45,154 nucleotides of DNA from Candidatus Woesearchaeota archaeon. GTDB taxonomy: Archaea; Nanobdellota; Nanobdellia; Woesearchaeales; UBA12501. Shown here in pieces: positions 1 to 45,154 of this stretch. The notes below the pieces were generated by a model, which had not been told where the DNA came from, did not search any database, and saw only the letters and a list, made by a program, of their open reading frames with translations. The DNA lies in the NCBI GenBank assembly GCA_016180035.1, contig JACPCA010000006.1, forward strand, positions 1 to 45,154, read 5' to 3'. Every line of letters begins with the position of its first letter. Position 1 is the stretch's first letter. The translations under genes and the position numbers were made by a program.

Positions 1-101
1 TAAGTGTGAATCGGCCGCACCAAAGCCTATCTGTTCTGAATAAAAGGACAAAAAAATTTCTCAGGAAATATAACTCTATTTATGAAACATGACTTAATCT
101 A

Positions 102-800
102 TTGCTTGATACTGCTGGTGGGCACGATATTTTAGTGCAGTTTCATAAGGTAAAAAAAGACCCATTGGAATTAAGAACTATTTTTATTACTCATTATGAC
201 AGCGACCATATTTTGGGGATTGTTCCAATTGTGAGAGCATTATCAAAAAAAGAAGTGGGAACGCACAAAGTAAATTTGTTTTGCTCAAAAGTTGTTAAAG
301 AGGCTGTTGATTCTTTATTCCATCTTGTTGCTAGAAGGCATTATGCAGAAGCAAAGAAACATCTTAATCTTGTTATTGTTGGGGATAGAGATGTTCACAA
401 AGTAGATGGTTGGAAGCTTCAATTCTTTGATGTTAAGAGTAACAACAGTCCCCAGATGGGTTGTGTTATTACATTTCCTGATGGGACCAAATTATCGTTT
501 TTGGGAGACGAGCCGTTAAGAGAACATTATACAGATTTGGTAAAAGATTGCGATGTACTTATTCATAATGCGTTTTGTTTAGACACCGAGCAGAAGATTT
601 TTGAGCCACACCCTAAGAACCACAGCACAATGAAAGAAGCTGCGGAGAATGCGGCAAAGATTAATGCGAAGAAATTAGTCGTGTTTCATACAGAGGATAA
701 GACTTTAGATACAAGAAAGAAGAGATATTTGAAAGAAGGGAAAGGACATTTTTCTGGAGAAATTTTTGTTCCATTAGACTTAGATTGGTTTCGGTTTTAG
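102..800 (+). CDS. MBL-fold metallo-hydrolase, N-terminus apparently missing or interrupted
   Basis: THYDSDH matches the HxDxDH metal motif, with later His/Asp motifs (GDE, HTED). The ORF starts at a TTG directly inside the NLLLDTAGG strand, with an in-frame TGA at 90-92. Confidence 0.75.
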   Translation: MLDTAGGHDILVQFHKVKKDPLELRTIFITHYDSDHILGIVPIVRALSKKEVGTHKVNLFCSKVVKEAVDSLFHLVARRHYAEAKKHLNLVIVGDRDVHKVDGWKLQFFDVKSNNSPQMGCVITFPDGTKLSFLGDEPLREHYTDLVKDCDVLIHNAFCLDTEQKIFEPHPKNHSTMKEAAENAAKINAKKLVVFHTEDKTLDTRKKRYLKEGKGHFSGEIFVPLDLDWFRF

Positions 801-815
801 TCCAGCCTCTTTTAG

Positions 816-978
816 GCCTATCTCAGTAGATACCAATTATGCGCGTTCAGCAGCTTCGAACGCATCGCTTTGGCACTTGATATGGCTGTGTCCCTGTGTG
901 AAATAACTCCCGCAACGCCCTTGCTGCCGGATTGCTGGCGTTTGACTTTATGCCGCTGAACCATCTACGGAGATAGGC
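816..978. repeat. Long imperfect palindromic intergenic element (~163 bp)
   Basis: Ends GCCTATCTCAGTAGAT / ATCTACGGAGATAGGC are inverted repeats. A second nested pair is GTTCAGCAGC / GCCGCTGAAC. Confidence 0.6.
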
Positions 979-997
979 TCTTACACTTCAATTTTAT

Positions 998-1228
998 TTA
1001 AACATATTCCATCTTCTCCATAAATTCTTCACGAGTCGTCCTTATTTCATGAAGGATGCCAAGAAGAAGTGAACGCTTGATATCCTTGTTGGAATGCATT
1101 GGAACAACCGTTGTTCTTCCATCAGAATGCCTATAAAATCGATGGCTTCCTTTCTGGCGGACAAGAACAAACCCCTCTTTCTGTAAAAATCTGCACAACT
1201 CCTGAGAAGACATCAAAGGAAGCTTCAT
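998..1228 (-). CDS. hicA: HicA family toxin (mRNA interferase)
   Basis: Short protein with G-S-H-R-F-Y-R-H and VVPMHSNKDIKRSLLLGILHE motifs typical of HicA; adjacent to HicB. Confidence 0.88.
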   Translation of the reverse strand: MKLPLMSSQELCRFLQKEGFVLVRQKGSHRFYRHSDGRTTVVPMHSNKDIKRSLLLGILHEIRTTREEFMEKMEYV

Positions 1229-1452
1229 GATACGACAATCTCTTGAACCCCAACAAATCTGCTTTCTTTTTCAGCATTCATCTTTTGGTCGTCGGCCTGA
1301 ACCTCAAGGCAAAGCTCGATAGCCTCTCTGATGTTCTTCATCAGCTCATCGAGAGTATCTCCCTGGCTCAGGCAACCCTGAAGCTCTGGGACGTGGCCAA
1401 CATAGCCGCCATCTTCATCTTGTTCGATAAGGACATGAAATCGCTGTGCCAT
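1225..1452 (-). CDS. hicB: HicB family antitoxin
   Basis: MAQRFHVLIEQDEDGGYVGHVPELQGCLSQGDTLDELMKNIREAIELCLE is the classic HicB N-domain. The start was moved to the internal Met; it overlaps hicA by 4 nt. Confidence 0.88.
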   Translation of the reverse strand: MAQRFHVLIEQDEDGGYVGHVPELQGCLSQGDTLDELMKNIREAIELCLEVQADDQKMNAEKESRFVGVQEIVVS

Positions 1453-1595
1453 ATCATTCACAAAGTATTGCTTCCTTATTAAAGTTACGCTTTTGGACAG
1501 TGTCAACTTATCGTCTCAGTGAGATACCGTTAGGATTGATAAACAGGGCAAAGTGCCGATAAATGAAAACAGTGTCCGCTTTTTGCGAGCAAGCC

Positions 1596-2198
1596 TTAGG
1601 CTGTTTTATATCGCATCGGGTCTTCCCGAAGCTTGCGGATGAGGCCGCTGGCTTCATCTGGCGATCTCATGGAGAAATGAACTGGCCAAAGATGTTGTGC
1701 GCCATGGTCATAGACTCTTGTCATGCCGGGGTTGTCAGATTGTATTCGCTTCACAAAACCAACAAGGCCAGTATCGGCAAGTTCATTCGGGGTACTTCCT
1801 TCTGCTGTACTTTTTTTACCCAAAGCAGAAGAGCCGTATGCCACGGCAGCATCATGAGGGTAAAAAAGCCCAAAAAAGTTTGGAATATCTCTCGGCATTG
1901 CAATCAAACTGTTTTCTTCTATGTTGCCAGCCATTGGGCAAAATACCATGCCATTTATCGGGTGTTCTCTCGTTTCTTGATCAGCCGCATCAGATCGCCT
2001 GATGGCTTTCTCTATGTCTTCGCCGCGAATAAGAACCATGCCTGGCGCTGACGTTCCTGTACTTATGTTTGGAAAAAGCATCATTTTTGCCGTTCTCAAT
2101 CCAAAGGCCCCTTCCTGTTCAGCCGTTAGTGGCGCGTATACATTTCTTATTGCCACTATAATCGGGAGATATTGCTGTTCTGCTTCCTTCTGTGCCAT
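1596..2198 (-). CDS. Hypothetical protein
   Basis: Long ORF with sensible composition from MAQKEAEQQ; no family recognised. Opposite-strand ORFs look like shadows. Confidence 0.55.
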   Translation of the reverse strand: MAQKEAEQQYLPIIVAIRNVYAPLTAEQEGAFGLRTAKMMLFPNISTGTSAPGMVLIRGEDIEKAIRRSDAADQETREHPINGMVFCPMAGNIEENSLIAMPRDIPNFFGLFYPHDAAVAYGSSALGKKSTAEGSTPNELADTGLVGFVKRIQSDNPGMTRVYDHGAQHLWPVHFSMRSPDEASGLIRKLREDPMRYKTA

Positions 2199-2326
2199 GG
2201 TGTGTTTCCTCCAGCCACTTTTGCATATCTTTCCAAAGGAAGAATCCAACAAAATATAAAACTTATTGATAAAAATATTGAAAATAGCGTAAATTTTATA
2301 TATAAACATAGCTTTTTATAAAATTT

Positions 2327-3472
2327 ATGAAGAAAATTAGCCATCAGGAAAGAGCGCTGATTAATGGCGGCAGTTATCGGCATGCAGAGATTCTCGCACC
2401 AAAGCATGCCAGTCCCGTGCGCCTTGACGCAAAAGACAGGGAGATTATTTCCATTCTTGCCGTAAACAGCAGAACGCCATTATCACAAATAGCAAAGGCG
2501 CTTCAGACAAGCCCTGAAGTTATCAATTACCGCTACCAACAGCTCCGGCAAAAGCGCATCATCACGGATACATTCACGATCATTGATGTTAATCTGCTTG
2601 GTGTATATCGGTACTGCGCCTACCTTCAATTCCATGCAACACCACATGGTAAGATGGAAAGCATCATCAACGCCTTCCTCCAGAACAAGCATATCAACTG
2701 GGTCATTGAAACTGGCGGAAAATGGGAGATCGTTTTGATGTTTGAAACAATCCATCTCAACAAGTATGAAGATATTCTTGACAGTATCATCTCCCCGATC
2801 AAAGAATTTCTTAATGATTACATGGTTGTTGCAGTAAAGAATTTTACGCATAAAGGCCCGCAGTTCGCAAGCGGCGCGAAGAAAAACAAAGAAAGAAAAT
2901 CCACCATTCGCTTCCCGTACAGCAAAGAGCTTCAATCACGGAAACACCAACAGTTTTATCTCACTGATCTTGATGGGAAAGACATCCTTCTTCTAAAAAT
3001 GATTCACGAAGATTCCAGAATGCCTCTGATCAGCCTCGGAGAAAAGCTTGGCTTGTCAAAGGATGCTGTTGATTATCGCATCAAAAAGCTTATCATCAGT
3101 AAGATAATTAAGGGATTTATCATCCGGCTCAATTATCACCTTCTTAACCACCAATACACAACAACCATGATAAAGTTCCGCGGCATTTCAGCAAAAAGAA
3201 AAGCTGAATTTTTTAGGTATATCTTTGAAGATGACCGCTTCTTTGCTCTTCTGGAACAGATCGGAACTTGGGATATCTCTTTAATGATGTTCTTCAGCAA
3301 TGCCAAGAATTTGCGGGACTTCCTTATCACGATCAAGGAAAAATTCAGCGACGTCATCCAGTCCCATGAATCTGTTATCCATTTCGACCAATATTACTAT
3401 ACTTATCTTTGCGATGGAGTTGTTGAGGAGCTGATGGAAAAGGTTAAGAAGAAGGGGGATAAAAAGGTATGA
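2327..3472 (+). CDS. Tandem Lrp/AsnC-type transcriptional regulator (two HTH plus ligand-domain halves)
   Basis: DAKDREIISILAVNSRTPLSQIAKALQTSPEVINYRYQQL and DLDGKDILLLKMIHEDSRMPLISLGEKLGLSKDAVDYRIKKL are two AsnC HTHs, each followed by a RAM-like region. Confidence 0.85.
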   Translation: MKKISHQERALINGGSYRHAEILAPKHASPVRLDAKDREIISILAVNSRTPLSQIAKALQTSPEVINYRYQQLRQKRIITDTFTIIDVNLLGVYRYCAYLQFHATPHGKMESIINAFLQNKHINWVIETGGKWEIVLMFETIHLNKYEDILDSIISPIKEFLNDYMVVAVKNFTHKGPQFASGAKKNKERKSTIRFPYSKELQSRKHQQFYLTDLDGKDILLLKMIHEDSRMPLISLGEKLGLSKDAVDYRIKKLIISKIIKGFIIRLNYHLLNHQYTTTMIKFRGISAKRKAEFFRYIFEDDRFFALLEQIGTWDISLMMFFSNAKNLRDFLITIKEKFSDVIQSHESVIHFDQYYYTYLCDGVVEELMEKVKKKGDKKV

Positions 3473-3478
3473 GAAAGA

Positions 3479-3868
3479 CTATCTAATAATAATCGCTTCC
3501 GGAAGCCCTCGAAAATCATCATCCTTCGTAATAATCTTTGCGCGAAGCTTTCTTGCGGTAAGAAGAACAAAAACATCACCGAAGCTGATGCTCTTCCTTT
3601 CCTTCCTCATCTGCGCATGAAGCTTTCCTGCTTCTTCAACAAAAGATAAATCGGTAAAATGGATAAGTGAAAGAGAGATAAGCAACTTTCTTACCTCAGC
3701 AAAATCTCTCCCTTTTTTGTGATAATAGCTTGATAATTCAGCAAGGGTAAACAGGTTAGTGTAGATATCATGTTTAGCATTCTCAATAAGCTCTTTCACT
3801 TGTTCTCCTGCAGGAGAACCTTCAAAATATTCTACCCATGCTGAAGCGTCTACGACGAAAAGGCTCAT
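3479..3868 (-). CDS. PIN-domain toxin (VapC-like)
   Basis: MSLFVVDASAWVEYFEGSPAGEQV...FGDVFVLLTARKLRAKIITKDDDF: PIN acidic residues present. Confidence 0.9.
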   Translation of the reverse strand: MSLFVVDASAWVEYFEGSPAGEQVKELIENAKHDIYTNLFTLAELSSYYHKKGRDFAEVRKLLISLSLIHFTDLSFVEEAGKLHAQMRKERKSISFGDVFVLLTARKLRAKIITKDDDFRGLPEAIIIR

Positions 3869-4068
3869 TTTTCCAGTTGTCCTCCCAATTCACTTTCTTT
3901 ATCGAAAGAACCAGTCCCTTTAAATAACCCAAACCCGCTTTTTCTCACTCGTTCGATATCTATCTTGACAGCCTGATTCTCTACAAGCCCTTCTTCTTCA
4001 ACGATAGTTTTTGGTATGGTCACAATCAGCGACCCGCCCATTTTCCTGGTTTTAGCGATAGCTTCCAT
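3865..4068 (-). CDS. AbrB/MazE/SpoVT-like antitoxin
   Basis: MEAIAKTRKMGGSLIVTIPKTIVEEEGLVENQAVKIDI; 4-nt overlap with the PIN gene. Confidence 0.88.
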   Translation of the reverse strand: MEAIAKTRKMGGSLIVTIPKTIVEEEGLVENQAVKIDIERVRKSGFGLFKGTGSFDKESELGGQLEK

Positions 4069-4219
4069 GGTAGTACTTTAAGTAAAACAAAGTTGTATAT
4101 AAAGTTTTCTAAATTTCTTAACTAGCCATGCCATCAGATACCTTTATAACCAACCTCTAGTTTGGTGGCCATAACAGAACGAAACAGCCTTTTCTTGGTG
4201 TTTCGGAGGAATAGAGACT

Positions 4220-4423
4220 ATGGGAGACTTTAGAAGCGGTGGATTTAAGGATAGAGATTCGAACAGTGGCGGTGGCCCTCGCAGATTTGATGGTCCACGG
4301 GAGATGCATAAGGCAACCTGCGGTGATTGCGGAAAAGAGTGCGAAGTCCCGTTCAAGCCGAAAGAAGGGCGGCCTGTATACTGTAGAGACTGCTATCAAA
4401 AACACAGACCAGAAAGGTCATAA
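4220..4423 (+). CDS. CxxC-x-CxxC (CxxCxGKE-type) zinc-binding protein
   Basis: CGDCGKECEVPFKPKEGRPVYCRDCYQKHRPERS; GGAGG Shine-Dalgarno just upstream. Confidence 0.85.
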   Translation: MGDFRSGGFKDRDSNSGGGPRRFDGPREMHKATCGDCGKECEVPFKPKEGRPVYCRDCYQKHRPERS

Positions 4424-4508
4424 GTTATCAGATACTTTATTCTTTTTTTATTTTGTTTTTTTCCTGTTGCAGCGCCCCTTTAATCGGGACTCAGGACAGA
4501 GCAAGGCC

Positions 4509-5288
4509 CTAATACTTTGTCAGGAATCCTGTCTTTCTCGCCCAGCGGATGGATGACACGAAGATAAAATAGCTGGCCAGGAGATAGCAGAGGGACAGCC
4601 CCATCGCCCAGCTGAAGTGGTGCCAGGAGAACACGCCATTAAATCCGAGCCGGAATCCCTCAAACACATACATCGTCGGCAGAGCGTGCGCGATTTTCTG
4701 CATTATGACCGGAAGCGTGGTGAGCGGGTAGTACACGGCAGAGAACGGCTCGATCAGATACCCCACGCTCCAGGTGAAGGTCTGCATCCTCGTGCCGTAG
4801 CGGAAGATGATGCCGCTCGTCATGAGGCCGATGCCCCACGCGAACAGGAAGAGCGGGATGATGAATGCCAGCGCCGCCAACCCGCCGGTGAACAGGTTGA
4901 AATGATAGAATACCGCAGCGATCGTCGCCATCACCAAGAAGCTGATGACGGACCGGATGATGCCGAAGATCGTGACCGACAAGAAGATCTCGCTGTCAGT
5001 GACCGGCGTGGCGAACGTGTTGGCGATGTTCCTGCTCCAGAAGTCTTCCAGGATGTACACGCCGATGTCCTGCTGGATCCGGGTGAACAAGGACCACAGG
5101 ATCGTGCCGCCGATGAGGAAGGCGAAGATAGAAGGGATGTCAGCAGCGCTCTTGATGTAGAGCGCCGTGAAGCCGAACACGACCAGCCCGATGATAGGCC
5201 AGTAGATGATGTCAAACATCCTGTCCATGCTGTTGATGGTGACGTACCAGTACTTCAGCAGCAGGGCATTGATGCGGTAGAGCCTCAT
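4509..5288 (-). CDS. ABC-2 type transporter permease
   Basis: Polytopic membrane protein MRLYRINALLLKYWYVTINSMDRMFDIIYWPIIGLVVFGF...; 4-nt overlap with the upstream ATPase. Confidence 0.9.
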   Translation of the reverse strand: MRLYRINALLLKYWYVTINSMDRMFDIIYWPIIGLVVFGFTALYIKSAADIPSIFAFLIGGTILWSLFTRIQQDIGVYILEDFWSRNIANTFATPVTDSEIFLSVTIFGIIRSVISFLVMATIAAVFYHFNLFTGGLAALAFIIPLFLFAWGIGLMTSGIIFRYGTRMQTFTWSVGYLIEPFSAVYYPLTTLPVIMQKIAHALPTMYVFEGFRLGFNGVFSWHHFSWAMGLSLCYLLASYFIFVSSIRWARKTGFLTKY

Positions 5289-6238
5289 GCTGCTTCCTCC
5301 TCGCAATCATCCTGCGCCAGCAGTTCCTGGCCGCGCTCCTCGTCTTCAGCGATCTTGATGAATATCTCGTCGAGCGTCGGCCTCTTGATGTGGAAGTCGC
5401 GGATCTCAAAGCCGGACGTGATGAGGCGGTGGATGACGCGCTGGATGTCTTTGCCGGACTTCAGCTCAATGGATATCTTGTTGTCCTTGTGCGCGGTGAT
5501 GGGGAATTCTTTCAGTATCCTGTCTGCATTGACGGGCTTGGAGAGGAACTGGATGACAAACGTATTCTTCCTGACCAGCTTCTTGATGCCTTGGGGCGTT
5601 GCGACTTTCAGGATCTTCCCCTTGCTGATGAAGGCGATGCGGTCGCACAGCTCCTCTACTTCACTCATGATGTGGGAGGTGAAGACGATGGTCGCCTTGG
5701 TCTTGCGGAGCTCCTGGCGCACCTGGTATGCAATGTGAGGATCAAGCCCTACGGTCGCTTCGTCGAGAAAGACAAGGTCTGGGTCATTGATGAAGCACTT
5801 GCACAGGTTCACTCTTGTTTTCTGGCCGGTCGAGAGGTCATAGACGCGCGTGTCGCGCAGCGCCGTGATGCGGAATCTGGAAAGCAGCTCCTCGACACGC
5901 TTCCTGGCATGCGGGACGTTGTAGATCATGGCATAGATGTGAAGGTTCTGGAATACCGTGATGTCACCGTTCAGCATGGTGTACGCTGTTGCCGTGTTGA
6001 TCCTGTTCTTGGTCTCCTCGCAGGGCGCTCTTCCAAAAAATCTGATCCTGCCGGAGTCTGGAGAAAGGAGCCCGGTGAGGATGTTGATTGTGGTTGTCTT
6101 TCCTGCTCCGTTGGGGCCGAGCAGGCCGAATATCTCCCCTTTCCTGACGGTGAAGGATATCCCGCGAAGCGCGTCAATGATCTTCCCGTTCGACTTGTAC
6201 CTCTTTCGGAGATTGGAAACGATGAGGGGGTATTGCAC
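5285..6238 (-). CDS. ABC transporter ATP-binding protein
   Basis: Walker A GPNGAGKTTTINIL, LSTGQKTR signature, Walker B DLVFLDEATVGLD, H-loop TSHIMSEVEELC. Confidence 0.95.
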   Translation of the reverse strand: MQYPLIVSNLRKRYKSNGKIIDALRGISFTVRKGEIFGLLGPNGAGKTTTINILTGLLSPDSGRIRFFGRAPCEETKNRINTATAYTMLNGDITVFQNLHIYAMIYNVPHARKRVEELLSRFRITALRDTRVYDLSTGQKTRVNLCKCFINDPDLVFLDEATVGLDPHIAYQVRQELRKTKATIVFTSHIMSEVEELCDRIAFISKGKILKVATPQGIKKLVRKNTFVIQFLSKPVNADRILKEFPITAHKDNKISIELKSGKDIQRVIHRLITSGFEIRDFHIKRPTLDEIFIKIAEDEERGQELLAQDDCEEEAA

Positions 6239-6265
6239 TGGTCACATCCTCTTTTTTATCCTTGT

Positions 6266-6559
6266 TTAGCCTTTTTTCTTTTCCGATCTCTTCCTTATCT
6301 CCTTTTCTTCTGCCGATGCCGGTAAGCAGGATGAAGCATGCAAGGGATGGGCTTGGCCAGCAGGCTGCAGCGGCTGGTGGGCGCAGCACTCGTCGCGCGC
6401 GTCGGCCATGGTCAGCTTGGCACAGCCCTCTTCATAAGAGTCCAGCATATCAATGATCTCTTGATAAGGATCCTTCTTTCCCTGCTTTTTCTCTAACGCT
6501 GGCAGAGCCTGGGTTGGCGCTGATTGTTTTGCTGGCTTCATGGCAGTGTGATTGTGCAA
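6266..6559 (-). CDS. Hypothetical protein
   Basis: ORF only; low-complexity tail; plausible but unsupported by a family. Confidence 0.3.
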   Translation of the reverse strand: MHNHTAMKPAKQSAPTQALPALEKKQGKKDPYQEIIDMLDSYEEGCAKLTMADARDECCAHQPLQPAGQAHPLHASSCLPASAEEKEIRKRSEKKKG

Positions 6560-6573
6560 TTATGCAAGAACTC

Positions 6574-7212
6574 CTATTTATACTCTCCGCTGCTGCCCGG
6601 CACGTCATAGCTTGAACTGGACGGGGCAGCATCGTAGGTGATCCGCGATTCCCTATTGTCGCGTGGAGTATAATCAGCGCCAGCGCTGGCCATCGAGCCG
6701 TACGACTCCCTCATCCTTGCCTGGCCGCCCTGCTGGAGCTTGCGGATCTCGACATCCACATTGTCTATAGTTCCGACTTTTTCCATGATTTCCAGCTGGA
6801 ACACGGTGTTGCAGCAGATGCACTGGCCGGCGATGATTTTCTCTGCTGTGGCAAAAGCAGATTCGTCGCTTTTTGCTTTTTTACTGTCTTTTTCTTCATC
6901 AGTATCAGGAATCCGATTGGCAGATGGAGAAGGAAGATCGTGATGTTCCTCGCTGGAAACAGGACGCGGCTGGGCTCGCTGGATCGAAGGATGCTCCTGC
7001 CCAAATCCAGGGCTTTCGTGCTGCGTGAAGGAATCATCCAGCAGGAAGTCGATCGTCTTGGAAGAAACAGGGATGCCCTTTCCGTACAGGTGGATGTCCG
7101 ACAGCCTGGAGCGCTTGCACTGCTGATGATGCTTTTCCCACGCCAAGCGCTGCCAGTCCGGCATGGAAAGAGCGTGGGCTGATGCTTCAGCAGGGCGTAT
7201 TTGAAGAGGCAT
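6574..7212 (-). CDS. Hypothetical protein
   Basis: Only long ORF here; TATA-like CTTTATAAAG upstream on the minus strand (~7235-7244). Confidence 0.5.
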   Translation of the reverse strand: MPLQIRPAEASAHALSMPDWQRLAWEKHHQQCKRSRLSDIHLYGKGIPVSSKTIDFLLDDSFTQHESPGFGQEHPSIQRAQPRPVSSEEHHDLPSPSANRIPDTDEEKDSKKAKSDESAFATAEKIIAGQCICCNTVFQLEIMEKVGTIDNVDVEIRKLQQGGQARMRESYGSMASAGADYTPRDNRESRITYDAAPSSSSYDVPGSSGEYK

Positions 7213-7258
7213 GAGAAGATATTATCCCCCACATCTTTATAAAGGTATGTCGTCAAAA

Positions 7259-7521
7259 GGCTCTGTCCCGAATCTTCTCATGGGCGGTGCTGCTGCCAAG
7301 CGACGTGTCCAATATCCTAAGTGGATGCTCGGATACTTGGGATGTGGGCGATTGGCAAACGCGAACAGAGCGCAGCAGCACCGCCCATTTCGGAGGGGAA
7401 TGGCACTGCTGCGCTCCGTCGGCACATATAGCCGGCTGTGACACCGAGTCTTTCATTCATTGACGAGCAATGGATAACTACGCTCGGCAGCAGTGCCATT
7501 CCCGACATTCGGGACAGAGCC
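7259..7521 (+). mobile_element. MITE-like element family A, copy 1 (263 bp)
   Basis: 15-bp perfect inverted ends GGCTCTGTCCCGAAT...ATTCGGGACAGAGCC, flanked by the 9-bp direct repeat TCGTCAAAA (7250-7258 and 7522-7530). Two internal 17-bp perfect hairpin stems: 7280-7296/7372-7388 and 7396-7412/7487-7503. Confidence 0.93.
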
Positions 7522-7566
7522 TCGTCAAAAGCAAAGTTTATTAACTACCCCTCTTTATTATCACCC

Positions 7567-7749
7567 ATGAGCGGCGAAACAGTTATGGTGAAGCGGGACG
7601 CTATTATCGACCTTGTCCGCGTAAAAGATGAATTTGACTCAATAGTCGAATCATTAGAGCTCATGGCTGATTCTGAATTCATGGCGTCTTACAAGAAGGC
7701 AAGGCAGCAAGTAGAAAAAAGAGAGTTTGATGATTGGGATGAGTTATAA
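7567..7749 (+). CDS. RelB-like antitoxin
   Basis: MSGETVMVKRDAIIDLVRVKDEFDSIVESLELMADSEFMASYKKARQQVEKREFDDWDEL; directly upstream of the RelE-like gene. Confidence 0.75.
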   Translation: MSGETVMVKRDAIIDLVRVKDEFDSIVESLELMADSEFMASYKKARQQVEKREFDDWDEL

Positions 7750-7993
7750 TATTCTCCCGACAAAGGAATTTTCCAAAGACTTCAATAGGTTGGATTCTCA
7801 GATACAGAAGAGAATTAAAGAAAAGGTTGAAGAAGCTGCAGAAGATCCAACACGATACAAACATCTCCATTATGATTTAAAAGGAAGTTGTAGATTACGG
7901 ATTGGAAAATGGAGGGTTATTTTTTCCTACAATAGCGAACTTCAAGAGATGTACCTTGAAAAGATTGTCTTTGGCCATAAATACAGGGATTAA
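7739..7993 (+). CDS. RelE/ParE superfamily toxin
   Basis: YNILPTKEFSKDFNRLDSQIQKRIKEKVEEAAEDPTRYKHLHYDLKGSCRLRIGKWRVIFSYN is a typical RelE fold. Confidence 0.9.
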   Translation: MSYNILPTKEFSKDFNRLDSQIQKRIKEKVEEAAEDPTRYKHLHYDLKGSCRLRIGKWRVIFSYNSELQEMYLEKIVFGHKYRD

Positions 7994-8005
7994 GAGAAAA
8001 TCAGA

Positions 8006-8536
8006 TTAGTCAGTCTTAGATGAATTCGCGGTAGTGCCTTCGCCATTGCCTGCTGCCGGGCAGTCTACATTCGTCTTGACCTGATTATAGACAAGCTTGT
8101 ACCTGCCAACATCCTTTCGGAAGTCACCGACCTTCTTGAACGCCGTGTCAAAAGCTGCCTGCGCTACCTGAAGGTCTGCCTCATTGCCGCTTGTTTGGGC
8201 AGCCTCGAGAGCATTTGCGGCCTTGAACAGGACTGTTTCACCCTTTGCCAGGCGCTTCTTGGCATTTCCAAAGTCGACTTCTGCCTGCTTGATGACTTCA
8301 TCGCAGGTGAGCGTGTCAGGATTCTTTGGAGTGAACACTTCTTCATTATCGATGTTCCCGATATTAGCAACCTCGTCAGGAATGTCTTCAATGGAAACAG
8401 TCTCGTCAACGCTGGTTCCATCATCATTCTCAGAACCTCCATTGGTCGTGACAATCGTTTCCTTGCTGCAGGCGGAAAGGAAAAGAACACCCACTACAAG
8501 AAGGGCGATGACCAGAAAAGCATATTTCTTTGCCAT
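8006..8536 (-). CDS. Putative lipoprotein of unknown function
   Basis: Signal plus lipobox VLFLSAC; Asp/Glu-rich mature region. Confidence 0.75.
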   Translation of the reverse strand: MAKKYAFLVIALLVVGVLFLSACSKETIVTTNGGSENDDGTSVDETVSIEDIPDEVANIGNIDNEEVFTPKNPDTLTCDEVIKQAEVDFGNAKKRLAKGETVLFKAANALEAAQTSGNEADLQVAQAAFDTAFKKVGDFRKDVGRYKLVYNQVKTNVDCPAAGNGEGTTANSSKTD

Positions 8537-8581
8537 ACCCTATGCAGGGGGGAGGTGGTTTATATTGTTTTTGATTTGGCA

Positions 8582-8843
8582 GGCTCTGTCCCGGATCTCC
8601 TCATGGGCGGTGCTGCTGCCTAGCGACGTGCCCAGGCTTTCCAGCCAATGCACGGATACTCGGTGAACGGTCGAAGAGTAAACGCGAACAGAGCGCAGCA
8701 GCACCGCCCATTTCAGTGGGGAATGGCACTGCTGCGCTCCGTTCACTTATGGAATCGGCCATGAAACCGAGTCTTCAGCCATCGTCCGGGAACGGATGAC
8801 TTCGCTCGGCAGCAGTGCCATTCCCGACATTCTGGACAGAGCC
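8582..8843 (+). mobile_element. MITE-like element family A, copy 2 (262 bp)
   Basis: Termini GGCTCTGTCC/GGACAGAGCC; 9-bp direct repeat GATTTGGCA at 8573-8581 and 8844-8852; same internal hairpins as copy 1. Confidence 0.93.
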
Positions 8844-8892
8844 GATTTGGCACAGGATTAGGTTTAAATATATCTCACCCTCACCCCTCTTC

Positions 8893-10404
8893 ATGGCGTT
8901 ATACCTTGTTAAGACAGAGGCTGGAACAACCATGCTGAGCCAGCGGCAGCAAGCGTATGTACGATCCCCTCTCGGCGGTTATGTCAGAAAGGAGCCTGAA
9001 TTCTTGGCCGAAGGCGACATCGTCATTTTTGAAAAAGAACATGCGGCTATCGCACTTGATACTATTGATGAGGCTCTCGAAAGAAGAGACGATCGCTATG
9101 CGCGGGCAAAAGATCTCTTGTTTGAAAAAAACTCGCAAGGAGTGTATGTGCCAAGGCTGAGAACCAACCTGCTCCGCGGCCTTGCTTTTGGAAGCGCTGC
9201 AGAGGAACTTGGCAGTCCTGTTGGCACGCTTGGCGGCGTTCCAGAAGACCATCTTGAGGAAAAAATCTTAAAGGAGGGCCAAAGGGATGTTTCCGTTGCC
9301 GCCTATCGCGCAAGCGCCGACCTTGTTCACGGTCGTGTGGCAGAGTACGCCCAAACAATTCGTAAAGAAGGCGTTTCATGGGATACTGTCCTCAATTGGC
9401 TTCGCGGCAATGTTGTTGCGCCGCAGAACAAGCAGCTCCTGTACGCCCTCTCCCCAATCCACGATCAATTGGGGGCATGGGCAGCCTCGTTTCATGGAAA
9501 CGGAGAGATTGCTCAAGCATATCATGTTTATACTGGCATTCGCCAGAGCGTGATGGCGTATCTTGCAGAGCCGGCAAATAAAGGACTGGGAACAGGGTCG
9601 GGAGAAGAAAGAAGAAAAAGGGCTTTCCCTGAACAACTGTGCATTGAGGGCGAGATCGCCATCATTCTTGAAGAGTTTGGCGGCCTTGTCCGGCAAGGAT
9701 TTTTTGAGACAACTGTTCACGGCGTGGAGCAGTTGACAGGCAATTCTGGGCGGGAAGCTTTCAGCAGGAAAAAAAATGACCCGTCATTGGCGAAAGGCGT
9801 TTACACGGACAAGGCACCGGAAAGCATCAGCGTCCATGACCTTGACGAGATTGTGCATGCCTACAGCAAGCTCCTTGCGCCAATGCTGTACTATGGTCCA
9901 CCAGCAGCTGATGATCCATCAGGGGAAGAAGAGCATCCTTCCCAACGAACGGCATTTCCAGCGCATCAGGATGTTATCCGTTTAACGAAGGAAACGCTTC
10001 ATTCACTTGACATGCCTCTAACAACACGTCCGGCAGACATCATTGACGTGATTAAGCGCGATGCCGTCAAATTCGGCTATGATCCAAGGCAGGTTTTTGA
10101 AAATATCAAGAAGCGCACAGAAATGGAGTTGGAAGCTACGCATCGGTCATTTGCCGCCAATGCTGAAGCGTCTATGCTGGAAGAATATGAACGCACCATC
10201 GCACCAGCGCTGAAACAGGTCGGCAATGCTCCTTCAACAGAGCGCGCCTTTGCAAAGCAGCAGCGGAAACTCCTTCAAGCGCGTGGCAGGAGCATGATCA
10301 GCAGGATGAAAGCCGACGCCCAACAAAAGCTCATGGGCGCAAAGCAGTCCCTTCATGATGTTCTTCGGGAAGTTTTTATTGGCATTAACGAAGGGCAGCG
10401 GTGA
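8893..10404 (+). CDS. Hypothetical protein (~503 aa, helical)
   Basis: Long ORF beginning MALYLVKTEAGTTMLSQRQQ. TATA-like GTTTAAATATAT upstream. The predicted N-terminal extension lies in the MITE and was removed. Confidence 0.75.
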   Translation: MALYLVKTEAGTTMLSQRQQAYVRSPLGGYVRKEPEFLAEGDIVIFEKEHAAIALDTIDEALERRDDRYARAKDLLFEKNSQGVYVPRLRTNLLRGLAFGSAAEELGSPVGTLGGVPEDHLEEKILKEGQRDVSVAAYRASADLVHGRVAEYAQTIRKEGVSWDTVLNWLRGNVVAPQNKQLLYALSPIHDQLGAWAASFHGNGEIAQAYHVYTGIRQSVMAYLAEPANKGLGTGSGEERRKRAFPEQLCIEGEIAIILEEFGGLVRQGFFETTVHGVEQLTGNSGREAFSRKKNDPSLAKGVYTDKAPESISVHDLDEIVHAYSKLLAPMLYYGPPAADDPSGEEEHPSQRTAFPAHQDVIRLTKETLHSLDMPLTTRPADIIDVIKRDAVKFGYDPRQVFENIKKRTEMELEATHRSFAANAEASMLEEYERTIAPALKQVGNAPSTERAFAKQQRKLLQARGRSMISRMKADAQQKLMGAKQSLHDVLREVFIGINEGQR

Positions 10405-10412
10405 AAAACAGA

Positions 10413-11126
10413 TTACCGCCAAAACACGAACAGGTACGGTTTGCCGCCTATTCTTGTTGCCGTGTCGTTGAGAACGTGAATGTCATTTGGCGCCTGGAAC
10501 ACTGTTCTTGGCATGCCAATCTGGTAATTCTGAAGGTCGTGCAGGCTTGTTGACGATGCGGTATGAATGGCATTCGCCGGATTGGCTTGAATGTCTGCCG
10601 TGGAGAAGGGAAGCTTGACGATGGCGCCTCGTGCTTCAAGATAGGCGTCTTTTTCAACCTCAACCAGCGTCCCATTGCTTCGGAACATGACGGTTGGATT
10701 GGCTGTTGTCTGGAAAACAGGGATGCCGTCGAACTCTTTGGAGTATTCTCCCAAGCAAGAGCCGTATGCTGCCTTGATAAATTCACCGGTGTTCTGGCGG
10801 AAGGATGCCTCATCACCCAACGGCTTGTTCTGAAACCAGCCGCCATTTAACCCCTGGGCGTAAAAGGAACATTCTGCTGTCAGCGCAAGGCACTGCTGCT
10901 CAACATTTTCGTACAGCGCTGCTGTTTGTTTTGTGCTGAACAGGGAAGAGAAGAGGCTTTCTCCTTTCTCGTTCTTGACGGAGAAACTGAGAAACAGCAC
11001 TGCAAGAAGCAGGATGATTCCGACAACGGCAAATGCCGCCATCTGCGCTTTTTTTAGTGAAGGTTTTGTGAAGCCCATCGGGGGAGTGTTTCTTCCTGCT
11101 GGTATTCTTTTGCCCATTCCTCGCAT
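10413..11126 (-). CDS. Membrane-anchored hypothetical protein
   Basis: Single TM helix (MAAFAVVGIILLLAVLFLSFSV) followed by an extracellular domain; start may be the internal Met at 11078. Confidence 0.7.
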   Translation of the reverse strand: MRGMGKRIPAGRNTPPMGFTKPSLKKAQMAAFAVVGIILLLAVLFLSFSVKNEKGESLFSSLFSTKQTAALYENVEQQCLALTAECSFYAQGLNGGWFQNKPLGDEASFRQNTGEFIKAAYGSCLGEYSKEFDGIPVFQTTANPTVMFRSNGTLVEVEKDAYLEARGAIVKLPFSTADIQANPANAIHTASSTSLHDLQNYQIGMPRTVFQAPNDIHVLNDTATRIGGKPYLFVFWR

Positions 11127-13273
11127 TGGGGAAGGCGATAGGCTGCGATCATTGCATCAAAATGCCTTTTCTGGCCGTCGATTGCCGAGTAGAGCTGGAG
11201 AACGTCTTTTCCGTCAACGCTTTGGGTGATGATTCCGTTTTTGTCTTGCATCTTCCAGGGGAATCTTGTGTTTTGGAAGCTTCGGATGGCGTTGGGCTTG
11301 CTTGCTGTCCAGTTCCATGTCTCTGTTGCATTCGTGCCAGTAATTTTCACGTCGTCGAAGGAGAGGTCGTAGTCTTTTCCGTCAGCAATCACGTCTGCTT
11401 GAATAGCGCGGTAAAGGGTGAGCGTGAAGGTGTTTTGTGCTGATCTGCTTTCGATGACGTTGGTGAGCTTGTATGATTCCGGCATGATAGGATACAAAGA
11501 TGCATCTTCTGCTGCTTCTTTTATTGTTTGGTTGTTTTTGTATTCTGTTGTTGTCAGTTTCATTGTTCTTTCTTTGTCAAAGAAGTGGAAGGTTGGGCGC
11601 TGGTAGGTGATGATGCCGGTGAGTTCTAAACTGTTGTTGTGGATGAAGGCATCCTGTTCGCTTTGCTTATTGTCGAAGGTGATGGTGTAGCGTGGCTGGT
11701 TTGCCGGGCGGTAGATGGCGTAGCTGGCGGCGAAGCTGTAGTCTGGCACGGCGTAGTATTGGTTGAGGTCACCGTAGAAGGGGTTGGGCGGGAGTTGGGG
11801 GATGATTGACGCTGCCTGTTCAGGGCTGAGCTTGTAGGCGGGGTCGTCGTGGACGTCGTGGTAGTAGATGCCGGGCGAGTCGAGCGTTGCTTTGGTGATG
11901 TTCTTTGCTGCCTTGTCCATGATGATGCTGAACGATCCGTGACGGACGTGGTCAGTGTAGTGGCCGTAATGAATGCTGGTGTCGGCGTTAGTGTTCGTGA
12001 TGGTTTCTTGGCTTTCGGTGATGGAGTGCGTGATGACAGCATCGTCTTGGACTGCGGCGTGTTCGATGACGTTCTTGTCGGCATTGCCGACGCTGACCAT
12101 CATGCCCTCATCAGCTACTGCCGTAAAAGAGCCACTATTAAATTCGAGAGCAACTTTATCCCCTTCTTTTCCTTTCACTTTCAGCAGGCAGTCGGTGCAT
12201 TGTTTTGTGAGAAAGCTGTCAAGGCGGTTTTGTTCTTTCGGATTCAGCCCGTGCCGTACTTCGAATCCGTCGTTTAAGCCATCATCGTCCATGTCGTTAT
12301 TCTTGTAGTCATACTTGAGGGTTGCTTCCTTGATGTCGCTGATGCCATCATGATCGGAGTCAACGAAAAAGTTGTTCTTGGATAGGTTGAGTTCCTTGAC
12401 CAAGTCTTTTCCTTGATAGAAGAATTGGCTGGTGCTTCCATTAGCCATTAGCTCGACTGATTCCTTGTCCGACCGGCCGAGCGTGTTCTTGTTTTTCGCA
12501 TCCGTCGGGTAGCGCATCATTTCATCATAATCATCAAGTCCATCGCCATCCGTGTCTTTATTGTTCTTGTTCAACCCATTGGTATCTTCCAAGCTGTCAC
12601 CCAAGCCATCACTATCAAGATCGGCAAAGTTCGTGTTGGGCAGGAATGTGTTGGAATTTGACGAGAGAGGGTTTTGGAAGACTAGCTCGGCATCTTTATT
12701 GAAAACGGTTTCTATCTTGGCAATAACACAATTATTGAACGTGATGGTTGTGCTGGCGGCATCTTCAATACTTGCAAGAGGATAGTTCAAGAAAAGAATA
12801 GCGGCAGAACCAAAGGTTAATGTTTGAGAAGCTGAATTGTAGTTGAGATTGTTTATTCCTGTTAGTGATACGCCGCACACGCTAAACTCATCAATGGTTG
12901 ATGCAGTTACGCCGCCGTTACCTAATACCACATTATTTCCAAACCATAATTGTACATCATTTTCCGCAGCATAATCAACAGAACTTGACGTTATGACCCC
13001 GCCAGAAACAGATACTGTTGAGCCAGCTGGGAAGGTCACAATTCCATGTAAGGTTGTTGCAGTGATTGATACTAAAGGCACACCATTAAAGTCCTGACGC
13101 TGCAAAACAGCATCCTCAATCTGTCCTTTCAATTCATAAGGATCATCCCTACCACCGCCTGCTCTTCTACTAAAAATATCATCATCTTGAGCGACTACAA
13201 AGAGTAATAAATGTAGCAATAATAATAGTAACCCTAAAATTTGTAGTAACAAGCTTATTTTTCTATAATTCAA
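11054..13273 (-). CDS. Secreted surface protein with thrombospondin type-3-like Ca-binding repeats
   Basis: Signal peptide; DLDSDGLGDSLEDTNGLNKNNKDTDGDGLDDYDEM and DSDHDGISDIKEATLKYDYKNNDMDDDGLNDGFEV repeats. Confidence 0.88.
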   Translation of the reverse strand: MNYRKISLLLQILGLLLLLLHLLLFVVAQDDDIFSRRAGGGRDDPYELKGQIEDAVLQRQDFNGVPLVSITATTLHGIVTFPAGSTVSVSGGVITSSSVDYAAENDVQLWFGNNVVLGNGGVTASTIDEFSVCGVSLTGINNLNYNSASQTLTFGSAAILFLNYPLASIEDAASTTITFNNCVIAKIETVFNKDAELVFQNPLSSNSNTFLPNTNFADLDSDGLGDSLEDTNGLNKNNKDTDGDGLDDYDEMMRYPTDAKNKNTLGRSDKESVELMANGSTSQFFYQGKDLVKELNLSKNNFFVDSDHDGISDIKEATLKYDYKNNDMDDDGLNDGFEVRHGLNPKEQNRLDSFLTKQCTDCLLKVKGKEGDKVALEFNSGSFTAVADEGMMVSVGNADKNVIEHAAVQDDAVITHSITESQETITNTNADTSIHYGHYTDHVRHGSFSIIMDKAAKNITKATLDSPGIYYHDVHDDPAYKLSPEQAASIIPQLPPNPFYGDLNQYYAVPDYSFAASYAIYRPANQPRYTITFDNKQSEQDAFIHNNSLELTGIITYQRPTFHFFDKERTMKLTTTEYKNNQTIKEAAEDASLYPIMPESYKLTNVIESRSAQNTFTLTLYRAIQADVIADGKDYDLSFDDVKITGTNATETWNWTASKPNAIRSFQNTRFPWKMQDKNGIITQSVDGKDVLQLYSAIDGQKRHFDAMIAAYRLPQCEEWAKEYQQEETLPRWASQNLH

Positions 13274-13290
13274 AAAGACACACCTCTTTT

Positions 13291-13902
13291 TTATTGGCTC
13301 ACTTTTTGTACTTGTACTAAGGTATCACCATTCCATCTTGCAGTGTAAGGCTTATCATCATATTTATTAGTTATGTTAAAGTCAATCCAACCAGCATATT
13401 GCTTAATCCAACTTGGTATAAATCGATCATCCATAGGCCCTCCTATTGAAACGTCTATCTTCACGTTCTTGTCATACGTCTTGCCGGTGAGGACGTCGTG
13501 GCGGGCGTACATGACGGTTTGGGGAAAAACATCTTCAATATTAAATGCTTCTTTGAATTGCTGCCGTGTCATGTTTCCTCGTCTCCAAATAACGTCCACG
13601 GGAACGTAAAAGAAATCAATTTGCGGATATTTCGCTGCCAAAGCCTCAACAACTTTTTTCATTCGTTGGCAAACGGGACGAATTGTTACTCTCTCATCAA
13701 GATCTTCTTCCTCAATCCCAAAATAAGCTATTGTTGGTCTTTTGTTGTCACGCACTCGTTCAGCAAAAGAGTACTGGTCAAGAATTTCTAACTTGCCATC
13801 AGCAGCCTCGCTTTCCGTATTTAATCCAGCAAGAAAGCATAGTCCTGTAAGACCGCTTAATCGTACAAAATCTCTCCTTGTTAGTTCTCCAAGCTCTGCC
13901 AT
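13291..13902 (-). CDS. Tat-signal-like exported protein, possibly thioredoxin-fold
   Basis: N-terminal TRRDFVRLSGLTGLCFLAGL twin-arginine motif; remainder resembles a thioredoxin-like region, uncertain. Confidence 0.65.
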   Translation of the reverse strand: MAELGELTRRDFVRLSGLTGLCFLAGLNTESEAADGKLEILDQYSFAERVRDNKRPTIAYFGIEEEDLDERVTIRPVCQRMKKVVEALAAKYPQIDFFYVPVDVIWRRGNMTRQQFKEAFNIEDVFPQTVMYARHDVLTGKTYDKNVKIDVSIGGPMDDRFIPSWIKQYAGWIDFNITNKYDDKPYTARWNGDTLVQVQKVSQ

Positions 13903-13999
13903 GCCAAGTCTTAAAGTGAAGGATGTTTATAAAGATTGAGGGTAAAAAATGCCAAGAGATAATGCTATTGTCAAAAAAGACAGTAAAAACTGGATGAAT

Positions 14000-16423
14000 T
14001 TAATAATCAAATGTCCATGAAGGAGTGCTGTCATCGCCATCATGATTGGTAATGTTGGTTTGTTCACTTCCATCAGGTTCCATAGTATAAATCTCGCCAT
14101 TACCATCCCTATTTGAGCTAAATACTATTTTTCTGCCGTCCGGTGACCATGAAGGATTAAAGTCAGCGAATGAATTGTTTGTTAATCTATACAGTGTACT
14201 GCTGCTTAAGGTAAGAGCATATAGCTGACCAAGTGGGGCTCCTTCCAGTGCCCACATTTCAAATGCGATTTTTGTTCCATCTGGAGACCAAGAACTTTTC
14301 TCTATGACCGCACCATAATCTGTTAAACGACGAACTTCAGTCCCATCACTATTTATTGTGTACAAGTCGTACATAAGATTCCTTCCCCTATCAGAAGAAA
14401 ATACGATTTTTTCCCCATCTGGTGACCAACTGGGGTATTTATCATCACTATCGTTATTAGTTATATTTTCAGGGTGGAGAGTAGAACCCGAACTAACATC
14501 ACGGATCACATATATTTCTGCGTTGCCGTCACGATAACTAGTAAAGGCTATTGCCCCCCCATCCGGTGACCAAGCTGGTGTTACATCTATACTGCTATTA
14601 TTGGTTATCCTTGACGGTGACGTCCCATCAGGATCCATCATGTAAATTTCACTATTTCCATCTCTTGACGCTTCAAAAGCGATTCTTGCCCCACCTGGAG
14701 ACCACGCCGGCCAGTAGTCATCAGTGCTATTAGAAGTAATGCGGCGTTGATCAGTACCATCAGCGTTCATAGTATAAATTTCCCAATTTCCGTCCCTAAG
14801 CCAGCTAAAAGCGATTCGCCCTTCACTCTCGATTATGGCAGTACAAACATCGTCAATACAGGTTTCAGCATCACTGCAATCATCTTGTATTCCTTCAATA
14901 TTACCACAGCTATCAACCCATCGGACATTCCCATCCCAGCATATTGTAGAATAATGTGAAGAACATGATGGTGAGTCATCTATACAACTGCCACCACTGC
15001 AATGTTGGGAGGCTGCGCAGGCGTAGTAGATTTCTTCGACATTGCCGCAATTGTCAATCCAATAAACATCACCGTCGTGGCAAACCTGATCAAAATGGGG
15101 GACGCAACCAAGTATTTCCTCAACGCAATGGTCATCCTCACAGATGTAGCCATCTGCGGAGCAATTCTCAAGAATCTCCCAATTAATGCCACAGCTATCA
15201 ACTGAATACAAATAGTCCGCGACACATTCCCAACGATAATTGGGAATGCAGGCACACCAACCACCGCTGTTACAGATACTCCCCTCCATATGGTGATCGC
15301 AATCAACCAACAACTCTGCTGGTTCTCCACAAGTGTCCAATATGTAAACAGTATTGTCTATACAAACTGTTTCTTGATCTTCAAAACGTGGAATTCGGCA
15401 ATCCTCATCAATTATCCCGTCACAATCATCATCTTTATGATTCCCTACAATCTCATCAATTGATGCCTGGCAAACAAAAGTTGATATCGCTGCTGTTGCA
15501 GGGGTTGGAGTATTAGGCAGGTAAACGTACTGATGCGCAACTTGGCAGTTTTCTGTCACATCAGGTATGATGGGTGCAATATCATACTGTTCAAGAATAT
15601 CGCTGAGGTACGGCTCAATCGTAAGCGCTTTGTTTATAACCGCCGTTATTTCATCGGTTCCGCTTAGGAAGAGCTTCTTAATGATGAACGATCCGATATT
15701 ATAACGGAGAACAACTTCTTCATGGGGAACGCAGCCATAATACGCATCAGGATCCTCTAATAACTCTGAAAAAGCAGTAATAGCATCAAGAGAATGATCA
15801 GGATCATCATGGTGATACGCATCAAACATCATCGGTGCAGAAGTCAGTGATATTTGATACCGTTTGTCAGCGCTTCTTGCAGGTGATTGTAAGGGAAATG
15901 CCCTTAAATGTGATGTAAAATTAGGGTGATAAACGTGAACAGCAACTGACTGTGAACGATAAAAGAGATCAACTCTTGCATCTCTAATCGGCATCCCATA
16001 ATCATCAGTAACAAAGAGGGTAACAGAATCAACGGGAATCTCGCTATCGTATGGATGAGAAATAACAAGCCCCTGTTTGTCAGTAAAACCATAATAAAAC
16101 CCAGTGGGAATAAGACGCCCAGAAATATAATCATAATTCTCGTAAGCAACTCCTTCCTCATGGGCAAGAACACAAGTACCTTTTTCGTGGAATCTATCAC
16201 AGAACCTATCAAACCCCATCCAATCTTCGCACTGATCGTCAGTTTCACATTCCTTTTTTCCTTCATCAGCGCCTTTACAGGCTGCAAGAACGCCTAACAA
16301 GGTAATAACTCGCGCCAAAGAAGTGAATGATGATCTTCCTCCCTGTTTAGGTCGCTTTCTTATAGAAGAATACTTTTTTGTGATGCTTTTAATAATATCC
16401 TCAAGTTTTGGTAGTAATGGCAT
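14000..16423 (-). CDS. Surface protein: Cys-rich repeats plus C-terminal TolB/PD40-type beta-propeller
   Basis: Repeated WSPDG.KIAFSS.RDGN.EIYTM.PDG blades; four CGN/CGI-type Cys repeats; DDDCDGIIDEDC motif. Confidence 0.88.
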   Translation of the reverse strand: MPLLPKLEDIIKSITKKYSSIRKRPKQGGRSSFTSLARVITLLGVLAACKGADEGKKECETDDQCEDWMGFDRFCDRFHEKGTCVLAHEEGVAYENYDYISGRLIPTGFYYGFTDKQGLVISHPYDSEIPVDSVTLFVTDDYGMPIRDARVDLFYRSQSVAVHVYHPNFTSHLRAFPLQSPARSADKRYQISLTSAPMMFDAYHHDDPDHSLDAITAFSELLEDPDAYYGCVPHEEVVLRYNIGSFIIKKLFLSGTDEITAVINKALTIEPYLSDILEQYDIAPIIPDVTENCQVAHQYVYLPNTPTPATAAISTFVCQASIDEIVGNHKDDDCDGIIDEDCRIPRFEDQETVCIDNTVYILDTCGEPAELLVDCDHHMEGSICNSGGWCACIPNYRWECVADYLYSVDSCGINWEILENCSADGYICEDDHCVEEILGCVPHFDQVCHDGDVYWIDNCGNVEEIYYACAASQHCSGGSCIDDSPSCSSHYSTICWDGNVRWVDSCGNIEGIQDDCSDAETCIDDVCTAIIESEGRIAFSWLRDGNWEIYTMNADGTDQRRITSNSTDDYWPAWSPGGARIAFEASRDGNSEIYMMDPDGTSPSRITNNSSIDVTPAWSPDGGAIAFTSYRDGNAEIYVIRDVSSGSTLHPENITNNDSDDKYPSWSPDGEKIVFSSDRGRNLMYDLYTINSDGTEVRRLTDYGAVIEKSSWSPDGTKIAFEMWALEGAPLGQLYALTLSSSTLYRLTNNSFADFNPSWSPDGRKIVFSSNRDGNGEIYTMEPDGSEQTNITNHDGDDSTPSWTFDY

Positions 16424-16550
16424 AGTGGACCTGTCGTTCCTTCAGCACATGCCTTTTTTTCACACCAGCAGACAGATAAGTTCTTCTTCTTCTTTATAAA
16501 CCTTACTGGGATATTCTGGTTTCAGAAGGGGGAAAGTCAATTCTTGGTTG

Positions 16551-16606
16551 TTTGGGTGATGATTCCTTGATCGTCTTGCATCTTCCAGGGGAATCTTGTG
16601 TTTTGG
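16551..16606 (-). pseudogene. Short remnant matching the 3' coding region of the 11054-13273 gene
   Basis: 52/56 nt identical to 11221-11276. Minus strand reads PQNTRFPWKMQDDQGIITQ compared with FQNTRFPWKMQDKNGIITQ. Confidence 0.85.
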
Positions 16607-16657
16607 GGGCTTCTTCTACAGAGTTTATGGTGTCATGTGCTGAGTATGCCACCACCC

Positions 16658-17668
16658 TCACCCATACCACTTCCTCTTCACTGCATCAATCTTCTTCTCG
16701 TAATGGTAACAGAGGATAAAAAAGAGGATCGCTAAAAGATAGAGTATTCTGTCCCGGCTGTTATTTTGTTCAAGGTTATACCGCTGCAGGGCAGAAGCAG
16801 GGTCTTCATTCGTTACGATTGTCATCGGGGGTATGCCAACAGCGCCTGGTTTTGGCATATTATACGAGAACGAGAAGCCGTGGCCAAGGTCAACACCAAC
16901 AATCATCTTCACTGGATCGTCAATCGCTGTCAAAAAGCCCGTATCAGAAAAAGACACTTCAGAAGCGTGAGAGGCAACCTGTTTTGGAATGATCTCGTAA
17001 ACGATATACGTTCCGGGGAGCGGGCCAATCTCTGTCGTGATCTCGATGCTGTCCTCCATGGCCTGATATGTTTTACGAATAGCTGCCTGGACTATACTAT
17101 CCTGTGGGATCAGTGCATCGTCAATCATCGCTGCAGCAGATGAGCTGTCAATCTCCGGCAGGGAAGAAGGGAGCGGAGGTTGGTTGTGCTGCTCTTCTTC
17201 AACAACTTGAACAGCTGGAGAACTGTTGTCCAAGGCAGAGATGGCATCTCCTTCTTCGGCCATTGGCTGGCCATCAGGGCTTTCAACAGTAGAAGGGAGG
17301 TGAACATCATAATTGTTGATAACGTCGAGCGTGTTGGAAGAGATGTCATACTCGCCGACGTTATTGAAATAGAATCCAGTCACATACCCTTCTATCGTGC
17401 AGCCGGTGATGGAGATGTTCTTCCTGTTTGCTGCAGTGATTGCCGTCCCGCTCCTGTCCCCTCGCAAAACTGTCCCTAGACAGGTGATAGAAATGTCATC
17501 CCCTGAAACAGTCATTCCGTGAGGCAGATAGTACTCTCCACCGCAAAATTGGACTGACGTGCCGATTTCCATCCAGTCCAGGGGGGCAATGCAGCCCTGC
17601 GCTTTTCCAGCGGGAACCAACAGTATGGCCAGCAGCGCAAGAAGCGTGAAGAGGGCTGTTCTTTTCAT
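16658..17668 (-). CDS. Secreted, C-terminally anchored protein with parallel beta-helix (NosD-like) N-terminal region
   Basis: Signal peptide; ISITCLGTVLRGDRSGTAITAANRKNISITGCTIEGYVTGFYFNNVGEYDISSNTL; C-terminal TM ILYLLAILFFILCYHYEKK. Confidence 0.75.
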   Translation of the reverse strand: MKRTALFTLLALLAILLVPAGKAQGCIAPLDWMEIGTSVQFCGGEYYLPHGMTVSGDDISITCLGTVLRGDRSGTAITAANRKNISITGCTIEGYVTGFYFNNVGEYDISSNTLDVINNYDVHLPSTVESPDGQPMAEEGDAISALDNSSPAVQVVEEEQHNQPPLPSSLPEIDSSSAAAMIDDALIPQDSIVQAAIRKTYQAMEDSIEITTEIGPLPGTYIVYEIIPKQVASHASEVSFSDTGFLTAIDDPVKMIVGVDLGHGFSFSYNMPKPGAVGIPPMTIVTNEDPASALQRYNLEQNNSRDRILYLLAILFFILCYHYEKKIDAVKRKWYG

Positions 17669-17955
17669 GGGTACGCTCCCCAGTATTCATAATACCGCCG
17701 CGCAACAAAGAAGAGAAACACTGCCAGGAAGAGGACAATGCCCCCATTCACCAGGTTGATGTTCCAGTAATGCCCTGTTGCAGCGAATATGATCGGAAAC
17801 CCAACTGCGTCAAGCAGATAAAAAAAAAGCACAAAGATGATGGTGAGCACTGCAGCATTAAAGAACGGCGGATAGGATAACAGCATATCCAGCAGCTTTC
17901 CCCGCACGACGACTTCTGTCCTGCCGCGCCTCAAGGTTATATCATCATCTGCCAT
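17665..17955 (-). CDS. Small two-TM membrane protein
   Basis: Two hydrophobic helices; 4-nt overlap with the downstream gene. Confidence 0.65.
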   Translation of the reverse strand: MADDDITLRRGRTEVVVRGKLLDMLLSYPPFFNAAVLTIIFVLFFYLLDAVGFPIIFAATGHYWNINLVNGGIVLFLAVFLFFVARRYYEYWGAYP

Positions 17956-18016
17956 GTCAGAATTGCAGCAATTGTTCTTTATAAATGTTGTTAAGAGCGT
18001 TTTTACTTCAAAAACA

Positions 18017-18215
18017 GGCTCTGTAGAAAATGTTATACTATACGGGGCGCCGCCGTGATTTTCTTGAACGCTCTTTTTTCTTTCCCACCCTGCTTAGGCG
18101 AGGTGGGAAAGAAAAAAGGCCAAGACAAAGTAGACACGGCGGTGCCCCAAATTGTTTTTTTAGCCGAAAACAGCGCTTTGACGACTAAAAACAAAGAAAG
18201 ACTTTCTACAGAGCC
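18017..18215 (+). mobile_element. MITE-like element family B (199 bp)
   Basis: GGCTCTGTAGAAA/TTTCTACAGAGCC perfect 13-bp inverted ends; 9-bp direct repeat TCAAAAACA at 18008-18016 and 18216-18224; central GGGGCGCCGCCGTG/CACGGCGGTGCCCC and CTTTCCCACC/GGTGGGAAAG stems. Confidence 0.92.
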
Positions 18216-18260
18216 TCAAAAACAAAAAGTTTTATATATTAGTATTGGCTATAACAAGTA

Positions 18261-18470
18261 TTGATGCCAATAACCCTTGCCATTACCAGCCACGCCAAAG
18301 AAAGAATGGCAGTTCATGGCATTACTAAGGAACAGGTCAAAATCGCTATTGAGCGTGGCGCAAAAGTAAAGCAGACAGATGGGTACCTTACATCGTTTAC
18401 TTATATCAAGGTAGCATATAAAAAAATTGGAGAAAACACCTATAAGATAAAAACCGTGTTTGTGGACTAA
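18261..18470 (+). CDS. DUF4258-like protein, putative toxin
   Basis: SHAKERMAVHGITKEQVKIAIERGAKVKQTDGYLTSFTYIKVAYKKIGENTYKIKTVFVD. Confidence 0.75.
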   Translation: MMPITLAITSHAKERMAVHGITKEQVKIAIERGAKVKQTDGYLTSFTYIKVAYKKIGENTYKIKTVFVD

Positions 18471-18471
18471 C

Positions 18472-18807
18472 ATGAAAAGAGAACAATGCGAAGAGTGCGG
18501 CGGCAAGATTGTCAAGAAAAAAGTAGATTTTAAGCTGTACGGTGAGAGCCTTGGCGCCTTCTCTGCAGACGTGTGTTCAGGATGTGGTGAAGAAGTCTTT
18601 GATGAAAAAACAGCCGATGAAATAGACGATGCTGCGAAGAAAAAAGGATTGTGGGGTTTAGGCGCAAATGCAAAAGTGGTGCAGGTTGGGTCATCCATCG
18701 CGCTAGTCATCAACAAAAAGATTGCGGATTTTGTTGGCCTGAAAAAGGGAGAGGAAGTGCACATTCATCCTGAAAACAAGAAAAAGGTCGTTATCGATAT
18801 CTATTAA
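18472..18807 (+). CDS. YgiT-type zinc finger fused to AbrB-like domain, putative antitoxin
   Basis: CEECGGKIVKKKVDFKLYGESLGAFSADVCSGCGEEVFDEKTADEI followed by AKVVQVGSSIALVINKKIADFVGLKKGEEVHIHPENKKKVVI; start chosen at MKREQCEEC. Confidence 0.85.
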   Translation: MKREQCEECGGKIVKKKVDFKLYGESLGAFSADVCSGCGEEVFDEKTADEIDDAAKKKGLWGLGANAKVVQVGSSIALVINKKIADFVGLKKGEEVHIHPENKKKVVIDIY

Positions 18808-18912
18808 GGCGCTTCTGGCAAAAAATTTTCTCGTTGAGGATTTTTCTCCACCAGTGTATAAAGAAAAAATAATAGATGGTAGCGAAGAAAGAAAAAAAGG
18901 TATAAGAATTTT

Positions 18913-19521
18913 TTACTGATACCCTCCTCCTCTTGGGTAGAACCCCAGCTCTTGCGGCGGCGCGAACTGTTTCAGGTCGAAAAACTCCTTGAGGTGGTTC
19001 TGGATCTTGTACACGTCGCCGATGACTGTGTGCTTCAGGGAATCTCTTCTCTTCCGCCAGATGCGCTTGTAGAACAGCTCATGGACATTCTTGAGGAACC
19101 AGTGCTTTTCCCATTCTCCCCCGGGGTCGAGAACAAGGTAGCCATGCAGCACCACTTCAATCTCCCCCTTTTCAACGCGGAGTTTTTTCCCTTCGTGCAT
19201 GACTTCGATGTCGCGGAAGTAGCGGAAGTGGAAGTCCAGATCCATGTGCATGGTGTAATAGCTGGAGCCCTCTTCTTGCTTTGACAGCCGCCACCAGATC
19301 CAGCCAGACTTGCCTTCTCTTTGGTTGGTGGAATGGCGCTCCTGGTAGAGCTTCTCCATGAATTTCCATTTTCCTCCTGCGCCGTACCCTTTATCAACAA
19401 GCCGGTCCCTGGTCTGTCGGTAGAGCTCGGTGAAGTCAAACACGCCCTTGAACTTGACGTTCGTTTCCAGGGCTTCAACAACAATGCCCACACCCTCTTT
19501 TTTGTAAATCTCTTCCGACAT
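18913..19521 (-). CDS. Conserved-looking hypothetical protein
   Basis: Well-formed 202-aa ORF; no confident family. Confidence 0.7.
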   Translation of the reverse strand: MSEEIYKKEGVGIVVEALETNVKFKGVFDFTELYRQTRDRLVDKGYGAGGKWKFMEKLYQERHSTNQREGKSGWIWWRLSKQEEGSSYYTMHMDLDFHFRYFRDIEVMHEGKKLRVEKGEIEVVLHGYLVLDPGGEWEKHWFLKNVHELFYKRIWRKRRDSLKHTVIGDVYKIQNHLKEFFDLKQFAPPQELGFYPRGGGYQ

Positions 19522-19569
19522 CTCAGGAGAGATAGGGGCAACCCTCTTTAAAAATATTATGATTTAATC

Positions 19570-19832
19570 GGCTCTGTCCGGAATATTTCAACGGGCGGTG
19601 CTATTGCCTAGCGCCGTGCCCGAGTTTTCCAGCCAATGGCAGGATACTCGGTTCTGGGTCGGGTAATAAACGCGGACAGAGCGCAGTAGCACCGCCCGTT
19701 TCACGAAGGGAATGGCACTGCTGCGCTCCGTTCACCCATAGAATCGGCCATGAAACCGAGTCTTCAGTCATCGTCCGGAAACGGATGACTTCGCTAGGCA
19801 GCAGTGCCATTCCAGAGATTCCTGACAGAGCC
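19570..19832 (+). mobile_element. MITE-like element family A, copy 3 (263 bp)
   Basis: GGCTCTGTC/GACAGAGCC ends; 9-bp direct repeat GATTTAATC at 19561-19569 and 19833-19841; hairpin arms conserved with compensatory substitutions. Confidence 0.93.
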
Positions 19833-19874
19833 GATTTAATCAACTTTATATACAGATCTTTGTGCTTGACGCCC

Positions 19875-20393
19875 ATGACCTTTGCCTTCGGCCACTTGAT
19901 CGGCGCATGGCTTGCCGGAAAGCTTGCCCAACGTACGAAGCGAGCAGCCATGACCAGGATTGCTTGGGCGCTTCTGCTTGGCGGGGCCATTCTTCCTGAT
20001 GCGGACTATCTTGTGGATTGGACGCTTGGAACACATGGCCATCGCACGCTGACGCACAGCCTTGCCTTTCTCCTTGCCGTGCCCATCATCACGTGCTTCC
20101 TTACCGCAGTGCTGAAGAAAAAGTACCCGTTTTTTCAGCCAAAACTTTATGCCATAGCCATCGGGCTTGGTATTCTCACACATCTTCTTATCGACATGGC
20201 AGAGGGCTTTCCCGGCGTTGCCCTCTTCTGGCCGCACGAGACATGGTACTACTTTTTTGGCTCGGCGATACCCGGCGGCAATGGCATCTTCGAGTCAAAT
20301 GCCGTCCATCATCTGAAAAGGGCAATCGTGGACATGGGGCTTGGAACAGCGTGGATAGGATATTTTGTCTTGAGGGATAGGATACGGTTTTGA
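19875..20393 (+). CDS. YdjM/DUF457-type membrane-bound metal-dependent hydrolase
   Basis: H-x-x-G, LLGGAILPDADYLVDW and GHRTLTHSLAFLL motifs, multiple TM helices; start moved out of the MITE. Confidence 0.85.
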   Translation: MTFAFGHLIGAWLAGKLAQRTKRAAMTRIAWALLLGGAILPDADYLVDWTLGTHGHRTLTHSLAFLLAVPIITCFLTAVLKKKYPFFQPKLYAIAIGLGILTHLLIDMAEGFPGVALFWPHETWYYFFGSAIPGGNGIFESNAVHHLKRAIVDMGLGTAWIGYFVLRDRIRF

Positions 20394-20460
20394 CGATGCC
20401 GGATGCGATAATGCCATCAATAGAAAGCTTTATATATAATGTTCTCTTTCCTGATAACAT

Positions 20461-21312
20461 ATGTTACTAAATAAGATAACAAAGGTGGAATGGCGGCTCC
20501 TGCAGCGATTAGAAGAAGAGCCAGCAAGCCTGAGCGCTCTTGCGCGCGTGACAGGAACAACGAAGGCAAACGTGTTTCATGCCCTGAAGAGCCTTGAACA
20601 GCAGGATCTCGTAAGAAAAAACATCCAGGGAAGAACACACACCTATCACTTTAACCCATTTCACCCTTCCGCATCCCTCATTGTTGAGCTGATTATGGAA
20701 GGGAAGAAAGAAGCATTTAACAAAAAATTAAGCAATATCCCCCTTCTTGTCCACTCTTTTCTTCAAACAACTCTGCAAGCTTCTTATCAAGGATGTATTT
20801 TTTTTGGATCCAGCATAAGCCAGGACTATCATGATATTGATATTTTTATTATGGTACAAGACAAATCTTACCAAAAGGAGCTAACGAAAAAGCTCAAGTT
20901 TATCGAAAAAAAGATAAGCCCCTCCTACGGGACCGCAAAAGAGCTCTATGACGGGATCAAGTCTCAGGATATGCTTTATAAGAATATCGCTTCAGGGATT
21001 CCGTATGGCACGGAGGCTATCACCTTGCGCCATTGCCAGCGTATGCTGCAAAAACAAGATATTCGGGAACGGTTCATGCTTGGCTATCGTGAGCTTCTCA
21101 GCTGCATGGAATTCAACGACAAGGAATATCAAAAAAGGCATCTTGATAAGGGGGTGATGGATATCCTTTATGCCATCTGCAACTATTTTGATATGGCGCC
21201 AAAAAATGATGTTGAAGCGATAAAAGCGTATAAGGCTATCAGCAAAAAAGGAAAGCCAACACGGCTTGACGATGCCCTCTTAATGGCAAAGTGGTATGGG
21301 AAGGTATTATGA
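20461..21312 (+). CDS. HTH plus minimal nucleotidyltransferase (MNT) protein
   Basis: Winged HTH N-terminus; GCIFFGSSISQDYHDIDIFIMV matches GSx..DxD of MNT. Confidence 0.85.
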   Translation: MLLNKITKVEWRLLQRLEEEPASLSALARVTGTTKANVFHALKSLEQQDLVRKNIQGRTHTYHFNPFHPSASLIVELIMEGKKEAFNKKLSNIPLLVHSFLQTTLQASYQGCIFFGSSISQDYHDIDIFIMVQDKSYQKELTKKLKFIEKKISPSYGTAKELYDGIKSQDMLYKNIASGIPYGTEAITLRHCQRMLQKQDIRERFMLGYRELLSCMEFNDKEYQKRHLDKGVMDILYAICNYFDMAPKNDVEAIKAYKAISKKGKPTRLDDALLMAKWYGKVL

Positions 21313-21788
21313 AAAAGAAAGAGATCCGCGAAGAATTAGGCCTTGGCGTGCGATGCTTTCTTGAAGCAAGGGAACGCTCACAACAGCCAGCACTTGATGA
21401 GTTTGACAGGCTCCGCATGTTAGAGGTGTCGTTCAATCGCTTATTTCTCGCTGTCGAGCACATATGCAATGCCGTCATTCTTTTAGAGACCGGGAACTAC
21501 AGCAAAAAACATTTTGGTGATTTTTTGAGGCTAAAAGAGCTCAAGAAAAAATATGCCATCAACCTTGCAGAATTGTATGAAACAACATACACTTTTCGAT
21601 CGTATGCTGATTATCGAAAGCATCCAGAAATGGAAAAAGAGTTTACCATGGCTGAACTTCATAAGAATCTTGATGAGGTGCAATCTGCGTTCAGTGCATT
21701 ATTAACCATGTTTGAAGCAAACATTCTTGTCCAGGATTTATATGAAAAAATACAAGAAAAGAGGAAGAAAGTGAAAGAAGGAAGTTAG
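21309..21788 (+). CDS. HEPN domain protein (UPF0332-like)
   Basis: Helical; EHICNAVIL and FRSYADYRKHPEMEKEFT resemble the HEPN motif region; 4-nt overlap with the MNT gene. Confidence 0.78.
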   Translation: MKKKEIREELGLGVRCFLEARERSQQPALDEFDRLRMLEVSFNRLFLAVEHICNAVILLETGNYSKKHFGDFLRLKELKKKYAINLAELYETTYTFRSYADYRKHPEMEKEFTMAELHKNLDEVQSAFSALLTMFEANILVQDLYEKIQEKRKKVKEGS

Positions 21789-21840
21789 CTGGTCCACCCA
21801 ATAGAAAGCATTATATACACATATAGTTATATGTATAGCC

Positions 21841-22050
21841 ATGACAAAAATGGTTTCTCTTTCGGATGATGCATACAAAACCATTCAAGGGATAAAAGGA
21901 TCCGGTGAGTCTTTTTCTGATGTAGTTCTCCGTATAGTGCGGAAGAAAGGGGATATCATGCGCCTGTTCGGCTGCGCAAAACAAGATAAAGAATTCATCA
22001 GCGGGTTAAAAAAAGCCTACCAAGAGCGCCATTCCCGACATTCAGGATAG
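21841..22050 (+). CDS. VapB-family (DUF217-like) antitoxin, orphan and possibly 3'-truncated
   Basis: MTKMVSLSDDAYKTIQGIKGSGESFSDVVLRIVRKKGDIMRLFG; C-terminus and stop lie inside a MITE end; no PIN gene follows. Confidence 0.8.
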   Translation: MTKMVSLSDDAYKTIQGIKGSGESFSDVVLRIVRKKGDIMRLFGCAKQDKEFISGLKKAYQERHSRHSG

Positions 22051-22054
22051 AGCC
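22028..22054 (+). mobile_element. Solo right end of MITE family A (27 nt)
   Basis: GCCATTCCCGACATTCAGGATAGAGCC versus GCCATTCCCGACATTCGGGACAGAGCC in copy 1. Confidence 0.82.
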
Positions 22055-22101
22055 GCGTTTTGAGCCAAACCTTTTTAAAACAGTGAACTTCTCCATCCCC
22101 C

Positions 22102-23298
22102 ATGATTATCGGACTCGTCGGAAAGCCATCGTGCGGGAAAAGCTCCACGTTCAAGGCGGCAACGCTGGCAGATGTTGCCATCGCCAACTACCCGTTTACG
22201 ACAATAGAAAAGAATGAGGGGGCTGGCCATGTCCGGATCGAATGCGTGGACAAGGAGTTCGGCAAGCAGTGCAATCCGCGCATGGGCTTTTGCGTCAATC
22301 ACCAGCGCTTTGTCCCTGTCAAGCTGGTGGACGTTGCCGGCCTTGTTCCAGATGCGCACCTCGGCAAGGGGCGCGGCAATCAATTCCTGGAAGACTTGCG
22401 CGAAGCAGATGCGCTCATCCACGTCATCGACTGTTCCGGCAGCGTGAATGCGCAGGGAGAGCCTGTCGCAGTAGGAAGTTACGACCCTGCGAAGGACATC
22501 GAGTTTCTGGAGGTTGAGCTTGACATGTGGTACGTCGGCATCCTCAGCAAGGGCTGGGAAAAGTTCGCCCGTACGACCCAGCAGGAAGGCAAGGAGATCC
22601 ACAAGGCGCTGGGCAAGCAGCTGTCTGCCCTCGGCGTGACCGAGAACATGGTCAAGGAAGGCATGGCCAAGCTCGGCCTTTCGCCCAAAGCGATGGAATG
22701 GAGCGAGGAAAGCCTGAAGAGCATGGCAACCTTCCTGCGCCAGAAGACCAAGCCGACCGTGATCGCCGCCAACAAGATCGACGTGCCGTGCGCTGTCGAG
22801 AACTTTCACCGCCTCAAGAAGCAATTTCCCAACCATCTTATCATCCCCTGCAGCGCCGAGTCAGAGATCGCTCTCCGTGAAGCATCAAAGAAAGGCCTTC
22901 TTGATTATGTTCCGGGGAGCAACACCTTCACGGTCAAGGACGACAGCCTGCTGAACGACAAGCAGAAAGCAGCGCTGCAATTTATCAAGAAGGAAGTGCT
23001 GGAAAAGCATGGGAGCACCGGCATCCAGGATGTGCTCGACACCGCCGTGTTCAAGCTCCTCAATTACATCGCCATCTTTCCTGGCGGCGTGAACAAGCTG
23101 GAGGACCAGTACGGGCGATGCCTGCCAGACTGCTTCCTGCTCCGAGGCGGCTCGACTGCGCTGGATTTTGCGTACAAGCTCCACACGGATTTTGGAAAGA
23201 ACTTCATCCGCGCCATTGACGTCAAGACGAAAAAGACGGTGGGAAAGGAGCATCTGCTGAAGCACAGGGATGTCATGGAGATCGTGAGCGGGAAGTGA
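22102..23298 (+). CDS. YchF/OBG-like GTP-binding protein (archaeal type, TGS C-terminus)
   Basis: GLVGKPSCGKSSTFKAAT, LVDVAGLVPDAHLGKGRGNQFLEDLREADALIHVID, AANKIDVP; C-terminal LPDCFLLRGGSTALDFAYKLHTDFGKNFIRAID. Confidence 0.95.
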   Translation: MIIGLVGKPSCGKSSTFKAATLADVAIANYPFTTIEKNEGAGHVRIECVDKEFGKQCNPRMGFCVNHQRFVPVKLVDVAGLVPDAHLGKGRGNQFLEDLREADALIHVIDCSGSVNAQGEPVAVGSYDPAKDIEFLEVELDMWYVGILSKGWEKFARTTQQEGKEIHKALGKQLSALGVTENMVKEGMAKLGLSPKAMEWSEESLKSMATFLRQKTKPTVIAANKIDVPCAVENFHRLKKQFPNHLIIPCSAESEIALREASKKGLLDYVPGSNTFTVKDDSLLNDKQKAALQFIKKEVLEKHGSTGIQDVLDTAVFKLLNYIAIFPGGVNKLEDQYGRCLPDCFLLRGGSTALDFAYKLHTDFGKNFIRAIDVKTKKTVGKEHLLKHRDVMEIVSGK

Positions 23299-23329
23299 AG
23301 GGCATCAGGAGACACTACGTTATGAAGTT

Positions 23330-23526
23330 TTGGAGAACGTCTTTCTTTGTTCTTAATCGTCGAACAACGGCTTTCGGCTAAAAAACGTAGATTTGGGGCG
23401 CCGCCGTGGTTTTCTCCGAAAACTTTTTTTTCTTCCCCACTCGCCCGGGCAGGTGGGGAAGAAAAATACCATAACTGCGTTATGGCACGGCGGCGCCCCA
23501 AATCAGGATGACATTTTCCACAGGGC
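23330..23526 (-). mobile_element. Degenerate, inverted copy of MITE family B
   Basis: Reverse orientation of 18017-18215. Core is the 18-bp perfect inverted repeat ATTTGGGGCGCCGCCGTG (23391-23408) / CACGGCGGCGCCCCAAAT (23486-23503); flanks GTCTTTCTTTGTT and GACATTTTCCACAGGGC recognisably match. Boundaries approximate. Confidence 0.8.
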
Positions 23527-23530
23527 TGCT

Positions 23531-24406
23531 CTATGGATGTTGTACGCCTCTCTCAACTCCTGCCGCCGTAAATGATCCCGCTGCTTCCCTCACCACTGCG
23601 AGTGATCCCGTCCCCAGCCTGAATATGTCCTGATACCCTGGGCGTACGAGGTACGCTCCTTCTCGGCTTTTGGTGCACACTCCTGCCGCGGCCATGACCA
23701 ACCTCAGCTCGTAGTCCTGAAATCTCCCGACTGCCTTGATGCCGACAGTATACGCGCCGCCGGTAACATCGTCAATGGACTTCCTGATGATAGCAACGTC
23801 GTCGAGGCTTGCATTTTCCATCTTGAGCGGGAAGGGCCCTACGTGGGGGATGCAGAATCCAGAGGACGTGCTGACAAAGACCTTGATATGGGGGAAATCT
23901 TTAGCCGTCCCTGCAACCATTCTCGCTGCCACTGCTATCTCGCTCTGCATAAGATAACCAGTCTCTATCGCCAGCTTCACTGTTCTCCGTGTCCTGTACG
24001 GCGAAGAGCGCGGGTCAGAAGAGAGAACCTGGGCGATGTCATCAGCAAATGCTGCTCCGTTGCCTTCCTTGAGCTGGCGGATGTTCAGCACGACGTCCAC
24101 TTCTTCAATGCCGACCATGAGCAATGCCTTGACCGCTCTTGCTTTTTCATCACTCGGCTGTTCTCCGAAAGGAAAGCCAACGACAGGGCTGATGCCAACA
24201 TCGGACTGGATGCCCCGCAAGTATTTTTGGGCTTCCTGCCTCCTGCTTTCATGGACGCTGATGCATCTTATCCCTGCATCGTGGGCTTCCTGTGCCAGCT
24301 TTTCTATCTCTCCTTTCCCGACAAAGGGGTGGAGGTTGGTGTAATCAACAATAGCTTCCAATCGTATGGGTTCTTGGTGTTGTGTGGTGTCGTCCATGGT
24401 TTTCAT
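23531..24406 (-). CDS. deoC: Deoxyribose-phosphate aldolase
   Basis: DYTNLHPF, SPVVGFPFGEQPSDEKARAVKALLMVGIEEVDVVLNI, VKLAIETGYL, IKVFVSTSSGF, VGIKAVGRFQDY. Confidence 0.92.
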   Translation of the reverse strand: MKTMDDTTQHQEPIRLEAIVDYTNLHPFVGKGEIEKLAQEAHDAGIRCISVHESRRQEAQKYLRGIQSDVGISPVVGFPFGEQPSDEKARAVKALLMVGIEEVDVVLNIRQLKEGNGAAFADDIAQVLSSDPRSSPYRTRRTVKLAIETGYLMQSEIAVAARMVAGTAKDFPHIKVFVSTSSGFCIPHVGPFPLKMENASLDDVAIIRKSIDDVTGGAYTVGIKAVGRFQDYELRLVMAAAGVCTKSREGAYLVRPGYQDIFRLGTGSLAVVREAAGSFTAAGVERGVQHP

Positions 24407-24412
24407 CCTGTT

Positions 24413-24829
24413 TCAAAATTCTCTATAACTGTAGGCGCGTCGATGGCCTTTGATATCCATAAGGAACGTCTTGCCATAGCCAAAGTGTGACGAATCAACG
24501 GCAAATGGGCTTGTGAGGAACATGGCTTTGAGCTGGAAATATCTTTTCTTTGCAGTTTCCGGGTCTGCCACGGTCTTGGCAAGGTGGACGAATGGCCCGA
24601 GCATGATGCGCTCCACGTTCAGCTCTTTGGCATTCTTGACGATTTCATCGTGGAGCTGCTCCACTTGCAGGTTCGTGTCCTGTGGCTCAACACAAAAAAG
24701 GACGAGCAAGCATTCTTCCATCCTTTTTACCGGATCGACCCCATCCTCTGGAATGATCCCTATAGGCCTGTTGGACGTCATAGTAATTTTCGACTCGAAC
24801 AGGTTGGCATGAAGGAGGAGGGAGCGCAT
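24413..24829 (-). CDS. Stand-alone archaeal threonyl-tRNA synthetase editing domain (tRNA-Thr_ED)
   Basis: MRSLLLHANLFESKIT..., LLVLFCVEPQD, RIMLGPFVHLAKTVADPETA, HFGYGKTFLMDIKGHRRAYSYREF match the archaeal ThrRS N-domain pattern. Confidence 0.8.
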   Translation of the reverse strand: MRSLLLHANLFESKITMTSNRPIGIIPEDGVDPVKRMEECLLVLFCVEPQDTNLQVEQLHDEIVKNAKELNVERIMLGPFVHLAKTVADPETAKKRYFQLKAMFLTSPFAVDSSHFGYGKTFLMDIKGHRRAYSYREF

Positions 24830-25020
24830 TATTCCATACCTCGTTCTTGGTTGGAAATGGAGGCGGTCTTTGGCTGGTGGAGCCAGCAGTAGCCGTTCTC
24901 TTCTGCATAGTTCAGGCAGCGGGAATTGTTGTTGCACCGGGCTTGGCAGAGCTGGCTTGGAAACTGGGAAATCTGGTGGCTGCCGATCTGCTGGTTGTCC
25001 ATTTGGAGAAGATTCCGCAC
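24829..25020 (-). CDS. Small Cys/His-rich protein
   Basis: CQARCNNNSRCLNYAEENGYCWLHQ motif; its stop overlaps the start of the editing-domain gene. Confidence 0.55.
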   Translation of the reverse strand: MRNLLQMDNQQIGSHQISQFPSQLCQARCNNNSRCLNYAEENGYCWLHQPKTASISNQERGME

Positions 25021-25125
25021 AGAAATATAGATTTACTCATTATATTATAATAATAGATAAAAATATATGTATTTTCCAAAAGATTTAAATAATTTTGCAA
25101 TGTTCTACCGCTGGGGGATGGAAGT

Positions 25126-26034
25126 ATGAAACGAAAAGTCGCGCAAGTAGGCCCAACCACGCTGATGGTGTCCTTGCCAAAGAAGTGGACACGAAAAAAA
25201 GGGATCCAAAAAGGGGATGAGATTGATGTCCTTGAAGAAGGCGACAAGCTCCTCATCGGCACCGCAGTGAAGCTGCAGCCGAAAGAGATCACCCTTGCCA
25301 TTCCCAAGGCCGAAGATTATCTTGGCAGATTTATTGTCGCAGCCTACGTCAAGGGCCATAACGTTATCACGGTCCGATTTAGCGACACTGCCGTGTACGA
25401 CAAGGTTCTCGAAACATCAAAGCTCCTCATGGGGTTTGAGGTCGTCGAAAACACCGATGAACACTGCAAGCTGGTCAACATCTCCACTACCTTAGAGCAG
25501 AAGTTTGACATCCTTCTCCGCCGGCTGTTCGTGAGCGTTGCAGCCTTCGGCAAGGAGCTTTTCAGCCGGCTTCAGGCTGGGACCGACATCCAGGGGCTTC
25601 TGGAATACGAGACCAACATCAACCGGATCCATCTCTTCTGCAGAAGAGCCATCCAGACAAGAACGATCGGCGACACGGCGTATTCTTCAGAAACGCTCTA
25701 CCGCATCGTGACCTCGCTTGAAGAGATCGCCGACTGCTTCCGCTACATCGTCGAAACCATCGGGCAGCGGAAGGCTGCGCTTGACAGAACAACAAAAGAA
25801 TTGTTCAGCCAGTGCCTTCGGCTGCAGGATATCACCTTCACGCTGTTCAACAAGATCTCTTCCGGAGCTTCAGCATCCTCGGAGATGGAACTGTTCAAGG
25901 AACACAAGGCGATCAGAAAGAAGATCCTCCATCAAGAAGACTGCTTTGCGGGTGATGCCATCAACTCGTTTATCTGCGGAAGGCTATTTGCGGTAGCCGA
26001 CTTGTCGTTCAATGTGACGGAAGAGCTGTTTTGA
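25126..26034 (+). CDS. AbrB plus PhoU domain regulator
   Basis: MKRKVAQVGPTTLMVSLPKKWTRKKGIQKGDEIDV (AbrB) followed by PhoU-like helical domains. Confidence 0.9.
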   Translation: MKRKVAQVGPTTLMVSLPKKWTRKKGIQKGDEIDVLEEGDKLLIGTAVKLQPKEITLAIPKAEDYLGRFIVAAYVKGHNVITVRFSDTAVYDKVLETSKLLMGFEVVENTDEHCKLVNISTTLEQKFDILLRRLFVSVAAFGKELFSRLQAGTDIQGLLEYETNINRIHLFCRRAIQTRTIGDTAYSSETLYRIVTSLEEIADCFRYIVETIGQRKAALDRTTKELFSQCLRLQDITFTLFNKISSGASASSEMELFKEHKAIRKKILHQEDCFAGDAINSFICGRLFAVADLSFNVTEELF

Positions 26035-28770
26035 CTGTTCTTGGGGAGAGAGTTCACCACTACGAATAAGGATCCTGGCAAGAGCTGAATCTCTTCTCGA
26101 CAAATCCATCTCCAAGCACCATCGTATAGGATCTTGCAGCAAAGCTTTTGACATGGTATATTCATTTATCTTATCTGACGGTGACATCATTTCTTCTATT
26201 TTTTCTTGTATCGCTTGAAAATCATGGATTTGCCGGTATGCCCTTTCATTTTGTTGGTGGTATTCTTCGGTGCCATGCTTTGCCCTCTGTTCTGGCCCTT
26301 CAATAAGATTCTTTCCAGTGGCCATCCTATAAAGAATCATCCCGAACGTCCACACATTAGCTTCAGGGGTAAACAGGTCTGACTGCAACTGCACGCCATG
26401 TTCTTCCCAGTATTCATCAGGATGCGCCAGTTCCGGTGGGCGGAGGATGAGAGGGTATTGATAGCGAGTATCTCCTGCGGTAGAAAAGACGCTGACGCAG
26501 CCGAAGTCAGAGAGAACAATATTTCCTTCTTTGGTGATGCCGATGTTGTCTGGCTTGAGGTCTTTATGGACAATGCCTGCTGCATGGCAATTTTGCAAGG
26601 CAAGAGCAAGTTGGTATGTGTACTTAAGCGCTTTATCTTTTGGCAGCGGCCCATTCTTCAACTCATCCTCCAAGGTGTGGTCGTACGGCTTTGTTTCAAG
26701 GAAATACACATCATTGCCGTGCTTATCCTTTCCGACAATCGGCGGGCTGATAAGAGCGATATATCGCGGGTCTTCGAGATTGCGAAGCCTGACGCCAGAA
26801 AATTCGGCAGTGTACATTTTTTGAAGCGTCCATTCACGAAACTCCCCATCAGTCATGTGCACTCCTTGCTTCTCCAGCTGCTGGCGGAAGATATTCTCGT
26901 AATGCGCAAACCCCTTTGACGTCGGATCGATCATCAAAAGAGCGCTTTCGTCGCCGGAATGGATATTTCTTGCAAGATACGCTGTCTTGATGGCGCCCGT
27001 GCCGAGCCGTTTAAGAGGGAGATAGTTGGGAATGGTGATGCTGGCGCATTCGATGAGCTCGTCTAATTTTTTTGTTTTTCCTGCAGTAGTGATGTGTTTT
27101 AATTTTTTGTAATCGATGTCTTTCCTTGCTATAAGCCCCTTTAATTCTGCAGTTATCCCTCCCCGTGGTCCATGTGTACTGTCTTGAATGGCATATCCCG
27201 AATCAAGGTACATTTCTAAAAATGTTTGTTCGTCATCTCGTATCGGCATCAATTTAGGAAGGCGTAACGTCAGTGCCAATCCGCCTATAGAGCGGGCTGC
27301 TTCAAACGCAGTGCAAATAGCACCTGAATGAGAAGGATACCGTGGCGGATCAGATTTTGTCAAATTGGTTAGTCTGGGACTATCAGCGATTTCTGCAGCA
27401 GACACCCGATGATAGCAATGACATGCATCACTGATTCCTTTTCTAAAAAGGGTATAATAACGGTCAGTATCGATGCATGCCAGTGCATGGAGAGCCTTTC
27501 CAGTTCCTGCCCTACGTGCCAAAATGGGAGAGTTCATTCCTTTCTCGTACAACTGGGTGAGAAACTTGTCGTCTTGATGCAGTTTACTCTCAATTGAAGC
27601 GATGGAAGCTGATGCAGAAAAGAGGAAGGAATTGGTCATATAATGCTCGATTACTGCTTTATGCAATATTGAGAACTTGTCTAAATCAATATTTGCAACA
27701 AGACCCAACAGATCAGCTATCTCATCTGGTGGCTGCCAGCCGTTCATGTCATAATCAACATCTTTACTATTTACTGATTTAAAGATTAGTTCTTTAGAAA
27801 TAGAAAGGAACTCGTCTGGTCTGCTTGTTGCCAGTTCTCGAAGCGCGTTGATAGCATTAACGGAAATGTGGCATCCTCGATTTTGTATTTCAGCCCATAT
27901 CAGTTGGACAAAACGGTCTGGAAATACTCTCGCTAAATCGGGAAGAGTCTCGTCAATTGCGTCTCTGGCGCCGACGTTTTTAGACCTTGAGAACCCTTCA
28001 AAGAAGGAAAGATATTTTTCTGGATCAACTTCTGCAAGTCCGCCAAGAGCAGTTATAGCTCCCTCCTTTCTTACTGATACATTTTCTCCATCCTTTGACA
28101 TTACAAGATGGTACAAGCGAAGAAATTCGCCGACGTCAATAGAAGCTAATGCACGAAGCGATTGCGTAAAAGACCTGCTTTGAAAGCTATTTGCTGCAAG
28201 ATTGTGCGTATAAGTTTCAATAAACAATTTTTTGTCAATCGGCGCAAGACAGCTAACAAGACCACCGATCACGTCCCTAATCTCATAAGAATCATGACAA
28301 AAACGATGGCAGAAATGATGCCAGTGAAGAAAATGGGCAATATCTTTCCCTGCAAGCTCTGCTGCAGATTGGATTACGGCGATAACTGCAGCTTTATCAT
28401 GTGGTGAAGTATAATAATCTTTATCACGTTCTTTGATTATTTTTGATTCCTTTCTTTCTACTTCCTTACAAATATTGAGGTACTGTTCCCAATCAGCGTG
28501 TGCAAGGGCGACGAGCGTCTTTTGGTTGATTCTTCCACCGCGCCAGCTGTGTTCTGCCAATCGAAGAAAGGCAGAGCGATCAACATCAGCAAGGGCATGA
28601 AGAGTTTCTGATCCGGCCTCAAAAAATACTTCTGTTTCACCAAAGACCACCCTCCCTTTAGGAATAAATTCTTCATACAACCCAATAACCAGCCTCTTCC
28701 TTCTCTCCCGTTCAACATCGTTCAGGATTCTTGATTTCTGTTCTTCGCTCAAATGGTCTTCAAGAGTCAT
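25984..28770 (-). CDS. Eukaryotic-like protein kinase with long HEAT-like N-terminal region
   Basis: LGTGAIKTAYLA loop, GIVHKDLKPDNIGI, LSDFGC, RPPELA, VWTFGMILYRMATGK; N-terminal repeated helical ALA.ID..EFL units. Confidence 0.88.
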   Translation of the reverse strand: MTLEDHLSEEQKSRILNDVERERRKRLVIGLYEEFIPKGRVVFGETEVFFEAGSETLHALADVDRSAFLRLAEHSWRGGRINQKTLVALAHADWEQYLNICKEVERKESKIIKERDKDYYTSPHDKAAVIAVIQSAAELAGKDIAHFLHWHHFCHRFCHDSYEIRDVIGGLVSCLAPIDKKLFIETYTHNLAANSFQSRSFTQSLRALASIDVGEFLRLYHLVMSKDGENVSVRKEGAITALGGLAEVDPEKYLSFFEGFSRSKNVGARDAIDETLPDLARVFPDRFVQLIWAEIQNRGCHISVNAINALRELATSRPDEFLSISKELIFKSVNSKDVDYDMNGWQPPDEIADLLGLVANIDLDKFSILHKAVIEHYMTNSFLFSASASIASIESKLHQDDKFLTQLYEKGMNSPILARRAGTGKALHALACIDTDRYYTLFRKGISDACHCYHRVSAAEIADSPRLTNLTKSDPPRYPSHSGAICTAFEAARSIGGLALTLRLPKLMPIRDDEQTFLEMYLDSGYAIQDSTHGPRGGITAELKGLIARKDIDYKKLKHITTAGKTKKLDELIECASITIPNYLPLKRLGTGAIKTAYLARNIHSGDESALLMIDPTSKGFAHYENIFRQQLEKQGVHMTDGEFREWTLQKMYTAEFSGVRLRNLEDPRYIALISPPIVGKDKHGNDVYFLETKPYDHTLEDELKNGPLPKDKALKYTYQLALALQNCHAAGIVHKDLKPDNIGITKEGNIVLSDFGCVSVFSTAGDTRYQYPLILRPPELAHPDEYWEEHGVQLQSDLFTPEANVWTFGMILYRMATGKNLIEGPEQRAKHGTEEYHQQNERAYRQIHDFQAIQEKIEEMMSPSDKINEYTMSKALLQDPIRWCLEMDLSRRDSALARILIRSGELSPQEQSKQLFRHIERQVGYRK

Positions 28771-28808
28771 GGTTGTGTAGGAGCTGTTTTATTGAGGGCA
28801 AAGCAAGT

Positions 28809-30455
28809 TTAGTGGCCAGCATCGCTACCTACTGCCTTTTTTACTCTTAAAATCCCCTCCTTCGTTTCTTCTATAAAATCGCTCATATACCATTCTTCAC
28901 CTTCTCTTCCAAATTGCTTGTTTGCTTCAGATGCAACAATAAAGACATCAAGCGCATGGCGGCGATGCTGAGGATCCTGCCGTAGAGACGCCATTAACAG
29001 CAGTGATATTATAGTAGTATCTCCACCAAAGCCAAAATCATCAATCTTTTTTTCAATAAATGATTTGTCCTGAATCTTGGCATACACTTCAGCATTTTGT
29101 TGATGATATTCTTTAGTTCCTGGCCTGGCCCTATGTTGGGGCGGCGGTATTAGATGTTTCCCTGTCATCATGCGATAGGCAATCATCCCTAGTGTCCAGA
29201 TATTTGCCTCTGGAGTGAACAGGTCAGACTGCCAAGGAACACCCTGCTCACTCCAGTAGGAATCATCATGGGCAAGCTCTGGCGGGCGAAGGGTGAGGGG
29301 GTATTGATATCTAGTATCTCCTGCTGCAGAAAATAAGCTCGCACACCCAAAATCAGAGAGGAGCACGTTTCCCTGCTTTGTAATCCCAACATTATCGGGC
29401 TTGAAATCCTTATGGACAATGCCTGCTGCATGGCAGTTTCGTAGGGCAATAGCAAGCTGGTATGTATATCGTAACAGTTTTTCATCAGACAACCCTCTTG
29501 GCCGTGATGATGACTGTGCCCTTAACTCATCCTCTAATGTGTGATCGTACGGCTTTGCTTGAAGGAAATATGCCTTCTTTCCTTCTTTATCCAAACCAAG
29601 GATCGGCGGGAGGACCATGGCAACATATCGCGGGTCTTCCAAGCCCATCAATCGAACGCCAGAGAACTCATCGTGGTATATCTTTTGGCGTATGGCTTCC
29701 TTTATTTCTTTTTCATCCATGCCTTTCTCTTCCATGCGCTTCCGGTAAATATTTTCGTAATGCTCAAACCCCTTCGAGTTCGGTTCGATCATAAGAAAGA
29801 CACTTTCATCGCCGGAATATCGATTGACTGCAAGATAAGCTATCTTTATGGCGCCATCTCCAATTCTTGCAACTGCATTATAATGTCCGACATTGAGTCG
29901 GGAACACTCAACAGCTTCATCCAGTGTTCTTGCTTTTTTAGCTGTAAGAATATCAATAAAATCTAGCTCATCAAAAGGAGGCTTGCCATCCAAGATGTCT
30001 GACAGGACAGCTACACTCTTAGAGACGCTAAACGGCTTTTCTCGCCCATCTACCAGATAAGGGTGTCCCATACATGCATCATAAGTGGAATACAGCCTGT
30101 TTCCTTGCTTTTCTGCATGCATAAGTTTTTTTACAAATTGCACCCGATCAAACCTGCGATCAAAACTACCATATTGGTCTCCTGATCGGCGATGATGGGA
30201 ATCATATTCCTGTCGTAATCCCCATATAAACAAAAGGAACTGTTCTGTCCATTTTTGGGATGGCTTTGCTGTTTTAACCAGTTGAGAATATGATAGTCTC
30301 AGGCGAGAATGAGTACTGGGACGTAAATCGTCTAATGCAGAAAGGATTGTTGGAGTTACTTTTGTTTGCAGCAAAAGCGTAAAAATAGTTCTTCTCTGCC
30401 TTGCAGAAAGCTTCTTCCTGCCGGCCGTCTTGCTAACCCTTTCTTCAAGCCCCAT
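28809..30455 (-). CDS. Eukaryotic-like protein kinase, tandem paralogue
   Basis: IGDGAIKIAYLAVN, GIVHKDFKPDNVGI, LSDFGCASLFSAAGDTRYQYPLTLRPPELA, IWTLGMIAYRMMTGK; near-identical kinase core to the neighbour. Confidence 0.9.
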   Translation of the reverse strand: MGLEERVSKTAGRKKLSARQRRTIFTLLLQTKVTPTILSALDDLRPSTHSRLRLSYSQLVKTAKPSQKWTEQFLLFIWGLRQEYDSHHRRSGDQYGSFDRRFDRVQFVKKLMHAEKQGNRLYSTYDACMGHPYLVDGREKPFSVSKSVAVLSDILDGKPPFDELDFIDILTAKKARTLDEAVECSRLNVGHYNAVARIGDGAIKIAYLAVNRYSGDESVFLMIEPNSKGFEHYENIYRKRMEEKGMDEKEIKEAIRQKIYHDEFSGVRLMGLEDPRYVAMVLPPILGLDKEGKKAYFLQAKPYDHTLEDELRAQSSSRPRGLSDEKLLRYTYQLAIALRNCHAAGIVHKDFKPDNVGITKQGNVLLSDFGCASLFSAAGDTRYQYPLTLRPPELAHDDSYWSEQGVPWQSDLFTPEANIWTLGMIAYRMMTGKHLIPPPQHRARPGTKEYHQQNAEVYAKIQDKSFIEKKIDDFGFGGDTTIISLLLMASLRQDPQHRRHALDVFIVASEANKQFGREGEEWYMSDFIEETKEGILRVKKAVGSDAGH

Positions 30456-30508
30456 ACGGGACAGAGATACACAAACCTATAAATACCTTCCCGAAGCAGT
30501 TTATAAAC

Positions 30509-30925
30509 CTACTTCTTCCCATCCTTCTCTTCCTTCCCCTCTTTCGACCGCATGAACGTCTGGGGAAGGTCGATGATGTACTTCCCGTCTTCCAGCTTGT
30601 ACACGAGCGGCTTGTCCGTGTTGAAGAGATGGCTGAGGTCGATCTCGAACTTGCCGGGCTGGAGGACGCGGATGGATTCTATGTCAAGCACGACGGGAGT
30701 GTCATCCTCTTCTTCATACCCCATGATCTGGTAGATGTCCTGCTCCATGCGGAGCTTGTCCTTCTCATCAAGATTCTCTGACATCTTGCGGGCGACATCT
30801 TCGGCCTGCTTGAGCTTTTCTTCCTTGACAAAGAAAAAGAGTTTTGCCCCGCAGGGGCAGCCGCTGATGATCTCTGTCGCGCCGTCCTTGTAGAACGTGC
30901 TGCATCGGACGCATTGGTGGGGCAT
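30509..30925 (-). CDS. Zn-ribbon protein of the OapC/ArvC type
   Basis: CVRCSTFYKDGATEIISGCPCGAKLFFFVKEE; position downstream of the DUF2073 gene. Confidence 0.85.
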   Translation of the reverse strand: MPHQCVRCSTFYKDGATEIISGCPCGAKLFFFVKEEKLKQAEDVARKMSENLDEKDKLRMEQDIYQIMGYEEEDDTPVVLDIESIRVLQPGKFEIDLSHLFNTDKPLVYKLEDGKYIIDLPQTFMRSKEGKEEKDGKK

Positions 30926-30927
30926 GG

Positions 30928-31344
30928 TTACCTTCCGCGCTTTTTCTTCTTTGCTCCTTTTTTAGATATGACTTCCCTGGTATAGACTTGGATCTTCTCC
31001 GGAGCCTGGCGGATCTCCTTGACCACGGACGCCGGCCCGATAACAGTAAACCCGACGCGGTCGCCGAGAACCATGGAGATGACATTGTTCTTGATCCATT
31101 GGAGCGCGTCATCTGCCCGCCGAGACCCAGGATAGATGACGGCAAGCTCGATGCCTCGGAACTCGTTGTCGATCTGCTCCATCGTGGTCTTGATCAGTTC
31201 GGTCTCCTCTTCCTTCTTGAGGCGCCCTTCGAGAAGCACGATCTTGTCTTCTCTGGCAAGCTTGAGGAGCTTCTTTATTCTCCCTAAGGACGACATGCCG
31301 GAGATGTCTTGGTACGGTACGAACTGTAAGGTTAGGTTTCCCAT
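30928..31344 (-). CDS. DUF2073 (OapB/ArvB-type) protein
   Basis: MGNLTLQFVPYQDISGMSSLGRIKKLLKLAREDKIVLLEGRL...IELAVIYP. Confidence 0.88.
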   Translation of the reverse strand: MGNLTLQFVPYQDISGMSSLGRIKKLLKLAREDKIVLLEGRLKKEEETELIKTTMEQIDNEFRGIELAVIYPGSRRADDALQWIKNNVISMVLGDRVGFTVIGPASVVKEIRQAPEKIQVYTREVISKKGAKKKKRGR

Positions 31345-31359
31345 GCCATCACGCTCTTT

Positions 31360-31992
31360 TTACTTGGTAACTACAAACAGCGCCTCGTAGAGATGATCAA
31401 TGTTGGTTCCCTGCTTTGCGCTGATGCCGATAACGTCATACTGGGGGAAGGCGGCCTGGACTTTCTTGATGTCTGCCTTGCGGAGGTCCACCTTGTTGCC
31501 GATCAGCAGCACAGGGATGTTGCGGGCGGCGAGGTTGCCGATGATGGTGATGTTCACCTGCGAGTACGGGTCCTTGGTGGCGTCCAGAACGACAATGACC
31601 ACGTCAACCTCATCAAGCCACTTGATGGCGTCAATGACGCCCTTCGTCGCCTCCTTTGCCCGTTTCTTTGCTTCCTTATTAGAGAGGCCCTTCTTCATAA
31701 ACATTTCGTAATCGATCTTGGTGGCGATGCCTGGCGTGTCGATAAGGTTGAACGATAATTCGCGCCTGCCGGACTTGATATTGATCTGCTCCTTGATCTG
31801 GACTTCGCGCGTCTCGTGCTCGATAGGCGAGGCCTTGCCCATCTCTTCTCCTATCCAGTCCATGCAGATCCGGTTCGCCAGCGTCGTCTTTCCGCCGTTT
31901 GGCGGCCCATAGAGGCCTATCTTTACATGGCGCTTTCTCTTGAAAAGGTCCTGAAAAACCCGCTTGATAAATTGTTCTACGAACTGCAGCAT
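31360..31992 (-). CDS. Era-like small GTPase
   Basis: GLYGPPNGGKTTLANR, LIDTPGIATKIDYE, LLIGNKVDLRKAD. Confidence 0.92.
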   Translation of the reverse strand: MLQFVEQFIKRVFQDLFKRKRHVKIGLYGPPNGGKTTLANRICMDWIGEEMGKASPIEHETREVQIKEQINIKSGRRELSFNLIDTPGIATKIDYEMFMKKGLSNKEAKKRAKEATKGVIDAIKWLDEVDVVIVVLDATKDPYSQVNITIIGNLAARNIPVLLIGNKVDLRKADIKKVQAAFPQYDVIGISAKQGTNIDHLYEALFVVTK

Positions 31993-32060
31993 GTCCTACC
32001 ACTCCCTGCTTGCAGAAGATAGGAAAATGTTTATAAATATTGTGGTGGGGGAGGCTTGTG

Positions 32061-32146
32061 AGAGTTGGGAGTTTAGAGTAAGAAGTTTGGAGTTATGATA
32101 TGTAATCCCACAGCCATTACTCCAAACTCTTAAACCCCTAACTCTG
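32061..32146. repeat. Imperfect palindromic intergenic repeat
   Basis: AGAGTTGGGAGTTTA...AAGTTTGGAGTTATG against CATTACTCCAAACTCTTAAACCCCTAACTCT. Confidence 0.7.
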
Positions 32147-32149
32147 AAC

Positions 32150-32782
32150 TCACCGTGCCGGGTGCTTTTTCACGTACAGCCTCAGCTTGTTGAACTTGCG
32201 CAGGTACGGGCAGACGATCTTGATGGGATAGACCCTGTTTGCCTTCGTGTCTGCCTCAAAGGCGCGGATCTTGACAAAGTATTTCTCCGCTGCTGTGCCA
32301 GAAATGCTCAAATCCTTGTCAACCCTCCAGGGGATCTGCCTCTTTTCAGGCCAGATGCAGACCAGGACAGCAAGCTGCGTGTCGCCGTGCAGGATCTCTT
32401 CCTTGTCAAAGCCGCTCAGCACGGAAGGGCCGCCCGGGTGAGAATGGAAATCACCGATGACCTTGCTGGTGCTGAAATACGTGAGGAGGCTGTTGATCCT
32501 GTTGATCCGGTTCTGCTTTACGTCAACAGCGTCATACGTCCGCTTGGCTTCCTGATAATAATAAGTGTCGGTCACCAGGTAGTGCTTCTTGTGCACCTCG
32601 CCGAGCAGGATGCCGAAGGACTCTTTCTTGTACACTTCCAGGCATGCCATGACCATTTCTGAGAAGGCAGCTTCGGTGATGGTGACGTTGCGGCGCTTGC
32701 CGAAGGGCTGGACGATCGTGTAATGCTCGAGTTTTCGCCGCCGGATGCCGCCGCGCGCTTTTTTTGAGAGCTTTCTCGCCAT
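32150..32782 (-). CDS. JAMM/MPN-domain metalloprotease-like protein
   Basis: HSHPGGPSVLSGFD fits HxHx7SxxD with an upstream Glu (ESFGILLGE). Confidence 0.87.
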   Translation of the reverse strand: MARKLSKKARGGIRRRKLEHYTIVQPFGKRRNVTITEAAFSEMVMACLEVYKKESFGILLGEVHKKHYLVTDTYYYQEAKRTYDAVDVKQNRINRINSLLTYFSTSKVIGDFHSHPGGPSVLSGFDKEEILHGDTQLAVLVCIWPEKRQIPWRVDKDLSISGTAAEKYFVKIRAFEADTKANRVYPIKIVCPYLRKFNKLRLYVKKHPAR

Positions 32783-32872
32783 GGAAAAACTATGGCATGC
32801 GCTCATTAATAAATATTCTGATTTGCCGATATTCCGAAAGTAATAAATAGGACATCTGTTTATTCCTACGCT

Positions 32873-33418
32873 ATGCTAGGCGAATTATCGGAGATCAAGC
32901 AGCGCAGGAAGAAGCTGAACCTGTCCCAAAGCGGGCTGGCCAGGCTTGCCGGTGTCTCCCAGTCCCTGATCGCCAAGCTTGAAGCAGGAAAGATCGACCC
33001 GACGTATACCAAGACCAAGAAGATCTTTGAGGCGCTCGATGCCATGCATCAGAAGGATGAGCAAAAAGCAGCAGACGTCATGAACAACAAGATCATTTTC
33101 GTCAGCCCCAAAGATTCTGTCAAGGACACCATCCAGAAGATGAAGCGGCACGAGATCTCCCAACTGCCGGTGATTGACGAGAAGACCGCTGTCGGGTGCG
33201 TCTCCGAAACCACCCTGCTCGACGCGCTTCTTGCCGGCAGGCATTATTCCAGCGTGCAGGACGTCATGGGCGACGCGCCGCCAGTTGTTCCGAAAGAGGC
33301 GTCGCTTACCGTCGTCATGGGCATCCTCCGGCATTTCCCGATGGTGCTGATCTCTTCCAATGGAAAGCTCGTCGGTGTCATCACCAAGCAGGACATGCTG
33401 AAGATGATGCTGGGGTGA
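32873..33418 (+). CDS. HTH (XRE) plus CBS-pair transcriptional regulator
   Basis: LSQSGLARLAGVSQSLIAKLEAGKIDPTYTKTKKIFEAL followed by two CBS motifs. Confidence 0.92.
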   Translation: MLGELSEIKQRRKKLNLSQSGLARLAGVSQSLIAKLEAGKIDPTYTKTKKIFEALDAMHQKDEQKAADVMNNKIIFVSPKDSVKDTIQKMKRHEISQLPVIDEKTAVGCVSETTLLDALLAGRHYSSVQDVMGDAPPVVPKEASLTVVMGILRHFPMVLISSNGKLVGVITKQDMLKMMLG

Positions 33419-33424
33419 TGTGAT

Positions 33425-33760
33425 CTAAGAAACAATACTGACCTGAAACTTGCCCTCGTCAACAGGCTCAATAATAACTTCCTGCCCTTTCTTCAGCTGA
33501 AGAAACTTACTGATGGATTTTGGTATCTTGACGTCCATCGCATTTCCAGACGTCCCGATTCTTGTTTTTGCAGCGAGGCCCCAGATGCCCTGTCCTCTTG
33601 CTTTTTCCTGAATTTTCTCGAGCGTTGCTGCATCATACAGCGTTTCGCCGCATGAATCGCAGACGAGAGCTTCAAAAGTCCCAAGTGTCCTGCCTAACAG
33701 CTTATACGGAACATTTTTTTTCCGCAATTGCCCCTTTTCACACTCGTCGCATCGCTCCAT
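33425..33760 (-). CDS. YgiT-type zinc finger plus AbrB-like antitoxin, second copy
   Basis: CDECEKGQLRKKNVPYKLLGRTLGTFEALVCDSCGETLYD then NAMDVKIPKSISKFLQLKKGQEVIIEP; homologous to 18472-18807. Confidence 0.85.
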   Translation of the reverse strand: MERCDECEKGQLRKKNVPYKLLGRTLGTFEALVCDSCGETLYDAATLEKIQEKARGQGIWGLAAKTRIGTSGNAMDVKIPKSISKFLQLKKGQEVIIEPVDEGKFQVSIVS

Positions 33761-33764
33761 GTTC

Positions 33765-33980
33765 TCACCTGTTGACGAACACTGTTTTTATCTTGTATTG
33801 CATTCCTTTTCTTTTCCAAGCAACTGAATAATAGGTATAGACGCTGAGATACCCGTCCGTTTGCTGAAATCTGCTTCCCTTGCTGATGGCGCTGCATACC
33901 TGGGCTGGAGTGATCCCCTCGATGATCATCTTGTCAGCTGCATGCTTGGTGATGATAAGATCGTTCTGGGAAAGCATCAA
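33765..33980 (-). CDS. DUF4258-like putative toxin, second copy
   Basis: ITKHAADKMIIEGITPAQVCSAISKGSRFQQTDGYLSVYTYYSVAWKRKGMQYKIKTVFVNR; homologous to 18261-18470. Confidence 0.75.
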   Translation of the reverse strand: MMLSQNDLIITKHAADKMIIEGITPAQVCSAISKGSRFQQTDGYLSVYTYYSVAWKRKGMQYKIKTVFVNR

Positions 33981-34069
33981 AACACCTACGAATAAGTACT
34001 AACTAATACGAACTTGTATATAAAGTTTGCGGAGAAATATTAATAAGCAGGCATTATCAGCAATATGGT

Positions 34070-35167
34070 ATGTCCCTTTCCGCCCTTTACTCCACCCAGA
34101 TCTCTTTCACGGAATGGTTTGAGCGCATCGGCCACAGCAAAACAGAAGCGATGCGCCAAGAAGACAATGCCAAGCGCGACCGGCTTCAGCGGCTTCAGGA
34201 GATCATCGGGCTTCCGTTTGACAAGCCAACATCATTTCTTGCAACCGAGCTGGACAAGAATGATCCATCCTTTTCAGCCTTTCTTCAGGAGCACGGGCAG
34301 GAGCTTTGCGCCCTGCGGCTTATGCCGTTTGATGCGTCACTGCCCAAGCTTCGTATGCGCGGCCTTACAGTGCACGACGTCGTTGAAACATGGTATCCCC
34401 GGCAGGGCATTGACCCTTCAAAATACAAGGCAGACTTTGTCCCCCATGCGGAGGATACGCGCTGGTCAACCATTTTTGTTGTTAATAAGCACGGCATTTT
34501 CGGGGAAATTATCCGAGGCGGTCATCACCACTTGACGCAAGGGTTTTATGACAGTGACAAGCCCATCCTCTTCTCGTTCGACTTTCGGGAATGGAGAACA
34601 GATCCCCTCTCAAAAGAAGCAGAAGCACATTTGAGAGAGGTTATAGAAAAACTTCGCGTGATTGAGGAGACGAAGAAGGCTGCCATAAAGAATGAATTTG
34701 GCGCGTCGTTCTTTAACGATTATCTTTCTGGTTATTTTGAAACGACATGGAACGAAGGGCACGGAGTATGGTTCATTGATTACAACAGGATTTTGGGGGA
34801 GATGTATAGCGATGTTGTTCCAAAACTTCCTCCACGATCAAAGAATGTGGAACTTCGAGGACAGGTTGGCAACAAGGGGAACGTGTCTGGAATCGCAAGA
34901 ATCATCACTAAAGAAAATCTCTCAACAGCCATAGTGAACGACGGCGACATCCTCATCTGCGAGATGACAACACCTGACTTTGTGCCATTGATGAAGAAGG
35001 CAGGAGCCATCGTCACCGACAAGGGAGGCATCCTTACCCATGCAGCGATTGTGGCGAGGGAGTTGGGAAAGCCGTGTGTTGTGGGGGTTGGAAGGGCGGT
35101 GGCGGCGATACAAGAGGGAGAGATGGTGGAAGTTGATGCGATGACAGGGGTGGTGCGGAGGCTATAG
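34070..35167 (+). CDS. Protein with C-terminal PEP-utilizing swivelling (phosphohistidine) domain
   Basis: GNKGNVSGIARII..., GDILICEMTTPDFVPLMKKAGAIVTDKGGILTHAAIVARELGKPCVVG. Confidence 0.88.
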   Translation: MSLSALYSTQISFTEWFERIGHSKTEAMRQEDNAKRDRLQRLQEIIGLPFDKPTSFLATELDKNDPSFSAFLQEHGQELCALRLMPFDASLPKLRMRGLTVHDVVETWYPRQGIDPSKYKADFVPHAEDTRWSTIFVVNKHGIFGEIIRGGHHHLTQGFYDSDKPILFSFDFREWRTDPLSKEAEAHLREVIEKLRVIEETKKAAIKNEFGASFFNDYLSGYFETTWNEGHGVWFIDYNRILGEMYSDVVPKLPPRSKNVELRGQVGNKGNVSGIARIITKENLSTAIVNDGDILICEMTTPDFVPLMKKAGAIVTDKGGILTHAAIVARELGKPCVVGVGRAVAAIQEGEMVEVDAMTGVVRRL

Positions 35168-35236
35168 AGTTGACTTTACTGTTCTAAACGATTTCAAAGA
35201 AGCTTCAAGATATGTTCTGTGTGCTATACCTACTAA

Positions 35237-35629
35237 TCAATTGGTGAAATCGATTCGTTTTAAAGAGGCAATGCGGTCGAATGAAGCATCACTGCTAACG
35301 ATGGCGTCAGCACCATCTGCTGCAAGAACAGCATGCAGCGCATCGGCTGGGCTTAACCTGTTTTCTGCGCTAAGAAAAACAGCTTGCCCCATCTGCTTGG
35401 CGTTAAAATCCTGCACAGTGCACATAGCAGCTACCGCCCGGAGGGCATCCACCATCTTCTTTTGCTGTCCATTCTTGTATAGATAAAACCATATCTCTAA
35501 ACAGCATACGGTTGAGGTTGTTTTCTCTGCAGCACTGTATTTCTCAAAAAATGCTATGGCTGCTTTTTTATGCCGATCCTCTTCTTTCAAGAGGGCTAAG
35601 AACACATCAGTATCAAGGTAGAGCTTCAT
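35237..35629 (-). CDS. PIN-domain toxin (VapC-like)
   Basis: MKLYLDTDVFLALLKEEDRHKKAAIAFF...LSPADALHAVLAADGADAIVSSDASFD. Confidence 0.88.
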   Translation of the reverse strand: MKLYLDTDVFLALLKEEDRHKKAAIAFFEKYSAAEKTTSTVCCLEIWFYLYKNGQQKKMVDALRAVAAMCTVQDFNAKQMGQAVFLSAENRLSPADALHAVLAADGADAIVSSDASFDRIASLKRIDFTN

Positions 35630-35868
35630 GAAAAGAAGACCTCCTCCGCTTCCCTTTTCATTTCTAAAGGGGTTTTCTTTGTTTTGATATTGATGGAGGA
35701 GAGAAACTTTACAGGGTCATCTATCTTTGGCAGGGCTTTTATGACCAGCTCATGATTTTGTGGCATTATCATAACATGATCCGTTATTCCTATCTCTTCC
35801 CGAAGCTCTTGGGGAACGTGGATTCTTCCCTTCTTGTCTACTGGTAATATAAGTTTCCCACTAATCAT
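35626..35868 (-). CDS. AbrB/MazE-like antitoxin
   Basis: MISGKLILPVDKKGRIHVPQELREEIGITDHVMIMPQ; 4-nt overlap with the PIN gene. Confidence 0.87.
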   Translation of the reverse strand: MISGKLILPVDKKGRIHVPQELREEIGITDHVMIMPQNHELVIKALPKIDDPVKFLSSINIKTKKTPLEMKREAEEVFFS

Positions 35869-36045
35869 TTTAATATTAAAGACCCACTTCTATTTAAATA
35901 TTTCTATTCCCACTTATAAAGAAGCAGCGAGTACTGAAGCAGATGAACTGAACACAAGAACAAGAAGGTTCTTTTCTGGGCTGGAACGGTTGGCGAGAGG
36001 TATGTTGGAAAGCAAACTGTTGAGAACATATAATCGGCATAAACG

Positions 36046-37158
36046 CTAAAGAGTTGATTTCCCCCATAATTCCTCAAAATATTTCTTATAGACAGCAACG
36101 GTTTCCTTGTTCTTGTTCACGATCACCCTAAACTTCTTTTCTGTGTACACGAAGGTTGCGATCATGGTGTCGGACAACGAGATGCAGGCGGGGCCTTGAA
36201 GCTCTTTGGGGAGAAAGCGGACGTCAAAGTCTTTTTTTGATTCTGTCCTTTGGCCGAAGTAGTCGCGGCTTTCGCTGTCGTCGTAAGAAATGATCCTGAC
36301 GGGGATGCCCCTCTTGATCCTCTCAACGTGCCATTGGTCGCTCACGTCCTTAGTGTACACATCAGCAAGAAGCTTGTTGTATCCAAAGCCGATAAATTCT
36401 TTGGTATCATTCAGCAATTCAAAAAAGGCAAGCTGAATTCCTTTAGATCCAGAATAAATCTTGACTTCCCTGTCCCAGATGGCGTTAAAGAAGGCGATCG
36501 TATTGCCTGCTATCTCCTTGCTCTTGAGGAGGATGGCTATCGGCACGTCGCCCCACAAGATGATAAGGACGTTCTCGCCAAAAGTGAACGTGGACGTTAT
36601 GGAATGCTCTTCTTCAGACAAAAGATCTGTTTCGGCGGCATCGAGATGAACATCTTCGCTGCTGAGGATCTTCAGGTGAATATTCTGCTTGATGCGCCGC
36701 TTGTTCCAGATATCAAAATGAACAGGAAGCGCTTCTTGAAATTTTTGCAATGTGCCGTACAAATAGATGGCCTTTCTCTCGCTCAGCATGAGGTTGACGG
36801 CGGTCATGACCCCTTTGATGCTGGAATACACCTCCACTTCCGGGCCTCTCTGCAACCCTTTCTTGAGCTGCTCAAGCTCTGGCAGGATCTCTTTGACCTG
36901 CTCCTCTCGTTCCTTGAGCACTGCAAGAAGCTGGGAAGGGTCTGCTGCCTTGAAGTATTTCTTGCTGTCCTTGATGATGGAGCTGACAAGGCCAAAATCG
37001 CTGAGTTTCTTGAGGCGGTCATAGGTGAACGTCCTGTTCATGCCATTCCGCCGAGCTATAGCACTGGCAGTGGCTTCTCCAATCGTGAGGAGGGCGAGGT
37101 ACACCTTGACTTCGGCGTCAGTAAGGCCGAACTGCTGGAGGACGGTTTCTTTGGGCAT
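36046..37158 (-). CDS. TrmB-family transcriptional regulator
   Basis: LQQFGLTDAEVKVYLALLTIGEATASAIARRNGMNRTFTYDRLKKLSDFGLVSSI. Confidence 0.9.
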   Translation of the reverse strand: MPKETVLQQFGLTDAEVKVYLALLTIGEATASAIARRNGMNRTFTYDRLKKLSDFGLVSSIIKDSKKYFKAADPSQLLAVLKEREEQVKEILPELEQLKKGLQRGPEVEVYSSIKGVMTAVNLMLSERKAIYLYGTLQKFQEALPVHFDIWNKRRIKQNIHLKILSSEDVHLDAAETDLLSEEEHSITSTFTFGENVLIILWGDVPIAILLKSKEIAGNTIAFFNAIWDREVKIYSGSKGIQLAFFELLNDTKEFIGFGYNKLLADVYTKDVSDQWHVERIKRGIPVRIISYDDSESRDYFGQRTESKKDFDVRFLPKELQGPACISLSDTMIATFVYTEKKFRVIVNKNKETVAVYKKYFEELWGKSTL

Positions 37159-37176
37159 GGTGGAGTTTATTTTAGT

Positions 37177-37256
37177 AAAATATACTTTTGTGTGAAAGTT
37201 TAGTTTGCTAAACTATACTTTTAGGGTATTTTGTGGTTTAGTGAACTATAGTTTAG
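37177..37256. promoter_or_regulatory. Candidate TrmB operator array in divergent promoter
   Basis: GTTTAGTTTGCTAAAC (37198-37213), AACTATACTTTTAG (37211-), AACTATAGTTTAG (37244-) with perfect palindrome AACTATAGTT; TATA-like CTATATAAA follows at ~37265. Confidence 0.6.
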
Positions 37257-37354
37257 CTGTTTCTCTATATAAATCTTGTCGTTTTATAATAAGACAACAT
37301 ACATTCTTATAGAAGTTGATACCACGAAATAGTAACAAAAAGTGAGGTGAGACG

Positions 37355-38410
37355 ATGACACAAACAACCATGACGCTCGACCGACGCCACCCCTACGACA
37401 ACTTATCAGACAGGATAGGAAACACCCCTCTTATTAGATTTCAGGGAGAAGTTCCACATGGAAATAGGATCTGGATCAAGCGAGAATACGACAATCCATT
37501 TGGAAGCCATTACGATCGTGTCTATCTTGCACTGTTTGACCACTTTGAAAAACTAGGTATAATTAAGCCGGGTAGCAAGGTTCTTGAAACAACATCTGGA
37601 ACTGCTGGTGTATCATACGCTGGCATTGGGCGAGAACTTGGCTACGAATGCCATGTTGCAATACCAAAAGGTATGGACAATGCCGTCATCGAAGCCATAC
37701 GGCAGCAGGGAGCAACGCCCTACTTTACCCCAGAACAAGATTACATCGCTGGATTCCCAACTTTCTTACGATCATTTCTTCGTGAGCATCGCGGTGAATT
37801 TACCTTTCTCAATCACTCCATGACTCAACAACGCGGGCCTGGCGGATCAGTTCCAGCAAACAACGAAACAACATTGCAGGCAATGGCAGGAATAACACGA
37901 GAAATACAGCAAGAGCTTCCAGTTGTTGACTATTTCATCCCCGCTGTCGGCAACGGTTCCAGCATCCTCGGTCCCGCTATGGAATTGGAGGACACTACAA
38001 AAGTCGTTGTCTTCGAATCGTTCCAATCAGCTGTTGCTTACGACCAGAAATGTCCAGGAGATTACGAGAGAAGATACGGCATCAAGCCTGGAACTTTGCC
38101 GCGCCACAAGCTCCGAGGAACAAGCTATCCAGGCATTGACTTTCCTCACATCAGAAATGCGATTACACAAGGAATAATCGACGATGTTGCTCTTGTCAGC
38201 GATGCAGAGATCGACCGGCATTATCATGCGTCAACTGGGAGAGATGATACAGTATCCCTGCCTCACTGGGATGTTCAGTTCATGGGGCACAAGGATCTTG
38301 GAAAGACTGGCAGGGCTGGAATAGCTGTTGCGTTACGGCTTGCGGAGAAAGTTGCTGACAAGAATCTGGTCATCATCGCGTATGACAAGGCAGAGAGGTA
38401 CGACCGATGA
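37355..38410 (+). CDS. Cysteine synthase/threonine synthase-fold (PLP fold-type II) protein with substituted PLP lysine
   Basis: RIGNTPLIRFQG, NPFGSHYDR, TTSGTAGVSYAGIGRELGYECHVAIPKG, VGNGSSILG, C-terminal YDKAERY. Confidence 0.85.
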   Translation: MTQTTMTLDRRHPYDNLSDRIGNTPLIRFQGEVPHGNRIWIKREYDNPFGSHYDRVYLALFDHFEKLGIIKPGSKVLETTSGTAGVSYAGIGRELGYECHVAIPKGMDNAVIEAIRQQGATPYFTPEQDYIAGFPTFLRSFLREHRGEFTFLNHSMTQQRGPGGSVPANNETTLQAMAGITREIQQELPVVDYFIPAVGNGSSILGPAMELEDTTKVVVFESFQSAVAYDQKCPGDYERRYGIKPGTLPRHKLRGTSYPGIDFPHIRNAITQGIIDDVALVSDAEIDRHYHASTGRDDTVSLPHWDVQFMGHKDLGKTGRAGIAVALRLAEKVADKNLVIIAYDKAERYDR

Positions 38411-39036
38411 TTGACAAGAACATACTCGAAGCCCATTACGCAGAGTATGCCAGTCAGCCACAAGAATGGGTGGCAAACATGGAGCAGACAAAAAGATCGA
38501 TTGTTGCGCATGTTCTTGATGAAGCTACTGGCTATACTCAGCGTTGGCTCCCTTCTTCTCAAAGGAGAAATGTTCTTGTCCTTGGAGCTTCGGATAAGCG
38601 TTATCTTTCAATACACCATCGAATATTCAATGCAGAGTTGGGAAATGCAAGCGTAACGACGTACGACATTGATGCAGAACATCTTGGCAGAGGCCCAACT
38701 GTCATAGAGCATGATGTCACTCGGCCATTTCCAAGAAAAGAATATGATCTTGTCTTCAGCCATGAATTGATGAAATTTCTAACGCCGGAAGAGCAGGTTC
38801 TGGCAATCGGTAACGCGCATGATACCTTAGTTCGCGGCGGCCTTGCCATGCATATTATCCATGAGCCATCCATCAAAGGAACAGCTGAATTGAGAGAGTG
38901 GCAATATCGTGTTGATCCATCAGAACTGGAACGAAGGCTTCTCTGGGATGGAATACCAGCAATCCGGCTTGAATTTGAGAGCGAGAGCAGTGTTGATTGG
39001 CTGCGGCATACGGTAGCGCTGGTGACGCCGAGGTGA
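38407..39036 (+). CDS. Class I SAM-dependent methyltransferase-like protein
   Basis: VLVLGASDKRYLSI..., VTTYDIDAEHLG, EHDVTRPFPRKEYDLVFSHELMKFL; ATGA overlap with the upstream gene. Confidence 0.75.
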   Translation: MIDKNILEAHYAEYASQPQEWVANMEQTKRSIVAHVLDEATGYTQRWLPSSQRRNVLVLGASDKRYLSIHHRIFNAELGNASVTTYDIDAEHLGRGPTVIEHDVTRPFPRKEYDLVFSHELMKFLTPEEQVLAIGNAHDTLVRGGLAMHIIHEPSIKGTAELREWQYRVDPSELERRLLWDGIPAIRLEFESESSVDWLRHTVALVTPR

Positions 39037-39058
39037 TATTCTTGTCTTGGCAATATCG

Positions 39059-40810
39059 CTATCTCATCGTTCCAGACGCGCGTTCCCTATCCAACTTTTC
39101 AAGATCTTCCAATTTCCATCGTTCCGGCCAGCGGTGCAGCTCATGCGATGGCTCGCTGCCCTGAAGAAGGCCGTACATGGCGCCGCAGATCTCTTGGATG
39201 CCTGGCACATCCCCTTCAAAGAACGCGCGATAGGCAAGATTCTGGATGATCAACGGCGCGGTGTGGTTATCGATGTCCGGGCTTGGATAGTCCCTTGATG
39301 ATGCTGTCAAATCTTTTTTAGTCATGCTGAGCCAGCCAAGCAAGCGGGCAAGAAGCTGCCGCCGATTCTGTTCATGGTGATACGTGATATTTTGCGATGT
39401 GACCGCTCCATGGAGCAACGGATCTCCTACCCGTGCATACCCGCCATAGTCCAGGCAGTAGGTTTGGACTGGCCCACGGCCTTCGCTTTCGATAGCAACT
39501 CCTACCCCTTTGTTGTCTAGCATAGAATCAGAGATGACAATGCCGGCCGCGTGGTTGAGCGCTACAAAGTGAGCGATGTGTGCAGGGACGATATACCGGC
39601 GCGGAGAAGGCTCTGAAAGAATAAAGTCGAGGCCAAACGTCTCTCCAAAATCAGCATCCAGCATATCAAAAACGATATATCCCTCTCCAGAAGAATGGAC
39701 CATCGGAAAATAAGGTTTTGCTGCAGCAAACGGCGCTGGAGGAAAAGGGACATGGCCGGTTGTACGAGCCTTGTCATACTCTGCAGCTAAGGCCAGCAGG
39801 ATAGCTGCTTCCTTCTTGATAACATCAGAACTATAGCCTGTCGAGGTACGTGCTTTCTTAATAGCTACAGGACTGCCTGCAGGGGATACTGCGCAGTAAA
39901 CGCGGCCCATTACTCCCTCCCCGATCTCTAAAACATTTGTATAAACAGCGCCGTCAAGAGCCATGGTGTTTCCACTGATCATAGTACGATCACGCCGCTC
40001 ATCAGATCTCCAGTTCATCAAACGCAGAGTTCGCTGCTGTTGTCTCTCTGTCGTATAAGGCTGTCGAACCCTTCGCCGGGGATGAATAATCAAAGGGTCA
40101 TCAGCTCCACCAGGAACAGCTGTCTCTGGTTGGCCATCTCTTTTGTACCTATCTTCTTGGAAATACACTGCAAGGGTACAAGCTGTTCCAATGATATCGC
40201 CATCCTTTAGCCGCTGTTCTCCGTCACACGACTTGGTATTGAGGGTTAGCGTTCCTGCCTTTGCAGGCAGTATCGTCCTTTCGCCAATCCCCCGTCCATC
40301 GCTGATGGAGAATACCACCCCTCCAACCATGTCGAAGATGTGCATTTCTCTGTAGTGTTCTTGAAGAAGTTCCCACTGATCCGGTGAAAGCTGTTCTTTC
40401 CACACGGCCATGGCTTCTTCCTCTGGTGCCGCCAAACGATACGGGTCGTAATGCCAACCTGGCTGTTCTGTTCCGCAAACTATTGGAAACGGCTTTAACC
40501 CTTCTATTTTTTCAACCTCAGAATCTGGAGGAAGCGGAAACAGCCGATGCATTCCCATATTAAACTGAGCCGGAAAATAGAGGAAGTCGGTGGATCTTCT
40601 CAAGAAGGGAGCGGCGGCAGCCCTATCCTGCTCAAAGGCTTGGCGCGCCTGCTGGCGGAGTTCGGCAAGGCTCATCACTGGCTTTGGCTTGTCAAGGACC
40701 ATAGTCTCCAGTGTCGTCCACTCAAAGAGTTTATCGTTCATCTGGGGGTGAAAAGAAGCGTTATTTATATGCCTAACCCTGCTTTTATAACCGATACCCC
40801 ACCACCACAA
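39059..40810 (-). CDS. FHA domain plus eukaryotic-like protein kinase
   Basis: FHA-like segment FSISDGRGIGERTILPAKAGTLTLNTKSCDGEQRLKDGDIIGT; kinase EIGEGVMGRVYCAVSPAGSPVAIKKA, GIVISDSMLDNKG, LDYGG. Confidence 0.75.
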   Translation of the reverse strand: MWWWGIGYKSRVRHINNASFHPQMNDKLFEWTTLETMVLDKPKPVMSLAELRQQARQAFEQDRAAAAPFLRRSTDFLYFPAQFNMGMHRLFPLPPDSEVEKIEGLKPFPIVCGTEQPGWHYDPYRLAAPEEEAMAVWKEQLSPDQWELLQEHYREMHIFDMVGGVVFSISDGRGIGERTILPAKAGTLTLNTKSCDGEQRLKDGDIIGTACTLAVYFQEDRYKRDGQPETAVPGGADDPLIIHPRRRVRQPYTTERQQQRTLRLMNWRSDERRDRTMISGNTMALDGAVYTNVLEIGEGVMGRVYCAVSPAGSPVAIKKARTSTGYSSDVIKKEAAILLALAAEYDKARTTGHVPFPPAPFAAAKPYFPMVHSSGEGYIVFDMLDADFGETFGLDFILSEPSPRRYIVPAHIAHFVALNHAAGIVISDSMLDNKGVGVAIESEGRGPVQTYCLDYGGYARVGDPLLHGAVTSQNITYHHEQNRRQLLARLLGWLSMTKKDLTASSRDYPSPDIDNHTAPLIIQNLAYRAFFEGDVPGIQEICGAMYGLLQGSEPSHELHRWPERWKLEDLEKLDRERASGTMR

Positions 40811-40848
40811 TCTTCATAAATAGCGGCAGGCATCTTTCCTTTTTTAGC

Positions 40849-42345
40849 GTGGCCTTTCGCAACAGAAGCTTTACGGACATCCACTCGCTGACGCGGGAGG
40901 AGATAGAATTCATTCTTGACAAGACTGCCATCATCAAAGCTGCGCTTCTCAAAAAAGACCGCTCCATCTACCGTCTTGCAGACGGCATGGACCTGATGGC
41001 TGCTTCCCTGTTCTACGAAAACAGCACGCGGACGCGGTCCAGCTTTGAGATTGCCGCCAAAAAGCTGGGGGTTGAGGTTACGGGCTTTTCCGGCATCGAA
41101 GGGACATCGGTCAAGAAGGGAGAATCATTGCAGCACACGCTGGACATGTTCCGCGCCTACCTGTGCGATGCTGTCATCATGCGCCACCCGCTCGATGGTG
41201 CGGCAAGGTTCGCTGCGGACTATCTTGATATCCCCATCTTCAACGGCGGGGACGGGAAGAACGAGCACCCGACACAGACCTTGCTTGACCTGTTCACGAT
41301 CCGCGAGCATCTTGGCCGCCTGGATGGCATTGATATCGGCATGGGCGGCGACCTGAAGTATGGCAGGACCGTCCACTCGCTTGCCATCGCCCTCTCGAAA
41401 TTCTCCAACGTGCGCCTCCACTTCTTTTCCCATCCCCTGCTCAAGATGCCGCAGGGCGTCCTTGACTTTCTCCAGCAGAACAATGTGGACTACGTCGAGC
41501 ACGACTCTCTGTACGGCACGCTGGGCGCTTCTGATATCTTCTACCAGACACGCGTGCAGCGCGAACGGATGCCAGATGATGAAGAGTACCAGAAAGCAAA
41601 AGATGCCTGCAGGATAACAGCAGCGCACCTTAGCGCGGCAAAAGAAACCTTTGGCCTGATGCATCCTCTGCCGATCAACAAGGAATATCCGGAAGTCACG
41701 CCAGACGCTGATGCCAGCCCAAAAACAATCTATCGCCAGCAGGCAGGCAATGGGCTTCCGCTCCGGCTGGTGCTGCTGGCCTTGTCCTTTGGCCTGATGG
41801 GAACAGAGTTTCGCGGAAAGAGCAATGGCGTGGAGCAGCGCTCGCCATCGTTCTATACTGATCTATTGGTCGTCAAGAAAGAGCAGAAGACCGAGCAGAA
41901 TCTCAAGCCGATCCAGGGAAGCGGCACGGTGATCGACCATCTTGTTCCAGGAACAGCGCGAAAGCTGATGGACCTGCTGAAGGTGGAGGAGCGCTGCGAC
42001 ATCTATCGCGGCGGCACCGTCCGGCGGCGCAGCAACAGGGACGAGCTGAAGGCTATGCTGATGATTGAGAATCGGAGGCTCACCGACGACGAGCTGCGCA
42101 TGGTCGCTGCGATATCTCCTAAATCCCGCATCAACACGATCACGAACGGTGAAGTGTCTCGAAAGATCGAGCTGCATATGCCAGACATTATCGAAGGCAT
42201 CCCTTACTTGATGTGCACGAACACCGGCTGCATCACGCGGCCAGAACATCACGAGCACGTCACGGCAAAATTCATCCGGGCTGGTGAATCCTTGCTCCGC
42301 TGCTATTACTGCAATGCGATGATGGGTGCAAGGGAACTGTTTTGA
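40849..42345 (+). CDS. pyrBI: Aspartate carbamoyltransferase catalytic-regulatory fusion (PyrB-PyrI)
   Basis: FYENSTRTRSSFE, HPTQTLLDLFTI, HPLPI; C-terminal PyrI with TNTGCITRPEHHEHVTAKFI...LLRCYYC zinc site. GTG start. Confidence 0.93.
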   Translation: MAFRNRSFTDIHSLTREEIEFILDKTAIIKAALLKKDRSIYRLADGMDLMAASLFYENSTRTRSSFEIAAKKLGVEVTGFSGIEGTSVKKGESLQHTLDMFRAYLCDAVIMRHPLDGAARFAADYLDIPIFNGGDGKNEHPTQTLLDLFTIREHLGRLDGIDIGMGGDLKYGRTVHSLAIALSKFSNVRLHFFSHPLLKMPQGVLDFLQQNNVDYVEHDSLYGTLGASDIFYQTRVQRERMPDDEEYQKAKDACRITAAHLSAAKETFGLMHPLPINKEYPEVTPDADASPKTIYRQQAGNGLPLRLVLLALSFGLMGTEFRGKSNGVEQRSPSFYTDLLVVKKEQKTEQNLKPIQGSGTVIDHLVPGTARKLMDLLKVEERCDIYRGGTVRRRSNRDELKAMLMIENRRLTDDELRMVAAISPKSRINTITNGEVSRKIELHMPDIIEGIPYLMCTNTGCITRPEHHEHVTAKFIRAGESLLRCYYCNAMMGARELF

Positions 42346-42401
42346 AACAGAAAGAATGCCACAACTAAATTTCTAACATTCATGGAACCAATCTTATCTT
42401 C

Positions 42402-42716
42402 TCATTCGCTATCCAACAGCAGTTTAAGGCTTTCTCTGTATTCTTCTATCGTTTCTGTTGAGAGAATCCCTACTTTTGCCGCCTCATCTATCATCTCCAC
42501 AAGAGGGATATGAACAGCTTCTGCAGCCTTGTCAAGAGAGCATTTTCCCTGCCGGTATAACACCAGATTCTTTTGAAGCAGCAATTGTTTTCTTCCTATA
42601 CTGATTAATTCTTTCAATGCTTTTGTTTTATCAACACGCTCCTCTTTTGCAGTATCTTCTACCATGCGGATGGTATCCTTATCAAGCCTTGCCCCTAAAA
42701 ATTCTGCTTCGGTCAT
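42402..42716 (-). CDS. UPF0175-like antitoxin
   Basis: DKTKALKELISIGRKQLLLQKNLVLYRQGKCSLDKAAEAVHIPLVEMID; no partner toxin next to it. Confidence 0.78.
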   Translation of the reverse strand: MTEAEFLGARLDKDTIRMVEDTAKEERVDKTKALKELISIGRKQLLLQKNLVLYRQGKCSLDKAAEAVHIPLVEMIDEAAKVGILSTETIEEYRESLKLLLDSE

Positions 42717-42780
42717 TCAATATCCTCCTTTGCCCTTTCAATACTCTTTCGACCGATATTAAAGCTTTCGGTTTTGCAAT

Positions 42781-43044
42781 TTATTGGCTATACAATTCTT
42801 TTCTTATCTTGTTTCCGGCATTGGTCAGCTGGTAAAGCCTTCCAAGCTTGTCCTTGGGGTTGAGGCACTTGGCAAGGCCATTCTTTTCCATTAAGCGGAG
42901 AATGTCAGAAACATTGCTGACCTTGATCCCTGCCTCTTCTTTGATAAGCGTTGGAGTCTTCGGTTTATCTAAAAACTTGAAAATTTTACGGCGCTGAGAG
43001 CCTCGTAAAACCCATGCATAAAGCTTAATGAACTTTTTGTCCAC
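42781..43044 (-). CDS. Winged-helix transcriptional regulator
   Basis: SQRRKIFKFLDKPKTPTLIKEEAGIKVSNVSDILRLMEKNGLAKCLNPKDKLGRLYQLT. Confidence 0.82.
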   Translation of the reverse strand: MDKKFIKLYAWVLRGSQRRKIFKFLDKPKTPTLIKEEAGIKVSNVSDILRLMEKNGLAKCLNPKDKLGRLYQLTNAGNKIRKELYSQ

Positions 43045-43057
43045 GAAAGTCCGGAAA

Positions 43058-43120
43058 TTTTACGGTATTAAAACAGTATTACTGAAAAATTACCGAAAAG
43101 ATACCGAAACGCTTAAATAG
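43058..43120. promoter_or_regulatory. Candidate operator/promoter between wHTH gene and lipoprotein gene
   Basis: TTTTACGGTATT, then AATTACCGAAAA and GATACCGAAAC, followed by TATA-like GCTTAAATAG. Confidence 0.5.
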
Positions 43121-43153
43121 TTTTGGCAACTCCTTTCCTGTTCGGTGGTAAAA

Positions 43154-45154
43154 ATGAGAAGAACACTGGTAAGTATTGTAGCGGGTATGGCACTTGCTAT
43201 TGGCATAGCAAGCTGTAATGACGAGGAGCTCCGTAGGGTAGAAGAGCCAAACCAAGCCGGATCATGCGAAGAAGCATCAGAACCACCAAACTGCAAAGAT
43301 GGCTATTCTATTACTGTTTCTTGCGGGTACAATGATTCCGGCACAAAATTGGTAGAATGTGTTGACGGTGAGCTTGTTGAACGCCCTTGTGCAGGGACAG
43401 AAGAGCCGCCGATAATGTCTTGTCCTGATCCCGTCGTATGCGATCCTATCCCTGAATGCCTTGAGTCATCTGTTGAGCGAGACTATCGAACCTGTGGGAT
43501 TAATGGAGATGGAATCCGTATCGTGGAGCGATCAAGAGATTGCACTGATGGCCTTTGGGCAAGCTGGACAGATTGGGCAGAAATTATAGCCTGCATTGAC
43601 CCATCATACTGTACTGATGGAACAGCAGAAACACGATCTTGCGGCATTAACGGAAGAGGAACAGAAATTTTTACCTGCATTGACGGGCAGTACGATCCTT
43701 CTGGAGAATGCCTTGACGTTGATATCTGTTTGGATGAGTCTTCCATAGATGTTGCTTGCGGAATTAATGGGCGAGGAAGAACAACAGTAACCTGCACTGA
43801 TGGGAGGTTATGGGCAGATATTTGTGATGATATAGACATTTGCAGGGATTCTGAAATCAATTATGAGCTTCAGGAAGTTCCTTGCGGGATAAATAGTCGA
43901 GGTGTTCAATATCAGGAGAGGACCACATCATGCATCAATGGGCAATGGGGGGAGTGGGGGGATTGGAGTAATTATGGATTATGCTTTGATCCGGATGAGT
44001 GTTTTGACGGTACAGAAAGAACTATTGTTTGCGGCCTGAATGGTGATGGCATTCAGCAACAAACTTGTGTTGAAGGAGGATTTACTGATGATGGCTCTTG
44101 CATGGATGACGATGTTTGCCAAGATGGCTTGACCATCACCGCAGTAAATTGCGGCTATAATAGAAGAGGAACAACAACGGCAATGTGCAATGAAGGGCAA
44201 TTAACCGTTGGAGTTTGTGACGATCCGGACATTTGCAGTATAGGAGAAAATCGCTATACGCCCGATTCTTGCGGCCTGAATGGAAGAGGAACAATTGAAG
44301 ATGTGTGTGTTGATAGTAGGCCAGGAGAAGCTTCTTTATCGGATGATGATGCCTTTTTAGGAGCAAGTGATGCACCAGTTATTATGGTTGAATTTAGTGA
44401 TTACGAGACTCCATTCGGCGTTCGTTTCTTTAACGAGACCTTGCCGTTTATCAAAGCAAATTATATTGATACTGGAAAAGTAAAATTTGTCTATCGTGAT
44501 TTTCCACTTAATTCCATCCACCCCAATGCTCAAAAAGCAGCGGAAGCAGCAGAATGTGCTGGTGAACAAGGGGAATATTTTGAAATGCATAATAAACTCC
44601 ATATGGAGGGAGTAAGTGGGGGAGTCGTTTCCTTCAGAACTTATGCAGAAGATATCGGTTTAGACATCACTACATTTAATACCTGTCTTGATTCTGGAAG
44701 TATGACCCCGGAGATTAATCATGATCTTTCAGATGGCACAGCATTAGGAGTCATTGGCGTTCCATCTTTCTTTATTAATAGAAGGCTAATCTCTGGTGCA
44801 CAGCCGTACAGTGCTTTTGAAACAGTTATTGAAGAAGCTCTTAGTGAAAGAAGCAGTAATTGGACAACATGGGAATTCTCCCGATGCATTGACACTGACG
44901 TTTGTGTTGACGGAACTATTGAGGAAGTATGTTGCGGGTATGATGGAGAAGGAACAAAAACAAGAACCTGTATTGCCGGTGCAGGGCAGTGGGAAGAATA
45001 TGGGGATTGTTCGGTAGCGAGTTTGGTAAACAGGACTAATGATTCTTCACAGGATGATACTAACCCATATGTGCAAAATATAAACCTTATCTTTAGTAAA
45101 CGAGATACATTTCCTTCCCGTAAATCAGATATTTATCTTACACACATTAGAGAA
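43154..45154 (+). CDS. Large Cys-rich repeat lipoprotein with embedded DsbA-like domain; continues past the window end
   Basis: Open frame of 667 codons to the last base. MRRTLVSIVAGMALAIGIASC lipobox; repeats of CG[IL]NGRGT...C..G.W; FLGASDAPVIMVEFSDYETPFGVRFF...GVIGVPSFFIN. Confidence 0.88.
   Translation, partial: MRRTLVSIVAGMALAIGIASCNDEELRRVEEPNQAGSCEEASEPPNCKDGYSITVSCGYNDSGTKLVECVDGELVERPCAGTEEPPIMSCPDPVVCDPIPECLESSVERDYRTCGINGDGIRIVERSRDCTDGLWASWTDWAEIIACIDPSYCTDGTAETRSCGINGRGTEIFTCIDGQYDPSGECLDVDICLDESSIDVACGINGRGRTTVTCTDGRLWADICDDIDICRDSEINYELQEVPCGINSRGVQYQERTTSCINGQWGEWGDWSNYGLCFDPDECFDGTERTIVCGLNGDGIQQQTCVEGGFTDDGSCMDDDVCQDGLTITAVNCGYNRRGTTTAMCNEGQLTVGVCDDPDICSIGENRYTPDSCGLNGRGTIEDVCVDSRPGEASLSDDDAFLGASDAPVIMVEFSDYETPFGVRFFNETLPFIKANYIDTGKVKFVYRDFPLNSIHPNAQKAAEAAECAGEQGEYFEMHNKLHMEGVSGGVVSFRTYAEDIGLDITTFNTCLDSGSMTPEINHDLSDGTALGVIGVPSFFINRRLISGAQPYSAFETVIEEALSERSSNWTTWEFSRCIDTDVCVDGTIEEVCCGYDGEGTKTRTCIAGAGQWEEYGDCSVASLVNRTNDSSQDDTNPYVQNINLIFSKRDTFPSRKSDIYLTHIRE

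Follow-up and report, generated by a model that had tools for sequence, protein, structure and literature searches.

What moved three homologous units of about 263 bp, each set between two copies of a different 9-mer, into a 45,154-bp stretch of a Candidatus Woesearchaeota archaeon genome (contig JACPCA010000006.1; this whole stretch is called the window below), and what decided where they came to lie? The answer that we consider very probable is that they are non-autonomous fold-back MITEs, mobilised in trans by a promoter-guided DDE-type transposase that recognises terminal inverted repeats (TIRs) of the form GGCTYTGT(CC/AG)nnAAA.

Copies in the window and their surroundings

The three units, all of subfamily A and all on the plus strand, occupy 7259-7521 (copy 1, 263 bp, a two-hairpin fold-back), 8582-8843 (copy 2, 262 bp), and 19570-19832 (copy 3, 263 bp), just as a sequence-only reading of the window had placed them, and are homologous with a mean column identity of 86% over the three copies with flanks. 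Their termini are GGCTCTGTCC...GGACAGAGCC, and here too the earlier description holds, including the single mismatch in the right end of copy 3. The different 9-mers that it had reported around each unit are exact on both sides: TCGTCAAAA at 7250-7258 and 7522-7530 for copy 1, GATTTGGCA at 8573-8581 and 8844-8852 for copy 2, and GATTTAATC at 19561-19569 and 19833-19841 for copy 3. What the sequence-only reading did not contain is a fourth intact copy, two remnants, the two-hairpin fold, and the position relative to promoters. The fourth copy, of subfamily C (18017-18215, plus strand, 199 bp), is a single long hairpin with an AG-type TIR, bracketed by exact duplications of TCAAAAACA (18008-18016 and 18216-18224). 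The remnants are a solo A-type right end (22025-22054, plus strand) and a decayed C-type copy (23331-23526, minus strand) with no recognisable duplication, bringing the window total to four intact copies (three of subfamily A, one of subfamily C) and two remnants.

The intact copies are all intergenic, and all four have a TATA-like box at exactly 15 bp from the element on at least one side, copy 1 on both. To the left of copy 1, the TATA box TTTATAAA (7236-7243, minus strand) stands exactly 15 bp from the edge, with the start codon of ORF 6574-7212 (minus strand) 31 bp beyond it; to the right, the TATA-like box TTTATTAA (7537-7544, plus strand), again exactly 15 bp from the edge, precedes a 60-aa ORF with its ATG at 7567 and then a ParE-like toxin gene at 7727-7993. 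Copy 2 has the TATA-like AATATAAA (8559-8566, minus strand) exactly 15 bp from its left edge, as the promoter of ORF 8006-8536 (minus strand), and a second TATA, TTTAAATA (8863-8870), 19 bp from its right edge. The subfamily C copy has the TATA box TTTATATA (18231-18238, plus strand) exactly 15 bp from its right edge, with an ORF start at 18264. For copy 3, the TATA box TTTTTAAA (19547-19554, minus strand), the promoter of ORF 18913-19521 (minus strand), stands at exactly 15 bp on the left side, and a second TATA, again TTTATATA (19845-19852), at 12 bp on the right, with a YdjM-family gene downstream at 19875.

Three minor observations concern the genes of the window. The small ORF and the ParE-like toxin gene directly downstream of copy 1 (7567-7993) are probably a toxin-antitoxin pair. 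A 69-aa ORF (21841-22050) takes its last residues and stop codon from the solo A-type right end. PyrB (aspartate carbamoyltransferase catalytic) and PyrI (regulatory) are apparently fused in a single 498-aa ORF (40849-42345). A search of the window for RNA families and tRNAs found none.

The family in the host genome and across the order

The host genome assembly (1.08 Mb, 66 contigs, 94% complete; sequence reading covered the stretches around elements) contains 28 matches to the 263-bp unit in a whole-genome search, bearing out the proposal of a multi-copy, MITE-like family. These matches make up subfamilies A (TIR GGCTCTGTCCCGAA) and B (TIR GGCTCTGTCCTAAA), which are ≈72% identical to each other and in which most intact copies have exact 9-bp duplications. 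The TIR scan revealed subfamily C (TIR GGCTYTGTAGAAAA, ≈200 bp) as a third and larger group; the C copy at 18017-18215, used as query, had 73 matches, in many cases both strands of a single hairpin. TIR-like sites number 215 in the host genome versus 46 with a reversed-pattern control and, together with the 28 genome matches, this shows that the family is not due to chance. More than 40 copies in the host genome have verified duplications. No copy carries a transposase, in keeping with the earlier view that none is encoded and that mobilisation is in trans.

The sequence-only reading had taken the differing duplications as evidence of transposition, with the caveat that the 9-mers might belong to a longer ancestral tandem duplication. 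Duplication length was assessed on 86 strict TIR pairs from all loci, chosen regardless of their flanks and mostly 150-300 bp long. The exact repeat is 9 bp in 44 pairs, 8 bp in 3, and 10 bp or longer in 0 of the 86, while re-paired flanks gave 3/17,003. The repeats never exceed 9 bp, and the 9-mers are therefore not part of longer tandem duplications; independent 9-bp duplications are what transposition leaves here. An exact 9-mer was found in 53/84 verified copies, and 8-bp duplications in three copies only, in genomes G033 and G006. Within the 9 bp there is a weak base preference (A at 6-7, C at 9). At two sites the same target 9-mer was used twice (C16:26495-26967 with CTGGACGTC and C61:1-443 with AAAAGAAGC): a second element adjoins the first, with the 9-mer between and after both, beside a TATA.

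Beyond the host, what is shared is the ends. The 84 verified copies across the order have the common TIR GGCTYTGT(CC/AG)nnAAA with differing interiors, and a search for further copies, which the sequence-only reading had recommended, found many in the host genome; sequence family A is limited to the host genome and to weak matches in one congener, G001. The G001 copies have the two-hairpin layout of subfamily A with a different sequence (L060, 9-bp duplication GGTTGGGAT). The TIR class is enriched over the reversed control in G001, G003, G005, G007, G008, G025, G033, and others, and in these relatives the interiors are particular to the species and the duplications mostly 9 bp. Hybrid elements with one CC-type and one AG-type end occur, one in G029 and another in the host genome, and the hybrid L087 has a near-exact 9-bp duplication; one enzyme therefore probably serves both TIR classes. 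When 84,980 species were scanned with the A/B core, six isolated matches turned up, all in unrelated bacteria, and were taken as chance; the core had no match in viral contigs.

Spacing between element and promoter

We scored both flanks of the copies at about 100 offsets with a promoter matrix trained on 39 element-free promoters, to avoid circularity. The best match on either flank falls at 14-17 bp from the element edge in 62/82 copies (3.3 expected), and at exactly 15 bp in 48 of them, forming a spike 1-3 bp wide; among random intergenic sites of the same genome 72/1739 (4.1%) have it at 14-17, which gives a binomial P of about 6e-69 for the copies. With a second promoter score 64/84 copies fit, versus a background of 1.9%, and a TATA-like hexamer is found at 14-16 in 60/83 copies versus 2.4% expected. 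The outward flanks of 74 copies hold 103 TATA-like matches in the 3-bp bin 15-17, versus ≈2 per bin elsewhere.

Outward from the element come the 9-bp duplication, 6 bp that include the BRE, the TATA box, and, ≈30 bp on, the start codon. Aligned targets comprise the duplication, a BRE (A at positions 12-13), and, at 16-23, TTTAWAWA; they resemble ordinary promoters of the host genome, but with a stronger BRE. On promoter-side flanks an outward ORF starts 20-150 bp out in 50/56, at a median offset of 45 (30 bp past the TATA box), and on opposite flanks in 28/47, at a median of 84.5 and widely spread. The genes behind targeted promoters include those for ribosomal protein L11, IF5A, cysteinyl-tRNA synthetase, an NFACT protein, and FKBP.

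Both TIR classes follow the spacing rule, which was seen in at least 10 genomes. Within the host genome 10/17 CC-type and 22/25 AG-type copies fit, and the poorly fitting CC-type copies may be older; in about a quarter of all copies the expected offset holds no TATA. Elements point either way with respect to the promoter, and a test for orientation bias showed none. In the copies with 8-bp duplications (G033 and G006) the TATA box is at or next to offset 14, and the gap between duplication and TATA box stays at ≈6 bp. As a negative control, a high-copy IS of G024 with a similar TIR has 0/8 junctions at a TATA. This IS, with ends GGCTTTGTAGAAAAGTTCAAAATATAG, also breaks many G024 contigs (L117-L122, L089, L114).

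The mechanism we propose is that a DDE-type transposase, acting in trans, recognises the TIR and makes staggered cuts in the target, 9 bp apart or sometimes 8, of which the one nearer the promoter lies 6 bp ahead of the TATA box, within the BRE or at its edge. A cut at this place would put the element just upstream of the promoter and leave the promoter intact; in a compact genome, the benefit would be a site that is safe to insert into. One type of transposase would serve both TIR classes, and its guide would be the TBP/TFB-bound promoter rather than the DNA sequence. The repeated insertion about 15 bp upstream of promoters suggests that the transposase homes on the promoter, in the manner of Ty3.

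It is possible, though we lean against it, that the transposase reads the BRE/TATA sequence or its DNA shape directly, with neither TBP nor TFB involved. The target logo, A at 12-13 followed by TTTAWAWA, and a BRE stronger than that of ordinary promoters are what direct reading would give; that logo is, however, the host promoter motif itself, and nearly all promoter-side flanks (the 50/56 above) lead to an ORF, yet selection would purge insertions in coding regions, so that this argument is not decisive.

Candidate enzymes, known systems, and the fold

Much less probable is the suggestion, made in the sequence-only reading from the termini and the 9-bp duplications, that the elements are MITEs of the IS903 group of the IS5 family. 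The duplications do have the right length and the element TIR resembles GGCTTTGTTGAA, which we take to be the IS903 TIR, but the IS5-type profiles PF01609 and PF13737 have no match in the host genome (G000), one sub-cut-off fragment in G039 being the exception among relatives, and we know of no promoter rule for IS5 elements. The nearest IS that follows the same rule instead pairs an IS1-like zinc ribbon with an IS6/IS240-like DDE domain. A full IS with the element's own ends, which that reading had proposed to look for, was found neither in the host genome nor in relatives, and a transposase with these TIRs was likewise not found in the host genome and up to 40 relatives, mostly fragmented assemblies, using PF01609, PF12762, PF13737, PF13610, PF00872, and a custom four-protein profile. 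PF13610 had no match in the host genome (G000); the only matches of PF00872 (Mutator-type) were partial ones, to IS6-like proteins of G001 and G025. The IS6-like proteins of the relatives are below the NCBIfam IS6 cut-off, the best reaching 124.6 of 125 bits. In several relatives, the stretches around unpaired TIRs held only more MITEs, unpaired ends, or ends of the G024 IS.

The IS with the matching rule is found in G025, of the same order. It is 1005 bp long, its limits are marked by CTTTCTCAG, an exact 9-bp duplication, and a TATA stands at a distance of 14-15 bp; three more of six right junctions in its group have a TATA at 14-17. Its ORFs, a 119-aa zinc-ribbon protein (IS1/IS1595 type) and a 211-aa DDE protein (IS6/IS240 type, 51.7 of 125 bits and so below the cut-off), overlap near a TTTTTTTAAAA run, which suggests frameshifting. 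This fits the layout of the IS1 family (zinc-ribbon ORF, DDE ORF, 9-bp duplication), but the DDE ORF is IS6/IS240-like. The TIRs of the G025 IS (GATATAGTCA in one copy) differ from GGCTCTGT, and it is therefore a relative by behaviour rather than the demonstrated mobiliser of the window elements; the transposase of the latter may well belong to the same IS1/IS6-like group. IS6 TIRs likewise begin GGC-CTGT, and we know of no promoter rule for the IS6 or the IS1 family. The G025 IS departs from IS6 in its two ORFs with a slippery run and a DDE ORF below the family cut-off. Furthermore, IS6 makes 8-bp duplications (PMC7986276), while those of the elements here are mostly 9 bp.

Separately, an orphan IS6-like zinc-ribbon transposase gene is present in G001 (L138 / L278, C49:4332-5225) and in G025 (L267, C33), genomes of different families, with ≈90% DNA identity over 823 bp; no recognisable TIRs surround it, and it may be part of a larger mobile element.

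The yeast LTR retrotransposon Ty3 inserts at Pol III genes, its integration guided by TFIIIB (the TBP/BRF complex), and archaeal TBP/TFB are the homologues of TBP/BRF. Ty3 and the window elements have in common a near-fixed distance from a complex of TATA-binding factors; they differ in that Ty3 is a retrotransposon, while the window elements are DNA transposons for which contact with TBP/TFB is postulated. We consider it an even proposition that the system is order-wide, with an unclassified, frameshifted IS1/IS6-like transposase that attaches to promoters occupied by TBP/TFB and places the element 6 bp upstream of the TATA box, as an archaeal counterpart of Ty3/TFIIIB. Bacteria have Mutator-type elements (TnGBS / ISLre2, p-MULT 3; ISKra4, p-MULT 4) that duplicate 8-9 bp of target and whose insertion sites lie 15-17 bp upstream of the -35 region in sigma-A promoters. 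Guerillot et al. 2014 suggested, on the model of Ty3, a contact with the initiation complex; for the archaeal ISH6 they reported no more than an AT-rich target (PMC3942029). The likeness extends to the duplication length, the conserved terminal G/C of the inverted repeats, the fixed promoter spacing, and insertion in both orientations by elements with near-perfect inverted repeats. The differences are clear as well: there, the -35 of sigma-A promoters and Mutator-type transposases; here, an archaeal BRE/TATA and non-autonomous elements, with no Mutator-type transposase found by PF00872.

No precedent for an archaeal element with fixed TATA spacing was found in the open literature searched, and, going by that literature, the present elements are the first transposable elements of archaea at a fixed BRE/TATA distance. 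Promoter-guided integration, known for sigma-A in bacteria and TFIIIB in yeast, would thus reach a third transcription system; for compact genomes it may be a general way of finding safe sites, and contact of the transposase with TBP or TFB becomes directly testable. Each insertion also marks a promoter to the base pair, a natural tool in uncultured archaea: dozens of host promoters, including those of L11, IF5A, and cysteinyl-tRNA synthetase named above, have an element at their upstream edge.

Fold-back MITEs such as Correia/NEMIS, ERIC, and Sulfolobus SM1-SM4 are, like the window elements, short, multi-copy, strongly folding, bounded by TIRs, and near genes; the SM families owe their mobility to known ISs of Sulfolobus. 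Single strands of the present copies form much more stable folds than shuffled sequences do (z -9.8 for DNA, -11.2 for RNA), and the subfamily C copy of the window has a likewise strong fold. Base-pair-precise promoter spacing is not described for the earlier families in the parts of the source consulted (PMC10969869). Across 15 A, B, and G001 copies, which represent few independent lineages, 98.6% of stem cells are paired and 18/61 pairs are changed on both sides, a pairing reached by 0/500 shuffles, with slid pairings below 46%. That the units are chiefly regulatory modules or structured RNAs which recombination has scattered, as this stable fold (z about -10) and the 18 compensated pairs might suggest, is nevertheless very improbable: they have target-site duplications, TIRs, and both orientations to the promoter, the same ends enclose different interiors in each species, and there is no Rfam match. 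In the long stems most swaps are clean and G-U intermediates few, a pattern at least as compatible with maintenance as DNA palindromes as with RNA selection and, we infer, pointing to the former.

The least probable reading, that insertion is random or AT-biased and selection keeps only harmless copies upstream of promoters, would accommodate the intergenic position of the intact window copies and the sparing of promoters by insertion upstream of the BRE, but it predicts broad distances and is already largely refuted by a 1-3 bp spike with 48/82 copies at exactly 15; the 4% of random intergenic sites at 14-17 and the two second insertions into an identical 9-mer also speak against it. The constant gap in the copies with 8-bp duplications, the reuse of the 9-mer, and the negative result for the G024 IS favour a ruler over selection.

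Lastly, some elements contain further hairpins. C-type elements of 400-440 bp have unrelated hairpin-rich inserts in the loop (L067, at C19:13365-13798 and 16828-17263; L070; L082). A ≈48-bp double-hairpin insert, AACAGGAAA...TTTCCTTAGTTGCGCTCGCTTCGCTCGGCAAC, occupies the same stem point (GC/TGCC) of one hairpin or the other in elements of different subfamilies (L075:830-960, L080:1190-1430, L086 in the C64:23559 region, and L007), and is perhaps a nested mobile hairpin; a similar sequence is found in G007 elements (L216, L100).
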